From Acinetobacter harbinensis (GTDB taxonomy: Bacteria > Pseudomonadota > Gammaproteobacteria > Pseudomonadales > Moraxellaceae), in the NCBI RefSeq assembly GCF_000816495.1, contig NZ_JXBK01000001.1:1927512-1991511 (forward strand): 64,000 nucleotides of DNA, given 5' to 3'. The notes under the pieces were generated by a model. That model had not been told where the DNA came from. It saw only the letters and a program-made list of their open reading frames with translations, and did not search any database. The position numbers were made by a program, and so were the translations under genes. Shown here piece after piece: positions 1-64,000 of this stretch (positions are counted from its first letter, which is position 1; the number at the start of each line of letters is the position of its first letter).

Positions 1-1
1 A

Positions 2-1057
2 CCGATGTTGTTCCAAAATGGTGAACATATTGGTCAGGGTCGTATGAGCTTAGAAGAAATCGTGGCCAAACTGGATAGCGGTTCTGCGGCCAAAGATGCC
101 GAGAAACTCAACAACAAAGCAATCTTTGATGTATTGGTGATTGGTGGCGGGCCTGCCGGTAACACCGCAGCGATCTATGCTGCACGTAAAGGGATTCAAA
201 CGGGGATTGTGGCAGAACGTTTGGGTGGTCAAGTCATGGACACCATGGACATTGAAAACTATACCTCGGTACAAAAAACCCAAGGGCCAAAATTTGCAGC
301 TGAAATGGAAGCGCATGTTCGTTCATATGATGTTGATATCATGAACCTACAAAAAGTCAGCAGCATTCAAGGCGCCAATGAAACTGCCGATGGTCTGGTT
401 GCAGTGACGTTAGACAATGGCGCACAGTTAAAATCTAAAACCATTGTTTTATCCACCGGTGCGCGTTGGAGAGAAATGAATGTACCGGGTGAGCAAGAAT
501 ATAAAACCCGTGGCGTGGCCTATTGCCCACACTGTGACGGGCCTTTGTTTAAAGGTAAACGTGTCGCGGTAATTGGTGGCGGTAACTCAGGTGTAGAAGC
601 GGCGATTGATTTGGCGGGTTTGGTTGAGCATGTGACTTTGGTGGAATTTGACACCAAACTGCGTGCCGATCAAGTATTGCAAGACAAACTCAACAGCTTG
701 CCGAACACCACCGTGATTATGAATGCACTGTCGACTGAAGTGATCGGAGATGGTACGCAAGTCACTGCCCTTAAATACCAAGACCGTGCCACGCAAACAG
801 AACACAGCATTACGCTGGCGGGGATCTTTGTACAAATTGGTTTATTGCCCAATACCGAGTTCTTAAGCACCTCCAATATTGAGTTATCAAGCCGCGGTGA
901 AATTGTGATTAACGATCGCAATGAAACCAATGTCAAAGGCGTGTTTGGTGCTGGTGACTGTACCACTGTGCCATATAAGCAAATTATTATTGCCACCGGT
1001 GAAGGGGCAAAAGCGGCGCTGTCTGCTTTTGATTACATTATCCGTTCTGGTCAGTAA
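2..1057 (+). CDS. ahpF: Alkyl hydroperoxide reductase subunit F, 3' part
   Basis: Flavoprotein disulfide reductase that passes electrons from NADH to the peroxiredoxin AhpC for peroxide detoxification in the cytoplasm. The reading frame is open at the left edge, so the N-terminal thioredoxin-like domains lie mostly outside the window; the first ~25 visible residues are the end of that domain. The thioredoxin-reductase-like core follows: an FAD-binding GGGPAG motif near visible residue 47, the redox-active CPHC at about 174-177, a second nucleotide-binding GGGNSG just after it, and a C-terminal GAGDC FAD motif. The gene ends in a strong intrinsic terminator. ahpC would be expected upstream or elsewhere and is not visible. 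Identification is firm; only the length is unknown. Confidence 0.95.
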
Positions 1058-1098
1058 ATACATAAACTTTTGGCTAAAACCAAGTTAGAATAAAATTT

Positions 1099-1133
1099 GG
1101 CTTATATCGCAGCAACGATATAAGCCTTTTTTT
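1099..1133 (+). terminator. Intrinsic terminator of ahpF
   Basis: An 11-bp perfect stem (GGCTTATATCG / CGATATAAGCC) with a 6-nt loop is followed by seven T residues, 42 nt after the ahpF stop. Confidence 0.9.
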
Positions 1134-1257
1134 CAATAGACTTTTTAATAAAATGTTACACATCATCAACAATTTATGATCTTTATTTAAACGTCTTTTC
1201 GCTTATATTCGCACTATCCCATTTATGCGGATCATACAATTAAAAGGAAATATGAGA

Positions 1258-1602
1258 ATGAATAAATTACTTGTTGCTTTAGGACTTGCTGCCACGGTTG
1301 CTTTGGTTGGTTGTAACAAAGATAAAGCGCCTGAAACCGGTGCAACCACGGGTGAACATTTAGAAAATGCGGCCAATCAAGCGGGTCATGACATTTCCAA
1401 TACCACTGCAGAAGCGGCAAATGACACAGCAACTGCGGTCGATCATGCAGCTGAAAGCACCACCAAAATGGCAGATGAAGCAGCTGTACGTGCAGAAGAT
1501 GCCGCACATGATGCAAAAGAAGCAGCTAAAAAAGCCACAGCAGCCACTGCCGGTGCAGTTGAACAAGGCGCTGCCGATGTAAAAGAACGCGCTCAACAAT
1601 AA
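1258..1602 (+). CDS. Small Ala-rich LEA-like lipoprotein
   Basis: Predicted outer-membrane or periplasmic lipoprotein of about 114 residues with no assigned function. It begins with a short Lys-containing n-region, a hydrophobic segment and the lipobox LVGC, so the mature protein would start at that Cys. The rest is strongly Ala/Glu/Asp/Lys-rich with a repeated helical pattern (AEDAAHDAKEAAKK and similar), low complexity and no aromatic residues, resembling LEA-like or coiled helical stress proteins. ATG codons lie at 1252 and 1258; the AAGGA at about 1244-1248 is better spaced for 1258. An upstream in-frame ATG at 1225 is less likely because it would bury the signal peptide. It is a single-gene unit with its own terminator. 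Confidence 0.75.
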   Translation: MNKLLVALGLAATVALVGCNKDKAPETGATTGEHLENAANQAGHDISNTTAEAANDTATAVDHAAESTTKMADEAAVRAEDAAHDAKEAAKKATAATAGAVEQGAADVKERAQQ

Positions 1603-1620
1603 TTTAACGTTTAAAGTCAA

Positions 1621-1646
1621 CAAAAGCTCCTGATCAGGAGCTTTTG
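1621..1646 (+). terminator. Perfect-palindrome terminator
   Basis: A 26-bp perfect palindrome centred on TGATCA, whose right arm ends in CTTTTG, lies 18 nt after the lipoprotein stop. The built-in A and T tracts suggest it may act in both directions. Confidence 0.8.
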
Positions 1647-1653
1647 TCGTTGA

Positions 1654-2252
1654 ATCGCCGCGCCTGTTAACCTAAATTTATTTTATGTTGTATGCATTCA
1701 GCCGTTTAAGCACATATTTGAGCGGTCATATTTTCGTTATTCAGAAAGAGATGATGCACATCGTCTAAGATGGCTGCCAGTTCTAGCCGATAAAATCACA
1801 GGTTATATTAAAGAAGCCGACTGACCGATGAAAACCTAAAAATGAGATAAAGATTCCACGCGTGAACTGACCGAATTAATCCATATTTCGGTTTTACGTG
1901 GTTTAAGGTTTAGATGCGTCATACTTTGCCCATCACGTTGTAGCTCAACTTACAGCACATACTGCTCATGTACGCGATGAGATAGGCGTTGATGAGCATA
2001 TGTTGCAAACCACCCAATCTTCTGCACTGCGTTTTTCACTGAGCGAAATGTTCCGGCTACTTTCTATTCTGATTAATCCCATCAATATCTGTTTAGCCTG
2101 ATGATTGTTGATATTTTATGCTTAGCCGAATAAGGCGGATTGTCGAGTTATTTACAGAAAGCTCAATTCTTAAGGTCAAATTAGGCATTGTCCTATGCAG
2201 CATTCTTGTTATGGTCTTTTATACATGGACTGATGCACTGTTTAACACTTAA
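1654..2252 (+). pseudogene. Decayed coding region, family not recognised
   Basis: The 740 bases between the lipoprotein terminator and the YeeE gene hold no intact gene of normal size, but stretches read like protein. In frame 1, about 1654-1824 gives 56 residues without a start codon (including FERSYFRYSERDDAHRLRW) and ends in a stop. Frame 1 resumes after two stops at about 1846 (DKDSTRELTELIHISVLRGL), and near 1908 the coding-like sequence shifts to frame 2 (LDASYFAHHVVAQLT, on to SLSEMFRLLSILINPIN), stopping at 2101. A 44-codon ORF in frame 3 at 2118-2252 encodes one hydrophobic helix and could be the C-terminal remnant. I infer one disrupted gene, possibly for a membrane protein. Chance open frames remain possible. 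Confidence 0.4.
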
Positions 2253-2387
2253 ACACATTTATCTATTTTACTGATATAAAGCATCAGTTATTCTCAGCTA
2301 AAAAAGCATTTATGCGGCGCTAAAAAAATATTATATGTGAATAATCAATTAAAATATCCCGACTGATTTAATCAACTTTATACATTC

Positions 2388-3599
2388 ATGTCTATTATTG
2401 CTGCAAAATCTAATCGTTCTAACCTGTCTGTTTGGGTCGCATTGGTTCTATTGTTCATCGGTACACTGGGCGCTTATCAAGTGGTCGGACTGAATCAAGC
2501 ACTGTTATTTTTGGTCGGTGGCGCACTGGGTATGACGCTCTATCATGCCTCATTTGGCTTTACCTCTAGCTGGCGGGTTTTTATTAAAGAACAACGCGGC
2601 CGTGGCTTACGTGCGCAAATGATTATGCTGGCGTTGGCAGTCTTACTGTTTTTCCCCGCTTTAGGCGCAGGTGAGTTATTTGGTCATCCAGTAGAAGGCT
2701 TTGTTAGCCCCCTTTCCACCTCTGTCGTGATTGGTGCTTTTATATTTGGCATTGGCATGCAATTGGGCGGCGGCTGTGCTTCGGGCACACTTTATACTGT
2801 CGGCGGCGGTAGCGCCCGTATGTTGGTGACCTTACTATTTTTCTGTTTGGGTTCTTTAATAGCCACCACACATCTAGATTGGTGGTTCAACCTGCCCCAT
2901 CTTGCGCCAATCTCTATTGTCAGCAGTCTAGGCGTCGTTCCAGCATTAATGGTGAGCTTTGCTTTATTTGCTCTTATTGCCGCAATCACCATTATTTTTG
3001 AAAAAAAACGGCATGGCACGCTTGAAGTAGAACCTAAAACGCAAGATATCGGCTTTAAGCGCTTCTTGCGTGGCCCATGGCCGTTAATTTGGGGCGGTAT
3101 TCTGCTGACCTTACTCAATTTCGCAACATTATCTTTGGCCGGACGACCGTGGGGCGTGACCTCTGCATTGGCAGTTTGGGCTGCGAAAATCGCCAGTAGC
3201 GTCGGGGTTGATGTGGCCTCTTGGGCATATTGGCAGCAACCTGCAAACGCCAAAGCATTATCTGAATCATTATGGTTTGACATCACGTCGATGATGAACT
3301 TTGGCATTATGCTTGGTGCATTGTTAGCAGCAAGTTTGGCGGGTAAATTTGCACCCAATTTCCACATTGCCAAGCGCTCTTTAATTGCAGCGGTAATTGG
3401 CGGATTATTACTGGGCTACGGCGCACGATTGGCTTATGGCTGTAATATCGGTGCTTATTTTAGTGGTATTGCATCAGGCAGTTTACATGGTTGGTTATGG
3501 TTGATTTTTGCTTTTATCGGCAATGCGCTTGGGGTTAAATTGCGTCCGATCTTCTTTCCAGATGAGCGCCCAGAAGCTGAAAAACTCACTGGCTGTTAA
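2388..3599 (+). CDS. YeeE/YedE family sulfur-compound transporter
   Basis: Inner-membrane protein of 403 residues in the YeeE/YedE (DUF395, TsuA-like) family, whose characterised members import thiosulfate. Some ten hydrophobic segments run through the protein. The two family signatures are present: a GGGCASGT loop with a Cys near residue 130, and a second conserved Cys in AYGCNIGAY near residue 350 followed by GSLHGWLW. Conserved cysteines in these positions carry the substrate in the characterised family members. It stands alone between two terminators, without the small TusA-like partner that often follows. No strong ribosome-binding site precedes the ATG. The exact substrate is not shown by the sequence. 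Confidence 0.88.
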   Translation: MSIIAAKSNRSNLSVWVALVLLFIGTLGAYQVVGLNQALLFLVGGALGMTLYHASFGFTSSWRVFIKEQRGRGLRAQMIMLALAVLLFFPALGAGELFGHPVEGFVSPLSTSVVIGAFIFGIGMQLGGGCASGTLYTVGGGSARMLVTLLFFCLGSLIATTHLDWWFNLPHLAPISIVSSLGVVPALMVSFALFALIAAITIIFEKKRHGTLEVEPKTQDIGFKRFLRGPWPLIWGGILLTLLNFATLSLAGRPWGVTSALAVWAAKIASSVGVDVASWAYWQQPANAKALSESLWFDITSMMNFGIMLGALLAASLAGKFAPNFHIAKRSLIAAVIGGLLLGYGARLAYGCNIGAYFSGIASGSLHGWLWLIFAFIGNALGVKLRPIFFPDERPEAEKLTGC

Positions 3600-3620
3600 A
3601 AAATTGTTATGTTAATGCTC

Positions 3621-3649
3621 AACAGCCCATCCCATTGATGGGCTGTTTT
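3621..3649 (+). terminator. Terminator between convergent genes
   Basis: An 11-bp stem (AACAGCCCATC / GATGGGCTGTT) with a 5-nt loop, running into TTTT, sits 21 nt after the YeeE stop and just before the end of the convergent lipoprotein gene. Confidence 0.85.
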
Positions 3650-3659
3650 GAGTTATCTG

Positions 3660-4181
3660 TTAACTTTGTACCAAGGCATGCTTTAAATTACAGCCCAGAC
3701 CCATAATTTCTTGGGCCTGACGATAAGAACTATAACGATTTAACACAAAATCATAAAAGGCTGCCGCGCTACTAAAATCTTTCGCCAAGTTCTGAGCAGC
3801 GACATGGGGCAATTGTATCTGCGGCATCAAATCTAAGTTCTGATTGCCCAAATGATACATCTGCACAAAATAGTCATTCATCATTTCACAATAGGCCTGT
3901 TTAACCGGTTTTAACGAACTGCGACTGACTGCATGTAAATGCAAGCTCTGTAGCTGATTAACGTCCAGTATCGACTGATCTGAAAAGGCAATATTATTAT
4001 TTCTCTTAAATAACTGATAATCCTCAGACAACTGCTGATTTAAATGGTTAAAACGCTGTTGTAAAACGCCAGCATCCGCCACTTGATATTGCGTTATATC
4101 TAGCTTTACCGCTGCCTGCTCTGAAGATGAACAGGCGACCAACATGCTGCTTAAGATCAAAGTCACTAAAATAAATCGCAT
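3660..4181 (-). CDS. Predicted lipoprotein, unknown function
   Basis: About 173 residues beginning with a lipoprotein signal peptide: Arg near the N-terminus, a hydrophobic stretch rich in Leu/Ile/Val, and the lipobox LVAC followed by a serine run. The mature part is mostly predicted helical, with many Gln, Leu and Ser residues, and holds three further Cys residues. I do not recognise the family. The start at 4181 is preferred over an in-frame ATG at 4202 because it puts the signal peptide at the N-terminus and has a weak GGAA upstream. It is transcribed convergently with the sulfur transporter. Confidence 0.7.
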   Translation of the reverse strand: MRFILVTLILSSMLVACSSSEQAAVKLDITQYQVADAGVLQQRFNHLNQQLSEDYQLFKRNNNIAFSDQSILDVNQLQSLHLHAVSRSSLKPVKQAYCEMMNDYFVQMYHLGNQNLDLMPQIQLPHVAAQNLAKDFSSAAAFYDFVLNRYSSYRQAQEIMGLGCNLKHALVQS

Positions 4182-4472
4182 CACTAAAAAATTTCCAAGC
4201 ATCGCAGTGTAATACGGCGATTATGCCAAAAACAGCGCATTAAAGTCATTCTTTGAAAATTTCTTATTTTTTATAGCTCAATACACTGTTTTAGATGTAA
4301 GTTTTCGCGAAAGCACATGCCGTGCTCTTTAGATCAAGCAAATTTTATTTTGATGACATTGTTTATTCAATGACAGCAAAAAACAGGTTTTCATGTCGTA
4401 ATAAAATAATGAATATTATTTGCTTAATGCTAACGCCTTCGGCAAAGTAAGCATGACAAGGAGAAGCCCAAC

Positions 4473-5516
4473 ATGACCTTATTAAAACAATTTCAGATTA
4501 AACACCCTATTTTTTTGGCCCCCATGGCCGGTGTTTCAACACCAGCATTGGCGGCAGAAGTCTCCAATCAAGGTGGCTTAGGCTCGCTTGGTTTAGGCTC
4601 AAGTACTTTACAGGACGCGCGCCAACAAATTTTACAAACACAAGCGCTAACGCAACAGCCCTTTCAAGTAAATTTCTTTTGTCATCAAAGCGCTGCGCTT
4701 GATCAAGACGGCGCAAAGCAGTGGATTGAGTATTTAACCCCACAGTTTGAAAAATATCACGCCACAGCGCCCAGCGAATTAAAATGTATTTATCACAGTT
4801 TTTTAGACAATGACGATTATTTAAATTTGGTACTGGAAACTCGGCCGAAAGCAGTCAGTTTCCACTTTGGTATACCGCATGCCCATCAAATTCAAGCTTT
4901 AAAAGATGCTGGCATCCTGACCATGGTTTCTGCCACCAATTTAACAGAAGCACAAGCAATTGAAGCGGCAGGTATTGATGTCATTATTGCCCAAGGAATT
5001 GAAGCCGGTGGCCATCGTGGGATTTTTAATGCCAGCTTGGATAGCGCACTGATGACCGCTGATTTAGTTCAGTTATTCACTCAGCATTGCAATTTACCCA
5101 TTGTTGCTGCGGGCGGCATCATGGATGGACGACAAGCACAGCGATTAATTAAGCTCGGTGCGGCGGCGGTTCAACTGGGCACTGCATTTGTGCAATGTAA
5201 AAGCTCGAATGCCAATGCAGCTTATCGAAAAGCACTGTTTAATAATCCCATTACCCAAATCAGCAGCAGTATTTCTGGTCGTGCTGCGCGCGGCTTAATC
5301 AATCACTGGCATCTACAAATTGATCAACCTGAACGTCCGACTGTGGCCACTTATCCGTATTGCTATGACTTAGGCAAGCAGCTTAACGCCGCTGCGCTAG
5401 CACAAGGTGATGAGGGTTTTGGCGCATTTTGGGCGGGAAGCAATGTCGTACAAATACGCGACCTAGAAGCAGCAGACTTAATTAATCAATTGGTGTTAGA
5501 GATGACCCAACATTAA
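4473..5516 (+). CDS. Nitronate monooxygenase (2-nitropropane dioxygenase family)
   Basis: FMN-dependent TIM-barrel enzyme of 347 residues that oxidises toxic alkyl nitronates such as propionate 3-nitronate. Family features: an N-terminal APMAGVSTPALAAEVSNQGG phosphate/FMN-binding segment, the catalytic-His motif EAGGHRG near residue 182, and AAGGI followed by GAAAVQLGTAF, which bind the FMN phosphate. A strong AAGGAGA ribosome-binding site lies 9 nt before the ATG. It is monocistronic, with a terminator after it. Native substrate specificity within the family is uncertain. Confidence 0.9.
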   Translation: MTLLKQFQIKHPIFLAPMAGVSTPALAAEVSNQGGLGSLGLGSSTLQDARQQILQTQALTQQPFQVNFFCHQSAALDQDGAKQWIEYLTPQFEKYHATAPSELKCIYHSFLDNDDYLNLVLETRPKAVSFHFGIPHAHQIQALKDAGILTMVSATNLTEAQAIEAAGIDVIIAQGIEAGGHRGIFNASLDSALMTADLVQLFTQHCNLPIVAAGGIMDGRQAQRLIKLGAAAVQLGTAFVQCKSSNANAAYRKALFNNPITQISSSISGRAARGLINHWHLQIDQPERPTVATYPYCYDLGKQLNAAALAQGDEGFGAFWAGSNVVQIRDLEAADLINQLVLEMTQH

Positions 5517-5542
5517 GTATGTATCCATCATGAGAATTTCAT

Positions 5543-5568
5543 AAAAACCTGTGTTGTTGCAGGTTTTT
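5543..5568. terminator. Bidirectional terminator
   Basis: A 9-bp stem AAAAACCTG / CAGGTTTTT with an 8-nt loop gives a T tract on both strands. It lies between the convergent nitronate monooxygenase gene and dusB. Confidence 0.85.
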
Positions 5569-5588
5569 ATAACCGTTTTTTACCGAGG

Positions 5589-6605
5589 TTACAGCACATC
5601 AATTACTTGCGCTTGTACATCACTTAAGATCTGACCTTGGGCCAGTAATTGATCAAAATATGCTTCGACCACTTTAAATTGTTGCGCGGTATTTTCAACT
5701 TGATACATACTTTGGCGAAACTCATTACTTGAACGCAAACCTTTGGTATACCAAGCAATGTGTTTACGTGAAATACGGCAACCGGAATACTCGCCATAAA
5801 ACTCATACAGCTCTAACAAATGCCCCAATAATACTTCTTTTACTTCTAGAATATTCGGTGCAGCCAAATGCTGATTGGTCGCTAAATAATGAGCGATTTC
5901 ACGAAAAATCCATGGTCGGCCTTGGGCAGCACGTCCAATCATCACCGCATCAGCACCCGTATAATCCAGTACATATTTGGCTTTTTCTGGCGTGTCGATA
6001 TCGCCATTGGCAATCACAGGAATGCTTAATAATTGTTTAACTTCTTTAATGAGGTCATAACGTGCGGTATTTAAATACATATCTTCACGCGTACGACCAT
6101 GTAGCGCCAGTGCAGCAATACCTGCCTGCTCTGCGCGCTGTGCCACGCGTAGAATATTTTCATGACCATTTACATAACCCAGCCGTGTTTTCAAGGTGAC
6201 CGGCACATTGACTGCGGCCACCACCGTATCCAAAATACGCGCCACCAAATCTTCATCTTTTAACAATGCAGAGCCCGCCAATTTATTACAGACTTTTTTG
6301 GCTGGACAGCCCATATTGATATCAACAATTTGTGCGCCATTCGCTACTTGATAACGCGCGGCTTCTGCAAGCTCTAAAGGATCAGAGCCCGCAATTTGTG
6401 CAGAAATGGGGGCAAGTTCACCATCAAAATTGGCGCGATATAAACTCTTTTTACTCATGCGTAATGTTTGGTCTGAAGTCATCATTTCACTGACCGCATG
6501 ACCTGCACCAAAGTACTTACACAACGTCCGAAATGGACGATCCGTAACACCTGCCATGGGCGCAACAATTAAATTATTCGACAGCTGATATGGACCAATA
6601 TACAT
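5589..6605 (-). CDS. dusB: tRNA-dihydrouridine synthase B
   Basis: FMN- and NADPH-dependent enzyme reducing a specific uridine in the tRNA D-loop to dihydrouridine. The 338-residue protein opens with the FMN-binding APMAGVTDRPFR and carries DINMGCPAKKV, which contains the active-site Cys and is typical of the DusB subgroup. ANGDI and GADAVMIGRAAQGRPW follow in the barrel, with a C-terminal helical tRNA-binding domain. In enterobacteria dusB precedes fis; here no fis follows and a terminator closes the gene directly. The ATG at 6605 matches the usual family start (M-x-I-G-x-Y-Q-L). Confidence 0.95.
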   Translation of the reverse strand: MYIGPYQLSNNLIVAPMAGVTDRPFRTLCKYFGAGHAVSEMMTSDQTLRMSKKSLYRANFDGELAPISAQIAGSDPLELAEAARYQVANGAQIVDINMGCPAKKVCNKLAGSALLKDEDLVARILDTVVAAVNVPVTLKTRLGYVNGHENILRVAQRAEQAGIAALALHGRTREDMYLNTARYDLIKEVKQLLSIPVIANGDIDTPEKAKYVLDYTGADAVMIGRAAQGRPWIFREIAHYLATNQHLAAPNILEVKEVLLGHLLELYEFYGEYSGCRISRKHIAWYTKGLRSSNEFRQSMYQVENTAQQFKVVEAYFDQLLAQGQILSDVQAQVIDVL

Positions 6606-6687
6606 ATAATTTCATCACTTTTTCAACCGGCATAGTATACTGCATCTGCTGTATCGGCTCATCCTTTTGGAATATGTTTTCACCCTC

Positions 6688-7896
6688 ATGAAAAAAAGTC
6701 TTTTGCTTTTATCTGCTGTTAAATCCTTCAGTATTTTAACTTTGTCGGTTATTTTGGCGGCATGTGGTGACAATTCTTGGTGGTCAAAAAACAATCAACC
6801 CACATTAGATGCCGATCAAATTAAACAGCTATTGCCCCCTCGAATAAATGAGCGCAGCGCATGGGCCAAAGATATTTTTGATATTACCGAGCAACTTGAT
6901 ATTCCCCAAACCAAAGAAAATATTTGCAGTATTGTGGCCGTGGCCGATCAAGAGTCCAACTTCGTGGCCGACCCGCAAGTTGCAGGCTTAGGTGAAAAAG
7001 CGGTTAAAGAAGTTGAAGATCGTTTAGATGAAAAATTTAAGGATAAATTAGGCGATGCCATTGGTGGAACATTAGCTGGCTATTTCCAAGAGGTTTTAAA
7101 AAACCAACCCAGTCCAGACAATAACTATTTAAGCCAAATGCGTCGGGTTAAAACCGAACGGCAATTAGATGAGTTATATCGTGAAATTTTTAGTTATATG
7201 TCGAAGCACTATCATGTCAGTGCATTAACCGGTGCAGCAAAATTAGTCGGACAAGATTTTGCAGAGAAATTAAATCCGGTCACCACATTGGGTTCTATGC
7301 AAGTGCATATTGGTTATGCCAAAGAGCATAAACGTCAAAGTGGCAATATTGCCGCATTACGCAGCGATTTATACAGTCGATATGGCGGTTTGTATTACGG
7401 TATTCATCGCTTAATGATGTATCCTGCGGATTATAATAAGGCCATTTATCGCTTTGCCGATTATAATTCAGGTATGTATTCCAGTCGAAATGCAGCCTTT
7501 CAAAGTATGTTGAATGCGTTAACCAACACCAAACTTGACCTAGATGGTGACTTATTACTTTACACGAAAGATGGCTCAATTCGCTCAACTATCAGTCAAT
7601 CTGAACGTGAACTTACCAGTGTTTTTGCCAGCAACAATATGTTAGTTACACCACGACAAATCCGCACTGACTTAAAAAAAGAAAAGAAAAAAGACTTTGA
7701 AGATACAGCAACTTATCGCGCTGTAACCAAGCTATATCAGGAGAAAATGGCCAAAGAACCAATGTATGCTATCATGCCAGAAGTGGTCATTTCAGGCCCT
7801 AAGCTAAGCCGTGACTATAATACCAATTGGTTTGCAACGCGCGTCAATGGAAGATACCAATCATGTATGCAACGAGCAAAAAGAATAAAAATCTAG
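6688..7896 (+). CDS. DUF1615 family lipoprotein
   Basis: About 402 residues. A Lys-rich n-region and hydrophobic stretch end in the lipobox LAAC, so this is a lipoprotein. The mature region matches what I recall of the DUF1615 family, including an ADQESNF segment near residue 95 and a later ADYNSGMYSSRNAAFQ segment. The Glu in a QESNF context and the overall layout recall lytic transglycosylase-like folds, but enzymatic activity is inference. A TTG at 6667 also opens the frame; the ATG at 6688 is chosen because it begins the signal peptide. The 3' end overlaps the next gene by 34 nt, so the two are probably co-translated. Confidence 0.8.
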   Translation: MKKSLLLLSAVKSFSILTLSVILAACGDNSWWSKNNQPTLDADQIKQLLPPRINERSAWAKDIFDITEQLDIPQTKENICSIVAVADQESNFVADPQVAGLGEKAVKEVEDRLDEKFKDKLGDAIGGTLAGYFQEVLKNQPSPDNNYLSQMRRVKTERQLDELYREIFSYMSKHYHVSALTGAAKLVGQDFAEKLNPVTTLGSMQVHIGYAKEHKRQSGNIAALRSDLYSRYGGLYYGIHRLMMYPADYNKAIYRFADYNSGMYSSRNAAFQSMLNALTNTKLDLDGDLLLYTKDGSIRSTISQSERELTSVFASNNMLVTPRQIRTDLKKEKKKDFEDTATYRAVTKLYQEKMAKEPMYAIMPEVVISGPKLSRDYNTNWFATRVNGRYQSCMQRAKRIKI

Positions 7897-8513
7897 CCCT
7901 GTTCGATTTTGATGGCACTCTGTGCAATAAAGACAGCTTCACGGGGTTTATTTTTCACGCCTTATCTAAACGGCACATTGTTAAACAAGGCATTAAAATT
8001 CTGCCGTGGATTCAAGCCTATTATTTAAACGCATACTCAGCGCCTGCTATGCGTTCTAAATTGTTTCGCGCCATGTTTACCGACGCCAATGCGCTGGAAC
8101 TCAATACTCTGGCACAAGAATATGCAGCGCAGCTGATGAGTCAACTCAATAGCTCATTGTTTAAACAATTAAAGCAGCACCAAACTTTAGGTGATGATGT
8201 GGTCTTGGTTTCAGCCTCGATTGATATCTATTTAGAATCTGTGTGTGAATTATTAGAGATTGACTTAATTTGCACGCAGACTGAAACCATCGACCATGTT
8301 TATACCGGTCACTATGTCAGTCCAGATTGTAGCTCTGAACAAAAAAGACTGCGGATTTTAGAAAAATATAATCTAGACGAATATGCCAGTATTTATGCGT
8401 ATGGAAATAGCCATGAAGATAATGAAATGCTAGCGCTCGCTGATTATTGTTATATGGTCGGCCGCGATAAAGCTCTTCCCGAACTGGCTTTGGCCATTCA
8501 AATTGCTATTTAA
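7863..8513 (+). CDS. HAD-superfamily hydrolase, subfamily IB
   Basis: Predicted phosphatase of 216 residues resembling phosphoserine-phosphatase-type HAD-IB proteins. Motif I is FDFDGTL near residue 14, with the nucleophile and acid/base Asp; motif II is the SAS segment before IDIYLE; a Lys follows in EQKRLRIL; motif III is GNSHEDNEML. The cap is the small helical IB type. The ATG at 7863 is preferred over an upstream in-frame start at 7827 because GGAAGA lies 8 nt before it. It overlaps the DUF1615 gene. The physiological phosphate substrate is unknown; a phospholipid or lysophospholipid head-group role is possible but not shown. Confidence 0.85.
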   Translation: MYATSKKNKNLALFDFDGTLCNKDSFTGFIFHALSKRHIVKQGIKILPWIQAYYLNAYSAPAMRSKLFRAMFTDANALELNTLAQEYAAQLMSQLNSSLFKQLKQHQTLGDDVVLVSASIDIYLESVCELLEIDLICTQTETIDHVYTGHYVSPDCSSEQKRLRILEKYNLDEYASIYAYGNSHEDNEMLALADYCYMVGRDKALPELALAIQIAI

Positions 8514-8693
8514 CTACACCATAAAAACAATGAAGTTACTTTTGCTAAACACTCATAATATTTAATCGTTATTAAAATTAACGTGCTGTTCTATTGATAT
8601 AAAATGCAATTTATCAGAAAATAAACCGTGATACACTTCACTAAATTCGCATTTATAGCGGTATTAAAACCGAAAAATTAGGATATCACGTCG

Positions 8694-8897
8694 ATGAATC
8701 TTTTTACCCCACCTAAGCTGATCAAAGGTCTGCATATTCGTTTTGGCGAAAATCCTGTCGTATTATTGTCTCTGTTTTCCACCTATGCCACGCAAGATAA
8801 TTGGTGTCCACACGACATTCTCAATGTCATTGTGCAGGCTAAAAAAGGTAATTATATGAGTTTAATTAAAATTTTAAGAGCGCATATCCAGCATTAA
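8694..8897 (+). CDS. Small conserved-looking protein, unknown function
   Basis: A 67-residue protein with no recognised domain. It has an AGGA 10 nt before the ATG and ends within an intrinsic terminator, so it looks like a real single-gene unit rather than a chance frame. The middle contains VVLLSLFSTYA, which is hydrophobic but too short and mixed for a confident membrane helix, then a lone Cys-Pro-His and a basic C-terminus. The 180 bases upstream are AT-rich and probably hold its promoter. Confidence 0.55.
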   Translation: MNLFTPPKLIKGLHIRFGENPVVLLSLFSTYATQDNWCPHDILNVIVQAKKGNYMSLIKILRAHIQH

Positions 8898-8925
8898 AAA
8901 AGCCACCTCATTTGAAGTGGCTTTT
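8896..8925 (+). terminator. Terminator of the 67-residue gene
   Basis: A 13-nt stem AAAAGCCACCTCA / TGAAGTGGCTTTT with one mismatch and a 2-nt loop starts at the stop codon and separates it from the convergent desaturase operon. Confidence 0.85.
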
Positions 8926-8939
8926 GTTTAATCTATAGT

Positions 8940-10034
8940 CTATTTTTTAAATGGGAACGCAAATTTAACAATACGTTTAATCACGCTACCATACTGCTTA
9001 ACCAAACTGGCATTGTTGTAGTTCAAACCATATTTCTCACAAACCGCTTGTACTTTCGGTGCGATTGCACGATAGCGGCGGGCTGGAATATCTGGATATA
9101 AATGATGTTCAATTTGATGACTTAAATGACCGGTCAAAATATGGAACGCCTCTGAACCGGTTAGATTGGATGAGCCACGGATCTGACGCATATACCAATG
9201 TCCACGGCTTTCATCTTTAAGGACATTCTTTGGAAAAACTTCTACATCTTTGGTGAAGTGACCACAAAAAATGATACTAAACGTCCAAAGATTACGAATG
9301 CCATTGGCCACCAAATTACCGGTTAAAACCGGTAGCGCAGCAGGGCCGGCAATCAGTGGGAAAAATATATAATCTTTAAAGAGTTTTTTGCCCATTTTTC
9401 GCTGTAAAGGCGCCCACTCTTGTTTTAACTCTTGTTTGCTTTTACGTCCCATCCACACTTTGCCCAATTCAAGATTTTGAATGGCAACGCCCCATTGGAA
9501 TAGCGCAGCAAACGGAATCGCATAAAGTGGTTGTAACAAATAGCCCGCTTTCCAACGTTGCTCAGGGAAAAGGCGCAATAAACCATAGCCAATATCATCA
9601 TCCATCCCTTTAATATTGGTATAGGTATGATGTTTAAAATTGTGGGTTTCACGCCAATTGTCTGCGGTACCAACAATATCCCACTCATAACTTGGACCAT
9701 GGAATTTCGGATCGTTCATCCAGTCGTATTGACCGTGCATGACATTATGACCCAACTCCATATTTTCCATAATTTTGGCAAAACTTAATAAACCGGTGCC
9801 TAAGACCCATGCCGGTGGAAACCAACCTGCAAATAAACAGGCGCGACCGGCAAGTGAGCTATAACGCACAGTAGAGTAGACACGGCGAATATATTTGGCA
9901 TCTTTTTCGCCAATATCATCTAATTCTTGTTGTTTAATTTCATCCAACTCGCGCGCTAAACCATCTAATTGAGATGGCGTCAACTCGCCGTTTTTAGGAT
10001 TTTTAAAATATTGCATTTTAACGGGCATATTCAT
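8940..10034 (-). CDS. Fatty acid desaturase, DesB-like
   Basis: Membrane di-iron desaturase of 364 residues that inserts a double bond into acyl chains. The three histidine boxes are intact: HNVMH near residue 96, HNFKHH near 131 and HQIEHH near 308. Hydrophobic segments flank them. The gene starts 14 nt after the end of the ferredoxin-reductase gene, which would supply electrons, and a TetR regulator is divergent. The trio matches the Pseudomonas aeruginosa desB-desC-desT arrangement, where DesB is an acyl-CoA delta-9 desaturase; transfer of that specificity here is inference. Confidence 0.9.
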   Translation of the reverse strand: MNMPVKMQYFKNPKNGELTPSQLDGLARELDEIKQQELDDIGEKDAKYIRRVYSTVRYSSLAGRACLFAGWFPPAWVLGTGLLSFAKIMENMELGHNVMHGQYDWMNDPKFHGPSYEWDIVGTADNWRETHNFKHHTYTNIKGMDDDIGYGLLRLFPEQRWKAGYLLQPLYAIPFAALFQWGVAIQNLELGKVWMGRKSKQELKQEWAPLQRKMGKKLFKDYIFFPLIAGPAALPVLTGNLVANGIRNLWTFSIIFCGHFTKDVEVFPKNVLKDESRGHWYMRQIRGSSNLTGSEAFHILTGHLSHQIEHHLYPDIPARRYRAIAPKVQAVCEKYGLNYNNASLVKQYGSVIKRIVKFAFPFKK

Positions 10035-10048
10035 AATATTTAACTCAC

Positions 10049-11113
10049 TTATAAATCAATGATGAGATCAGACTGCGCTGAATTAACACATATTTTCAAC
10101 AGGTTGCCCGGCTCTGTATTTTCTCCACCATCGACCAAGTTTTTAGTTGAACCTTCCACTTTATTACATACACATTTATGACAGATTCCCATTCGGCAAC
10201 CATGTCTTGGTTTTATATTTTGTTGCTCTAAACTGCTTAAAATCGATTGCCCTTTGGGAATGATCAGTACTTTTTTAGATTTAAGCAGGGTCACATTAAC
10301 AAAACCGCTTTCGGCTGCCGCTAAGCTAGACAAGCTAAAGGCTTCACTCTTGAAATTTTGCGCCGTAGTAAACAACTGTTCAGCTTGAACCACAAATCCT
10401 GATGGGCCACACGCATACACGGCACTGTGTTCAAGATTTGAAATTAAGTCAGCATGAGCTCCATTTAAGCGTTCACCAGCATCTTTTTCTTGGGTATAAA
10501 AAATCTGATATGAAAAATTTGGATACTGCTGCGCCAACGCTTCAAATTGCGGTTTAAAGGCAGCATCAGCATAACAGCTGACCCAATACAATAACTGTAC
10601 AGGTGCTTGCGTCATTTGCTCATTTTTTACCAAGGCTTGAAACAAACTCCACATCGGGGTAATACCGCTACCTGCGGCCAGCAATACCAAGGGCTGTGGC
10701 TGTTCGGGTAATTGCATATCACCATAGGGCTGCCCGAATTCCAGAATATCACCGACATTTGTGTGGGTTGCTAACCAAGAACTCACTTTACCTTGTGGCA
10801 CAGCTTTGACTGTCAACATGACATGTTGCGCATCGAGTTGGGTCAAACTGTAACTGCGTTCATAGCGGATACCGTTGATATTGACAAAAATTGGATGATG
10901 CTGCCCTGCTTGTCCCATTTTAAAATGGCGATTGCACTGCAAGGTTAAACTGACCATATGCTCAGCACGTTGCTCTTTGGCCACCACTTTGCCTAAGGCT
11001 TGATTTAACGACCAAAGGGAATTCATTTTTTGTAGCCAAAAATTAGCCGCATGCTGATCAATATTTTCAGCCAAGGTATTTAAGGGAGATTTCATTTTTT
11101 CTAAAACATGCAT
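10049..11113 (-). CDS. Ferredoxin reductase partner of the desaturase, DesC-like
   Basis: Electron-transfer flavoprotein of about 354 residues. An FAD-binding barrel contains RYERSYSLT, and a NAD(P)-binding domain carries LLAAGSGITPMWS and YACGPSGF. The C-terminal plant-type [2Fe-2S] domain holds HGCRMGICHKC and a last Cys in LLKICVNS. It would carry electrons from NAD(P)H to the downstream desaturase. The frame opens with a GTG at 11125, but the ATG at 11113 fits better, because a TATAAT on this strand at 11143-11148 would leave only a very short leader for the GTG. Transcription probably starts inside or next to the inverted-repeat operator. Confidence 0.88.
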   Translation of the reverse strand: MHVLEKMKSPLNTLAENIDQHAANFWLQKMNSLWSLNQALGKVVAKEQRAEHMVSLTLQCNRHFKMGQAGQHHPIFVNINGIRYERSYSLTQLDAQHVMLTVKAVPQGKVSSWLATHTNVGDILEFGQPYGDMQLPEQPQPLVLLAAGSGITPMWSLFQALVKNEQMTQAPVQLLYWVSCYADAAFKPQFEALAQQYPNFSYQIFYTQEKDAGERLNGAHADLISNLEHSAVYACGPSGFVVQAEQLFTTAQNFKSEAFSLSSLAAAESGFVNVTLLKSKKVLIIPKGQSILSSLEQQNIKPRHGCRMGICHKCVCNKVEGSTKNLVDGGENTEPGNLLKICVNSAQSDLIIDL

Positions 11114-11142
11114 AGTGATTACCACGCGATTGGACTTTAATT

Positions 11143-11181
11143 ATTATACACATGTATATATATTTGTATATACATGTGTAT
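11143..11181. promoter_or_regulatory. Inverted-repeat operator and -10 box of the desaturase operon
   Basis: Perfect 15-bp arms ATACACATGTATATA at 11146-11160 and its complement at 11167-11181 are separated by 6 nt. Each arm contains an ACATGT palindrome, so it may bind two TetR dimers. On the minus strand a TATAAT at 11143-11148 overlaps the left arm, which suits repression by steric block. It lies between the divergent TetR and reductase genes, so autoregulation is also likely. Confidence 0.8.
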
Positions 11182-11252
11182 TATTTCTATTCATTTCCCA
11201 AGTGAAGTAGCAAGCGCTATACTATAGGAGTATCTCTAATGCTTTGAAAAAT

Positions 11253-11948
11253 ATGAATCCATCTGCAATTGAAAAAAATGTTGATGCCAGTTGTTATGAA
11301 AAAAAATCCCTCCAACCCGCCGTTGTAATACGTACTGTGGGTCGAAAAGCCACCATAACCAAAGAAGAATTATTCCAAGCTGCGTTAAGTTTAATTGGCC
11401 CGCAAAAAAGTATTTCCTCTTTAAGCTTACGTGAAGTTGCACGCCAAGCAGGGATTGCACCGAATAGTTTTTATCGACATTTTAAAGACATAGATGAACT
11501 GGCCATCGAACTGATTGATCGTTCAGGTCATGTATTGCGTCAAATTTTGCATCAAGCACGCTTAAAAGCCTCGAAACAAAACAGTATTATTCGTAGCTCT
11601 GTAGAGGTTTTTATTGAACAGCTCGATGCGGATGAGGGCAATTTAAGTTTATTGCTACGAGAAGCCTATACGGGCTCTGCCTCTTATAAATTGGCAGTCG
11701 AACGCCAACTTAATTATTTTCAACAAGAGTTACAAGACGACCTGATTCGTTTAGAGCGCTTGAATAACAGCAAGTTATATCATCCAGATTTGGTCGCCAA
11801 AGCCATCACCCAGTTGGTGTTTAATATGGGGGCAAAAATGATTGATATTTCTTTAGTTGAACGTAAAGAAACTGCGGAACACACCATGATTATGATCCGC
11901 ATGATTTTAGAAGGTGCGCGTCACTTAGATGAAGCTCGAATTCGCTAA
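11253..11948 (+). CDS. TetR-family regulator, DesT/FabR-like
   Basis: A 231-residue regulator. Its helix-turn-helix lies after a ~30-residue polar N-terminal extension: LSLREVARQAGIAPNSFYRHF at about residues 57-77. The larger C-terminal ligand domain is helical. Members next to desaturase genes (DesT, FabR) sense the saturated to unsaturated acyl-CoA or acyl-ACP balance and repress desaturase genes; the divergent position here supports that role. An in-frame TTG at 11244 is an alternative start; the GGAG at 11227-11230 is nearer to it, so the start is uncertain by three codons. Confidence 0.85.
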   Translation: MNPSAIEKNVDASCYEKKSLQPAVVIRTVGRKATITKEELFQAALSLIGPQKSISSLSLREVARQAGIAPNSFYRHFKDIDELAIELIDRSGHVLRQILHQARLKASKQNSIIRSSVEVFIEQLDADEGNLSLLLREAYTGSASYKLAVERQLNYFQQELQDDLIRLERLNNSKLYHPDLVAKAITQLVFNMGAKMIDISLVERKETAEHTMIMIRMILEGARHLDEARIR

Positions 11949-11994
11949 GCAGTAACCATTAAGATGACGGCTATGGAGAAATCATCCTTCAGCT

Positions 11995-12804
11995 TTAATC
12001 CTGTTTTTGTGCAGCAATGATTTTTTTCACCAACGCGGCCGTCTTATCTGGCTGTTCCAACGGGAACATATGCCCGCCTTGCATCAAACTATAGTCAATT
12101 TGATAGGTCTTTTGCATGGCCTGCGGAAAACCTTGCTTATAAAAGGGACTCTGCTCTGCACTGATCAGATGTACTGGCACGTTCGGTGCTTTTCTTGGCG
12201 TACGCCACCACCACGCAGGAACGGTACGGAAAATTTCCGCTTCCAGTACTTTAGGCACAGTTAAGGTGAGTCCACCACGGATGGTATCTTCCTTCAATCC
12301 ACATTCCAAAAAGTCCTGAAAACAGGCTTCATCAAAATGCCGAAATAAGGCATTGTGACGCATAGATTGATAGGCATGATTGTAATCCGGCCAATGATCA
12401 GTGCGCTTTAAGGTCAGTCCTGCCGGAGTAAATTGATTAACTGCTTTTAGACCCAGTTTTTGCACCAACTCAAATACGATAGATTTTGAGCCAATCACAA
12501 AAGGTGGATCCATAATCACCAATTGAGAAAACAAATCAGGGCGTTTATAGGCACTCATTAAGGTTAACAATGAACCAAAGGAATGCCCCAAGCCCACCAC
12601 TTTTCGACCATCAAATTGTTGTTCAATATCATCAATTATTTGATCGACCAAATAACGCCAATCGTGATTAATCGGATATTGTGCATCCATCGCAATCATT
12701 GGAATGGCTTTTAATTCAAAGTCAGCATTAAAATGCTTAAAAAACTGTTGGTAACTGTGAGCAGGAATACCATTGGCATGGGTAAAATGAAGTGCTGTTT
12801 TCAT
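11995..12804 (-). CDS. Alpha/beta hydrolase
   Basis: Predicted serine hydrolase of 269 residues with no signal peptide. The nucleophile elbow GLGHSFG lies near residue 92 and a likely catalytic His is in GGHMFPLE near residue 245; an acid around HLISAEQSPF would complete the triad. The N-terminal FTHANGIP segment is the usual oxyanion region. The substrate cannot be told from the sequence. It is convergent with the TetR gene and monocistronic. Confidence 0.85.
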   Translation of the reverse strand: MKTALHFTHANGIPAHSYQQFFKHFNADFELKAIPMIAMDAQYPINHDWRYLVDQIIDDIEQQFDGRKVVGLGHSFGSLLTLMSAYKRPDLFSQLVIMDPPFVIGSKSIVFELVQKLGLKAVNQFTPAGLTLKRTDHWPDYNHAYQSMRHNALFRHFDEACFQDFLECGLKEDTIRGGLTLTVPKVLEAEIFRTVPAWWWRTPRKAPNVPVHLISAEQSPFYKQGFPQAMQKTYQIDYSLMQGGHMFPLEQPDKTAALVKKIIAAQKQD

Positions 12805-12956
12805 ATTATATTCATCTAATGATGCAGCTTAAACGAAATTAAGCCCTTAAGAAGATTCAGCTTACGCAAAAATTGCTTCAAATTAAATGAATAAACTCAA
12901 GATAAGCTGACTTAAGCGTCGTTTTTGACTTTTCTTCACTTTATCTTCTGATCGAG

Positions 12957-13223
12957 TTATTTTTGTGACACCACCAAGGCTTGATTGGCTAAGAAAGTTG
13001 CACCGCAAGTGGTTTTATCACCCACAATAACCACAGCACGCCCTTGCACCACAGTAGACTGATCGGCAGCAACCGCTGCAACCATCACTTTACATTTTGG
13101 GCAAAAATGTTTCATGCCGTTTAAATGTACCGCAATGCCATTGATGGTAAAGGTATTTTCACACTCTGTGACAATGCCGCCGTGCGAGGTATTGGAGCCT
13201 AAAGTAATTAATGCTTTCATCAT
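12957..13223 (-). CDS. PAAR-domain protein
   Basis: An 88-residue protein covering a single PAAR repeat domain: SHGGIV near the N-terminus, a central HFCPKC, and a GDKTTCGATFL segment near the end. PAAR proteins cap the VgrG spike of type VI secretion systems and may carry effectors. This one has no effector extension and no vgrG, hcp or adaptor gene nearby, so it is an orphan tip protein in this window. Two Cys pairs and His residues could bind the metal seen in the PAAR tip. Confidence 0.85.
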   Translation of the reverse strand: MMKALITLGSNTSHGGIVTECENTFTINGIAVHLNGMKHFCPKCKVMVAAVAADQSTVVQGRAVVIVGDKTTCGATFLANQALVVSQK

Positions 13224-13473
13224 TCTTATTTCTAGTTATTCAACTTGAGGGAATTTTACACGATCCAGATTCTTTACTCCAATCTGATGCAACTTTTTCT
13301 GCTTTACTGACGCAAATGATGTAAAAACACTAAAATTTAAATCTTAACGGCTCATGACTATAAGTAAATATAATCAATCAAAGAATAGAAATGCTTGGAT
13401 TATTTTAATGTCAAAGTCTGAATTAAAGCGCTAGAATCGTTAAATAATTCAAAAGTATGTGTGCGCGTCTTTT

Positions 13474-15021
13474 ATGGATTCTTTAATCAATAACAAGCAA
13501 TTGGCACTTTTTAATCAGACCTTACTTGAAGCTTTTCAACACTTCAAGATTCGGCTAGATTCACATTCCAGCGCGCCTGTTGAATTAAAAGTTGAACCAT
13601 TTTTTGAGCTGACAGCCGATCCGAAACAACAATCGATTTGGTGCATCCACGCCTACTATAAACCGCTCGCCGCGCTGTTGCCTTCTACCGAAATTTATCA
13701 GTTTTTATGTCGGCTGTTACAGCATAGAGAGATTACCACGCAAGATCGTCAAGAATTCATCAGCATTGTTTGTCATTACACACAAAATCAGCTGTGTGAT
13801 GATATGAATCAAGCACAATTGTTTGCCTGTTATCGTGCGGTCATGGCAAGTCTTTCTGGCCAAGCTCGCCAAGAGAATAATCACGAGATATCTCAACCCA
13901 TCCTCATAGATGCTCAAAATCTACTGGATTATGCCAATCATGCTTGCCTGCAAATACGCCAAGTGCTGCTTGACCATTTTTCTCAAACTGAAATTCTGCG
14001 TTGGTATTTTTTAATCTATCATAATTTTACCCCACGAAGTTATTACCTATTTGAACAGTCGTTATTGCCGGTTCTGCCTGAATTACGGCGCTGGGAAATG
14101 GAACATCCCAATCGTGCAGTATGGTTCTTATTCTTTAAAGATTTAGATCATATTTCAGATCCGAGCTATTTTAGCTATGTGCATTTAATGAGCTTACAGC
14201 ATCTGGGTAGCCCTATTTTTCAGCATCAAGGTCATATCAAAAAATTATTTGCTTTGCCAAGCGAACAATTTATTCAAACCTTACAACTGGCTTTTAATAG
14301 CAGCGTTGAACGTCCTTATTTAGCGATGATTTTAATCAAAATCACTTTAGAAGCTACGCCTGAGCAATTAGAGCAATTCAGTTCTTTAAGCTATTGCTTG
14401 GCGATGGATCATCAATATGATTATCAACCGGCATATATTGAACAATATGTGCATGCTTTAAAGCTCTCCTTGGAATGCTTTATGGCTGCCAATCAAGCAT
14501 TCGAATTGGAATTCACCCTAAATGACTTTTTCTTTGGCAATCAAATTCAGCATAACATGCAAACCAATCTGCCCAATATTGCCTTGGTACATCCTAAAAT
14601 GACTTTGAAAAGCGCAGCCAAACACAGCAATGCTTGGCATCGTTTAAGTCAACATTTACAAGTCCAACAACATGCTTTTACTTTTGCACCATATCAACTG
14701 GAAATGCATGAAGCACAATTTGAACTGATCCATTTACCTGAGCAATTACAAGCAGAAGCACAGCAGATGCAACACTGCGTACTGAGTTACGCCCAAAGAC
14801 TAAGTGAGGAACGTTATTATTGTTTCCGCGTTCATTATGCCGATTTTCGAGGCACGCTAGGTGTGGTTTATCATCCTGAACATGCCACATATGAACTGAA
14901 TCAACTGATGGGCATACGTAACACGCCGGCACCTGAACACCTACTGCGTATTGCCCAAGTCTTTACGCATCACCTAACTGTGGAAGATATCGTGTTTCAA
15001 AATCTAGCGGCCAATAGCTAG
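13474..15021 (+). CDS. Hypothetical protein with a PcfJ-like C-terminal segment
   Basis: A 515-residue soluble protein that is His/Gln-rich and mostly helical. I do not recognise the N-terminal 400 residues. Near residue 430 the segment QAEAQQMQHCVLSYAQR, followed by YYCFRVHY and GTLGVVY, resembles the PcfJ-like domain, in which a small-residue/His-Cys-Val core precedes a beta strand. PcfJ-like proteins are found on plasmids and mobile DNA and their function is unknown. The frame is open from a GTG at 13459; the ATG at 13474 is preferred, although neither has a clear ribosome-binding site. It ends in a bidirectional terminator shared with rapA. Confidence 0.7.
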   Translation: MDSLINNKQLALFNQTLLEAFQHFKIRLDSHSSAPVELKVEPFFELTADPKQQSIWCIHAYYKPLAALLPSTEIYQFLCRLLQHREITTQDRQEFISIVCHYTQNQLCDDMNQAQLFACYRAVMASLSGQARQENNHEISQPILIDAQNLLDYANHACLQIRQVLLDHFSQTEILRWYFLIYHNFTPRSYYLFEQSLLPVLPELRRWEMEHPNRAVWFLFFKDLDHISDPSYFSYVHLMSLQHLGSPIFQHQGHIKKLFALPSEQFIQTLQLAFNSSVERPYLAMILIKITLEATPEQLEQFSSLSYCLAMDHQYDYQPAYIEQYVHALKLSLECFMAANQAFELEFTLNDFFFGNQIQHNMQTNLPNIALVHPKMTLKSAAKHSNAWHRLSQHLQVQQHAFTFAPYQLEMHEAQFELIHLPEQLQAEAQQMQHCVLSYAQRLSEERYYCFRVHYADFRGTLGVVYHPEHATYELNQLMGIRNTPAPEHLLRIAQVFTHHLTVEDIVFQNLAANS

Positions 15022-15041
15022 CGCGGTCTATCTAGGCATAA

Positions 15042-15065
15042 AAAAAGCACCCGAAGGTGCTTTTT
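15042..15065. terminator. Bidirectional terminator
   Basis: A 10-bp stem AAAAAGCACC / GGTGCTTTTT with a CGAA tetraloop lies between the convergent hypothetical gene and rapA. T tracts are present on both strands. Confidence 0.9.
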
Positions 15066-15078
15066 AAGGGCTGATAAA

Positions 15079-17907
15079 TTAAGGTTTAACCACCACCAAC
15101 ACTTGAATGGCTTCAGCCGTCACCGACAAACCATCGAGTAAGCCAATCCCTTGTTTTTGAAGACGCTGTAAACGAGAAATTTCATCTTCACGAATACTTG
15201 GATTAAACTGCTTTAAATAGGTTAAACGATCAATTTCATATTGCCATTTGTTGCCATACACTTCTTTCGCTTGTTGCTTAAAGTTCGGCAATGCCGCTTT
15301 GGCAATATCGAGCGCTTGATTATAACGCTCTTCAATAAGATCACGGCGCGCTTTAACCACCTGACGGCAACTGTTGCTATCTAAATGATGTAAATACGGC
15401 TTTAAAATACTTGAATCAATTTTAGCCGATAAATCTTGCCCTGTTTCACTGAGCAATACACGAATCATTTGCTGCGGTAAGCTAGAAGGTAAGTTTAACG
15501 CTTTGGGTGCAATCACATCCACTTTAAACCAAACTTCCAACAAGACCGAACCTTGTTTAAGTGCATTAGATTTTAACAGCGCTACGTTGGTACTGCCAAA
15601 ACCTTGCGTATTAATCATCTCCATCACACTTTCAGTGAAAGGATGTTCAAGGGTCAAATACTGGGCATCTTCACGTAGTTGTGCTTGATCACGATAAAAC
15701 GTTGCGGTCATGCCATCTTCATCAAGCGACAAACCTTGCACTTGCATTTGATCGGTAGGCTTAATGATCACTGTGCCATTGCTTTGCTCATCAAAATCAA
15801 TATTGGTGGCGGCCATGAAACGTTTAATAAACACCGGCAATGGTGAATTATCGTCATAATCTTCAAGTGCTTGTACAATTTCTTGTGCCACAATCGGACG
15901 ACATGAGTTGTATTCTAGCAAACGGTCACGCCCTGCTTGTAGTTCAGACTCTAAGGCTTCACGCTGTACACCGACATCGTCAAGCAAGTCTTCAAACTGT
16001 TGACCTAAGTCGGCCACCAAGCAGTTTTTTAAGGGCACAATAAAGTTTTCTTGTAGCGTTTGCGCAGTTGGCGAGATATTACTAAAGATATTTAAACCTT
16101 CGTTATACCAACGGAACATGCGCTCTTGCGCAGTACCAGCCAAATAAGGCACATGAATTTGAATACGATTTTCTTGACCAATCCGGTCTAAACGGCCAAT
16201 TCGCTGTTCTAAAACGTCAGGGTTGATTGGTAAATCAAACAAGATGAGATCTGAGGCAAACTGGAAGTTACGGCCTTCTGAACCAATTTCAGAACACAAT
16301 AAGATTTGTGCGCCATAGGAATCTTCAGCAAAATACGCGGCGGCCTGATCGCGTTCAAGCAAGCTCATGCCTTCATGGAACATGGCGGTACGAATACCCG
16401 CATGTAAACGTAGGACGTTTTCTAAGGCTTCAACCACCGGGCCACTGCGAGCAATCAGCAATACTTTTTTATGTTTAAGCGCAGTACGCAGCATTTCCAT
16501 CAACCACATCACACGTGGATCGTTTTCCATCCATGCGCCATCCAGCTGAGCTTCTTCAGGCCACATTTGTTCACGTAATTTACCGTCTTTTGACCATGTT
16601 GCAGGTGCAGCTAAAGCCACAGGTTGACAGTCACGTCCCGGGAAACCTTGAATCGCTTCACGGGTATTACGGAATAAAATACGTCCGGTACCATGACGAT
16701 CTAACAATTCATGAATCGCGCGAAAACGTTGCTCTGGCTCATCTTGAATACTATGCCCAAGCAACGCCTGAATAGCAGATAAATGTTCTGGCTCTAAAGG
16801 TAGGTCAGACATCAACACTTCAGCAATTTTAGCGGTGTGATGATACTGCTCTTCTTCATTTAGGAAACGATCAAGTGAACTAAAGCGCTGCGGATCGAGT
16901 AATCGTAAACGGGCAAAATGACTTTCTACCCCCAATTGTTCTGGGGTTGCAGTCAGCAATAACACACCCGGAGTTTTTTCAGCCAGCTCTTCAATTAAGT
17001 CGTAACGATCGTTGCCGCCCTGTTCTTCACTCCACGTCAAGTGATGCGCTTCATCGACGACCAGTAAATCAAAACCAGCTTCTAAAGCTTGTTCACGTAA
17101 ATCATCGTGATCGACCATTAAGTCTACACTGGCAATAATACATTGCTCAGTTAAAAATGGATTAAAGTCAGGATCATGTTCTTTGATGGACGCAGTACGG
17201 GTTAAATCAAATAAGGAGAATTGCAGATTGAAACGGCGACGCATTTCAATCATCCACTGATATTGCAGTGAATCAGGCACTAAAATCAGAATACGTTCTG
17301 AACGACCTGTTTTGAGCTGTTGATGAATAATGAGGCCCGCTTCAATGGTTTTACCCAAACCCACTTCATCGGCCAGTAATACACGCGGTGCAAAGCGTTG
17401 ACCCACTTCATGGGCAATATACAACTGATGCGGAATAAGGCCGACACGTGCGCCAATCATGCCACGCAGCGGACTTAACTGCATATTGGCTTGCATCAGC
17501 AAAGCTTCAATACGCAAGTCATACCATTCTTTATAATCAATTTGACTGGCCAACAAACGATCTAGTGGTCGCGACAATTGAATATGTGCGCCGACACGCG
17601 TTTCATTTAATGCCTTACGCTCTTCTGTGCCATCGTCTAAAGTACGCATGACGTTATAACGCACCACACCATTGCGATCTTCAAAAGACTCCACCAACCA
17701 TTTGGTGCCTTCTTGGTCTTGTAATTCATCTTTAATATTAAACACAATACGCGATAAGGGCGCATTGCTACGTGCATAGACACGCGTTTCATCACTTTTC
17801 GGAAATAAGATGCTAACCGATCGTTCATCTACATCAATAAGAACCCCTAAACCCAGCTCCGTTTCTGTATCTGATAACCAACGTTGACCAATAGCAAACT
17901 GATGCAA
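15079..17907 (-). CDS. rapA: RNA polymerase-associated ATPase RapA
   Basis: SWI2/SNF2-type ATPase that binds RNA polymerase and promotes its recycling. About 942 residues, close to the 968 of E. coli RapA. Order: an N-terminal Tudor-like region (GQRWLSDTETELGLG), helicase motif I DEVGLGKT near residue 185, motif II DEAH near 288, LLTATPEQLG, a second RecA lobe with SEIGSEGRNFQFA and QRIGRLDRIGQ, then the C-terminal RapA-specific domain. A GTG at 17916 opens the frame, but the TTG at 17907 is chosen: AAAGGTGG sits exactly 5 nt before it, and the resulting N-terminus aligns with E. coli RapA. Confidence 0.93.
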   Translation of the reverse strand: MHQFAIGQRWLSDTETELGLGVLIDVDERSVSILFPKSDETRVYARSNAPLSRIVFNIKDELQDQEGTKWLVESFEDRNGVVRYNVMRTLDDGTEERKALNETRVGAHIQLSRPLDRLLASQIDYKEWYDLRIEALLMQANMQLSPLRGMIGARVGLIPHQLYIAHEVGQRFAPRVLLADEVGLGKTIEAGLIIHQQLKTGRSERILILVPDSLQYQWMIEMRRRFNLQFSLFDLTRTASIKEHDPDFNPFLTEQCIIASVDLMVDHDDLREQALEAGFDLLVVDEAHHLTWSEEQGGNDRYDLIEELAEKTPGVLLLTATPEQLGVESHFARLRLLDPQRFSSLDRFLNEEEQYHHTAKIAEVLMSDLPLEPEHLSAIQALLGHSIQDEPEQRFRAIHELLDRHGTGRILFRNTREAIQGFPGRDCQPVALAAPATWSKDGKLREQMWPEEAQLDGAWMENDPRVMWLMEMLRTALKHKKVLLIARSGPVVEALENVLRLHAGIRTAMFHEGMSLLERDQAAAYFAEDSYGAQILLCSEIGSEGRNFQFASDLILFDLPINPDVLEQRIGRLDRIGQENRIQIHVPYLAGTAQERMFRWYNEGLNIFSNISPTAQTLQENFIVPLKNCLVADLGQQFEDLLDDVGVQREALESELQAGRDRLLEYNSCRPIVAQEIVQALEDYDDNSPLPVFIKRFMAATNIDFDEQSNGTVIIKPTDQMQVQGLSLDEDGMTATFYRDQAQLREDAQYLTLEHPFTESVMEMINTQGFGSTNVALLKSNALKQGSVLLEVWFKVDVIAPKALNLPSSLPQQMIRVLLSETGQDLSAKIDSSILKPYLHHLDSNSCRQVVKARRDLIEERYNQALDIAKAALPNFKQQAKEVYGNKWQYEIDRLTYLKQFNPSIREDEISRLQRLQKQGIGLLDGLSVTAEAIQVLVVVKP

Positions 17908-17911
17908 TTTT

Positions 17912-17920
17912 TCCACCTTT
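17912..17920 (-). promoter_or_regulatory. Ribosome-binding site deciding the rapA start
   Basis: On the minus strand AAAGGTGG at 17913-17920 is followed after 5 nt by a TTG. The alternative GTG start lies inside this motif and would have no ribosome-binding site. Confidence 0.55.
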
Positions 17921-18059
17921 ATTTAAAAATGAGGACACTTATTTTAAGCTTAATACCTGATGGGTATTTGAGCAAAGAAACAGGCCTTTAAGCAATATAT
18001 TTTGACATAAAGCGCACTAAAATGTACGCAAATCCGATAATGATTAAAAAGTTTCTGAC

Positions 18060-18704
18060 TTAAAAAGGAACCGGCGCATAAAAGGCAACTTCCTGCTCGG
18101 TTTGAGGATGATAAAAACTCAAACGTTCAGCATGTAAACACAAACGCTGCGCCAATTGCTGCTGTGCTGTACTGGCATATAAGGTATCGCCAATAATAGG
18201 ATGGCCTAGGTATTGCATATGTACACGAAGCTGGTGAGATCGACCAGTGATGGGGGTTAACTCCACACGGGTCACCGCCTGTCCTTGAATTTCGAAATGC
18301 TCAGTGGCTTGCCAATGCGTGAAGGCAGGCTTGTGATGGGTCGCGTCGGCAATATGTAATGGCGGGTGCTCAGGATCATAAATCACCGGCACATCGACCG
18401 TGCCTTGACCGTCTAGATGCCCCGCCACTACAGCTTGATAGGTTTTTGATGTTTCGCGCTCTTGGAATTGACGAGAAATGGTTTTTTGCCCCCATTTGCT
18501 CAAACCAAAAACCAAAATACCGGAAGTATCACGGTCTAAACGATGAATCAGTAAGGTGTTAGGTTCTACTTCTAAGAGTCGATTGATGACGCAATCGCGT
18601 AAATCTTCAGTCTTACCGGGAACGGTGAGTACGCCTGCAGGTTTATGGATCACCATAAAATCTTCATCACGATGGATCAGGTGTTCGGTTAGAAAATTAC
18701 TCAA
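18060..18704 (-). CDS. rluA: Pseudouridine synthase RluA
   Basis: Modifies uridine to pseudouridine in 23S rRNA (U746) and tRNA (U32) in E. coli. The 214-residue protein has no S4 domain, matching the short RluA type (219 residues in E. coli). HRLDRDTSG near residue 54 contains the catalytic Asp, and ITGRSHQLRVHM and GHPIIGD complete the fold. The N-terminus VIHKPAGVLTVPG matches the family. It stands alone upstream of rapA on the same strand, 143 nt away. Confidence 0.92.
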   Translation of the reverse strand: MSNFLTEHLIHRDEDFMVIHKPAGVLTVPGKTEDLRDCVINRLLEVEPNTLLIHRLDRDTSGILVFGLSKWGQKTISRQFQERETSKTYQAVVAGHLDGQGTVDVPVIYDPEHPPLHIADATHHKPAFTHWQATEHFEIQGQAVTRVELTPITGRSHQLRVHMQYLGHPIIGDTLYASTAQQQLAQRLCLHAERLSFYHPQTEQEVAFYAPVPF

Positions 18705-19051
18705 TATTCAATTCCAAGCAGATCACGAAAACAAGCCGGCAATGATAGAAAGCTTGGCACAAAATTACAATGCACAATGCGCTAATTGCCGATGGTTTTT
18801 CCGATTTTGATAAAAAATTGTTTTAATACAGTGAAAATGCAATTTTGATCTGTGCTTTAGCCGATAAAAATCCAGCTGGCGTTATATTCAATCAAAGAGG
18901 TGCCCTGAGCATTTAGAATAAATGTTGGCTTAAAACAATTGCATAAGCCATGCAGAGTGAGTCTTTGGTGTATCAAATATCCATTTTTAAAAGGCCATAC
19001 GACCCTAGAATACGCATATATAAGCATTTTAGGGAGGTTAATTATGCCAAG
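18705..19051. other. Intergenic region upstream of rluA
   Basis: This 347-base stretch lies between rluA and gcdH. It is AT-rich and should hold the rluA promoter. I see no convincing gene, hairpin terminator or repeat. An AGGGAGG followed by a four-codon ATG ORF at about 19031-19054 on the plus strand is probably fortuitous. Confidence 0.5.
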
Positions 19052-20275
19052 TTAATTACTAAAAGCGGCAATACCGGTCTGTGCACGGCCTAAAATTAAG
19101 GCATGGATATCGTGGGTCCCTTCGTAGGTATTCACCACCTCTAAATTGACCAAGTGACGTGCCACGCCAAACTCATCACTGATGCCATTGCCGCCCATCA
19201 TGTCGCGGGCAACACGAGCAATATCTAAAGCCTTGCCACAGTTATTGCGCTTAATCAGTGAGGTGCCTTCAACCGAAGCAAGGCCTTCATCCTTCATGCG
19301 GCCAAAACGTAAAGCGATTTGTAAACCTAAGGCGATTTCAGTCTGCATATCGGCCAGTTTCTTTTGAATGAGTTGATTGGCGGCAAGCGGACGGCCAAAC
19401 TGCTGACGATCCATGGTATAGCGATGCGCCGTATGCCAACAGAATTCTGCTGCTCCCATGACGCCCCAAGCGATGCCGTAGCGTGCACTATTTAAACAGG
19501 TAAAAGGACCGCGCAAACCTCGAATTTCTGGAAAGGCATTTTCTTCAGGAACAAAGACGTTATCCATAACAATCTCACCAGTAATGGACGCACGCAAACC
19601 CACTTTGCCGTGAATCGTCGGTGCAGATAGCCCTTGCCAGCCTTTTTCTAAGATAAAACCGCGAATCTCTCCAACATTGCCGGCAGTAGATACTTCTTTT
19701 GCCCAGACCACAAAGACGTCTGCAATCGGGCTATTGGTAATCCACATTTTTGCACCGCTTAAACGATAACCACCGTCTACTTTTTTAGCTCGACTCATCA
19801 TACTGTCAGGGTCAGAGCCGTGATCTGGCTCGGTTAAGCCAAAGCAGCCAATAAATTCACCTGAAGCAAGTTTCGGTAAATATTTTTGTTTCTGCGCTTC
19901 TGAACCAAACTCATTAATCGGCACCATCACCAATGAGCTTTGCACACTGGCCATGGAGCGATAGCCTGAATCGACCCGTTCGATTTCGCGAGCAATTAAA
20001 CCATAGCTGACATAATTTAAACCGGCACCGCCATATTGTTCAGGAATGGTCGGACCTAACAAGCCCAATTCACCCATTTCACGAAAAATTGAAAGATCGG
20101 TTTTTTCATGACGGAATTGCTCCAGTACACGCGGCATCAGCTGACCTTGACTATAAGCCGCAGCCGCATCACGAATCATGCGTTCTTCTTCTGTCAATTG
20201 ACGCTCAATTAAAAAAGGATCTTGCCAATCAAATGGAAAATGTCGTTTCTTAGCTGTATTTGTGATTGGATTCAT
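19052..20275 (-). CDS. gcdH: Glutaryl-CoA dehydrogenase
   Basis: FAD-dependent acyl-CoA dehydrogenase that oxidises and decarboxylates glutaryl-CoA to crotonyl-CoA in lysine and aromatic catabolism. The 407-residue sequence has the GcdH-type N-terminus ([14 protein letters not shown]), the FAD-binding [14 protein letters not shown] and MWITNSP segments, and [14 protein letters not shown], which carries the catalytic Glu. The ATG is preceded by AGGGA. No LysR regulator or CoA-transferase gene, often adjacent in Pseudomonas, is present here. Confidence 0.92.
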
Positions 20276-20696
20276 TGCTTTTCTATCCCTGATTGTCTTC
20301 TTAATCCTTCATTCGATGCTAAGCTTAGCGGGTAAAAATTTCAAATGATAAATTCGTACCCAGATATTCCATTTAAGCATCGCTTGCTTTTTATCCTGCT
20401 TAAAAACCAAGTTCAGCTATCCATTCAAGTTTAGATAACGCAATTTTTATTTTTGGTTCTGTAGGATCTATTGCTAGTGCAGTCTAAAAACCAGATAAAA
20501 ATAACTTTCAATTTCGATCAATATTGATTTATACAGTAATTTTAAATGTAACGAGATTGTCTTAACGATTGAATTTTATAATGATTATTTTAGTCGCAGA
20601 TTAAAATTTAAAGCATAAATTCATATTAAATTTCAATAGTATCAAGGCCGCAAGCACTCAGTCTGGCTAAATGCTTACGGTGTGGATCAATACAGA
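20276..20696. other. Leader and promoter region of gcdH
   Basis: This 421-base AT-rich stretch separates hemL from gcdH on the same strand. At 20648-20680 arms CCGCAAGCA / TGCTTACGG (one mismatch, 15-nt loop) could form a weak hairpin after hemL but lack a T tract. Nothing else is recognisable. Confidence 0.4.
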
Positions 20697-21998
20697 CTAC
20701 CCTTTCATTTCAGCAAATGTCTCTGCTGCGGCCTGAATAGTAAAGGCAATATCTTCATCACTGTGTGCCGCTGACATAAAACCGGCTTCAAATGCAGAGG
20801 GTGCTAAATTGACACCACGTTTAAGCATACCGTGGAAAAACTTACGAAAAGCAGCCACATCGCATTTCAACATCGAGTCAAAACTGGTGATGTCTTGTTG
20901 GTCGGTAAAATATAAACCAAACATACCACCGGCTTGCTGCGTTCTAAAGGCAATACCGGCTTCATCTGCTGCGGCTTGTAAACCTGCCAATAATTTTGCC
21001 AATTGCGCTGTCAGCTGTTCATAGAAACCATCAACACGTAAATGTTTAAACATTTCAATTCCAGCACGCATCGCCAATGGATTGCCTGACAATGTGCCTG
21101 CTTGATACACTTTACCCAGCGGTGCAATACATTCCATCACTTCACGTTTACCACCAAAGGCACCCACCGGTAGACCGGCACCAATAATTTTACCTAAAGT
21201 GGTTAAATCTGGAGTCACGCCATAATGCGCTTGCGCACCGCCTAAAGCCACGCGAAAACCGGTCATCACTTCATCAATAATAAACACTGAGCCGTGCTCA
21301 TCACAAACATCACGTATGGCCTGTAAAAAGCCATCAATCGGTTTCACCAAGTTCATGTTGCCAGCAACCGGCTCTACAATCACACCGGCAATTTCTGAAC
21401 CAAATTTTGCAAAGCATTCTTTTAGCATTGCAATATCGTTATACGGCAGCGTTAAAGTATGTTTGGCAAAGTCAGCAGGTACACCGGCTGATGTGGCTTC
21501 ACCTTCACCATTGGTCAACATGCCCGAGCCTGCTTTAACTAAAAGCGAGTCTGAGTGACCGTGATAACAGCCTTCAAATTTTACAATTTTGTCACGCCCC
21601 GTATAGCCACGCGCCAAACGAATTGCGGTCATGGTCGCTTCAGTACCGGAGTTGGTCATGCGTACCATTTCAATAGATGGCATGATTTCACAAATAATAT
21701 CTGCCAACGTGGTTTCATGTACGGTTGGCGCACCAAAGCTTAAACCGTCGACAGCGGCCTCTTGTACCGCTTTGATAATGGCAGGATGCGCGTGGCCTAA
21801 AATCATCGGTCCCCATGAACCGACGTAATCGACATAACGCTTACCATCGACATCGTATAAATACGCACCTTTGGCTTTTTCAATAAAGACAGGCGTACCA
21901 CCCACGCCATTAAAAGCACGTACCGGTGAATTGACCCCACCTGGAATATGTTTACTGGCTTGTTTAAACAATTGTTCTTGCTTTGGAGATAAGCTCAT
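20697..21998 (-). CDS. hemL: Glutamate-1-semialdehyde 2,1-aminomutase
   Basis: PLP enzyme converting glutamate-1-semialdehyde to 5-aminolevulinate in the C5 route of haem synthesis. Its 433 residues match the family length. [10 protein letters not shown] lies near the N-terminus, the PLP-phosphate segment [10 protein letters not shown] is near residue 120, DEVMTGFR supplies the Asp to the PLP nitrogen, and [17 protein letters not shown] holds the Schiff-base Lys. It lies 39 nt downstream of thiE on the same strand and could be co-transcribed with it. Confidence 0.96.
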
Positions 21999-22037
21999 GA
22001 AGGTACTCGACTAAAAATTAAATCAATCAAAAATATT

Positions 22038-22658
22038 TTATGCTGTCGCTTGAAAAAGTGCAGACCATTCATCTAAGCGTTTAGGGATGGCATACATAGG
22101 CAGTCCCAATATATCACTAATCACTGCGCAATAATCTGCACCAGATTCAATCACTACTTTTGAATTTTCAACGGTTAAACCGCCAATCGCACAGAGTGGC
22201 ACGTTCAGTTTTTCTTGGGCAAGTTTCAAGGTTTCTAAGCCAATGTTTCCTGCTTCAGGTTTGCTGTCGGTGGCATAAATTGCACCAAAGGCCACATAAT
22301 TTGCACCGTCACGAACCGCCTGTGCAGCCAGTTCAAGTGAGTTATTACAGCTGCGACCAATCAACACACCTTGAGGCAAACGCGCAACAGCTTCAACGAT
22401 TGAACCATCATCTTGACCCAAATGTACCCCTACACCGTATTTAACCGCCATTTCAAGATCGTCATTAATCACAAAAGGTACACCGTATTCAGCACACATG
22501 GCTTTCATATACTCAATTTCATAAAGCTGGTCTGCTTTGGCGACTTGTTTACGACGGTATTGCAAGACGGCAATGCCACCGTTCGCCATTGCCCCTTCTA
22601 ACTTCGCCAATAAAACCTCTGTCGGATCATCATTGGTAATGAGATATAAACCACGCAT
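22038..22658 (-). CDS. thiE: Thiamine-phosphate synthase
   Basis: Joins the pyrimidine diphosphate and thiazole phosphate to form thiamine phosphate. The 206-residue TIM barrel has QYRRK near residue 33, NDDLEMAVKYGVGVHLGQDD in the middle, GRSCNN and a phosphate-binding AIGGL near the C-terminus. thiS and thiG, which make the thiazole, lie 39 kb away in this window. No TPP riboswitch consensus is visible upstream. Confidence 0.92.
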   Translation of the reverse strand: MRGLYLITNDDPTEVLLAKLEGAMANGGIAVLQYRRKQVAKADQLYEIEYMKAMCAEYGVPFVINDDLEMAVKYGVGVHLGQDDGSIVEAVARLPQGVLIGRSCNNSLELAAQAVRDGANYVAFGAIYATDSKPEAGNIGLETLKLAQEKLNVPLCAIGGLTVENSKVVIESGADYCAVISDILGLPMYAIPKRLDEWSALFQATA

Positions 22659-22771
22659 AAAAAAACTGCCAAAATTTAAACTTGTTCTATTATAGGCCGA
22701 ACATCTAACAGATTCAGTCTATTTAAAGAACAATAGCGCGCTTACCTCAACTTAACCGTCAACAGGCGCAT

Positions 22772-22803
22772 AAAAAAAGCCTAGAGAAGGTCTCTCTAGG
22801 CTT
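22772..22803 (-). terminator. Terminator downstream of the DUF962 gene
   Basis: An 11-bp perfect stem AAGCCTAGAGA / TCTCTAGGCTT is flanked by an A run at 22772-22778, giving a T tract on the minus strand. It lies upstream of thiE and ends transcription from the DUF962 gene. Confidence 0.85.
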
Positions 22804-22863
22804 GGAAAACTTTAAAATTGGATAATTACTCAATCAAGCCAAAACTTAATCCAGTAAACAATG

Positions 22864-22965
22864 ATTCTATTAATAGAATATTCACTCTATTAATGCAAGT
22901 CTTTGCACAATAAATTTTACTCTTTTTTACCTGACAGTAAATTCTTTCAGCGTAATACGCTGAAA
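22864..22965. repeat. Palindrome plus hairpin downstream of the DUF962 gene
   Basis: A perfect 16-bp palindrome ATTCTATTAATAGAAT lies at 22864-22879, with a partial copy (TCTATTAAT) about 8 nt later. A separate 9-bp hairpin TTTCAGCGT / ACGCTGAAA with a 3-nt loop lies at 22945-22965, just after the DUF962 stop. Neither has a T tract. They may be mRNA-end structures or binding sites. Confidence 0.4.
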
Positions 22966-22983
22966 AGGCCATCAATATCGGCT

Positions 22984-23370
22984 TTATTCAGTCGATATTT
23001 TATCTAAATCATGATTTATTAGGCTTAAGTTGCCACGCACCACATCGGAGAACATGCGCCAATCTGAAATAAAACTATACAGCGGTTGTTTAAAACTGGC
23101 CGGTTTATTTTTCTCAAAAACAAAGTGTCCAATCCATGCACATGCATAGCCTGACAGTAAGCCATACAGCAGATATTTAGGTTTTTTTTGCCATAGGGCT
23201 TTGCTAAAGCAATACAGTCCGACACTACTTCCAAATACATGCAAACGGCGACTGATTAAATGGTGATGTTCAGTTAAATAGAAGCGGTAAAACGCATGAT
23301 AATTTTGAATAGGCAGCTGCGGTTTTAAGGCTAAATTATGGGCTGTTTTTAGGGTTATCGGGGCATTCAT
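22984..23370 (-). CDS. DUF962 / Mpo1-like membrane protein
   Basis: A 128-residue protein with hydrophobic segments and the DUF962 pattern: FYRFYLTEHHHLISRRLHVFGS near residue 27, then GHFVFEKNKPASFKQPLYSFISDWRMF near residue 82. Yeast Mpo1 in this family is a dioxygenase acting on 2-hydroxy fatty acids, with conserved His residues of the kind seen here. Bacterial members are uncharacterised. It is divergent from the CYTH-CHAD genes, and a terminator follows. Confidence 0.8.
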   Translation of the reverse strand: MNAPITLKTAHNLALKPQLPIQNYHAFYRFYLTEHHHLISRRLHVFGSSVGLYCFSKALWQKKPKYLLYGLLSGYACAWIGHFVFEKNKPASFKQPLYSFISDWRMFSDVVRGNLSLINHDLDKISTE

Positions 23371-23626
23371 GTGCGTGGCTCATATTATTTTCATTTAACT
23401 TAGCGCATATTTCATCCAAATAGAAGTCTAATTTTGCCTTGTACACCAAGTAACGCGCGCACAATCCTTTCGTCAAGTCTTACATGCAAAAGCATTTCCG
23501 CTACAATCGCCTATTGAATATTAAAAACACCCTGCCAGTGCGCTAAAGACGAAATTCTATCACCAAGTCGCACGGCAAAATGAGGCATTTCAATGTTGCA
23601 GTGTACTCAAAAAATTAGGATGAAAG

Positions 23627-25090
23627 ATGATGGTCGAAGTTGAGTTAAAATTTCAGATTCCTGAAGCACGACGTAATGCGTTACTCAAAGCATTAGATGC
23701 TAAAAAATCGCAAATCATCCCACTTAAAGCAAAATATTATGATACGCAAGACGGTCTACTTTCGCAGCACGGCGTGGCTTTACGACAACGTCTTGAAGGT
23801 ACGCGTTGGGTTCAAACCTTAAAAGCTGCCGGCAAAAGCCATGTACATCGCTTTGAACATAATTATGATTTAGGCGAACTTGAAGATGCACCGGAACTGG
23901 ATTTAATCATTTACACAGAGCATGCTGAAGCAGAGCAGATTTTAAAGCACGCCTTAGGCGACTCACACGCCGAACTGAAACTACAATTTGAGACGGATAT
24001 TCAACGTACTTTTCGCGTGATGCACTTTGAAGACACAGAGATTGAAGTCAGTTTAGATGTCGGTGAAGTACGCACTGCAACTGCCCAGCATGCCATGCAT
24101 GAAGTCGAATTTGAACTTAAAAGCGGTTCGGTACACTCTCTTTTGGCTTTTAGTTTTGAATGGGTGAAAAAATATCAATTGTGGTTAGATGTGCGTAGTA
24201 AGGCTGAAATAGGTCATCTGCTGGCGCGTCAGCAAACTGTCAGTCCTGCAAGCATGTGCAAAGAATTTACTTTAAGCAAGAAAGATGCGGCCAATAAAAA
24301 CTTACGTCTACTGATTGCGCAACAACTGCAACATTTATTGCCTAATATTGCGGCTATTTCTGCACAGGTCGCAGAAAAAGAACACATTCAACAAGCACAA
24401 CTGGCGTTGGAGCATCTACATTTAACGCTATTGTTGTTTAAAGACTGGAACGCTGCGATTGCAGATAAATGGGCCATGCAAATTGGCGCCTTTAAACAGC
24501 AGTTTGAGCATTTGCAGCACTTAGAGCATATGCAAAATACTTTGGGTAAATTTTTACAAAATCCCAATACCGCAGCGAATCTCAGTAGAGACATCTTATA
24601 TGCCAAAGAAAAGTTATCTCACTTGGTTCGCTCTACGCAAAACGTGCATCATTATTTAGAATTATTGATGTTTAGTTTAGCGCAAGACGATGCCGCTCAA
24701 ACACATGACCTAAAGTGGTTTGCCCAAAATACATTGCAAAATCAGTATAAAAAACTGCAAGACAGCTTAGTGGCAGCAGAGATTACTGACTTTGAAAGTT
24801 TAGATAAATTAGCCAGTAACATTCATGAATTAAAATTTAGCTTTGCTATTTTAACCTCCATTTATGATGTGAAAAATTTGCAAAAATACAGTAAGGCTTT
24901 AAATGATGCACAACTTGCGGCCAGTGAGTATCAAATCCTTGCATCTTCGGCCAACTATATTCAGCAAACTGAACTTGAAGCCAGTGACTGGTTTGTATTG
25001 GGTTGGCTGACGGCCAAGCAAGAAGTCTATGCACAAAGTTTACGAGAAGCGACTGAACAATTTTTAGTGAGCCGAAAATTCATTAAATAA
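23627..25090 (+). CDS. CYTH-domain protein with a decayed CHAD domain
   Basis: A 487-residue relative of E. coli YgiF (inorganic triphosphatase). The N-terminal CYTH domain (residues ~1-200) keeps the signature EVELKF, KYYDT, LRQRL, QTLK and EVSLD that lines the triphosphate tunnel. The C-terminal half aligns by position with the CHAD domain of the next gene, but the basic CHAD motifs are gone: where the paralogue has HQTRVAIRRL this one has QQAQLALEHL, and where it has RKRVKRLRY this one has HELKFSFAI. CHAD domains bind polyphosphate through these His/Arg/Lys residues, so this copy has probably lost that. An ATG three nt into the gene is an alternative start. Confidence 0.85.
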   Translation: MMVEVELKFQIPEARRNALLKALDAKKSQIIPLKAKYYDTQDGLLSQHGVALRQRLEGTRWVQTLKAAGKSHVHRFEHNYDLGELEDAPELDLIIYTEHAEAEQILKHALGDSHAELKLQFETDIQRTFRVMHFEDTEIEVSLDVGEVRTATAQHAMHEVEFELKSGSVHSLLAFSFEWVKKYQLWLDVRSKAEIGHLLARQQTVSPASMCKEFTLSKKDAANKNLRLLIAQQLQHLLPNIAAISAQVAEKEHIQQAQLALEHLHLTLLLFKDWNAAIADKWAMQIGAFKQQFEHLQHLEHMQNTLGKFLQNPNTAANLSRDILYAKEKLSHLVRSTQNVHHYLELLMFSLAQDDAAQTHDLKWFAQNTLQNQYKKLQDSLVAAEITDFESLDKLASNIHELKFSFAILTSIYDVKNLQKYSKALNDAQLAASEYQILASSANYIQQTELEASDWFVLGWLTAKQEVYAQSLREATEQFLVSRKFIK

Positions 25091-25099
25091 TAGAGACTA

Positions 25100-25174
25100 T
25101 TGTAAGCATAAAGCGTATTGCCTGACATTGACGACTGCACAAAATGATCGCGGCTCTACGCTTTATGCTTACAA
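25100..25174. repeat. 75-bp inverted-repeat structure between the CYTH genes
   Basis: Perfect 18-nt arms starting TTGTAAGCATAAAG at 25100-25117 and ending its complement at 25157-25174 enclose a 39-nt spacer. It starts 9 nt after the first CYTH gene's stop. There is no following T tract of terminator type, although TTTTTTT occurs about 14 nt later. It may be an RNA processing or attenuation structure, or a short repetitive element. Confidence 0.6.
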
Positions 25175-25254
25175 GCCAACACTGCCCTTTTTTAAGCGCT
25201 CGTTTACAATCAAACTCATAATAACAGCGGCGTAAAAGTTGCAGGAGTTTAAGC

Positions 25255-26715
25255 ATGAACGAAATAGAATTAAAATTTCAGATTCCCCTTACTGAGCAAA
25301 AAAGACTGTATCAATGGTTTTTGTCTAAAAATGCCCGCTCTGTTGCTTTGTATGCAAAATACTATGACACGCCCGAGCGACATTTAGCCCAACAGCACAT
25401 ATGCTTGCGCCAACGTTTGCAGGGTAAAACGTGGATTCAAACCTTAAAGGCTCCAAGTCAGCATCAACTAAAACGTTTTGAATTAGAAATTAATTTGGGT
25501 GAGCTAGATAATCCGGCATTAGATTTAAACATTTATCACGCGCATCCCAAAGCCCAAAAAATACTTAAACACAGCCTAGCCAAGCAAGCCAAAAACTTGA
25601 CGGTACACTTTGAAACTGAAGTGAATCGCTTGGTGCATTTGGTTCAGTATAAACAAGCAGAAATTGAGATAAGTTTAGATCGCGGTGAGATTCGGCAAGA
25701 TCTGCGCAGCCTAGCCATTTATGAAATTGAATTTGAGCTAAAACAAGGTTCTGTACACCAACTGATTGAATTTATTCAGCCGTGGATCAAAGAATATCAA
25801 TTGTGGCTCGATGTTCGAAGTAAAGCACAGCGCGGAGATGCGTTGGCACAGGATTTAGACGTATCCGCCGTGCAATTTGCCATGCCACTGTATTTAAAGC
25901 AGCAAGATTCAAGCGCTACGGCTTTTAAAAAAATGCTGAATAATGCGCTACAACATCTACTGCCCAATGCTACAGCGCTGGCGGCCAAGCAGTATAATAG
26001 CGAGCATATTCATCAGACCCGTGTTGCCATTCGACGCTTAACAACGATCTTGCGCACTTTTACTGAGGAGGCAAAGGCTGTAGATGCCAACTGGCAAGCT
26101 CAGCTAAAGACCCTGTTTCGTCAGCTGAGTTCAACTCGTGATCGTGATGCTTTAACTGAAAGTCTATTGCCAAAACTGCTTGCGGCAGGTGCGCCTTATG
26201 TTGAGTTCCCCCAAATTGCTGAACCACAGGCGGTGGTAATTGAAGATATTTTTCGCACTGTAGACACGGTGAATCTTATGTTGGCTTTATTGCAATTCGT
26301 GCATCAGCCGGCTGAAAAATCCAAAAAACCAATATTTAAAAAACAACTCAGCAAAAAATTACAGACATTACATCGGCAAATTTGTACCGATGCCGCGCAC
26401 TTTTTAGAATTAGATGATGCATCACGACATCGCACACGTAAACGAGTCAAACGCTTACGTTATGTGGTGGAATTGCTGGCTGCGCTTTATACAGCAAAAC
26501 AGGTCAAACAGTATTTAAAAGCCTTAAAAGTCGTACAAGAAAATTTGGGAGAATATAACGACTTAATCGTGGCTGAAACGCTGTTTCAAAGTATTGTGCA
26601 ACGTAAACAGAAAGTTTGGTTTATCTTAGGTTGGATTGCCAATGAGAAAACCTATGTTTTGCAACAGGCACAGCTACATTTAGCCAAGTTGTCTAAAACC
26701 AAGACGTTTTGGTAA
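25255..26715 (+). CDS. CYTH-CHAD protein (YgiF-like)
   Basis: A 486-residue protein with an N-terminal CYTH triphosphatase domain (signature EIELKF at residues 3-8, KYYDT, LRQRL, QTLK, EISLD) and an intact C-terminal CHAD domain from about residue 220. CHAD signatures are HQTRVAIRRL at 253-262, STRDRDAL, and HRTRKRVKRLRY near 400. CYTH proteins of this type hydrolyse tripolyphosphate, and CHAD domains bind polyphosphate. It is a tandem paralogue of the preceding gene with the same layout and length, separated by 164 nt that include the inverted repeat; a GCAGGAG precedes the ATG. Confidence 0.9.
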   Translation: MNEIELKFQIPLTEQKRLYQWFLSKNARSVALYAKYYDTPERHLAQQHICLRQRLQGKTWIQTLKAPSQHQLKRFELEINLGELDNPALDLNIYHAHPKAQKILKHSLAKQAKNLTVHFETEVNRLVHLVQYKQAEIEISLDRGEIRQDLRSLAIYEIEFELKQGSVHQLIEFIQPWIKEYQLWLDVRSKAQRGDALAQDLDVSAVQFAMPLYLKQQDSSATAFKKMLNNALQHLLPNATALAAKQYNSEHIHQTRVAIRRLTTILRTFTEEAKAVDANWQAQLKTLFRQLSSTRDRDALTESLLPKLLAAGAPYVEFPQIAEPQAVVIEDIFRTVDTVNLMLALLQFVHQPAEKSKKPIFKKQLSKKLQTLHRQICTDAAHFLELDDASRHRTRKRVKRLRYVVELLAALYTAKQVKQYLKALKVVQENLGEYNDLIVAETLFQSIVQRKQKVWFILGWIANEKTYVLQQAQLHLAKLSKTKTFW

Positions 26716-26752
26716 TGAACCGTTTAGCAGGCATTTACAGTTGACTCATGTA

Positions 26753-27385
26753 TTAGCGATATTTACCAAAAATTTTCCACGTCTCATTGTCCGCTAAAGG
26801 GTCGCTATAACTGTCATTACGCTGTTTGCGCGGTTTGTCTCGTGCATCAACCAATTCAAAATGTGGTTCAGTGCTCAATACAATTCCATTGACATAAAAT
26901 CGCGTTCGTGTGTATTCACTTTGCCCATGCTGAAACACATAGGTACGCAAATCGACAAACTCCCGATGAGCCACCAATACCGCTGTGTCATCACTTTCCA
27001 GCCAAGCATGCATTGCTTGAATTTCTGCTGCTGTGTATTGCCCACATTTTTCCACTAGACTGCCTACACCGCGAAAGGTTTTAGACTCTTTGGCACGGGT
27101 TTTATTAATACGAATCCGATCGACATGAAAATAAAATAACGGCAAATTTAGATGGCTCGGCAAATGAATCGCATCTAACACTTCATCTTGCATAAAGGGC
27201 TGAAATAAATCCTGCGCCCTTTCAATCAAACCACTCCATTGCCGATAATAGTCGTCCACCTCTATTTTCGAGGCATAGTAAATGGGTAATCCTTCGACAT
27301 TGGCTAAATTTTCCGGTGGCCAAATGGTTTGCCTTAATAAGGCAATGTCACTTTTTAAACGCTGTACCGCAATTGCATCTTGCAT
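26753..27385 (-). CDS. Hypothetical protein
   Basis: A 210-residue soluble protein with no recognised domain. It is charged, with a Trp-Pro-Pro near residue 22, a helical first half, a basic KTRAKESKTFRGVG segment near residue 94 and a C-terminal tail rich in Asp/Asn/Lys. An AGAG lies 8 nt before the ATG. It is transcribed toward the CYTH-CHAD genes and away from the DUF3144 gene, so no operon context helps. Confidence 0.7.
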   Translation of the reverse strand: MQDAIAVQRLKSDIALLRQTIWPPENLANVEGLPIYYASKIEVDDYYRQWSGLIERAQDLFQPFMQDEVLDAIHLPSHLNLPLFYFHVDRIRINKTRAKESKTFRGVGSLVEKCGQYTAAEIQAMHAWLESDDTAVLVAHREFVDLRTYVFQHGQSEYTRTRFYVNGIVLSTEPHFELVDARDKPRKQRNDSYSDPLADNETWKIFGKYR

Positions 27386-27493
27386 TTAATGCTCTCTTAC
27401 ATACTTAGGCTATTTTTAGATTAAGCCAAAGGTTTAGTTTCTGCAAGCCTTTGCCTATAATATGCCATTAGATCGTTTTTGTAGGAAAAGTTC

Positions 27494-27889
27494 ATGGTTC
27501 AAAAGATTGAAGCAACAGATGTAACCGAAGAAGAAGCGTTAAATGCTGCTTTTTTTGAACGTGCAGATGAATTTATTAAACAAGCCAATGATTTTTGTCG
27601 CGTTGAAAAAGGTTCGCCAGTTAAACCCACGGAAATACGTGGCCAAGTCAGCGCGGCAATGCTGTTTGGTACGGCGCGTTTTAACACGTGGGTAGCCGCC
27701 AATAACTTTAAAGATGGCAATGAGATGCGGGATGCCAAAGATCAAGTGATGTCGTATATGATGCAGCAATTCCAAATGATGCTTGAAGACAACTATGATG
27801 AATACTGCGAACAGTTTGAAAACTATTTGCGCTTTCGTCATAACGAAGAATTCCATGCCAATAAACACAATCACGATCACAAGCATTAA
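27494..27889 (+). CDS. DUF3144 family protein
   Basis: A 131-residue soluble acidic protein. FFERADEFIKQANDF at about residues 20-34 and VSAAMLFGTARFNTWVAA near 52-69 match my memory of DUF3144, whose function is unknown. The C-terminal tail is His/Asn/Lys-rich (HNHDHKH) and might bind metal. AGGAAAAG precedes the ATG and a terminator follows, so it is a single-gene unit. Confidence 0.8.
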   Translation: MVQKIEATDVTEEEALNAAFFERADEFIKQANDFCRVEKGSPVKPTEIRGQVSAAMLFGTARFNTWVAANNFKDGNEMRDAKDQVMSYMMQQFQMMLEDNYDEYCEQFENYLRFRHNEEFHANKHNHDHKH

Positions 27890-27905
27890 GTCGTAATAAT
27901 CGAGT

Positions 27906-27929
27906 AAAAAGCCTGTCAGGGCTTTTTTT
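27906..27929 (+). terminator. Terminator of the DUF3144 gene
   Basis: Stem AAAAAGCC / GGCTTTTT with a 6-nt loop, followed by more T residues, 17 nt after the stop. Confidence 0.8.
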
Positions 27930-28020
27930 AGCTCTGCTATTTTTTGGATAAGTGGTCATTTAAAGACCTGACACTTTGCAGTATGGTAAAGAATAGACAC
28001 TTGCGGATTGAAGGATAGAG

Positions 28021-29085
28021 ATGCAATCACTCGACTTTGCCATTATTGATGCACACATCCACCAATGGGATCCTTATCACACGCCACATGCAGCCGCTTT
28101 GGCCGTGAAATTATTCGGGAAACATCCTTATCTGCTGGATAAACTCATTCGCTGGGTCAAATCGGATGATTTGATTGAAACCATCGGCCTAACTCAGCAC
28201 ATTAGTGCGCCGTATTTACCTGAAAATTATCTACATGATATTGGCCATTATGCAGTTGAACAAGTGGTACACGTAGAAGCCAGTTGGCATAAAAATAAAG
28301 GCAAAGGTGTGATTGGAGAAACCACGTTTATTGAGTCGCTGCCCTTTAATTCAACTACGGTAAAACTGGGCGCAATTGTGGCAACGGCCGATCCACGTGA
28401 TAAAAATTTCAAGAAAATATTGCAGTTACACCAACAAGCCTCAGCGCGCTTTAAAGGCATTCGCAAAATGGCAGCAGTGCATGATGATAAAGCCATTCAT
28501 GCTTGGACAGATGAACCACATTTATATCGCAATAAACAGTTTTTAAAAGGTTTTGAAGCTTTGGCGCAATCCAAGCTCAGTTTTGATGCTTGGGTTTATT
28601 CCACGCAATTAAATGATGTGATGGCCTTGGCACAACAGTTTCCAGAAACGCCTATTGTACTGGATCACTTTGGTACGCCTGCGGGACTTTTTGCGCCTGT
28701 GGGTAAGCTGACTGGACTGACTCAAATTGCGCGTGACAACATTTTAATGCGTTGGCAAGAAGATATGGCGGAATTGGCGCTCTATCCCAATGTGTATACC
28801 AAAATGTCAGGTTTATTTATGCCGGTGTTGGGGCACCAATTTCACAAACAAGGTCGCCTTGCCAGTCGACAAGAAGTGTATGATTTAGCCTCGCCCTTGA
28901 TCAACCATGCACTTAACTGCTTTGGTGCGCAGCGTGTCATGTTTGCCTCTAATTTCCCGATGGATCGGGTCAGTAGCTCATTGGTGAATATCATTGATGC
29001 ATTTAGTGATGCTGTGGTCGCGCATGACCCGAATGCTTTAGAGCAAGTCTTTCATCACACGGCGAAACAGTTTTATGCCCTTTGA
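28021..29085 (+). CDS. Amidohydrolase-family metal-dependent hydrolase
   Basis: A 354-residue TIM-barrel hydrolase of the amidohydrolase_2 (COG3618-type) group. The metal-binding DAHIHQWDP lies at residue 10, VVHVEAS near 80, FKGIRKM near 147, IVLDHFG near 216 and MFASNFPMD near 312, which gives the expected order of ligands at successive barrel strands. Members act on lactones, sugar lactones or related carbonyl compounds; the substrate here is unknown. AAGGATAGAG precedes the ATG. No transporter or regulator adjoins it. Confidence 0.85.
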   Translation: MQSLDFAIIDAHIHQWDPYHTPHAAALAVKLFGKHPYLLDKLIRWVKSDDLIETIGLTQHISAPYLPENYLHDIGHYAVEQVVHVEASWHKNKGKGVIGETTFIESLPFNSTTVKLGAIVATADPRDKNFKKILQLHQQASARFKGIRKMAAVHDDKAIHAWTDEPHLYRNKQFLKGFEALAQSKLSFDAWVYSTQLNDVMALAQQFPETPIVLDHFGTPAGLFAPVGKLTGLTQIARDNILMRWQEDMAELALYPNVYTKMSGLFMPVLGHQFHKQGRLASRQEVYDLASPLINHALNCFGAQRVMFASNFPMDRVSSSLVNIIDAFSDAVVAHDPNALEQVFHHTAKQFYAL

Positions 29086-29181
29086 GAAAGCTTTATCTAA
29101 AAAGAATATGCATGCTCTTAAACAACTCAATCATCTTTTTCAGTCAGTTTAATTGAAGACCCTTAAAAAATGAGCAGTCAA

Positions 29182-29201
29182 AGGGAGGCATTCGCCTCCC
29201 T
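29182..29201 (-). terminator. Hairpin after the M16 protease gene
   Basis: A GC-rich 8-bp stem AGGGAGGC / GCCTCCCT with a 4-nt loop lies 28 nt past the protease stop on the minus strand, without a good T tract. It may also serve the convergent amidohydrolase gene. Confidence 0.6.
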
Positions 29202-29228
29202 ATGGTTTAGTGCCTATAAATATTGATG

Positions 29229-31994
29229 TTACTTTGCTGCTGTACCGTATTGATCTGCCATCACTTCTACCAATTGATCTAGCTTGATGTATTTTTTAAT
29301 CACCTGATCTACATCGGCTTTAGTGAGTTTTGCCAGCGCTTGATCACGTTTTTCGCGGAACAATAAGTTACGCTTACGCTCTAATTGCGGTAACAGCATC
29401 AGATGAATATTGCGCTCATCTTCTAAAGCGGTCACTCGCTTTTTCAGTATATTGGCTTTAGCCGCTTCTAGTTCTTGTTCGGTCACACCTTTACTGAGTA
29501 AGTCAGTTAACACTTGATGTACGCCTTGGGAAACTTGTGCTGACTTACCGGCGGTATAATTGGCCTCAATGGTTAAAGCACCAGAGTTAATCCAGTCATC
29601 TAAGTCTAGATCACTGCCAAAGCCATAGACCAAAGCATTCTTTTCACGCAACTGCTGCGCCAAACGTGAAGACAACTGCGAGTCACCTAAAATATAACTA
29701 AAGACCATTAATGCAGTGGCATCAACGTGATCTGCTCCCACAGGAAAGGTCAAAATAGCCTGATAATTCCCAAATTCACGCTGTTCAGATAACGCATGAA
29801 CTTTTTGTGCAGCATAGGCTTGGTAATCGGAACTCAGGCGCTGATACGGCATTTTGGCTGTCCAAGCACCAAATTCTTTTTGCAGTAATGCCAGCATGGG
29901 TTTGGCTTGATAATCGCCGGTAACCGCAATTTGTGCATGCTGACTGATAAAAAACTGTTGATATAAGCTTTTCACTTGTGCAACGGTGGCTGCTTGCAGT
30001 TGTTTCTTGGCCAACTCAGGTTCAAAGTGATAGCGTAAATCGCCCGGTTGGTAGGTTTCAAGTAAGCGAGTCAAGGTCAGTGCCGCGACAGTTTCTGGTT
30101 CAGTATAAGGGCGATCCAACATCGATAAACTTTGTGATTTAATTAAATCGAACTGAGACTGTTCAAATTTAGGATGATTCAAGACCGCTAAGATAAACTT
30201 AAAATAATCGGCAAATTGATCCTTTTTTGCCACCACTTGAATATTAATACTGTTACCCGATACGCTCGCCACTGCACCACCGCCCACTTCAATGGATTTG
30301 TCAGCAATCTCTTGCAGGCTATGTTGCTCTGAACCACGCAACAGCAAATATGCCATCAAGTCTAAAACCTCTCCTTGATTAAATAAGGATTTTTCTGTGC
30401 CAAAATCAATTGAAATGGTGGCATAGGTTTTATCATCACGCGTTGACGTCGGATATAACGCATAGGCAATCCCATTTTTTAAACTGCCACGCTGAATTTT
30501 TTGTTCGGTATTGACCAAATATTGTTTAGAGCTTTTCACATATTCAGCCACTTCCTGCTGATACACTCGCGTATCTTTGAGCGGTTCTTCAGCAACTGCC
30601 GTTTGATCTAAGCTTTTAGGCGTCTCGCCAGACAGCTTTTGCTCTAAAGCTTTTTTCTGATCCTCAGGTGTTGGTCGAATATCGCCAGAGACACGATGTG
30701 CCGGAATTAAAAACTCGGTCAAAGTCTGATTAACTTCATTCAGCTTTAATTTTTGAATGCTGTCCAAATCAGTAAAATACTGCGCCCAATTTCCCTGATA
30801 AGACACATAATAATCACTTAAGCGCCCACCCAGTGCGGCCGCATTATTGGCAATATTATCTGCTTGGTTCTGTATTAAATTTTTGACCCGTTTTAATTCC
30901 ACCTCATTAAATGGCTTGCCCTGCTCTACAGCAGAAATCAGGGCCGTTTCTACCTTTTTAGCATCATGATTGGGTGCATACATTGCTCCCATAAAGACCA
31001 AATTAAAGTCTCGATCTAGCCAAGTACTCGACTGTACCGCTGTGCTTAAAGCGGTTTCCACCATACTTTGATATAAATGCCCACTCGGTTGCATGGTGTA
31101 TAAATACGGCACCAGAACCAATGCCGGTTTAATTTTTTCATTTTTACCATTTAGATAGATATTAAATTTGGCTAAATCACTGCCCTTTTGGACCAAAAAA
31201 TTACGTTGTTTAATTTTTGAAGCATCTAATAGCGCAACTTTCGCCTGCGCCGGAATAGATCGCGCTTGAATTGGACTAAAATTTTGATCAATTTGCTTCA
31301 GCACTTGAGCCTTATCAAATTTACCGGAAATAATCATCACCGCATTGTTTGGTGCATACCACTTTCGATAAAACTCATTTAGTTCAGGCATTTTAATTGA
31401 CTGTAATTCTTTTAAATCGCCAATCGGCAAACGCCCTAATGATTGATTACCATAGGCCGATTTCCAGACCTGATCAATCATCACTGCAAATGGCTGATCC
31501 ATGCGGATTTCACGCTCACGCTCGACAATGGAGATTTCCGAGGGCACAAATTTATTTTGTAGCACCAACTTATCCATGCGCTCTGCTTCTAAATGAATCA
31601 CTTCATTAATGGCCGACTGCTCAGGACGAATAATATTGGTGTATTTGGTCGAGTAATAATCGGTGCTGGCATTGGTCATTAAGGTGTATTGATCCAGACG
31701 GCGCTGAAATTCATCTCCCTGAATATTTTCTGTGCCTTTAAAAGCCAAATGTTCAAGTAAGTGCGCCAATCCTCCTTTACCTTGCGGATCATTTAACGAT
31801 CCGGTCAGATAAACGGTATTCATAAACACCTTACTTTCTTTGTCATTTTGCGCCAAAATCACGCGAAAGCCATTGTCTAACTTATATTCTTCAATCTTCT
31901 GTTGAGATTTTACCAAAACCGCTTGTGACCAAGCGCTGCTACTTAAACCGATAAACAATAAAGACAGGGTCAGTTTTTTAACCTGTATAAGCAT
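29229..31994 (-). CDS. Secreted M16-family zinc protease
   Basis: A 921-residue periplasmic pitrilysin-like peptidase. A signal peptide (Lys-Lys, hydrophobic LSLLFIGLSSS, cleavage after about AWS) precedes two M16 halves. The inverted zinc motif HLLEH is at residues 78-82 and the third-ligand region HLEAERMDKL is near 155. The second half, from about residue 500, is the usual inactive partner and has the conserved RxG-type LRGSEQH and a late REKNALVYG, which binds substrate. It is monocistronic. Exact substrates, probably unfolded peptides in the envelope, are unknown. Confidence 0.9.
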   Translation of the reverse strand: MLIQVKKLTLSLLFIGLSSSAWSQAVLVKSQQKIEEYKLDNGFRVILAQNDKESKVFMNTVYLTGSLNDPQGKGGLAHLLEHLAFKGTENIQGDEFQRRLDQYTLMTNASTDYYSTKYTNIIRPEQSAINEVIHLEAERMDKLVLQNKFVPSEISIVEREREIRMDQPFAVMIDQVWKSAYGNQSLGRLPIGDLKELQSIKMPELNEFYRKWYAPNNAVMIISGKFDKAQVLKQIDQNFSPIQARSIPAQAKVALLDASKIKQRNFLVQKGSDLAKFNIYLNGKNEKIKPALVLVPYLYTMQPSGHLYQSMVETALSTAVQSSTWLDRDFNLVFMGAMYAPNHDAKKVETALISAVEQGKPFNEVELKRVKNLIQNQADNIANNAAALGGRLSDYYVSYQGNWAQYFTDLDSIQKLKLNEVNQTLTEFLIPAHRVSGDIRPTPEDQKKALEQKLSGETPKSLDQTAVAEEPLKDTRVYQQEVAEYVKSSKQYLVNTEQKIQRGSLKNGIAYALYPTSTRDDKTYATISIDFGTEKSLFNQGEVLDLMAYLLLRGSEQHSLQEIADKSIEVGGGAVASVSGNSINIQVVAKKDQFADYFKFILAVLNHPKFEQSQFDLIKSQSLSMLDRPYTEPETVAALTLTRLLETYQPGDLRYHFEPELAKKQLQAATVAQVKSLYQQFFISQHAQIAVTGDYQAKPMLALLQKEFGAWTAKMPYQRLSSDYQAYAAQKVHALSEQREFGNYQAILTFPVGADHVDATALMVFSYILGDSQLSSRLAQQLREKNALVYGFGSDLDLDDWINSGALTIEANYTAGKSAQVSQGVHQVLTDLLSKGVTEQELEAAKANILKKRVTALEDERNIHLMLLPQLERKRNLLFREKRDQALAKLTKADVDQVIKKYIKLDQLVEVMADQYGTAAK

Positions 31995-32086
31995 AATTAT
32001 TCCAATCTATTCGGTTATATTAATGTTGATTCGGATTACATCTTAGAAAATGATTTTACTTTTGAGTAGTGTTGTTTTGAAAAAAC

Positions 32087-32106
32087 AGCCGCTTATTTCA
32101 GCGGCT
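32087..32106 (-). terminator. Terminator of the PhzF-like gene
   Basis: Stem AGCCGCT / AGCGGCT with a 6-nt loop; the A run at 32080-32085 gives a T tract on the minus strand, 20 nt after the gene's stop. Confidence 0.85.
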
Positions 32107-32126
32107 TTGTCGTAGATTTATATTCT

Positions 32127-32957
32127 TTAATCTAAGTATAATTCTGCTTGCATATACAATTTTGCATAACCTGAAATTTCAATACGTTCGTCATCCAGAA
32201 TCTTACAGTACAGTTTTCCACCTCGTGCGGAGGCTTGATAAGCTAAAATATCTTGCCGGTTTAATTTTTCTGCCCAAAGCGGCGCAATAGCCGTATGAAT
32301 TGAACCGGTCACCGGATCTTCATCAATACCATTGGCTGGGGCAAAATAACGCGATACACAATCATAATGCAGATCTGGCGCAGTAATCACCACATCTAGC
32401 GGATTAACCTGTGCAGTAATGGCCGTTCGAATTTTTCCCAATTGTTTAAGTAATTCTAAATTTGGCACCTCATCTAGCACATCTTGTACATGGTGATATT
32501 CCACAATGTAGGCTTGGCTGTTTAAATAAACATTTTTAAATGGTTTGCTTAGCGCTTTAGTTAAAATTTCCGGATAATCTTCAACTTTCTTGGCACGGCG
32601 CACAGGAAAGTTCATTTTTATTTTGCCGTCTGCCTGTTGGCTGACCACAAAAATACCTAAATTTTTCACATGAAATTGAATGGTTGATGCTGTGGTAAAG
32701 TCCTTAAACAAGACAAAACTACTGGCCAAGGTGGCATGACCACAAAAATCCACCTCGGTGGTTGGGGTAAACCAACGAATCTCATAATTTTCTGCATCAA
32801 TGATTTTGACAAAGGCTGTTTCCGAAAGATTATTTTCTAAAGCCAAGTTTTTCATTAAGCCGTCATCTAACCATGATGGCCCGACAATCACTGCCGCAGG
32901 ATTACCTTTAAATAACGCATTTGTAAACGCATCGACCTGATACATTTTAATTTTCAT
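32127..32957 (-). CDS. PhzF-family isomerase
   Basis: A 276-residue two-domain protein of the PhzF/diaminopimelate-epimerase fold. The N-terminal QVDAFT near residue 8, GNPAAV near 19 and LSETAFV with the catalytic Glu near 46 are conserved, as are CGHATLAS near 72 and DPVTGSIHTAI near 222. PhzF isomerises an intermediate in phenazine synthesis, but this is a stand-alone homologue with no phenazine genes, so its reaction is unknown. Confidence 0.88.
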   Translation of the reverse strand: MKIKMYQVDAFTNALFKGNPAAVIVGPSWLDDGLMKNLALENNLSETAFVKIIDAENYEIRWFTPTTEVDFCGHATLASSFVLFKDFTTASTIQFHVKNLGIFVVSQQADGKIKMNFPVRRAKKVEDYPEILTKALSKPFKNVYLNSQAYIVEYHHVQDVLDEVPNLELLKQLGKIRTAITAQVNPLDVVITAPDLHYDCVSRYFAPANGIDEDPVTGSIHTAIAPLWAEKLNRQDILAYQASARGGKLYCKILDDERIEISGYAKLYMQAELYLD

Positions 32958-33104
32958 TTCGCTTCCTCTTTAAGGGACAAAACAGCCGACTCTCGTTAAA
33001 CCACCGCGTTATGAGGCATTTAAGATTCGGCATAAACAGGGTCTTGATCATGCAAGGCTGTTTATACCTTTGCTGTCATTTACAATGAAGCCTTCTCTCA
33101 ATCT

Positions 33105-34493
33105 TTAGACTTCTTTTAAATCCACCGCATCATTGTCAAAAATGGCTTTATCGGTTTGACCCAACAGTTGACTGGTCACCATACCGGCGGTCATTGAACC
33201 ATCTACATTTAGCGCTGTACGCCCCATGTCAATTAATGGCTCAATCGAGATCAGTAATGCCACTAAGGTTACCGGTAAGCCCAACATCGGCAAAACAATC
33301 AGTGCAGCAAAGGTCGCACCACCGCCAACGCCAGCAACACCCACAGAACTCAAGGTAACCACACAGACCAAGGTTAGCATCCAAATCGGATCAAACGGAT
33401 TAATCCCAACCGTAGGAGCAACCATGACCGCAAGCATAGCCGGATATAAACCGGCACAGCCATTTTGCCCAATGGTGGTTCCAAAGGAAGCTGAAAAACT
33501 GGCAATTGACTCCGGCACCCCTAAACGTCTGGTTTGCGCCTCAATATTTAACGGAATACTGGCCGCACTGGAACGACTGGTAAAAGCAAAGCTCAGTACA
33601 GGCCAAACCTTCTTAAAAAACTGCACAGGATTGACGCCACTGATGGATAAAATAAGCGCGTGCACCATAAACATAATGGCCAAACCGACATAGGAGGCCA
33701 ACAAAAAGCCGCCTAAATTCAAAATATCCGCCAGCTTAGAATTGGCCACCACTTTGGCCATAAGAGCGAAAACCCCATACGGAGTAAAAGTCATAATCAG
33801 CCGTACCAGCTTCATCACCCATACTTGTAAAATGTGTATAGCCGCGACGACTTTTTGACCTTTCTCTGGATCGGTTTTAATCAGATTTAAACCGGCAATA
33901 CCCAACAGTACGGAAAAAATAACCACGCTGATGATTGAGGTCGGATGCGCACCGGTAAGCTCTGCAAATGGATTACTGGGAATAAAGGATAAAAATAAAT
34001 CGGGTACGTTCAACTCTGAGACTTTACCGGCATAATCGCCTTGAATCGTATTCAGACGCTCAGTTTCTGCCGTGCCTTGTACCAAACCTAAGGCGCTTAA
34101 GCCAAATAAGCGTGTTACTAGAATTCCGACACACGCTGCAATTGCGGTGGTAAACAACAAAATTCCGATACTAAAAAAACTGATTTTTCCCAAGGACCCT
34201 GCATCATGCAAACGGATAACCGCACTGAGGATCGAGACAAAAACCAATGGCATCACCACCATTTGTAAAAGTTTAACGTAACCATTGCCCACCAAGTTAA
34301 ACCATTGAATGGTATCTTTTAATACGGGAGAATTTTCACCATAAATAAAATGTAAAACCAAACCAAACGCCACCCCTAAACATAAACCCACCAAAACTTT
34401 TTTGGCTAAGCTCCAGTCTGTTTTTCGCGTACGGGTTAATAAAAGTAATAGCACAAAAAATGCGATGACATTTAATATCAAAGGCATATTCAT
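33105..34493 (-). CDS. tcyP: L-cystine/dicarboxylate symporter (TcyP/YdjN type)
   Basis: Sodium-coupled inner-membrane transporter of the DAACS family, 462 residues with about eight to nine hydrophobic segments. The family signature [13 protein letters not shown] near residue 330, [11 protein letters not shown] near 362 and the re-entrant [12 protein letters not shown] loop are present. The combination resembles the L-cystine importer TcyP (YdjN) rather than GltP or DctA, so the substrate is inferred as cystine. An earlier ATG at 34523 opens the frame, but GGGAAGA 4-5 nt before the ATG at 34493 decides the start. Confidence 0.85.
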
Positions 34494-34798
34494 AGTTCTT
34501 CCCAGAGGATAAGCTGACTGCATTATAAAGCAAAAGCAAAGCCTGCTTTTAAACTCTTCACATCACTGCACATGCTATTGGGCCAATCAGTCAAAAAACC
34601 AGCACTAAGCGCCAAATCCTCATTCCGTCACAGCTTAAAAACCGTTAAATAAAACTTTAATATTTAAGCTTGGAAGCGCTCTGATCTCGCTAAATACAAG
34701 CTAAAAATCGGCTAAAAAAAGTTTTTATGCCCGATGACTAGAAAAAAAGCTGCTTTAACGATAGCTTATCCTGATCTGTATGATTGATGGCATAGCTT

Positions 34799-35530
34799 AT
34801 GAAATTTAAAATCCATATGATTGATGTTAAAAATCAATTACAAAACTATATTTGGTTGTTAGAGCATACAGCCAGTGGCGAAGTGGTGGTGATTGATCCA
34901 ACCGAAGCCTCTTTAGTTGAGCATTACTGCACAGAACATCAGTTAAAAATCAGTCAAATTTGGCTTACCCATTGGCATAAAGATCATACCGGCGGCGTAC
35001 CGACACTTTTACTCAATCGTAATATTGCCGTGTATGGCCCACGCGAAGAACTCAGCAAAGTGCCCTTTATCAGTCATCCTCTGCAAGATAAAGCCCATAT
35101 TACTTTTCACGATTTACAGGTTGATATTATTGCTGTCCCGGGTCACACCTTGGGTCATATTGTGTATTTTATTGATGCACTAGATGTCTTGTTCTGCGGC
35201 GACACCCTTTTTGCGATGGGCTGCGGTCGTGTGTTTGAGGGAACGTATGAGCAAATGTATCATTCACTGAATCGTTTAGCAGCACTTCCTGCACGCACCC
35301 AAGTTTACTGTACCCACGAATATACCTTGGCCAATGCTCAATTTGCACTGCATGTTGAAGCAGATAATCTGGCGCTTCAACAGCGCTATGAAGACGTCAA
35401 AGCACAGCGTATGCTCGGCCAATCGACCCTACCCAGCACAATTGCGCTGGAATTAGAAACCAATCCGTTTTTAAGAGTCGAAAGCGTTGCAGAATTTCAA
35501 CGTTTAAGACAATTAAAAGATAATTTTTAA
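34799..35530 (+). CDS. gloB: Hydroxyacylglutathione hydrolase (glyoxalase II)
   Basis: Binuclear zinc metallo-beta-lactamase-fold enzyme that hydrolyses S-lactoylglutathione to lactate and glutathione in methylglyoxal detoxification. Its 243 residues match the family. THWHKDHTGG near residue 58 (HxHxDH), VPGHTLGH near 112, FCGDTLF near 132 and the late YCTHEYT complete the metal ligands. The C-terminal region is the usual glutathione-binding domain. No clear ribosome-binding site precedes the ATG. Confidence 0.93.
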   Translation: MKFKIHMIDVKNQLQNYIWLLEHTASGEVVVIDPTEASLVEHYCTEHQLKISQIWLTHWHKDHTGGVPTLLLNRNIAVYGPREELSKVPFISHPLQDKAHITFHDLQVDIIAVPGHTLGHIVYFIDALDVLFCGDTLFAMGCGRVFEGTYEQMYHSLNRLAALPARTQVYCTHEYTLANAQFALHVEADNLALQQRYEDVKAQRMLGQSTLPSTIALELETNPFLRVESVAEFQRLRQLKDNF

Positions 35531-36128
35531 TTTGACCGAACATTTCTAATGTAAGTAACCCCTCTCTATAGATCGTCGCATTCTCTATACAGCTGTATAT
35601 TGGCACCTGAATTTACCGATGCTAAAAGTAGATACGACGATCCTCATTCAAGATTTTAAAGCCCAGTTTATACGCGCTTATGTAGGCAGTTACACCTTAA
35701 AATCTGCATTTTTTATATCTTTAATCTGCCAAAGATAGCCTGTCCAATCGCTTTATGCAGCTGTATTGGCAGGGTAAAAACATGAAATCAGGAAAAGCTG
35801 ATGAAAATTGAGCAACAGCCGATCAAAAATTGTATATAAATATTTCTAATAACCCTTACGCAACAATCGCTCCATCTTTCAAATATTATCAATAAAAATT
35901 AAAATATATAATTCAATACTCTAGAGTAGATTAGCCACAACCAATGTCATTAGTATGCTGGTTATTTTTAAAGATTTTTGCAGCATTTTAACGGCGATTT
36001 TGCCGTTTTACAGTCTAAAAAATATGCATTAAAATTACTTTTAGATCAAAATACAAAACTCCCCCTTTAAAAAATACAGCATATCCCTATTATTAATTTA
36101 GTATCCAATATGAACAAGGAGTCCTGTC
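35531..36128. other. Non-coding stretch between gloB and the GTG-start gene
   Basis: No supported gene in 598 bases. It contains a 14-bp palindrome TATACAGCTGTATA at 35586-35599, 8-bp inverted arms GATCGTCG at 35571-35578 and CGACGATC at 35635-35642, and an imperfect direct repeat of AGCTGTAT...TGGCA at 35591-35605 and 35759-35771. The last 250 bases are very AT-rich and should hold the promoter of the next gene. Confidence 0.4.
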
Positions 36129-36332
36129 GTGAAGAAAGTTGTTAAGGCAAAAAATTTAATTGCATTTCGTATTTGGTTAGAAAATATAGGCTATTCGGTG
36201 AAATCGCTTACGGATAATCGTGGTTTTACGTTTAGTTTTAAAAAGCAATACGGTCTGGTGACTTGCGACTTAGCCGGTAATTCACTGGCCATGCAACTGG
36301 GAGAAGAGTTTGAGGATCACTTAAAAGCTTAA
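36129..36332 (+). CDS. Small basic protein, unknown function
   Basis: A 67-residue protein starting at GTG. The start is decided by a perfect AAGGAG 7 nt upstream (36116-36121). It begins KKVVKAKN, has a mixed alpha/beta-looking central part (FTFSFKKQYGLVTCDLAG) and an acidic C-terminus. I recognise no domain. A terminator follows, so it is a genuine single-gene unit. Confidence 0.65.
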   Translation: MKKVVKAKNLIAFRIWLENIGYSVKSLTDNRGFTFSFKKQYGLVTCDLAGNSLAMQLGEEFEDHLKA

Positions 36333-36391
36333 ATCCTGTTTTAATATTTTGTATCTCTATAAAAATAATTTACTCAATTTTTAATTATAAT

Positions 36392-36418
36392 TAAGCCCAT
36401 GATTGGGCTTATTTTTTT
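36392..36418 (+). terminator. Terminator of the GTG-start small gene
   Basis: An 8-bp stem TAAGCCCA / TGGGCTTA with loop TGAT, followed by seven T residues. Confidence 0.85.
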
Positions 36419-36440
36419 AGCATTGCTTTATTTTAGGCAA

Positions 36441-36469
36441 TAAAAAAGCAAGGTTTAAATACCTTGCTT
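36441..36469 (-). terminator. Terminator of the tRNA cluster
   Basis: A 9-bp stem AAGCAAGGT / ACCTTGCTT with a 6-nt loop; the A run at 36442-36447 gives a minus-strand T tract just after the last tRNA. Confidence 0.85.
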
Positions 36470-36477
36470 CAATATGA

Positions 36478-36562
36478 TGGTGGGGACGGAGAGACTCGAA
36501 CTCTCACACCTTGCGGCGCTGGAACCTAAATCCAGTGCGTCTACCAATTTCGCCACGTCCCC
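36478..36562 (-). tRNA. tRNA-Leu(TAG), copy 2
   Basis: An 85-nt class II tRNA including encoded CCA. Acceptor arms GGGGACG / CGTCCCC, anticodon stem CTGGA / TCCAG with loop TTTAGGT (anticodon TAG), a long variable arm, and a TTCGAGT T-loop. Discriminator A, as expected for Leu. It closely resembles E. coli leuW and is nearly identical to the copy at 36710. Confidence 0.95.
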
Positions 36563-36599
36563 ATCAGGATACCAACTTAACGCTGGATTTTTAAAAACT

Positions 36600-36673
36600 T
36601 GGCAGAGGATCAAGGACTCGAACCTTGACGAACGGTTTTGGAGACCGTCATGCTACCATTACACCAATCCTCT
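36600..36673 (-). tRNA. tRNA-Trp(CCA)
   Basis: A 74-nt tRNA with CCA encoded. Acceptor AGAGGAT / ATCCTCT, anticodon stem ACGGT / ACCGT with loop CTCCAAA, which places CCA at positions 34-36. Discriminator G and an A1-T72 pair agree with bacterial tRNA-Trp. The D-arm is short, with a GTGT / GCAT stem containing G-T pairs, unlike the usual GTAGTTCAATTGGTAGAGC layout. If tRNA-Trp also exists near secE, as in many bacteria, this would be a second and divergent copy. Confidence 0.85.
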
Positions 36674-36709
36674 ATTTCCTTAACAATCACACTTACGTTG
36701 ATCATTAAG

Positions 36710-36794
36710 TGGTGGGGGCGGAGAGACTCGAACTCTCACACCTCGCGGCGCTGGAACCTAAATCCAGTGCGTCTACCAATTCCGCCACGCCCCC
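36710..36794 (-). tRNA. tRNA-Leu(TAG), copy 1
   Basis: An 85-nt class II tRNA with encoded CCA. Acceptor GGGGGCG / CGCCCCC, loop TTTAGGT (anticodon TAG), long variable arm and TTCGAGT T-loop. It differs from the other copy only at a few positions, mainly in the acceptor stem and variable arm. It is the promoter-proximal gene of the cluster. Confidence 0.95.
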
Positions 36795-36807
36795 AATGGC
36801 TGTGTAT

Positions 36808-36834
36808 ATTATAGAGATCGATTCCTGATGACAA
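36808..36834 (-). promoter_or_regulatory. Promoter of the tRNA cluster
   Basis: On the minus strand a TATAAT (36808-36813) lies 14 nt before the first tRNA, with TTGTCA (36829-36834) upstream; spacing is 15 bp, shorter than ideal. Confidence 0.6.
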
Positions 36835-36901
36835 GACCTTTTTCTAAAAAATCGCTCTGTTTGTTTAAATAAAAAACAAAAACACATTTTTTGTCTTTTT
36901 C

Positions 36902-37747
36902 TTAAACATTTTCAGTTATTAAGCACTCTTTTACACGCTGCATATCGATAAAGCGATGTTCTTTTTGCTTGGCCAACATTCCCGTTAATAGCGTTTCGAA
37001 CTGCAAAAGATGCGGTGGCAGCTGAATCTGTAAATACTGACAATGCAAATATGCCCAATCTTGATAGTTTTTTGCAGCTAAACGCTGCCCTGTCAACCAT
37101 TCATACACAATTATGCCTAAAGCATAGATATCCGTTTGTACGGTTTTTTCTGCGCCCTGAAAAAGCTCGGGGGCCATATAGCGTGGAGTGGCAGTTAAAC
37201 CTTGCTGTACTGGCGTTAAATTTAGACGCTGCGCCTGCTCAAAATCAATCAGGCAGGTCTGCTGTTGGTACTGGACAAAATGCTGTTTTTTTAAATCGCC
37301 ATGAATCCAACCGCGTTGATGCAATTGTTGCACAGCTTCAATCATATCCATGAGCGTGGTTTTTATTTGCCAAACGGACAGCGCCGTACAATGTGTTATG
37401 CGCGGTGCAGCATCACTGAGAATTAAGGTGGTCTGCCCTGCGGGTATATATGGATGTACGGCCTCAGCACAGCGTATGATTTGACTGGGCAATAAAATAC
37501 AAGGCCAATGAGATTGCGTCATGCCCTGCCGATAAAAATCCAGTTCGTTTAAAAAGCCCACAACATAATGTGGATGAGCACTCAGATCTTGGGTTTTTAA
37601 CCAGTACTGCTGCTGTTGATATTGAAAACGATACAATGCACGCCCAAAGGTTAAACTTTTCGGCGGTGTAGATAAAGTCAGAGCAAGTTGAGCCAAATCG
37701 TCAATATTAAACTGCAATAAATTCCGCTCTTTTTTGCGCTGGATCAT
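36902..37747 (-). CDS. Atypical Hanks-type protein kinase
   Basis: A 281-residue kinase-fold protein without signal peptide or membrane segment. A WLKT Lys near residue 51 is in the VAIK position. The catalytic loop is HGDLKK at 149-154, with Gly for the usual Arg, and a His where Asn normally binds metal. The DFG position reads DFE (168-170). The APE motif (192-194) and a later DIYALGIIVYEWLTG are conventional. It may be active, as in HGD kinases, or a degenerate one. It overlaps the end of the patatin gene by 41 nt, so the two are probably co-translated and functionally linked. Confidence 0.8.
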   Translation of the reverse strand: MIQRKKERNLLQFNIDDLAQLALTLSTPPKSLTFGRALYRFQYQQQQYWLKTQDLSAHPHYVVGFLNELDFYRQGMTQSHWPCILLPSQIIRCAEAVHPYIPAGQTTLILSDAAPRITHCTALSVWQIKTTLMDMIEAVQQLHQRGWIHGDLKKQHFVQYQQQTCLIDFEQAQRLNLTPVQQGLTATPRYMAPELFQGAEKTVQTDIYALGIIVYEWLTGQRLAAKNYQDWAYLHCQYLQIQLPPHLLQFETLLTGMLAKQKEHRFIDMQRVKECLITENV

Positions 37748-39239
37748 CTTGATAACTTAACAATTCTAAACAATGCTGAATGGTTTTACCCACGCGCGCA
37801 TGGGTTTCAATCGAGGATATTTTCGGCCATGTCGCCCGCTCACCTTCACGCTGCAACAATTGAAACAAATAAGGCCGCGGATTTTGCAACATATAGCTAT
37901 AGTGGCGCAGACTGTAATTCCCGACAATATTGAGGTCGCCATAATAGCCTTGGTTAAACACCCCATAACTATGATCTAGCAAACGTCTGACTGGTGGAAT
38001 CTTGCCCACACGGCCACGAGTAAAATCAACAATGCCCTTACTAATCACCTTACTTTGGCGACGAATAATTCGTTCTGGCCAACTGAGCATATCCTGACGA
38101 TAGCGCTCTGCATCCGTTTGCATAAATGGCACAATATGCGGATTCACTTGACTGGCAATGGTGTAATTTAAATTATATAAGCGCGCCATTTTCTCTTGTG
38201 GGAAATCACTGCGTACACTGCCATCCACCCAGCGTGCATCTGCCATATAGGGAGTTAACTGCCCATCATGGCGTTTACTGGTCAGCTTCACCGGCGGAAA
38301 TAAGATTGGTACTGCACAAGAGGCGAGAACTGCACTCCACACCAATAAATCAGGTGATGTATAGGCATTCATGATTCGGGCTTGTTGCGAGCTATCATAG
38401 GGTGCAACTGCGACATTAATATGCAGCCCCGACTCTTTAAAGGCTTCAGCAAAAGTGATATTGCCTAAATTTTCAATCAAGAAGTTTTTTAAGTACTTCA
38501 CATCAGCAAGACCACCATTGTTCTTTAAAATCTCGCTAATTTTACGAAAATGAAAGGCTTCACTAAAAAAGTTTTCACCATGTAACAGCCCTGAAATTTC
38601 TGACGGTTTTGAGGTGCCCAGCATCGCGGTCATAATCGCACCTGCACTGGAACCGGATAACACTTTTGGCATTAAATCCTGTTCCAATAAAGCCTTACAT
38701 ACTCCGGTATGGAATAAGCCTAATGTTGCTCCACCGGAAAACATCAGTGCTGGTTGTCCATAGGCTTTTTTACAATGCTGAAAGAAATCAATTTTCTCGG
38801 TCAGCGATAAACATTGACAGGCAGCCGAAGCCACAAAGGCCAAACTTTCGCTGACCTCCTCGACATAATCTTCAATAATCTTTTTGGTGCCGACATAGGT
38901 TGCGGTAAACAACATCGGATGGGCAATATTGGCGATATCGTAGGTTAAACCTTCACGCAATAAATACATCAAATCATGCGTGCGTTTTTGAAAGCGATAG
39001 CGTTTTAACAGACTTAAACGATGGGCAATAATCTCGGCATCAAAATACGGTGAGCAATTGTCATATTTCCATTCTTGCGCACCGGATTCCTCATCTATTT
39101 TTAAGGCCAGCATTTTCCATTCCTCATAGGATTCGGACTTTTCCAGCTGACTTTTTAATTTTTTTATACGATAGGCTTGATGCGGATTAATATCTTGTGT
39201 TAAATCTTTAAATAGCATATCCATCCCCAATATTTTCAT
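37707..39239 (-). CDS. Patatin-like phospholipase with N-terminal DUF3336-like region
   Basis: A 510-residue lipid hydrolase. After a helical N-terminal region (~1-160) that resembles DUF3336, the patatin domain shows the oxyanion GGATLG at 169-174, the nucleophile GSSAG at 196-200 with Ser198, and WVDGSVRSDFP further on, with the catalytic Asp. This is the same arrangement as fungal Tgl3/Tgl5-type triacylglycerol lipases, so the substrate could be triacylglycerol or phospholipid. There is no signal peptide, so it probably acts on the inner leaflet or lipid droplets. A divergent DUF815 ATPase starts 165 nt upstream. Confidence 0.9.
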   Translation of the reverse strand: MKILGMDMLFKDLTQDINPHQAYRIKKLKSQLEKSESYEEWKMLALKIDEESGAQEWKYDNCSPYFDAEIIAHRLSLLKRYRFQKRTHDLMYLLREGLTYDIANIAHPMLFTATYVGTKKIIEDYVEEVSESLAFVASAACQCLSLTEKIDFFQHCKKAYGQPALMFSGGATLGLFHTGVCKALLEQDLMPKVLSGSSAGAIMTAMLGTSKPSEISGLLHGENFFSEAFHFRKISEILKNNGGLADVKYLKNFLIENLGNITFAEAFKESGLHINVAVAPYDSSQQARIMNAYTSPDLLVWSAVLASCAVPILFPPVKLTSKRHDGQLTPYMADARWVDGSVRSDFPQEKMARLYNLNYTIASQVNPHIVPFMQTDAERYRQDMLSWPERIIRRQSKVISKGIVDFTRGRVGKIPPVRRLLDHSYGVFNQGYYGDLNIVGNYSLRHYSYMLQNPRPYLFQLLQREGERATWPKISSIETHARVGKTIQHCLELLSYQDDPAQKRAEFIAV

Positions 39240-39404
39240 TCTTCTTACCTACCTATCATAGGGTATCAAGCCTTGTAATGACAGCAGCTCCAGTGATTAT
39301 TCAGTACTGGACATGCCAACCCAATTGGTAAATGATGCCTATTTGATATACAGTTCTCAAGTAAAATCATCCTTTTTTCTCTTCTATTTATAAGCTGAAT
39401 TTGT

Positions 39405-40277
39405 ATGGCCACTCTTGATTTACCTGACAGTATTTTACAAACGCTCGAAAATGTATTGCAACAACTGCAACAAAATTTGCCTGAACTTAGACAACCCACT
39501 GATTTTTCGGCATCCGCTTATAAATGGCAAAACCAACAATTAAAAGCCATTCAACAACCCAAGAAAATCTATCTAGACGATTTAAAAGGCATTGGGCGAC
39601 AAAAAGAAAAGGTGATTCAAAACACCTTACAATTTTTAAAAGGCTTACCTGCCAATGATGTCCTATTGACCGGTTCACGCGGTACCGGCAAGTCCTCTAT
39701 TGTGCGGGCATTGCTGAATGAATATGAATCGCAGGGATTACGTTTAATTGAAATTGAACGTGATGATTTGTCGGATCTGCCGCTGATTCAAAGCTTGCTT
39801 GAACAACGCCCAGAGAAATTTATCGTCTATTGTGATGATTTGGCCTTTAATGCTGAAGATGAAAACTATCGCAGTCTAAAAAGTATTTTAGATGGCTCAC
39901 TACAGTCCGGTTCCAGTAATTTTATTATCTACGCCACCAGTAACCGTCGTCATCTATTGCCTGAATTTATGCATGAAAATACGCCCATTAAACGTATTGA
40001 TGTGCCGCAATACACAGAGTTACATCCACAAGAAGCCATTGAAGAGAAAATCTCACTGTCGGATCGTTTTGGTTTATGGTTGTCTTTTTATCCGATGGAT
40101 CAAAATTTATATTTAGAGATTGTAGAGCACTATTTGGCCAAAGAAAACCTAGCACTTAGCGCTGAGGTTCGCGCAGAAGCCTTAAGATGGTCGCAAAGTC
40201 GTGGTCAACGCTCTGGACGTGCAGCCTATCAATTCTCTAAACACTGGATTGGTTCAGAAGGCTTAAAAAAATTATAA
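39405..40277 (+). CDS. DUF815-family AAA-type ATPase
   Basis: A 290-residue P-loop ATPase. Walker A GSRGTGKSS is at residues 90-98, the Walker B-like IVYCDDLAF near 143 and a sensor-type ATSNRRHLLP near 180. The N-terminal segment before the P-loop contains YLDDLKGIGRQKEKV, the usual DUF815 entry helix. The family is widespread but uncharacterised, with a DnaA/DnaC-like helicase-loader resemblance. It lies between the divergent patatin gene and the convergent phytase-like gene. Confidence 0.85.
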   Translation: MATLDLPDSILQTLENVLQQLQQNLPELRQPTDFSASAYKWQNQQLKAIQQPKKIYLDDLKGIGRQKEKVIQNTLQFLKGLPANDVLLTGSRGTGKSSIVRALLNEYESQGLRLIEIERDDLSDLPLIQSLLEQRPEKFIVYCDDLAFNAEDENYRSLKSILDGSLQSGSSNFIIYATSNRRHLLPEFMHENTPIKRIDVPQYTELHPQEAIEEKISLSDRFGLWLSFYPMDQNLYLEIVEHYLAKENLALSAEVRAEALRWSQSRGQRSGRAAYQFSKHWIGSEGLKKL

Positions 40278-40330
40278 GCACAGATTAAATGACGATATAT
40301 CAATCAAAAATTGAATGTTTGATGTAAAAA

Positions 40331-40366
40331 TAAAGAGCAGCGGGTTTAATCAACAGCTGCTCTTTA
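40331..40366. terminator. Bidirectional terminator
   Basis: An 11-bp stem TAAAGAGCAGC / GCTGCTCTTTA with a 14-nt loop between the convergent DUF815 and phytase-like genes. Confidence 0.8.
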
Positions 40367-40371
40367 TTCAG

Positions 40372-41727
40372 TTATTCAGCACTTGGAGTTAAATCTAAAC
40401 CATCCATAATATATAAAGTATTGCTATCAATCATGCTTTGATCCACATCTAAATATTTTTGCTCTAACACCCCATCAGTTTCAGAAAACCCATAATCATC
40501 ATCATTAATCACCGCTAAATGCTGCTCATCAATCACCCACAGCCCTTCGACTTTATCATGCGGATAGTCCAAGCGTTCAACCAAATCCACCAGCAAAGTT
40601 TTACTGACAGGCAAAATGCCATGCGCAGCCAAACCGCTCCATCCGGCTGTTAACACATACTGCTCTACTGTTTGCCCATCGATCATTAAACCCAGATTTA
40701 CATCTTGTTGCATCGCGCTTGACGGCTGAACTTGCTCCAAGTCTGTAGCGGCATTTAAATTAATTTTATACACCCGCTTAAAAGCCTTCGGATTATCCTT
40801 ATAAAAGTCATCGTCGCGTTCTGCCACTAAAAAATCAGTTGAATTTAATGCGGTAATTGCAGTATTAGAATGTTGTTTTGAATCTGCTTCTTGCTGATAG
40901 AGATATTGCGAAATGGCTTTGGTCTGCAAATCAATCAGTATAATTCGCACCAAATCGGAGCCTGCAACCGATGCATCTGGATTACTCATACTCGATTGCA
41001 TAATGCCAACTAATTTTTTCTGATCAGGGGTAATAGTCAATCCTTCCATACCGCGATTTTGACGTCGATTGGCATATTCCGCGGGCAGTAAATAACCGGA
41101 CTTTCTACGCATGTCTTGTGGATAGGCATTGATACGGTCTATTTCCACGCCATTTGCATCAAAATGCACAATATGTGGACCATATTCATCACTTACCCAA
41201 AAGCTGCCATCCTTTAATGCCACCAACCCTTCAGAGTCAAGGCCAAACTCATCGTTGCCTTGAGCCAAAACACAGCCCTGTTGATCGTAAGCAATTTCCT
41301 TACTGGCACCAAAATGCAGATTGGGTAATCCGCTAATTGTTTGACCTTGTGGATTTTTTAATAAAATTTCTTTAATTTTAGCAATTGTACCGTTTGCTTG
41401 TAGTTCAAATAAGCCAATTCTTGGGGTATAGGTTGGATCGAGAAATATTTTCCCATGATCGTGATTCACATTATAGGTGGTATTCGGCCCACGATCGGTT
41501 AAGGCATAGAATTGATTTTTAGCAGTTGGATGTGCAGATAATGCTGAACCAAAACCGCCATACCTAAATTCAATAAAATGACCCGACTTTGCAGCATCGG
41601 GAATGTTATGAATATCCAAGATGTCGTAACTCAGCGATACGCCTGTTGCAAATTTCTTGTACATCTGCACTTGCGCGTCATCACTTAAATGTTGCTCATC
41701 TTTGGAGGTGTTTTCGTCTTTATACAT
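40372..41727 (-). CDS. Phytase-like esterase domain protein
   Basis: A 451-residue protein of the esterase-like activity of phytase family (a beta-propeller type). The pattern FIEFRYGGFGSALSAHP, ALTDRGPN near residue 76, WVSDEYGP near 173, NRGMEGLTITPDQK near 220 and VEGLWVIDEQ near 397 are family hallmarks, including acidic residues that bind Ca in the propeller. Unusually there is no signal peptide, although most relatives are secreted; the N-terminus is acidic and polar. AAAGGA precedes the ATG. Confidence 0.8.
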   Translation of the reverse strand: MYKDENTSKDEQHLSDDAQVQMYKKFATGVSLSYDILDIHNIPDAAKSGHFIEFRYGGFGSALSAHPTAKNQFYALTDRGPNTTYNVNHDHGKIFLDPTYTPRIGLFELQANGTIAKIKEILLKNPQGQTISGLPNLHFGASKEIAYDQQGCVLAQGNDEFGLDSEGLVALKDGSFWVSDEYGPHIVHFDANGVEIDRINAYPQDMRRKSGYLLPAEYANRRQNRGMEGLTITPDQKKLVGIMQSSMSNPDASVAGSDLVRIILIDLQTKAISQYLYQQEADSKQHSNTAITALNSTDFLVAERDDDFYKDNPKAFKRVYKINLNAATDLEQVQPSSAMQQDVNLGLMIDGQTVEQYVLTAGWSGLAAHGILPVSKTLLVDLVERLDYPHDKVEGLWVIDEQHLAVINDDDYGFSETDGVLEQKYLDVDQSMIDSNTLYIMDGLDLTPSAE

Positions 41728-41886
41728 GATTTTTAATCCTTTATTTATTTTTAGTCATGAGCCATTACTATAAAAGGATTGAAGCACTTATCCTGCATTT
41801 TGTCATCACTGCGTTATCCATCCTATATAACTCAGCTACACAGCACTACAAAAGTCAAACTATAGAAAAAACAGCAATATTCAGCA

Positions 41887-41910
41887 TAAAAAAAAGAGGC
41901 TTACGCCTCT
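41887..41910 (-). terminator. Terminator of tsaD
   Basis: Stem AGAGGC / GCCTCT with a TTAC loop; the A run at 41887-41895 gives a minus-strand T tract 17 nt after the tsaD stop. Confidence 0.8.
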
Positions 41911-41926
41911 AATTAAGATTTCGATT

Positions 41927-42943
41927 TTATATCGCTTCAGGATTGGTTAATTCCGTCATCGGCCAGCGCGGCGTAGTGGTGACCGATAAGCCATCACATT
42001 GTCCGGCCTTTAAACGCTGATAACCGGCAAAAGCAATCATCGCGCCATTATCGGTACATAGCGCAGGTTCTGCATAATAAACGTGTGCTTTTATTTTGGC
42101 TAAATCTGCTTCTAAGCGCTCACGTAAGCGCGTATTGGCACTAACACCGCCTGCAATCACCAGACGCTTTAAACCACTTTGTTTCAATGCTTTAACTGAT
42201 TTTTTAACCAAGGTATCGACCAAGGCTTCTTGAAATGATGCGGCGATATCGGCTTCGCGGCCTTGTCCAGCCACTTTTTTTAATTGAATCGATACTGCTG
42301 TTTTTAAACCACTAAAGGAAAAATCTAAACCTTGATGCAACATCGGACGTGGAAAATCAAAGGCGGTGGCGCTGCCCTGTAACGCTAATTTTGCGATATT
42401 CGGACCACCCGGATACGCCAACCCAAGCATTTTGGCCACTTTATCAAATGCTTCACCAGCGGCATCATCAATCGACTCACCCAGCAGTTCATATTGTCCA
42501 ATACCATGCGCGGCCATCAGTTGGGTATGTCCACCAGAGACCAATAAAGCGACAAACGGAAATTCCGGTGGGGTTGCCGATAACAATGGTGCCAACATAT
42601 GACCTTCCATATGATGCACGCCAATCGCAGGTTTATTTAAAGCAAAAGCAAGGGTTCGACCAAATAATGCACCCGTCATTAAAGCGCCCATTAAGCCCGG
42701 ACCACGCGTATATGCAATCGCATCAATGTCTGATTTTTTAAGTTGGCTTTCTTCAAGTAGCTGATTCATGAGTGGAATAAGTTTGCGCACATGATCACGC
42801 GATGCCAACTCTGGCACCACACCGCCATATTCGGCATGTAATTTAATTTGACTGTATAACACTTGAGCTCTTAACCCCAGTTCACTGTCATAAAGTGCCA
42901 AACCGGTTTCATCACATGAAGTTTCTAAGCCAAGAACGATCAT
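41927..42943 (-). CDS. tsaD: tRNA threonylcarbamoyladenosine synthase subunit TsaD
   Basis: Essential ASKHA-fold protein that transfers threonylcarbamoyl to A37 of ANN-decoding tRNAs, working with TsaB and TsaE. The 338 residues match the family. [11 protein letters not shown] opens the protein, HHMEGH near residue 109 supplies metal-binding His residues, LVSGGHTQL and CTDNGAMIA complete the core. AAAGGT precedes the ATG. It is divergent from rpsU, which is the classic genomic neighbour. Confidence 0.97.
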
Positions 42944-43089
42944 TAAACTACCTTTTATTGATATCTAAATATTGCTAAAGCCATTATAGACTTGTGATAT
43001 GAGATGTAAATGAGTAAAATACTGGCCTTCACTTGTGATCTGGCGCAATCGTGCGGCAGATCTTATCCATAACTTAATGAGGATTCTTC

Positions 43090-43305
43090 ATGCCACAAGT
43101 TAAATTGAAAGAAGGCGAACCAGTAGACGTAGCTATCCGTCGTTTCAAACGTTCATGCGAAAAAGCAGGCGTTTTAGCTGACGTTCGTAAACGTGAATTC
43201 TATGAGAAACCAACTCAAGAACGTAAACGTAAAAAAGCTGCTGCAGTTAAACGCTACCAAAAGAAATTGGCGCGTGAATCTGTACGTACAACTCGCCTTT
43301 ACTAA
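43090..43305 (+). CDS. rpsU: 30S ribosomal protein S21
   Basis: A 71-residue basic protein of the small subunit needed for initiation. [11 protein letters not shown] and the Lys/Arg-rich C-terminus ([15 protein letters not shown]) are diagnostic. GAGGATTC precedes the ATG. It is followed after 38 nt by yqeY; dnaG, the next member of the classical macromolecular-synthesis operon, is absent here. Confidence 0.98.
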
Positions 43306-43343
43306 AATTAATTTGTGACTGATTGACTGCTTGGAATATATAG

Positions 43344-43790
43344 ATGACGACTTTAAAAACCCAAATTACTGATGCATTAAAAACATCGATGCGTGCCAAA
43401 GATATGGCAACAGTAACGGTTCTGCGTGGTCTACAAGCAGCAATTAAACAAATTGAAATTGATGAACGTATTGAGCTTGATGAAAGTCGGGTTCTTACGG
43501 TCATTGAGAAGCAAATCAAACAACGTAAAGAATCGATTAAAGCCTACGAAGGCGCTAATCGACAAGACTTAGCTAGTAAAGAACAAGCTGAACTTGAGAT
43601 TATTTCTCAATTTCTACCAGCCGCTATGACTGAGGAAGAACTTGATTCTATGATTGCGCAGACTATTTCTGCTCAACAAGCTACTAGCATTAAAGATATG
43701 GGTAAGGTGATGAATTCTCTACGTCCGATCATAGCCGGACGTGCCGATCCTGCACAGGTTTCAGCCAAAATTAAAGCGAAACTTGCATAA
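43344..43790 (+). CDS. yqeY: GatB/YqeY-family protein
   Basis: A 148-residue helical protein related to the tail domain of GatB. The family segments MRAKDMATVTVLRGL at residues 13-27, VIEKQIKQRKESI near 53, EQAELEIISQFLP near 78 and IKDMGKVM near 115 are present. Its exact role is not established; it is thought to bind tRNA or assist amidation-type reactions. Probably cotranscribed with rpsU. Confidence 0.93.
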   Translation: MTTLKTQITDALKTSMRAKDMATVTVLRGLQAAIKQIEIDERIELDESRVLTVIEKQIKQRKESIKAYEGANRQDLASKEQAELEIISQFLPAAMTEEELDSMIAQTISAQQATSIKDMGKVMNSLRPIIAGRADPAQVSAKIKAKLA

Positions 43791-43822
43791 ACCCCACCTC
43801 TTAAGTCATTATTTCTTCAACG

Positions 43823-43852
43823 TTGAACTGCCTTTATGCAAAGACAGTTCAA
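43823..43852. terminator. Hairpin after yqeY
   Basis: Stem TTGAACTG / CAGTTCAA with an inner CTTT / AAAG pairing lies between yqeY and the convergent secreted protein gene. The T tract is poor. Confidence 0.5.
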
Positions 43853-43865
43853 AAGTTAGTTGGAT

Positions 43866-44228
43866 TTATTTAAAATCACACTGCAGATTATATTTCTTCA
43901 ATACAAACATCTCTTTTGATGACATCACTTGATTAATCACATCTTGTTTGGTCATCTGTCTAAATTGACGATCTAACGACTCTCTGTTTTGATCAGCCGC
44001 CTGATACAATTGCTGAATATAAGTATCGACAATGGCACAAAATTTTGTCTGTTGCTCTGGCGTAAAGCTGCTTTGCCGCGCATCTAAACTACTAAAAAAA
44101 TTGCGGGTATCTTGCTTATATTGAGTAGAGGTTTTTTCTACCGCTGCCACATATTGTTCTACACTTGCAAAAGCTGCATTCGATGTAAAACACCCCGCCA
44201 TTAAAAGATAAAATAATATTTTTTTCAT
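43866..44228 (-). CDS. Small secreted protein, unknown function
   Basis: A 120-residue protein with a typical signal peptide: Lys-Lys, a hydrophobic ILFYLLMAG core, and a likely cleavage after AAFA. The mature part is helical and charged, with two Cys residues. I recognise no family. An upstream ATG at 44294 in the same frame is less likely because it would bury the signal. It could be a periplasmic adaptor; nothing in context says more. Confidence 0.65.
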   Translation of the reverse strand: MKKILFYLLMAGCFTSNAAFASVEQYVAAVEKTSTQYKQDTRNFFSSLDARQSSFTPEQQTKFCAIVDTYIQQLYQAADQNRESLDRQFRQMTKQDVINQVMSSKEMFVLKKYNLQCDFK

Positions 44229-44308
44229 AGACCAATCAATACTGTGCATGGTTAAAGTCAAAATCCAAAGCAAGATTATCATAAAGTTAAGCATTTTAAT
44301 GCCTGATT

Positions 44309-44676
44309 TTAATCAGCTATATGTAAAAAATAGGCTTTGTGTTGCACATAACTCTGCACTGTCGGTGCCGGTAATTGACCATGCGTTATCGTTCCTAAAC
44401 GCAAACGTATAACAGCTGGCAAATCAACTCGATAAGAATAAATAGGACTAGCACAGACTTGACAAAAAACGCGGGCTTTATCGGGACTATGGAAATATTT
44501 TTTAGAGATTCAACCCCACTCACAATTTCAAATTTAGCGTAATCTAAAGGACTATTCCAAGCAAACAGGCTACCTTGTGCACTTTGACAATGCTGACAGT
44601 AACAAATGATCGTTCCTTCAATCTCTGCATGATAACGATAGCTCACCGAACCACATAAACATTGCCCTTCAACCAT
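44309..44676 (-). pseudogene. GFA-domain (CENP-V/GFA) protein, frameshifted
   Basis: A GFA-type zinc protein split by one frameshift. Frame 1 from 44676 gives CLCGSVSYR, then CYCQHCQSAQG, with zinc ligands, and reaches SLKN. From the homopolymer at 44498-44503 the frame must shift by one base to continue as KKYFHSPDKARVFCQVC, SPIYSYR and a normal C-terminus ending at 44309. Read that way it is a complete ~122-residue protein. The in-frame product would otherwise stop at 44395 with an unrelated hydrophobic tail. Either a real inactivation or a homopolymer base error in the sequence. Confidence 0.85.
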
Positions 44677-44721
44677 AACCTACATCCTTTTTTTATTATT
44701 CACTGTAAACATTATTTCAAA

Positions 44722-46167
44722 TTAAATTCTGAGTTGGCGCTCTGCTTGCATCTCATTCAGGCGGATTTTAACTTGTGCAGACAACAGTGCATTATTTTTA
44801 TCTTTGACTAAACGTTGTGCATGCAACAATGACTTAATCGCATTTTCTTCCCAGCCTGACCAATATTCTACCTCTGCCCGATAACGCAACACATTGATTG
44901 CTCTCAGCGGGGATTGCTGATCAATATTTGCCGCTTGCTGCATCAGACGCCATGCTTGAACATCACGTGGATTTTTACTGCTAAAGCGCTGAATCAGGGC
45001 AATTGCAGCACTGGCATTTTTCTGCCGGATAAAGACTTCTGCTAATTTAAAGGCTAAAGCCCGATTTTCTGGCATAACGCGTGCAGCGGACTGAATGCTA
45101 TTATAGGCCGCTGTGGTTTGATTTTGCCCCAAATAAATATCAGTCTGAATGAGCATTAATAGATTATTAACGCGTTGTTGCGCTTTGGCCTGATCTAAAA
45201 TTTGCTGCGCCAAAACATAATCGCCCTGTTTTAAATAAAAAGCCGACAAGGCTAATTCGCCAGCAAAATTCTTACGTTTGGCTAAAATTTGTAGTTGCTG
45301 CTCAGTCACTTGATTCGAAATGACCATGCTATACCATTTCAAAATTTCAAAGTCTTCATCAAGCAAATTTGATTGTACTTTGGGCAGTTGATTGGCTCTT
45401 AACCGTGCCTCACTCATACGCTCTGTGGTTAGCGGATGAGTAAACCAAAAATCAGGTAAAAAACTCACTCGACTGGTGGCACGGTGCATGACTTCAAAAA
45501 AATCTGCCATACTTTGTGGATTATAACCGGCAGCATACATATATTGCATACCAATACGGTCGGCCTCGCGCTCTTGATTGCGACTATAATTAAGCTGTTT
45601 ATCCATCAGTGCTGCTTGCGAACCCAACAATACTGCGGTACCAACATCACCATCTGCCTGCGAAGCCACCAATGCGCCAACCAAAAGCCCCGCTAAAGTC
45701 AGTAAACCCTGCCCCTTAAACGCTTCTTGTGAACGACTATAATGACGCTGTGATACATGGGAGACTTCATGCGCCATAACGCCGGCGACTTCATCAATAT
45801 TGCGTGCAGAGGTAATCAACCCCGTATTGATGGCGAATAATCCACCTGGCACCGCAAAAGCATTAATTTGAGCATCATTGATGATGACCAGACCAATCGG
45901 CTGTCCCAACTGAGTTTGACTGAGAATATTTGAAAATACCGTCAGCAATTGATCTTCTAACCAAGGATCTTGTAGCACCGGCATTTGCTTGTGTACTTCG
46001 CGAAATACTTTTTCACCAATGGCTTTTTCTTTTTGTTGATCAATAAAACCTACGCCACCACCAATCTCAGGCACATTAAATGCAGAAGACACATTGGCAT
46101 AGAGGTGATTGGGGGCCGCCAACGTGCCCATAACAGCGAAACTACAGGTCAACCAAAACCGTTTCAA
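44722..46167 (-). CDS. bepA: Periplasmic M48 metalloprotease BepA-like
   Basis: A 481-residue envelope protease of the BepA (YfgC) type that assists or clears assembly of outer-membrane proteins such as LptD. Signal peptide 1-24, then the M48 domain with HEVSH at residues 133-137 and a likely third ligand in NQEREADRIGM near 197. The C-terminal half consists of TPR-like helical repeats (from about residue 280). No strong neighbour context. The role is inferred from BepA. Confidence 0.9.
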   Translation of the reverse strand: MKRFWLTCSFAVMGTLAAPNHLYANVSSAFNVPEIGGGVGFIDQQKEKAIGEKVFREVHKQMPVLQDPWLEDQLLTVFSNILSQTQLGQPIGLVIINDAQINAFAVPGGLFAINTGLITSARNIDEVAGVMAHEVSHVSQRHYSRSQEAFKGQGLLTLAGLLVGALVASQADGDVGTAVLLGSQAALMDKQLNYSRNQEREADRIGMQYMYAAGYNPQSMADFFEVMHRATSRVSFLPDFWFTHPLTTERMSEARLRANQLPKVQSNLLDEDFEILKWYSMVISNQVTEQQLQILAKRKNFAGELALSAFYLKQGDYVLAQQILDQAKAQQRVNNLLMLIQTDIYLGQNQTTAAYNSIQSAARVMPENRALAFKLAEVFIRQKNASAAIALIQRFSSKNPRDVQAWRLMQQAANIDQQSPLRAINVLRYRAEVEYWSGWEENAIKSLLHAQRLVKDKNNALLSAQVKIRLNEMQAERQLRI

Positions 46168-46251
46168 TGTCTATTCCTAAACTACTTTTCTCAATTTGTT
46201 AAACTGTAGCATTGAAAATTGCAGAAATTTGCAATGAAGTGTTATTCAATT

Positions 46252-47220
46252 TTAGCAAAATGAAGGATTAACCAAATAAGTGGGCGTACGCCCCTCAAGT
46301 GCATCGACCAAATTACGATAAGCCAATTCAGCCATTTTTTGACGGGTTTCTGCCGTTGCTGAACCAACATGCGGTAAGGTCACCACATTGTCTAAAGTAA
46401 AGAGTTCCGAGGTCGATAACGGCTCTTTGGCATAAACATCCAGTCCGGCAGCAAAAATTTTATTCTGCTTAAGGGCTTCAATTAAAGCAGACTCATCCAC
46501 CACGGAACCGCGAGAAATATTCACCAATACGGCATGTGACTGCATCTGCTGCAACTGATCTGCTCCAATGAGAGCCTTGGACTGAGAGTTTAAATCGACT
46601 GCCAATACCACAAAATCAGACTGTTGCAATAACGCATTTAAACTACAGTAAGTGGCATTTAACGGCTGCGCCAATTCTAATTTTTCACGGCGATTGTGAT
46701 ACAGAATATTCATATTAAAGCCATGAAAACCACGGCGCGCAACCGCCGCACCAATATGACCCAATCCAATGATGCCTAAGGTTTTCCCAAAGATATCTTG
46801 CCCAAACTGTGCCTTAGCTACAGTACGTGTCCAATTACCTTGTTTGGTCCATTGGTCTAAATAGGCAGCTTTACGCGCGCCCGTCATTAATAAGGTAAAA
46901 GCCAAGTCGGCAGTGCTTTCAGTTAATACATGCGGCGTGTGTGACAACCAAATTTTTTGTTGATTCAGATAAGCCAAATCATAATTATCATAACCCACAC
47001 TCACACTCGAAATAATTTTCAGCTGCTGTGCGGTGGCCAAATTATCAGCATTGAGTAAACGCCCTGCCCCAATCATGCCATCTGCATCTTGGGCATGTTG
47101 GCGAATTTGTGCATTCACATCACCATGTTTGGGATTGATCAGCACCACTTCATAATCTGCTTGTAATCGTTGAATGATTGCATCATCTAACTGACTAAAG
47201 ACCACCACTTTTTTATTCAT
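46252..47220 (-). CDS. D-2-hydroxyacid dehydrogenase (glyoxylate/hydroxypyruvate reductase type)
   Basis: An NAD(P)-dependent dehydrogenase of 322 residues. GLGHIGAAVARRG near residue 150 is the Rossmann motif, ISRGSVVDE carries the catalytic Arg, KEPLS the Glu, and LPHVGSAT the catalytic His. The ATG at 47220 overlaps the stop of the previous gene as ATGA, so the two are translationally coupled; an in-frame start 42 nt earlier is less likely. The substrate could be glyoxylate, hydroxypyruvate or 2-ketogluconate and is not decided by the sequence. Confidence 0.88.
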   Translation of the reverse strand: MNKKVVVFSQLDDAIIQRLQADYEVVLINPKHGDVNAQIRQHAQDADGMIGAGRLLNADNLATAQQLKIISSVSVGYDNYDLAYLNQQKIWLSHTPHVLTESTADLAFTLLMTGARKAAYLDQWTKQGNWTRTVAKAQFGQDIFGKTLGIIGLGHIGAAVARRGFHGFNMNILYHNRREKLELAQPLNATYCSLNALLQQSDFVVLAVDLNSQSKALIGADQLQQMQSHAVLVNISRGSVVDESALIEALKQNKIFAAGLDVYAKEPLSTSELFTLDNVVTLPHVGSATAETRQKMAELAYRNLVDALEGRTPTYLVNPSFC

Positions 47221-47876
47221 ATTGCATCCGTGCTGTGATTCGATTTTTGCATAAACTGCCACAGGCGTTTTTTTAATAAGGGTTGGTCGAGCATTTCTTG
47301 TAAACTGGCCAATTGCATACCTTTTGCATGCTTGAAATAGCCAGATTGCCCCAAGAAAAGAATATTTTTATCCACACTGAGCGCATCTAAAAACCCTTGT
47401 ACATAACTTTCTGCACCGCGTCCATCTTGAAATTCAAGCAAAGGAAATGGCCATTGCAATAGCGCGTATTCTGCCGATATTGCTTGCTGAATATTATTCC
47501 AAAGTTGCTGTTGCTCGCTACTCATCGAGGTGGCATCGACCACAATCACGCAATGTGGCAAGGCAAAAGCTTGTAATTGAAAAGCCGCTACCTGTGCTAT
47601 GACCTGTGGCTCAAGCACAGAGAGCGGCTCTGCTTGCAGCTCAATGGGCTGAGCCAAAGATACAACCGGCGCAACTGTTTGAGTTGGCTCCGCCTTGAAT
47701 TGAACTTCTACAGCAGGAATGGCGGCTGCTTTGCTCACGATGATTTCGGTTATATCTTCAACTGCGGCCTGATCACGCCAAATGCTCGAAGATGGCATTT
47801 TTTGACACAGCGCATCCTTGGGAATCCAAATATCAATTCCTAATGCTGCCAATATGTCACGCTGATGCCCGATCAT
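47217..47876 (-). CDS. Possible DNA polymerase III psi (HolD)-like protein
   Basis: A 219-residue protein with no firm family. The N-terminus (QRDILAALGIDIW) resembles the psi-subunit entry motif of HolD, in which a short helix and a Gly-Ile-x-x-Trp bind chi. A Pro/Ala/Gln/Glu-rich linker (about 50-95) follows, then a compact domain with CVIVVDATSM and YVQGFLDAL. It is translationally coupled to a dehydrogenase, and no rimI follows, so the assignment rests on the N-terminal motif alone. Confidence 0.5.
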   Translation of the reverse strand: MIGHQRDILAALGIDIWIPKDALCQKMPSSSIWRDQAAVEDITEIIVSKAAAIPAVEVQFKAEPTQTVAPVVSLAQPIELQAEPLSVLEPQVIAQVAAFQLQAFALPHCVIVVDATSMSSEQQQLWNNIQQAISAEYALLQWPFPLLEFQDGRGAESYVQGFLDALSVDKNILFLGQSGYFKHAKGMQLASLQEMLDQPLLKKRLWQFMQKSNHSTDAI

Positions 47877-48002
47877 GTTTTTCCATCACCCATTCAATGT
47901 TTAACATTCTAACGAGATTAGCCAGTTTTTGCTGCGCTTTTCTTGGCACTTTTTAAGCAGACAGTTGAAATCCAATCTGAGCCTAAACAGAGTGCAGCTA
48001 TT

Positions 48003-49934
48003 TTAGACAATCATTAAGCTATTTTTTTTCTGCATTTCTTCAATAATTTCACGTGTTTCAAAACCTAATCGCCAATACAGCAATTGCAAAACATCCAGTT
48101 CATCTTGGGTGATAATTCGGTCATTCCACAAACATAATTCAGCAATACTTAAAATCGCCAAACGGTCGCGAAGCAATAAGCCAGCAATATCATTGAGAAT
48201 TTCAGCCAAGTCGATCGGCTCATCAGAGATTTCTGCATAGAGTTCCAACTCATCTGCGCTTAAGACGCGCTCTAAAATTGCTTGTCGTGCTTCTAGTTGA
48301 TTGTGACTATTGATTTGCTGTACATGCAATAACGCATCAATTAAGCGCACGATATGCGGTTTAACTTCCTCCAATGACGTTGGCGTATGTAACGGCAAAA
48401 GCTTTAATTCATATTTCACCCGTTCAAGCAGTAATGCATCTAACAGACCAATTTCACCATCTTCTTGAATAATACGTGCCAGCTTCATTAAAAATTGCCG
48501 TGCGACTGTGGCCGGCATCGCGCCAATATTTTTACAGGCATCATAAAAAATAGAAATATGCACACGACCATCCAAATGCAGCAAGGCATCTACAATTGCG
48601 CGACTGACTTCCGCCTCGGCAGGAATAAATTCACGGTATTGCCGAATCATTAAGATAGCCACCATCACCTCGCGTGAACCCGTGGCCGTTTGTAATGCAC
48701 GTTGAATGAGTTCAGGACGCAGCATATTTCTACGCACTTCGACATTTAAGGGCTTAATCGCATCTTTAATGGCAAAACTAATCGGTGATAAACGCAATAG
48801 TGGCAAGGGTTGCGGCGAACTCCACGGTGCATAGACTTCAGTGTCCATTTCATCTAAGGAGCGAAACAAACTAAACAGTGGTTGATTGCGTAATTTTTTT
48901 AAATTTTCCAGTTGTAAGTCTTGCACTAAACCTGGATTTAATTCATAAATTCGCTGCTCGATACTCGGATGAATATTCAGCCAGTTTTGTGGACTTAAGG
49001 AGTTGGCAAAACACATATGTGCAATCGACTCTGCATATTCACTGTGAATTTGCGAACCTGAATGATGTACATAAATTCTTAACAAGGTTTGAATAATCGC
49101 ATCATTTTGAATTAAGCGTTTGGTCTTTTGGTCATTGCGGAAGGTACGCCCACCCAATGATACATATTTAATCAAGCGCGTAATCAACACACCCAAGCTA
49201 CCAATCAGCCAAATTAAACCACCCACCGCGACAAAGAAAGTAGCAAATTTATGAACATGAGCTTGACCCTGTTTGGTAAAACCCATTTTGGCAATTTTAC
49301 TACCCCACTGACTAAAACTGGTCAGACTGCTGTATAAAATTTTCAAATGGGTATTTTCAGCGGTTTCACCAGATAAAATTTTATTAAACTTATGGCTGAG
49401 TAAGCCATATAACTCTAACTCATCCAGATTTTGTAATGCTCCCCAAGTCAAAATAATGACTATATCGCGTGGATAAAACCCAGCGGTCAGTGCATTAACC
49501 CCCACTTCATCAGGCAAAACATACACCACAGGCGCTTCAATTAAAAAAGTATCTGCCAATTGCTGAGTAATTTTTAATGCTGCACTTTCTTCAGGAATAC
49601 TTTCAATTAAACTTAAGCGCCGTGCGCCCAACTGTTTTGCTAAAGAATGCCCGCCCAAACGAAATACGTAAAACTCATACAGCACGGAAAGACTCATAAC
49701 ACTGAGCAATACTGTAATTAAATAAGGGCTTAAACTATGCCAAAAAATAGACTGGGTTGGATCAATATAAAAAACCAACAGTCCGGCAATGCTGTTTAAA
49801 ATGAATAGCGTCAAAAAGACCGCAAGTAAACAGACACTTGCAGACCAAATTATATTTTTATTTTTAATGAAAGAATAACCTACACCATTCAATGCAAGGA
49901 TCCCTTTATGACATGGTTTTTGTGTATTCATCAT
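48003..49934 (-). CDS. Degenerate M48-family membrane protein (pseudopeptidase)
   Basis: A 643-residue membrane protein related to M48 (HtpX-like) peptidases. Hydrophobic segments lie at about 30-57, 68-90 and 230-255. The family frame is recognisable: GVNALTAG near 145, the helix ELELYGLLSHKF, and HPSIEQRIYEL near 322. But the zinc motif reads HKFNK (181-185) where HExxH is required, and the expected third-ligand segment near 270 reads RNDQKTKRLIQND. So it should be catalytically dead. About 300 residues of soluble C-terminal domain follow. Its role may be regulatory or structural. Confidence 0.75.
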   Translation of the reverse strand: MMNTQKPCHKGILALNGVGYSFIKNKNIIWSASVCLLAVFLTLFILNSIAGLLVFYIDPTQSIFWHSLSPYLITVLLSVMSLSVLYEFYVFRLGGHSLAKQLGARRLSLIESIPEESAALKITQQLADTFLIEAPVVYVLPDEVGVNALTAGFYPRDIVIILTWGALQNLDELELYGLLSHKFNKILSGETAENTHLKILYSSLTSFSQWGSKIAKMGFTKQGQAHVHKFATFFVAVGGLIWLIGSLGVLITRLIKYVSLGGRTFRNDQKTKRLIQNDAIIQTLLRIYVHHSGSQIHSEYAESIAHMCFANSLSPQNWLNIHPSIEQRIYELNPGLVQDLQLENLKKLRNQPLFSLFRSLDEMDTEVYAPWSSPQPLPLLRLSPISFAIKDAIKPLNVEVRRNMLRPELIQRALQTATGSREVMVAILMIRQYREFIPAEAEVSRAIVDALLHLDGRVHISIFYDACKNIGAMPATVARQFLMKLARIIQEDGEIGLLDALLLERVKYELKLLPLHTPTSLEEVKPHIVRLIDALLHVQQINSHNQLEARQAILERVLSADELELYAEISDEPIDLAEILNDIAGLLLRDRLAILSIAELCLWNDRIITQDELDVLQLLYWRLGFETREIIEEMQKKNSLMIV

Positions 49935-49941
49935 AAATTAA

Positions 49942-49964
49942 AAAAGCGGGAAGATCCCGCTTTT
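49942..49964 (-). terminator. Terminator of purF
   Basis: A 10-bp stem AAAAGCGGGA / TCCCGCTTTT with a 3-nt loop lies 24 nt past the purF stop, before the M48-like gene. Minus-strand T tract follows. Confidence 0.9.
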
Positions 49965-49987
49965 CATATTCAGATGTAAGAAGAATA

Positions 49988-51526
49988 TTACTCTTCTTTG
50001 ACCCCAGTTAAATCTACAGATGCTGCGTCGATATTCACATCGATATAACCATCAATATCTTTTTTAGCAGAATCGTTGCGTTTACGCTCAAGCTCTTCTA
50101 AATATGCCGCATCAATACCGCCTGCCACATAAATTCCATCAAATACAGAACAATCAAATTCCTGTAATGCCGGAACTTTACTGGTACGCACTGCACCTTT
50201 TAAATCTTCCAAATCTTGAAAGATTAAACGATCTGCACCAATAATTTCGCGAATTTCTTCCACACTGCGTCCAGATGCAATCAACTCATCTTTGGCAGGC
50301 ATATCAATACCATACACATTTGGATATTTCACCATCGGTGCAGCCGAAGCGAAGAATACTTTCTTCGCGCCTGCGTCACGTGCCATTTGAATAATTTCAT
50401 TACAGGTGGTGCCACGAACAATAGAGTCATCGACCAGTAAAACGTTTTTACCTTTGAACTCAAGCTCCACCGGATTCAGTTTTTGACGCACGGATTTTTC
50501 GCGCTGCTGCTGACCCGGCATAATAAAGGTTCGTCCAATATAACGATTCTTCATAAAGCCTTCGCGGAACTTAACACCAAGAATATTGGCCAGCTCTAAC
50601 GCTGAAGTACGCGAGGTGTCTGGAATAGGAATGACCACGTCGATATCGTGCTCTTCACCCCATTCACGCGAGATTTTGTACGCCAATTTTTCACCCATTT
50701 TTAAACGGGCTTTATACACTGAAATACCATCAATGGTGGCATCGGGACGTGCAAAATAGACATACTCAAAAATACACGGACGATATTCAGGATTCGTTGC
50801 ACATTGCTGACTGTACAACTGACCATCTAAAGAGATAAAGATGGCTTCACCCGGTTCAATATCACGTTCCACTTTAAAGCCTAACGCGGTAATTGCAACC
50901 GATTCAGAGGCAATGATATATTCCATGCCCTGTTCAGTTTCACGTGAACCATAAATCAGTGGACGAATACCATTGGGATCACGAAAACCCACTAAACCAT
51001 GGCCGGTAATCATCGCCACAACGCCATAAGCACCTTTACAACGCTCATGCACCCGAGACACCACATCAAAGATATCTTCAGGCGATGGATTTAATTTGCG
51101 ACTTTTTTGCATTTCATGGGCAAAAACGTTCAACAAAACTTCTGAATCTGAATCTGTATTCATATGACGAAGATCTGTTTTAAACAAATCATCGTGAATT
51201 TCTTCAGCATTGGTCAAATTACCGTTGTGGGCCAAAGTAATCCCATACGGTGAGTTGACATAAAACGGCTGTGCCTCTGCACTGCTTGATGAACCCGCAG
51301 TCGGATAACGCACATGCCCAATACCACAGTTACCTAGCAAGGCACGCATGTGACGGGTATGAAACACATCACGCACCATGCCATTGTCTTTACGGAGGAA
51401 CAAACGTCCTTCATGACAAGTTACTATTCCGGCTGCATCCTGACCACGATGCTGTAACATCGTTAATGCATCAAACAACATTTGGTTAACAGGTGATTTA
51501 CCAGCTATACCAACTACTCCACACAT
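49988..51526 (-). CDS. purF: Amidophosphoribosyltransferase
   Basis: First committed enzyme of purine synthesis: glutamine and PRPP to 5-phosphoribosylamine. Its 512 residues start MCGVVGI, so the glutaminase nucleophile Cys is residue 2 after Met removal. GHVRYPTAG and NGNLTN belong to the glutaminase domain, and [13 protein letters not shown] is the PRPP loop. GAGGTT precedes the ATG. cvpA lies 24 nt upstream, the usual cvpA-purF pairing. Confidence 0.97.
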
Positions 51527-51550
51527 AGCAACCTCGCAAACACGCTAGGA

Positions 51551-52135
51551 TTAATAAAAAGGATTATTTGTTGACTCATCTGTACGCGCTGTAGGTTTTG
51601 GCGTTTTATCAGAGGAGGAATGAGAAATTTTAGGCGCATTGTCAGATTGAATATGACTCAATGCGTCAGTCGCTACATCTTTAGACAGCTTACTGGCCCA
51701 CGGCGCATAAGGCAGAAGCAAATACACAAATTTAGATTGTTTCCAATACGGTGAGCTTTCCACCCAAGGTTGCATCCCTTGCATGGTGATCAGCACAATT
51801 AATAAGCCCTTTAACGAGCCAAATGCACTTCCTGCTAAACGGTTTAATGGGCCAAGTCGAAGTGTCTTTAAGAGTTTATTTAAGAACGCAGTCACCATCC
51901 ACGTTAAAACCACAATCAACAGAACAATAAAGGCAAAAGCGGCTATTTTTTGCACCACAGGATCTTGACTTAATGAGGCCATCGAAGGTGCCAAGATGGT
52001 GGCATATTTTGCACCGACAATCAGGGCAAAAATCCATCCCACCAAGTTCGCAAAGGCAGTAACCAATCCTTGTCGCAAACCGTTGAGCCCTCCAATGATT
52101 AAGATAACCAGTATGACAATATCTAAGGTGTTCAT
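51551..52135 (-). CDS. cvpA: CvpA-family membrane protein
   Basis: A 194-residue inner-membrane protein with four hydrophobic helices. [20 protein letters not shown] opens the protein and [19 protein letters not shown] near residue 88 is typical. CvpA proteins are involved in colicin V export, envelope homeostasis or purine-linked functions in E. coli; the mechanism is unknown. The ATG overlaps the pyrD stop as ATGA; an earlier in-frame start at 52159 is less likely. The C-terminal 40 residues are Ser/Thr/Lys-rich and probably cytoplasmic. Confidence 0.9.
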
Positions 52136-53142
52136 AGCGCTTTTAAAGTGTTCACACAATCTTCAATAAGCATCGGACCGGTATAGATTAGGCCACTATA
52201 AATTTGTACAAGACTGGCACCGGCCTGTTGTTTGGCAAGGGCTTGTTCACCTGATAAAATCCCTCCAACACCAATCAATGGAATTTGACCTTGCAACTGC
52301 GCAGCAAAAGCAGCCAAACAAGCCGTACTCTTTTCAAATACTGGCGCACCCGACAAACCACCTGCTTCTTCAGCATGTTGCAGAGTTTCTACCCCTTCAC
52401 GCGACAAAGTGGTGTTGGTGACAATCAAACCATCAATTTTAAATTGAAGCAATTGTTTGGCAATAAATTCGATATCGCTAGGTGTTAAATCTGGCGCCAC
52501 TTTAAGCACCAAAGGCACATAATGTTGATGTAATTCTGCCAATTCAAGCTGGCGATTTTTCAATGTTTCAAGCAGTTCAGTCAGTGCATCGCCACTTTGT
52601 AAACTACGTAAATTTTTGGTATTCGGTGATGAGATATTCACTGTAATGTAGGAAGCGTAATTATAGACTTTTTCTAGACAAATCAGATAATCATCGACGG
52701 CATTTTCAACCGGCGTATCGGCATTTTTGCCAATATTAATCCCTAAAACACCTTTAAATTTAGCGGCCTTTACATGCTCAACCAGTGCATCAACGCCTTC
52801 ATTGTTAAAACCCATGCGATTAATAATGGCTTTGGCATCGGGTAAACGAAATAAACGCGGATGTGGATTGCCCGCTTGTGGCCGCGGCGTAATGGTACCA
52901 ATCTCAATAAAGCCAAAGCCTAATGCAGCCAAGGCATCAATATATGCGCCATTTTTATCTAAACCGGCAGCCAGCCCCACAGGATTAGGAAACTCAATCC
53001 CCATACAGGTAACCGGCTTAGCAGGAATGTTTGATCGGATCAAACGCATGCGATGAGCTGATTTCAACAAGGATAGTGTCAGCTCATGTGCACGCTCTGG
53101 TGCTAAAGAAAACAACAAAGGGCGTGCCAGAGAATATAACAT
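52132..53142 (-). CDS. pyrD: Dihydroorotate dehydrogenase, class 2
   Basis: Membrane-associated FMN enzyme of pyrimidine synthesis that uses quinone. Its 336 residues include an N-terminal amphipathic segment ([15 protein letters not shown]), [10 protein letters not shown] near 57, the class 2 catalytic-Ser motif [11 protein letters not shown] near 170, VTNTTL and LIGVGGI near the end. The stop overlaps the cvpA start as ATGA, so pyrimidine and purine genes sit in one co-translated unit leading into purF. Confidence 0.96.
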
Positions 53143-53232
53143 ATCTGTAAAAGTCTACCGCTTTTTAAGTCGCCATATTATAGGCACAGGCTGTACAAAA
53201 CACCATGCTTCATATCGCTTTATTTTCAGCAA

Positions 53233-53712
53233 TTACTGGACTAGTGCGGTTAATTTAATCTGTTCATTTTCAGAAATTAACTCCATTTTTTCAATACTTA
53301 GCCCCATTTGTGCCAATTGTGTTAAAAAGTTAGCCAAAATTGCATAATTCGCGTGTATCGCCACCAACTGAATCTGCTCACCCGATTGTTGTGAAGCCAC
53401 CGACAGTCCTTGCTGCTGAGCCACACGCTGCACTTTTTCGGCAGCCGTTAACTGTAAATCATCGACAGGTTTCATGGTCACGGCGTTGCTTTGCATCCAG
53501 ACTAAAGTGTCTTTTAAATCATTGACACGATTTTGTTGTTTGTTAGCAGCAGCATGCATAAACCATAAACTTGCAGCAATAGCCGTGACTAAAACAACAA
53601 TGCACGTACAAACCAGCACATATCGATCCCGAACCGGCAGTTGCTCCAAATAATCTGTCACTTTTTCAATAGATTGGTCTATTGAGCTATGTAATTTTTG
53701 TGCAGTTTTCAT
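53233..53712 (-). CDS. gspM: Type II secretion protein GspM
   Basis: A 159-residue inner-membrane assembly platform protein of the type II secretion system. It has a cytoplasmic N-terminus of about 30 residues, one transmembrane segment (residues ~32-52) and a periplasmic ferredoxin-like domain. Its start overlaps the end of gspL by one base (TAATG). No other gsp genes are in the window; the scattered layout fits Acinetobacter. Confidence 0.85.
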   Translation of the reverse strand: MKTAQKLHSSIDQSIEKVTDYLEQLPVRDRYVLVCTCIVVLVTAIAASLWFMHAAANKQQNRVNDLKDTLVWMQSNAVTMKPVDDLQLTAAEKVQRVAQQQGLSVASQQSGEQIQLVAIHANYAILANFLTQLAQMGLSIEKMELISENEQIKLTALVQ

Positions 53713-54851
53713 TATTGTATTTTCACCAAGCCAATTGCACCCGCACCATTGGGCTGAATATTGCCCAATTCCACTTTAAAGCCCTGCTGATTCAATTGCT
53801 GGGTTAAATTTTGCAATACAGCAGACGAATTGGCTTTAAGCTCCATGGTTAAAATTGCGCTATCATAATTCACACGACTGGCCACAATTTGATTTTGCAT
53901 CAAAATTGGCCCGACACGACTTAACAGCTGTAAGGCCTGAGTATTGGCATTTTTATTTAGACGCAGCTGACTCTCAAATTGACTCTTTAAATTCTGTTCA
54001 GTCACACGGCTATTTTGCCCAAACCAATATTTATACTGCTCCATCGCCTGTACCGCAGTCTGATCGGCTACTTTTCGATATTGATACCAACGTAAAGCAT
54101 CATAAGCAAACTGTGCCACTAAAGCCGCGACCAATACAGCAGCACAGGCCTGCCAATAGCCCGACTTTGTACTGCTGTTTTTAGCTTTAGGCAGAACATT
54201 AAAAGGATGATTTTTGGTTTTTTTGAAGTGTGGCGGCGCATAATGAAATGACTCGATGTGCTCATGCGTTACCATCGCCTCAAGACTCTGCATCTGCTCA
54301 GCACTAAAATTACTGATTTTATAACGCTGATCAATCGACTGATAATCTAGAAATAAAGCCAAATCATCGATTGAGTTACCAACAAACTCACGCTCACGCA
54401 CCAATAAACGTCCAGAGACATTGGCTATCACGATTTGTCCAACGGCTGGAGTGGGTAAGATGAGAAAGTCAGGCAATAAAGCCATCAATTTGACCGGAAT
54501 TAAGTTCAAAGCATGCTGCAATGTTTCCACAGTACTTTTGGCCACACCCAAAACCACCAATTGATCAGGATCTTGAAAATGATGGAATACTTTCATGGCA
54601 TCAATCGGCAATACCACAAATTCTTCGAGTAGATATTTAACTCCATCCACCCCTAGCTTCTTATATTGTGTTTTGGCCAGTGTTTGCTGCAACAGTTGCA
54701 CCTCACGACTTGGAAAAAACACCACAGCCTCTTGACCATGAAATTCTTGTGTGTCTTGAATTAAATGCTCAAGACTGGAGGCCTGATACCAGCACTCTCC
54801 ACTTGACCAGTGCCAAACCCCATTGGCTTCAGGCATCCATAAATACAACAT
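53712..54851 (-). CDS. gspL: Type II secretion protein GspL
   Basis: A 379-residue inner-membrane protein that links the GspE ATPase to the platform. An actin-like cytoplasmic domain (residues ~1-240, including KLGVDGVKYLLEEFV) is followed by one transmembrane segment (near 238-258) and a periplasmic domain with a ferredoxin-like fold. Partner gspM follows immediately. The N-terminal MLYLWMPEANGVWHW matches the usual GspL start. Confidence 0.85.
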   Translation of the reverse strand: MLYLWMPEANGVWHWSSGECWYQASSLEHLIQDTQEFHGQEAVVFFPSREVQLLQQTLAKTQYKKLGVDGVKYLLEEFVVLPIDAMKVFHHFQDPDQLVVLGVAKSTVETLQHALNLIPVKLMALLPDFLILPTPAVGQIVIANVSGRLLVREREFVGNSIDDLALFLDYQSIDQRYKISNFSAEQMQSLEAMVTHEHIESFHYAPPHFKKTKNHPFNVLPKAKNSSTKSGYWQACAAVLVAALVAQFAYDALRWYQYRKVADQTAVQAMEQYKYWFGQNSRVTEQNLKSQFESQLRLNKNANTQALQLLSRVGPILMQNQIVASRVNYDSAILTMELKANSSAVLQNLTQQLNQQGFKVELGNIQPNGAGAIGLVKIQ

Positions 54852-54885
54852 TAATATTTTTCTGCCGTTTAATTTAATTAATATT

Positions 54886-55341
54886 TTAACTGTTCGGAAT
54901 AAAGCTTTCTAACTGGGTCGACAAACCTGCCGCAATCACAGCTTGCTCATAAATGCGTGCTTCTGCCAAAGCATACGGATGAAACGACTCAGTGGTTAAA
55001 ATTTCTGCCATATGCGCCACAACATTCATATGACAGACCACAACAATGGCCTCATAAGGCAACTGTGAGAGCCAATCCAGCGCTGCTTTAGCATCATCTT
55101 CAGGTTTAATTTTATTACAGATCATGACCGGCACATCAGGGAAATAGGCCTGCACATAAGCCAAGGTTTGTTGTGCGCGCAGCAATGGGCTGACCACCAA
55201 TACATCCGGCTTAATTGTGTCTTTTAAATACTCTGCGGTGTGCTTTGCTTGGCTAGAGCCACGTGCGCTCAGTGGGCGTTTATCATCATTTCCATTGACT
55301 GCTGCGAGCGCTTCGCCATGACGAATTAAAGTCAGTTGCAT
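54886..55341 (-). CDS. sixA: Phosphohistidine phosphatase SixA
   Basis: A 151-residue histidine-phosphatase family protein. LIRHGEA at residues 5-11 holds the catalytic His and LSARG follows; a second His sits in VVCHMN near residue 103. In E. coli SixA dephosphorylates histidine on ArcB or PtsP-type proteins. GGAAATT precedes the ATG. It lies between gspL and gpsA on the same strand, and cotranscription with them is likely. Confidence 0.88.
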   Translation of the reverse strand: MQLTLIRHGEALAAVNGNDDKRPLSARGSSQAKHTAEYLKDTIKPDVLVVSPLLRAQQTLAYVQAYFPDVPVMICNKIKPEDDAKAALDWLSQLPYEAIVVVCHMNVVAHMAEILTTESFHPYALAEARIYEQAVIAAGLSTQLESFIPNS

Positions 55342-55412
55342 TTTTAATTTCCTTATTTTTCAATATGCAGACATTATTAGCAAACTCTATGACAGAGCCG
55401 TTTATTTTACAA

Positions 55413-56486
55413 TTACACTGCGTGATGCGGTAATACAAATTCCACATCACTGCGATGTCCATTTTTCATTAAAGACAGCGCAATCGTTAAAGGCGGCGCA
55501 CCTTCAAAAATCACTTCATACAATGCTGCGGTAATGGGCATATACACATCCAGTTCTTCTGAACGACTACGCACTTGCACAATGGTATTGATACCTTCTG
55601 CGGTTTGACCCAATTCTTCAGTGGCCTGCTCTAAACTTTTGCCTGAACCCAAGGCAAAACCCACTTGATAGTTACGACTCAGCGGACTGCTACAGGTGGC
55701 GAATAAATCACCCACACCAGAGAGTCCTAAGAAAGTCAGCGGATTGGCACCTAACTTCACCGCAAAGCGGCTCATTTCAGCCAGTGCGCGCGTTAAAATC
55801 ATACTTTTGGTATTTTCACCGACCTTATAGGCTGCAGCCATCCCCATGGCCACCGCATAAATATTTTTTAATGCGCCGCCCAGTTCCACACCATGCACAT
55901 CATCGCTTGCAAATACGCGGAATAAGGCACTGTGTAAGGCTTGCTGCACCGCATAGCGTACCAATTCCGACTCACTGGCAATGACTGTTCCCGCAGGTTG
56001 ACCCGCCATAATTTCTTTGGCCAAATTTGGACCTGACAGCACACCATAGGGCACTTCCGGCAACTCTTCACGAATAATATCACTCATAAAATGGAAGGTT
56101 TTAGCCTCAATACCTTTGGTGAGTGAAATCACCGCTTGTGAGGTAATAAACGGCTGAATCTGTTTGAGCACATCGCGAAAAGAATGACTCGGAATGGCCA
56201 CCAAAATAATATCGCGATCACGTACAGCGGTTTCTATATCAGAAACTGCTTTTAAACCGGCCTCTAAAATAAAATCAGGCAAATAGCGTTTATTGACATG
56301 TGCGTGATTCATCTCCGCTGCCGCAGCTTCATCGCGAATCCAAATAATTGTGTCACAGCCATTACGTACCGCTGTATTGGCCATGGCTGTACCAAAACTT
56401 CCCCCACCCAATACCGTTACACGTAGTGCTGTTTTTTGATTCACAACCACCGGTTCAACCAAATCGGAAAATTTCAACTCTGCCAT
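55413..56486 (-). CDS. gpsA: NAD(P)-dependent glycerol-3-phosphate dehydrogenase
   Basis: Makes sn-glycerol-3-phosphate from dihydroxyacetone phosphate for phospholipid synthesis. The 357 residues include LGGGSFGTA near residue 27 (Rossmann), SLTKGIE with the catalytic Lys near 141, GPNLAKEI and GALKNIYAVAMGMA near 209. The N-terminal ~20 residues precede the Rossmann motif and are longer than in E. coli. Next on the same strand is a nitroreductase gene 33 nt upstream. Confidence 0.95.
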   Translation of the reverse strand: MAELKFSDLVEPVVVNQKTALRVTVLGGGSFGTAMANTAVRNGCDTIIWIRDEAAAAEMNHAHVNKRYLPDFILEAGLKAVSDIETAVRDRDIILVAIPSHSFRDVLKQIQPFITSQAVISLTKGIEAKTFHFMSDIIREELPEVPYGVLSGPNLAKEIMAGQPAGTVIASESELVRYAVQQALHSALFRVFASDDVHGVELGGALKNIYAVAMGMAAAYKVGENTKSMILTRALAEMSRFAVKLGANPLTFLGLSGVGDLFATCSSPLSRNYQVGFALGSGKSLEQATEELGQTAEGINTIVQVRSRSEELDVYMPITAALYEVIFEGAPPLTIALSLMKNGHRSDVEFVLPHHAV

Positions 56487-56519
56487 TATTTTTATATCTC
56501 ATCTAATCATTGGGTAAAG

Positions 56520-57095
56520 TTATTGTTTCCAATAACTCACATAATTTTGTGTGTCTATTTCGCTGCGTGCAGCAATTGTCTTGGCTGCCGTGCCAATATA
56601 AATAATTCCAGCAATTAAATCATCTTCGGCAAGTCCAAAAGACTGTTTCAATAATTTTGATTCCACCACTGCGCCGCTACGCCAAATACTGGAAAAACCT
56701 TGCGCTTGTAAAGACAATAAAAGATTTTGAATGGCCGCACCCGTACTTAACACTTGTTCAAAGTGAGGCACTTTGGCATGTGGCTGAAATTGCGTTAAAG
56801 CCAAAACCAACAAAGGCGCACGCGTTGGATGATTTTTAACCCGCTCCAAGGCAACAGCATCAGTTTCACCCAAATCAGCCAAAGCATCAGACAATAACTC
56901 ACCAAACATTTTACGCTGATCCGACGAAATCACCACAAACCGAGTCGGCTTCAAACGATGATGATCTGGCGCTGTCAATGCCGCTTGAAAAGCTTTTTCC
57001 AGTTGTTCAGCACTCGGTGCAGGCTCAAGCAATTGCCCAACCGACTGACGCTGATGAATATTATGATGAACCGTATCTGTCACTAAATCCGCCAT
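56520..57095 (-). CDS. Nitroreductase-family protein
   Basis: A 191-residue FMN-dependent oxidoreductase of the YdjA/nitroreductase type. QRQSV near residue 16, APDHHRLKPTRFVVIS near 42, FSSIWRSGA near 136 and the C-terminal IIYIGTA are family segments. FMN-binding residues are in the expected places. Substrate unknown: nitro compounds, quinones or an enoyl-type substrate are possible. Confidence 0.88.
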   Translation of the reverse strand: MADLVTDTVHHNIHQRQSVGQLLEPAPSAEQLEKAFQAALTAPDHHRLKPTRFVVISSDQRKMFGELLSDALADLGETDAVALERVKNHPTRAPLLVLALTQFQPHAKVPHFEQVLSTGAAIQNLLLSLQAQGFSSIWRSGAVVESKLLKQSFGLAEDDLIAGIIYIGTAAKTIAARSEIDTQNYVSYWKQ

Positions 57096-57319
57096 TGATT
57101 TCGATGTCTACATACTGAAATATTTCCACAAGATTAGCATATTCCTCTTGCGCCGCTCTACACAGATTCATTCAGGCTGAAAGTTTAATTTAAACCACAA
57201 GTCCTTTGTCACACAGCAGAACCATAAAGCTGCATATTTTATACAACTCTTACTCAAATAATTCAAAAAGTTATGCTCAAATAGCTTTTATTGTATTTAA
57301 AACAAATAAGGGGAAAAAC

Positions 57320-57700
57320 ATGAAGCAACTTCTGACACTTGCATCGACCGCAGCAATCGCGCTTGCTTTAACCGCCTGCGCATCCAACCCAACCACATCC
57401 TTGGCCATTCAAAAAGAAAATAATCAATATGAAGTCACAGGTGTGGGTAAAACCAGTTTAATTTCTAAAAACAACGCGATTACTGCTGCCAACAATACCT
57501 GTGGTCGAAAAGCCACGCCCATTATCATGGATGAAAAAACAGGCTATAACGGTGCATTAAAAGATATTGTTGATGAACGCACCGGCCAAATGATTCAAGC
57601 AGCAGCCAGCGTAATTGGCTCTTTAGCAGGAACAAATACGGATATCTCTCGTAATGAAGACTATCAAACCGTTCTTACTTTTACCTGCCGAGCAAATTAA
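57320..57700 (+). CDS. Small predicted lipoprotein
   Basis: A 126-residue lipoprotein with a Lys-Gln start, hydrophobic ALALT and lipobox LTAC. The mature region contains two Cys residues (one in NNTCGRK, one in TFTCRAN), so a disulfide is possible in the periplasm. Domain not recognised. AAGGGGAA 6 nt before the ATG at 57320 decides this start over an in-frame upstream start at 57206. A bidirectional terminator separates it from the RhlB-like gene. Confidence 0.78.
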   Translation: MKQLLTLASTAAIALALTACASNPTTSLAIQKENNQYEVTGVGKTSLISKNNAITAANNTCGRKATPIIMDEKTGYNGALKDIVDERTGQMIQAAASVIGSLAGTNTDISRNEDYQTVLTFTCRAN

Positions 57701-57755
57701 TTTTAGAATCGCTTGTTAAAGCTATATCCACGTAACCACTCAAATTAAAACCGAT

Positions 57756-57784
57756 AAAAAGCCGCTCAATAGAAGCGGCTTTTT
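57756..57784. terminator. Bidirectional terminator
   Basis: An 11-bp stem AAAAAGCCGCT / AGCGGCTTTTT with a 7-nt loop between the convergent lipoprotein and helicase genes. T tracts on both strands. Confidence 0.9.
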
Positions 57785-57802
57785 ATGAGTCGGGTTATGA
57801 AA

Positions 57803-58954
57803 TTAACAATAACCATCTAAACGAGTTAAAGGCAATTTCTGTCCAATGGCTTTTTCAATTTCTGGAAGATAAAATGCATCATCTTCAGACAAGAAACTAA
57901 TACTCACACCACTGGTTCCTGCTCGACCTGTACGCCCAATGCGGTGTACATAATCATCCGACTGCTCGGGTAAGGTAAAGTTAATAACGTGCGAGACATT
58001 GTCTACGTGAATACCACGACCAGCCACATCGGTTGCAATCATAATATTGTGTTGACCATTTTTAAATTGATCCAACATTTTGATTCGTTTGTCCTGAGCA
58101 ATTTCACCCGACAACATCACCACTTTATAACCATCGCGCTTTAAGTGATCATACAATTTACGCACTTGATCACGGCGATTGGCAAAAATCATGACTTTTT
58201 CAATCGGCTCTACGCGTAGAACTTCTTGCAATAATTTATATTTATCGGTTTTTGCAACCATATAGACGCGTTGCTCAACATCTGAATTGGTTTTTTGTTG
58301 CGGTTCAATTTCAACAGTAATTGGCTCAAATAACCATTGTTGCGCCAAATTCAGTACGTCATAACTAAAAGTTGCAGAGAACATCAAGGTCTGACGTTGT
58401 TCTTTACGCGGCGAATAACGCACAATACGTTTCACTGAAGGAATAAAACCCATATCCAGTAAACGATCAGCCTCATCAATCACTAAAAACTCAATTTGAT
58501 CCAGATAAACTTCTTTTTGCTCAACAAAATCAATCAAACGACCCGGTGTTGCCACAATAATATCGACAAATTGTTTATTCAGTTGGGCTTTTTGCTTATC
58601 AAAATCGACGCCGCCCAATAAAGTCACAAAATGCAAATCAGTAAACTTGGTTAAGTCTTTGACATCATTTTCAATTTGTAAAGCCAACTCACGCGTGGGT
58701 GCCAGAATCAGTGCACGCGCTTCACCGCGGAAACGTTGCTCTTGAATGGGATTGTTAAGCAAATCATTAATGACACTAACAAGAAAAGCCGCAGTTTTTC
58801 CCGTACCTGTCTGTGCACGACCAATAGCGTCATGTCCAGCCAAAGTGAATTTTAAAACCTTTTCCTGAATGGGTGTCATTTCGGTGAAACCTAAGGCATC
58901 AATAGCTTGTTTAAGTTTCGGATGTAAATTTAAGGTTTCAAAACCAGATGACAT
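57803..58954 (-). CDS. rhlB: RhlB-like DEAD-box RNA helicase
   Basis: A 383-residue ATP-dependent RNA helicase. The N-terminal Q-motif TPIQ, AQTGTGKT (motif I) near residue 46, PTRELA (Ia), DEAD in VIDEADRLLDMGF near 160, FSATF (III), ATDVAGRGIH (V) and HRIGRTGRAG (VI) are all present. Its C-terminal sequence resembles the E. coli RhlB end, so it may join the RNA degradosome through RNase E. A specialised rhlB identity is inferred from similarity rather than context. Confidence 0.85.
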   Translation of the reverse strand: MSSGFETLNLHPKLKQAIDALGFTEMTPIQEKVLKFTLAGHDAIGRAQTGTGKTAAFLVSVINDLLNNPIQEQRFRGEARALILAPTRELALQIENDVKDLTKFTDLHFVTLLGGVDFDKQKAQLNKQFVDIIVATPGRLIDFVEQKEVYLDQIEFLVIDEADRLLDMGFIPSVKRIVRYSPRKEQRQTLMFSATFSYDVLNLAQQWLFEPITVEIEPQQKTNSDVEQRVYMVAKTDKYKLLQEVLRVEPIEKVMIFANRRDQVRKLYDHLKRDGYKVVMLSGEIAQDKRIKMLDQFKNGQHNIMIATDVAGRGIHVDNVSHVINFTLPEQSDDYVHRIGRTGRAGTSGVSISFLSEDDAFYLPEIEKAIGQKLPLTRLDGYC

Positions 58955-59004
58955 AAATATGCGCTCTAACTTAATAATCAGGAAAATATTAACCCATTAT
59001 AAAC

Positions 59005-59035
59005 AAAAACGCCCCAAATTACATTGGGGCGTTTT
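59005..59035 (-). terminator. Terminator of the cold-shock gene
   Basis: A 12-bp stem AAAACGCCCCAA / TTGGGGCGTTTT with a 6-nt loop, 18 nt past the cold-shock gene stop on the minus strand, with a T tract following. Confidence 0.9.
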
Positions 59036-59052
59036 CATGAATCATCAGTCGA

Positions 59053-59265
59053 TTAGTCTAAAGGTTGTACTTCTTCAGCTTGAAAGCCTTTTTGACCTTT
59101 AACTACGCTGAATTCAACACGCTGGCCATCACGAAGTGAGCGGTGTCCGTCACCTTGAATGGCACGGAAATGAACAAATACGTCATCGCCACCGTTACGT
59201 TGAATAAAGCCGAAGCCTTTAGTGTCGTTGAACCATTTCACTACGCCTTGTTCACGAGCTGTCAT
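59053..59265 (-). CDS. Cold-shock domain protein
   Basis: A 70-residue single-stranded RNA/DNA-binding protein. RNP1 KGFGFI at residues 16-21 and RNP2 VFVHF near 29 are intact. These proteins melt RNA secondary structure at low temperature. GAGGATT precedes the ATG. The ~200 bases upstream of the start would be an untranslated leader like those of cold-shock genes, but its folding was not computed. Confidence 0.95.
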
Positions 59266-59647
59266 AAGTTAATCCTCATTGTTTTGAATAGAAGGACCAC
59301 CCGGTGTTGCAAACAGCAGAGCAAACAAGATCTAAAAATATTTATTATTTCTGAGCTTGTAATCATTCTGTTTTACTATTAACAAAATCCCGGTTATATC
59401 CATTGCAGCACCCAATTTAAGGCCGTTTTAAGTATGCCATTAATTTGAATACGCAAAGAGCTTACCATGGGTTTCTGACAATTCATACTGTTTTTTTTGT
59501 TAATCTTTTTGGGCTTTCAGCTTCTGTTTTCACTCACTATTTTACTTACAAATGGCCTGTTTTTGCAGATAAAGACGCCGCACGCAGGTTTAGCTTTAGA
59601 TCTAAATTTGCTACCATTTGCAAAACTTTTTTTAGACAGCCATCCAG
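59266..59647. other. Divergent promoter region between the cold-shock and TusA-like genes
   Basis: This 382-base region should hold promoters for both genes and probably a long leader for the cold-shock mRNA. One open frame (59445-59651, TTG start) looks spurious. I see no clear structured element or conserved motif. Confidence 0.4.
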
Positions 59648-59878
59648 ATGAATCATCTCGCTGATACAGCCGTTATTGATGCAATGGGCAAACCCTGCCC
59701 TATGCCGCTATTGATGCTAAAACGCGCCATCAAAACCCAATTACATACGGTGTTTTTATTAAAATCTTCCGATCCGCATAGCCAACAAGATGTGACCCGA
59801 TATTGTCAAATGCATCAATTAAGCTGTCATCTGAGCAAAATTTCTCACAATGAATACCACTACTTAATTGAATCTTAA
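59648..59878 (+). CDS. TusA/SirA-like sulfurtransferase
   Basis: A 76-residue protein of the TusA family. The sulfur-carrying Cys lies in GKPCPMPLLMLKRAI (CPMP at residues 17-20), which is the characteristic motif. TusA proteins relay sulfur for tRNA thiolation or other sulfur transfers. It lacks a good ribosome-binding site. Its start overlaps a weak upstream frame, which I discount. rpoH follows 136 nt downstream. Confidence 0.85.
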   Translation: MNHLADTAVIDAMGKPCPMPLLMLKRAIKTQLHTVFLLKSSDPHSQQDVTRYCQMHQLSCHLSKISHNEYHYLIES

Positions 59879-60014
59879 TTATTTTCAATTAAACTATAGC
59901 GTTGCAAATCCGTATAAAAAATTACATTTCTATACCCAATTTAGCTTAATTCAATAAAATTTTGCATTAAGATAAAACTTAAGTGGTTATGTCATCCATT
60001 TTTAAGGAGAACAC

Positions 60015-60884
60015 ATGAGTGACAGCAGCAATCAATTGATGCCCCTGTCATTATCGGCGCCAGGGGTCAATCTCGGTGCTTATATCAGTACTGTCAATCA
60101 GATTCCTATTCTAACGGCTGATCAAGAAAAAGAGTTGGCTGAACGCTATTACTATGAGCAAGATTTAGACGCAGCCAAAATGCTGGTGATGTCTCATTTA
60201 CGCTTTGTGGTACATATTGCGCGCAGCTATGCAGGCTATGGCTTGCCTCAAGGTGACTTAATTCAAGAAGGCAACTTGGGCTTGATGAAAGCAGTTAAAC
60301 GCTTCGACCCGACTATGGGCGTGCGTTTGGTGTCTTTTGCCGTGCATTGGATTAAGGCTGAAATTCATGAATATGTCATTCGTAACTGGCGTATTGTTAA
60401 AATTGCCACCACCAAAGCACAGCGTAAATTGTTCTTTAACTTACGCAGCTTAAAAAAATCCAGTAAAAAACTTACTTTAGATGAAGCACAAGCCATCGCA
60501 ACCGAGCTTAATGTGACCGCAGCACAAGTTTTGGAAATGGAAGGCCGTTTAACCGCTTATGATGCAGCTTTTGAGGCACAAGGCGATGACGATGACGAAG
60601 GCTCAGTGCATCTGGCACCGGCTTTATATTTAGAAGACCATCGTTACGATCCAGCGCGTTTAGCTGAAGAACAAGACTACGAAGAACAAAGTAGCTCTGC
60701 TTTGCACAGTGCGATGGATCAGTTAGATGATCGTTCACGTAATATTTTACAGCGCCGCTGGTTAGATGATGAAAAATCAACCTTACATGAGTTGGCCGCT
60801 GAATATAATGTATCAGCCGAGCGGATTCGTCAGTTAGAAAAAAATGCCATGGAAAAAATTAAAGTGGCCATGTCATCTAACTAA
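60015..60884 (+). CDS. rpoH: RNA polymerase sigma-32 factor
   Basis: Heat-shock sigma factor of 289 residues. Region 2 appears as [33 protein letters not shown] with the -10-binding segment, a Trp-rich [17 protein letters not shown] completes it, the RpoH-box [11 protein letters not shown] near 131-141 is specific to sigma-32, and region 4 carries [21 protein letters not shown] precedes the ATG at 60015. It is a single-gene unit with a terminator. Confidence 0.97.
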
Positions 60885-60910
60885 CAGCGCAAATGGATTT
60901 CTTTGATTTA

Positions 60911-60937
60911 AAAAAAGGGCTGCGCGCCCTTTTTTTA
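60911..60937 (+). terminator. Terminator of rpoH
   Basis: A GGGC / GCCC core flanked by A and T runs (AAAAAAGGGC / GCCCTTTTTTT), 5-nt loop, 27 nt after the stop. Confidence 0.85.
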
Positions 60938-61031
60938 GCTTTAGATCAAACCGATTCAACCTTTTTTCACTTTTGTCTAAAGCACAAAATATGCTAAGGT
61001 TAAGCGCAAATTTATTCAGATAATCGAGCTT

Positions 61032-61397
61032 ATGTGGATTGCAATTTCGGCGCTAAATTTGGCACTCGCAGTCATGTTAGGTGCGTTTGGCGCACATGGT
61101 TTGAAATCGCGTGCAACTGAGCTTCAGCTGGCATGGTGGCAAACTGCCACAGATTATTTTTTCTATCACGCACTGGGTCTGCTGTTGCTGGCCATTTTAG
61201 TGCGCGTCATTCCAGCGCTGCCCATCAAAGCCAGTTTTATCCTGATTCAACTGGGCATTTTATTTTTCTGTGGTTCATTATATTTAATGGCATTCGGGCT
61301 ACCCCGTATTTTAGGCGCAATCACCCCTATTGGCGGCGCTTTGATGATTGCAGGCTGGTTAATATTGACATGGAATGCTTTAAAATACGCAAGATAA
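61032..61397 (+). CDS. DUF423 membrane protein
   Basis: A 121-residue inner-membrane protein with four hydrophobic helices. Family segments GAFGAHGLKSR near residue 18, WWQTATDYFFYHALGLL near 35 and GGALMIAGWLIL near 100 are present. Function unknown. The 3' end is 23 nt from thiS, so it may be cotranscribed with thiS-thiG. Confidence 0.85.
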   Translation: MWIAISALNLALAVMLGAFGAHGLKSRATELQLAWWQTATDYFFYHALGLLLLAILVRVIPALPIKASFILIQLGILFFCGSLYLMAFGLPRILGAITPIGGALMIAGWLILTWNALKYAR

Positions 61398-61420
61398 AAT
61401 TACACAGAATAGAGTACATC

Positions 61421-61621
61421 ATGATGCAGATTTATTTAAATGGTGAATTAAAACATACCGCATGCAGCAATTTATTAGAATTAATTGAAGAGCTGGCTTT
61501 AGACGGGAAACGTTTTGCGGTAGAAAAAAATGAAATGATTATCCCCAAAAGTAAATTGGCACAAACCACACTTTGCGCTGAAGATCAGATTGAAATTATT
61601 CATGCCGTCGGTGGCGGCTAA
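61421..61621 (+). CDS. thiS: Thiamine biosynthesis sulfur carrier ThiS
   Basis: A 66-residue ubiquitin-like protein that carries sulfur as a C-terminal thiocarboxylate for thiazole synthesis. It ends in VGGG, whose terminal Gly is the activated residue, and has the MMQIYLNGEL start. Two ATGs are consecutive; the first has a weak GAG 8 nt before it. ThiG follows 12 nt later. The upstream adenylating enzyme ThiF is not in the window. Confidence 0.9.
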   Translation: MMQIYLNGELKHTACSNLLELIEELALDGKRFAVEKNEMIIPKSKLAQTTLCAEDQIEIIHAVGGG

Positions 61622-61633
61622 TTCGGAGCTCGC

Positions 61634-62419
61634 ATGCAAGACACCCCCCTTATTATCGGTTCACGTACATTTCAATCGCGCTTATTGGTTGGTACAGGCA
61701 AATATAAAGACTTGACGGAAACAGATTTGGCCATTCAAGCCAGCGGTGCAGAAATTATTACTGTGGCCATTCGTCGCGTGAATATTGGACAGCATCCTGA
61801 TCAACCCAATTTACTCTCGGTTTTACCTGCGGATAAATACACCATCCTGCCCAACACTGCGGGTTGTTTTGATGCCAACAGTGCGGTACGTACCTGCATG
61901 CTGGCACGAGAACTATTAGATGGGCATAATTTGGTTAAACTTGAAGTATTGGGCGATGAAAAAACCCTTTACCCAAATATTATGGAAACATTAAAGGCGG
62001 CGCGCACCTTAGTCGATGATGGTTTTGAAGTGATGGTTTATACTTCAGATGACCCCATTGTGGCACAAGAGTTAGAGAGCATGGGCTGTGTTGCGATTAT
62101 GCCTTTAGGCAGCCTGATTGGGTCTGGCTTAGGTATTCTTAATCCGCATACACTGTCAATTATTAAAGAAAATGCCAAAGTACCGGTATTGGTTGATGCA
62201 GGCGTAGGCACCGCCAGTGATGCTGCGATTGCTATGGAATTGGGTTGTGATGGCGTGTTGATGAACACGGCCATTGCTGCAGCACAACAGCCCATTTTGA
62301 TGGCGTCTGCCATGAGAAAAGCAGTGGAAGCAGGACGAGAAGCCTTTTTAGCCGGTCGTATGCCACGTAAACGTATGGCCAATGCCAGCTCTCCTGAAAC
62401 CGGTTATTTCTTTAAATAA
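61634..62419 (+). CDS. thiG: Thiazole synthase ThiG
   Basis: Forms the thiazole ring of thiamine from deoxyxylulose phosphate, dehydroglycine or glycine imine, and ThiS thiocarboxylate. The 261-residue TIM barrel includes [22 protein letters not shown] near residue 75, [15 protein letters not shown] near 100 with the catalytic Lys, [12 protein letters not shown] and a C-terminal GRMPRK. GGAG lies 6 nt before the ATG. Partner genes thiF, thiH or thiO are absent here. Confidence 0.96.
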
Positions 62420-62448
62420 CCAACTGTCAGACTGTTTATTTAGACTAA

Positions 62449-62474
62449 AAAAGGACTCTATTTAGAGTCCTTTT
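62449..62474 (+). terminator. Terminator of thiSG
   Basis: A 12-bp stem AAAAGGACTCTA / TAGAGTCCTTTT with a 2-nt loop, 30 nt after the thiG stop. It could also serve the convergent GST gene. Confidence 0.9.
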
Positions 62475-62608
62475 ATGTTTTAGAGCTGTATTTTAAAACT
62501 TAAGTTGCTGCGCTTATATCTTTAAGATTATTCAATGATCAATATTTCATAAATCACAGTAGACTCAAGCGCTCAATAATAAAAACTTGAATCTGGGTTT
62601 AATTAAGC

Positions 62609-63220
62609 TTAAGGAATTAATCCTTCATCACGCATGGCAATTTGTACGGACTGGCGTTCTGCCACTTTATTGCGTAAAGCAACGACATTTGGATATGGGG
62701 TTAAGTCATGCTCAATGTGATTCGACCAATTGGTCAGTACAAATAAATAGGCATCTGCTGGGCCAAAATTATCATCGACCAAATACTCATGGTCTGCTTG
62801 CGCAATCGTGCTATCAATATGCTTTAACAAGCGATCTACTTCTGCATAGGCTTTTTCTTTGGCATCTGCTGAAAGTGCACCTGCAAAAAATACAGCATAG
62901 GCATCATGCAATTCAGAGTTTAAATATCCCAACCACTCCAGCACTTTAGCGCGCCCTAGACCTGACGGTGGAATTAAATCTTGCTTCGGATCATGCTGAG
63001 CCAAAAACGGTAAAATCGCCACATTTTCAGTCAGAATCAAACCGGGGTTAATTTCCAGTGCAGGCACATAACCTTTAGGATTAATGGCGTAGTAATCTGC
63101 TCCTTTTTCAGTTTTATGTGTTTTTAAGTCAACACGCTCTAAATCAAAATCGACATTAATTTCATTTAAAATAATATGTGATGCCAGTGAACATGCGCCC
63201 GGTGAATAATAAAGCTTCAT
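62609..63220 (-). CDS. Glutathione S-transferase, beta-class-like
   Basis: A 203-residue cytosolic transferase. The N-terminal thioredoxin-like domain starts MKLYYSPGACSLASH, with a Cys at residue 10 that is typical of beta-class enzymes, and NPKGYVPALEI binds glutathione near residue 48. The C-terminal helical domain follows. Candidate substrates are electrophiles; specificity is unknown. AAGGATC precedes the ATG. Confidence 0.9.
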   Translation of the reverse strand: MKLYYSPGACSLASHIILNEINVDFDLERVDLKTHKTEKGADYYAINPKGYVPALEINPGLILTENVAILPFLAQHDPKQDLIPPSGLGRAKVLEWLGYLNSELHDAYAVFFAGALSADAKEKAYAEVDRLLKHIDSTIAQADHEYLVDDNFGPADAYLFVLTNWSNHIEHDLTPYPNVVALRNKVAERQSVQIAMRDEGLIP

Positions 63221-63422
63221 ATCTGATCCTTGTTATTAAACTATTAACTGTTTTAAAGGTGTTCTGAACAACTTTCAAGTGATCAAAGCGGTAAATTGCA
63301 AAAATGCATCAATGCATAAAAATCCTGAAACCTGAATATTGTCTAAAATGTTGTATTTTTCAAGCCGCAATTGGCTGCTTTTATTGATTCAGATGTTTTA
63401 ACATACACAACTTTAAAATTAG

Positions 63423-64000
63423 ATGAACATTAAACGAGTGATAAATCTGAAAAAAGAAGAGTGGTTCTCCAATATTCGTGTCGACATACTGGCCGGTTTG
63501 GTGGTCGGTTTAGCCCTGATTCCGGAATCAATTGCCTTTTCAGCCATTGCTGGAGTTGACCCGCAAGTGGGGCTTTATGCTTCCTTTTGTATTGCGGTGA
63601 CCATTGCTTTCTTGGGTGGGCGCCCTGCCATGATTTCTGCGGCCACTGGTGCAATGGCCTTACTAATGATTACCTTGGTTAAAGATCATGGTTTGCAGTA
63701 TTTACTGGCCACCACAATTTTGACCGGTATCATTCAAGTGCTGGCCGGTTACTTTAAAGTTGCCAAACTGATGCGCTTTGTATCGCAGTCTGTGGTTTAT
63801 GGTTTTGTGAATGCCTTGGCGATTTTGATTTTCGTGGCACAAATTCCTGAATTAAGCCAAATGGATGCTCTCGGTTATGGTTTTGTTGCCTTCGGTTTGG
63901 CAGTGATTTATCTTTTCCCACACCTTCCTAAAATTGGCAAACTGATTCCCTCACCGCTGATTTGTATTATTGTTTTAAGTATTATCGCGCTATTTTTCAA
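63423..64000 (+). CDS. SulP-family anion transporter, 5' part
   Basis: The first 192 residues of an SLC26/SulP membrane protein; the rest lies beyond the window. A short polar N-terminus is followed by [20 protein letters not shown] at about residues 20-39, the hallmark of the family, and then [26 protein letters not shown] and repeated hydrophobic segments. The frame is open to the end. Substrate (sulfate, bicarbonate or other anion) is unknown. The STAS domain would be in the missing part. Confidence 0.9.

Follow-up and report, generated by a model that had tools for sequence, protein, structure and literature searches.

Results and discussion

A tandem pair of CYTH-CHAD genes

The window, by which we mean the whole 64,000-nucleotide stretch of Acinetobacter harbinensis DNA analysed here, carries two adjacent open reading frames of 487 and 486 codons, both on the forward strand, as a preliminary description of the locus had reported. 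We refer to these genes as A and B; their features are as follows.

23627..25090, + strand: gene A, 487 aa; CYTH domain (aa 1-203), its tunnel core residues intact, and a remodelled, non-basic domain of predicted CHAD fold (aa ~205-487)
23636..23650, + strand: CYTH signature EVELK of A (E4, E6, K8)
24389..24418, + strand: QQAQLALEHL, A255-264, the A counterpart of the first CHAD polyphosphate (polyP) motif
24824..24850, + strand: HELKFSFAI, A400-408, the A counterpart of the second CHAD polyP motif
25091..25254, + strand: 164-nt spacer between the genes, containing an inverted repeat (25100-25122 / 25152-25174)
25255..26715, + strand: gene B, 486 aa; CYTH domain and intact basic CHAD domain
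26011..26040, + strand: HQTRVAIRRL, B253-262, first CHAD polyP motif (H253, R256, R260)
26428..26463, + strand: HRTRKRVKRLRY, B392-403, second CHAD polyP motif (R402, Y403)

Judged by their sequences, A and B are homologous CYTH-CHAD proteins whose similarity lies far beyond chance (33% identity over 481 aa, E=4e-79), also when the CHAD-derived parts are compared alone (E=3e-15); identity amounts to 95/202 positions in the CYTH part and 57/282 in the CHAD part. The ExExK signature that had been noticed in both proteins is found as EVELK at A4, aligned with EIELK at B3, its residues E4, E6 and K8 being present in 76/76 A rows of the alignment, and both proteins pass the Pfam CYTH threshold (65.9 bits for A, with a cut-off of 23.2). 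Pfam CHAD is passed by B (129.6 bits), with no second Pfam CHAD locus found in the window's genome, and a search of A for this domain gave no match at E<=10. The CHAD motifs quoted earlier as intact in B and lost in A do align at matching places. By alignment, H253, R256 and R260 of B correspond to CtCHAD residues of the same numbers, and R402/Y403 to CtCHAD R418/Y419; mutation of the polyP residues of CtCHAD weakens or abolishes polyP binding, according to PMC6537752, from which the CtCHAD residues are taken. In A the first three are lost at QQAQLALEHL, and the last two are replaced by K403 and F404, each in 75/76 A rows.

The C-terminal domain of A is nevertheless predicted to keep the CHAD fold of two four-helix bundles. 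In the model of A (pLDDT 89.4), built from an alignment of 40 sequences, 14 of them B, this region matches the CHAD structures CtCHAD (6qv7/6qva) and RcCHAD (6qv5), whose polyP residues are present in B and absent in A, with Z of 23.2-24.8, the highest value being for 6qv5 (278 residues aligned, rmsd 3.0). Both models also resemble Streptomyces PptA (6rn5; Z 17.8 for A and 18.9 for B) in the CHAD fold.

The best fold match of both models is the E. coli inorganic tripolyphosphatase YgiF (5a60; Z 27.8 for A, 30.1 for B), a CYTH-CHAD protein with the same two-domain layout, reported to be stimulated by its own CHAD domain (PMC6537752). Equivalents of its tunnel residues E4, E6, R56, K69, E160 and E162, described in PMC4641920, are kept in A and in the window's B. 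Unlike YgiF, A lacks the CHAD polyP residues and the basic charge, and the Acinetobacter copies are two, side by side. With both domains and both residue sets, the window's B would qualify as a YgiF-like CYTH-CHAD tripolyphosphatase, and the A/B pair may be regarded as a variant of that system; no publication on such a pair was found in open PubMed Central, judged by titles and abstract openings. From the same genus, A. baumannii CavB (ABUW_1085), a CYTH-CHAD protein annotated as an adenylate cyclase, shares the layout and length (487 aa) of A and on these grounds probably represents the single-copy C type described below. As reported in PMC11410210, deletion of CavB left growth and biofilm unchanged, and cAMP was unchanged as well, which leaves a class IV adenylate cyclase reading without support.

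Tunnel and CHAD residues across the genus

Six tunnel core and six CHAD polyP residues were scored, repeats of the same genome being removed. In A (74 genomes) the tunnel set is complete (6/6) in 74/74, while at most 2/6 CHAD residues are present in any genome and none in 64. B (57 genomes) holds at least 5/6 CHAD residues throughout, 6/6 in 56; its tunnel is complete in 49 and eroded to 0-3 residues in the other 8, that of A. gerneri being one example, a group outside which the window's B falls, with tunnel core intact and CHAD motifs present. Both sets are complete in all 20 single-copy C proteins. The X1 proteins (n=10) combine 6/6 tunnel residues with 0-1 CHAD residues, and the relocated X2 genes (n=3) combine 3/6 with 6/6. 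Glutamates E159 and E161 of B align with YgiF E160 and E162, and the metal-site glutamate E159 has become K or R in four lineages. Mapped on a tree of 86 CHAD-part rows, a quick one with several long branches, erosion of the tunnel takes 6 changes, every eroded row belonging to B or X2; this suggests that tunnel residues were lost at least six times in B, X2 counted. Among 20 family-level proteins, which are single-copy relatives, 8 have fewer than 6/6 CHAD residues; since these residues erode in single-copy relatives too, their loss requires no partner.

A census of 99 genomes of the genus yielded 46 with A and B, 9 with A only, 32 with a single C-type gene (assigned by identity and CHAD match), 7 with X1 (2 of them with X2) and 5 without the family. 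Pfam CYTH occurs in 94/99, that is, in every genome with the family, and Pfam CHAD in 80/99, at one locus each, none of these loci being an A or X1 gene. Polyphosphate kinase is encoded in 98/99 genomes and in 14/14 of those with A only or X1 only, and we rejected on the latter count the idea that CHAD function was lost for want of polyP synthesis.

Chromosomal site and origin

One chromosomal site is common to A+B pairs, A alone, X1 (10/10 loci) and C (17/20 loci). Phylogenetic analyses drew on part of 189 rows: 89 in the first tree, 80 in the AU tests (six long B rows and three family rows left out), 88 and then 86 B, C, X2 and outgroup rows in the erosion trees, and 88 rows with a long enough hemL in the species tree. 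Rows of A, B, C and X group together in one branch (support 100), separate from other Moraxellaceae, and a distant transfer as the origin of A is on this ground not supported. As clades, A+X1 (p-AU 0.30), B+C+X2 (0.46) and A+B (0.46) were none of them rejected. Among 293 genomes of the order, two matches were found only in the window's own genome; the apparent 2-3 matches that a family search gave in 12 genomes of another genus are pieces of one gene each. These data fit an old duplication within Acinetobacter with a domain-level division of labour, perhaps one duplication rather than two. The preliminary description had also named, as a case that would refute its reading, decay general to an old orthologous family with no second copy; the loss is indeed general to one such family, but a second copy is usually, though not always, present.

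Selection and charge

Where A's CHAD domain had been called decayed, we find it remodelled and tightly conserved. Over 43 unsaturated, non-independent pairs, dN/dS is 0.040 in the CHAD part of A and 0.082 in its CYTH part, and 106/284 positions of the CHAD part are near-invariant, which rules out decay toward loss. A is the slow copy: median dN over 451 pairs is 0.16/0.17 in A and 0.49/0.42 in B, which evolves 2.5-3 times faster. With a tunnel complete in most B proteins and a dN/dS of 0.072 in the CYTH part of B, the split appears one-sided in most species and in the window; a division of labour that is one-sided here and reciprocal elsewhere fits the residue counts.

At 43 positions a residue is A-specific (>=97% in A, <10% in B and C), the charged or polar ones among these 43 including K281, H301, H342, D454, K464, E466 and, at the C-terminus, S482, R483, K484 and K487. 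The CHAD part carries a mean net charge of -6.5 in A (range -10 to -3), +6.7 in B and +4.1 in C, and K+R average 8.9% in A against 13.3% in B; the CHAD part is net negative in 74/74 A proteins. Net negative CHAD parts, down to -6, also occur in B and C.

Interpretation

The account that we consider probable, with some reserve, starts from one YgiF-like ancestor whose CYTH tunnel would have hydrolysed tripolyphosphate and whose CHAD domain would have bound polyP. Tandem duplication early in Acinetobacter would have allowed the two functions to separate. A may then have become a free tripolyphosphatase, retaining the tunnel and losing the polyP-binding face, with its CHAD fold turned into a structural or regulatory domain for something other than polyP, now tightly held by selection; it would hydrolyse PPPi and would not bind polyP. 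B would be the polyP-bound copy, its tunnel residues still present in most species including that of the window, and the lineages with eroded tunnels, at least six with X2 counted, would have arrived at an apparently pure polyP-binding protein. The two proteins may thus occupy different places in the cell, and A-only genomes would have lost B. This account draws on the residues lost and retained, the predicted fold, the shared site, selection and the persistence of A without B. From the earlier proposal of duplication followed by loss of polyP binding, it keeps the paralogy and the loss of known polyP-binding residues, which is genus-wide, and drops the decay. More tentatively, and with rather less confidence than in the account as a whole, we suggest that, in the A family, a new and strongly selected role of the CHAD fold has taken the place of polyP binding, and that its twin has repeatedly turned into a polyP binder with a dead tunnel, giving a series from a bifunctional enzyme to a free enzyme plus a granule-bound protein.

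A nearby reading, which we hold unlikely, is that the CHAD-derived domain of A came to bind a new ligand or protein partner and that loss of polyP binding was a by-product. The low dN/dS of that part and the 43 A-specific positions, some charged or polar, speak for such neofunctionalisation, but the strong constraint could also come from the way the domain packs against the tunnel, and the reading overlaps the favoured account, differing chiefly in emphasis. That A still binds polyP through other residues, its function unchanged, seems very improbable: the predicted fold and a motif-region histidine (A H253, equal to B H251) present in 76/76 A rows are compatible with it, but the uniformly negative charge, the low K+R content and the near-absence of residues that CtCHAD mutation showed to matter count against it.

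The preliminary description had further proposed that A is a regulator or a heterodimer partner. The regulator reading gains no support, given that the six-residue tunnel core of A is complete in every genome scored. As a partner or regulator of B, A would account for the presence of a nearby second homologue in 46/55 A genomes of the census and for the complementary domain states of A and B in some species. Yet B is missing from 17/74 A loci and their A shows no relaxation, which disfavours a heterodimer: the ratio of CHAD-part to CYTH divergence is the same with B (0.993) and without (0.995; p 0.59), and among 32 A-specific positions checked, A-only genes differ at 3 at most, one of them an oddity of the window's own. 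Nor are the genes tightly spaced, the gap ranging from 74 nt at the least to 2253 nt over 57 pairs, a set that includes one genome twice and does not contain the 164-nt gap of the window; in 4/57 pairs A and B lie 1.9-2.3 kb apart with an opposite-strand gene between. We therefore consider a heterodimer improbable, and these gaps likewise lend no support to translational coupling.

The role of CHAD in CYTH-CHAD enzymes beyond polyP binding is poorly known. Acinetobacter includes species in which one protein combines both functions, others in which they are apparently split over two, and others still in which the polyP function is apparently lost though polyphosphate kinase stays, a series that makes testable both the contribution of polyP binding to tripolyphosphatase activity and other roles of the CHAD fold. 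It also warns that a domain may escape Pfam and yet be well folded, as predicted here, and strongly selected.

The spacer between A and B

A consensus scan for promoters and terminators between A and B gave fewer sites than shuffled sequences. The inverted repeat of the spacer was not found in the spacers of four relatives. Its arms are predicted to form a strong RNA hairpin, and the 18-nt core of the repeat was found at no other place in the window's genome.

The gene pair

Two adjacent genes of the window, here termed A and B together with their orthologues, encode CYTH-CHAD family proteins:

23627-25090, + strand: gene A, 487 aa; Pfam CYTH matched, CHAD unmatched
25255-26715, + strand: gene B, 486 aa; Pfam CYTH and CHAD both matched

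The two proteins align over nearly their full length at 33% identity (E=4e-79), with 95/202 identical positions in CYTH and 57/282 in the CHAD part, and the CHAD parts aligned by themselves give E=3e-15. The motif positions quoted for the two adjacent genes in the preliminary description correspond in this alignment, and that observation proved both correct and general. B is the one Pfam CHAD locus found in the window's genome, to which A. kyonggiensis is the closest row in a three-gene tree. The A-B spacer contains an inverted repeat (25100-25174; arms of 23 nt, 91% complementary) and gives a z of -4.5 in RNA folding; the 18-nt core of the repeat has a single site in the window's genome with 2 mismatches allowed, and the repeat was not found in the A-B spacers of four relatives.

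Retention of tunnel and polyphosphate-binding residues

We aligned 189 proteins and, after removing repeats of a genome, compared A and B with a single-copy Acinetobacter type (C), two further Acinetobacter lineages of the same family (X1 and X2) and other Moraxellaceae.

Table. Retained residues and mean net charge of the CHAD part (range). Scored residues, placed by alignment, are the equivalents of E4, E6, R56, K69, E160 and E162 of the E. coli tripolyphosphatase YgiF (tunnel; PMC4641920) and of H253, R256, R260, R296, R418 and Y419 of the polyphosphate-binding domain CtCHAD (CHAD; PMC6537752).
Group (n); tunnel; CHAD; charge
A (74); 6/6 in 74; 0-2 of 6 in 74; -6.5 (-10 to -3), window -3
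B (57); 6/6 in 49, 0-3 of 6 in 8; 6/6 in 56, 5/6 in 1; +6.7 (-6 to +18), window +18
C (20); 6/6 in 20; 6/6 in 20; +4.1 (-6 to +14)
X1 (10); 6/6 in 10; 0-1 of 6 in 10
X2 (3); 3/6 in 3; 6/6 in 3
Other Moraxellaceae (20); 6/6 in 20; 6/6 in 12, 3-5 in 8

A strictly complementary split between the two copies is disfavoured, since all six tunnel residues are kept in the window's B, as in most B, and CHAD residues are also lost in single-copy relatives outside the genus. In this sample the regularity is asymmetric: loss of CHAD residues occurs whether or not a partner is present, loss of tunnel residues only where another copy keeps its tunnel intact. Tunnel loss maps to six changes on the CHAD-part tree, every eroded row being B or X2. 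Position E159 of B is replaced by K or R in X2, L045, L068/L096 and L073/L074, at four separate places in the tree; its YgiF equivalent, E160, is called invariant in PMC4641920.

Partly eroded CHAD residues beside an intact tunnel core were seen in single-copy proteins of another genus of the family, g9 (L181-L186, L188 and L189; 8/20 family proteins). The X1-type open frame of L140 (genome G049, 5350-6202) has only 284 codons, lacking most of the CHAD-derived part and keeping the tunnel residues.

Conservation and predicted fold of the CHAD-derived part of A

The preliminary description had proposed duplication followed by decay of the CHAD domain of A. Duplication and loss of the polyphosphate residues (0-2 of 6 in 74/74 A) are borne out; decay is contradicted by a median dN/dS of 0.040 in this part and by near-invariance (at least 97% conservation) at 106/284 of its positions, as at 74/203 in the CYTH part of A. 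The corresponding dN/dS medians, from 43 unsaturated, non-independent pairs (Nei-Gojobori), are 0.082 for A CYTH, 0.072 for B CYTH and 0.089 for B CHAD, and median dN over 451 pairs is 0.16/0.17 in A versus 0.49/0.42 in B, so that the supposedly decayed gene is the conserved one. Forty-three CHAD-part positions are near-invariant in A and below 10% in B and C. An AlphaFold model of A (pLDDT 89.4, pTM 0.88), built from 40 sequences of which 14 were B, superposes on YgiF (411 residues, Z 27.8, rmsd 4.5) and on RcCHAD, another polyphosphate-binding domain (278 residues, Z 24.8, rmsd 3.0). A is thus predicted to retain the CHAD fold without its polyphosphate face.

Possible roles of the two copies

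It had also been suggested that A might act as a heterodimer partner or a regulator. Of the former we found no sign: no B lies in the fetched stretch, some stretches being short, at 17/74 A loci; the CHAD-part/CYTH divergence ratio of A is unchanged (0.995 without B, 0.993 with B, p 0.59); the gap between A and B spans 74-2253 nt in 57 pairs; and an opposite-strand gene, which from its translation we take to encode an ABC transporter, separates them in four loci (L059, L075, L086 and L144; two reading frames in L086). The A-specific positions are kept in the A-only set. A regulatory role is likewise unsupported.

YgiF is a tripolyphosphate hydrolase whose CHAD domain both binds polyphosphate and stimulates the enzyme (PMC6537752). 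A would be a tripolyphosphatase released from polyphosphate, its remodelled CHAD-derived domain being a candidate tunnel lid or new binding site, and B would be the polyphosphate-bound copy, its tunnel often still intact, in some cases perhaps a pure binding protein. Deletion of CavB, the A. baumannii CYTH-CHAD protein, gave no growth, biofilm or cAMP phenotype (PMC11410210). The pair represents a new variation on an established enzyme type, usable as a natural experiment.

Chromosomal site and history

Common neighbours, which on reading the sequences alone we take to be hemL, thiE, mpo1, orf210 and a DUF3144 gene, flank A+B, A alone, X1 (10/10 loci) and C (17/20 loci); X2 and three C (L153, L166 and L167) lie elsewhere, and some A loci are rearranged or interrupted by contig ends. 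The A, B, C and X rows group together to the exclusion of other Moraxellaceae (starred support, 100), which places the duplication within Acinetobacter or at its stem. For the deep branches, topology tests rejected none of the three groupings compared, A+X1, B+C+X2 and A+B (p-AU 0.30, 0.46 and 0.46). In the three-gene species tree, X1 genomes group at 97 (starred) with nine A rows: three are A-only and six are A+B of the guillouiae kind, among which one genome appears twice. Most C genomes diverge early, without starred support, and G273 and G045, C genomes with the gene at another site, adjoin the main A+B group. A-only states require eight changes, at least three on starred branches, which we interpret as B having been lost repeatedly; the species tree by itself does not separate gain from loss. 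The simplest reading is one old duplication, with X1 a diverged A and X2 a relocated B; two duplications are possible.

Distribution among genomes

Among 99 genus genomes, 46 carry A with a further homologue no more than about 2.3 kb away on the same strand of the same contig, 9 carry A alone (whole genomes searched), 32 C alone (one CHAD-bearing homologue, assigned by 35-40% identity to A plus CHAD match) and 7 X1, two of these with X2 elsewhere; 5 lack the family. Pfam CHAD matches a single locus in each of 80/99, by coordinates B, C or X2 and never A or X1. Pfam CYTH is present in 94/94 family-bearing genomes, a single CYTH passing in 2/46 A+B genomes (G019 and G072) and in both X1+X2 genomes. 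Polyphosphate kinase occurs in 98/99, including 14/14 with A or X1 and no CHAD. Many genus genomes have two or three kinase loci; the match in G075 sits in an open frame reported as 11336 aa long, which may be an artefact of assembly or masking.

A search of the order (293 genomes) gave two matches in no genome except the window's own. In the family search, apparent second copies in 12 g9 genomes (two or three matches each) turned out to be fragments of a single gene in every genome. Both searches showing no true second copies elsewhere, the pair is limited to Acinetobacter in these samples. L099 (NZ_JADVOP010000051.1), titled A. baumannii, has an A+B pair whose B groups with A. guillouiae B; its species name may be wrong.
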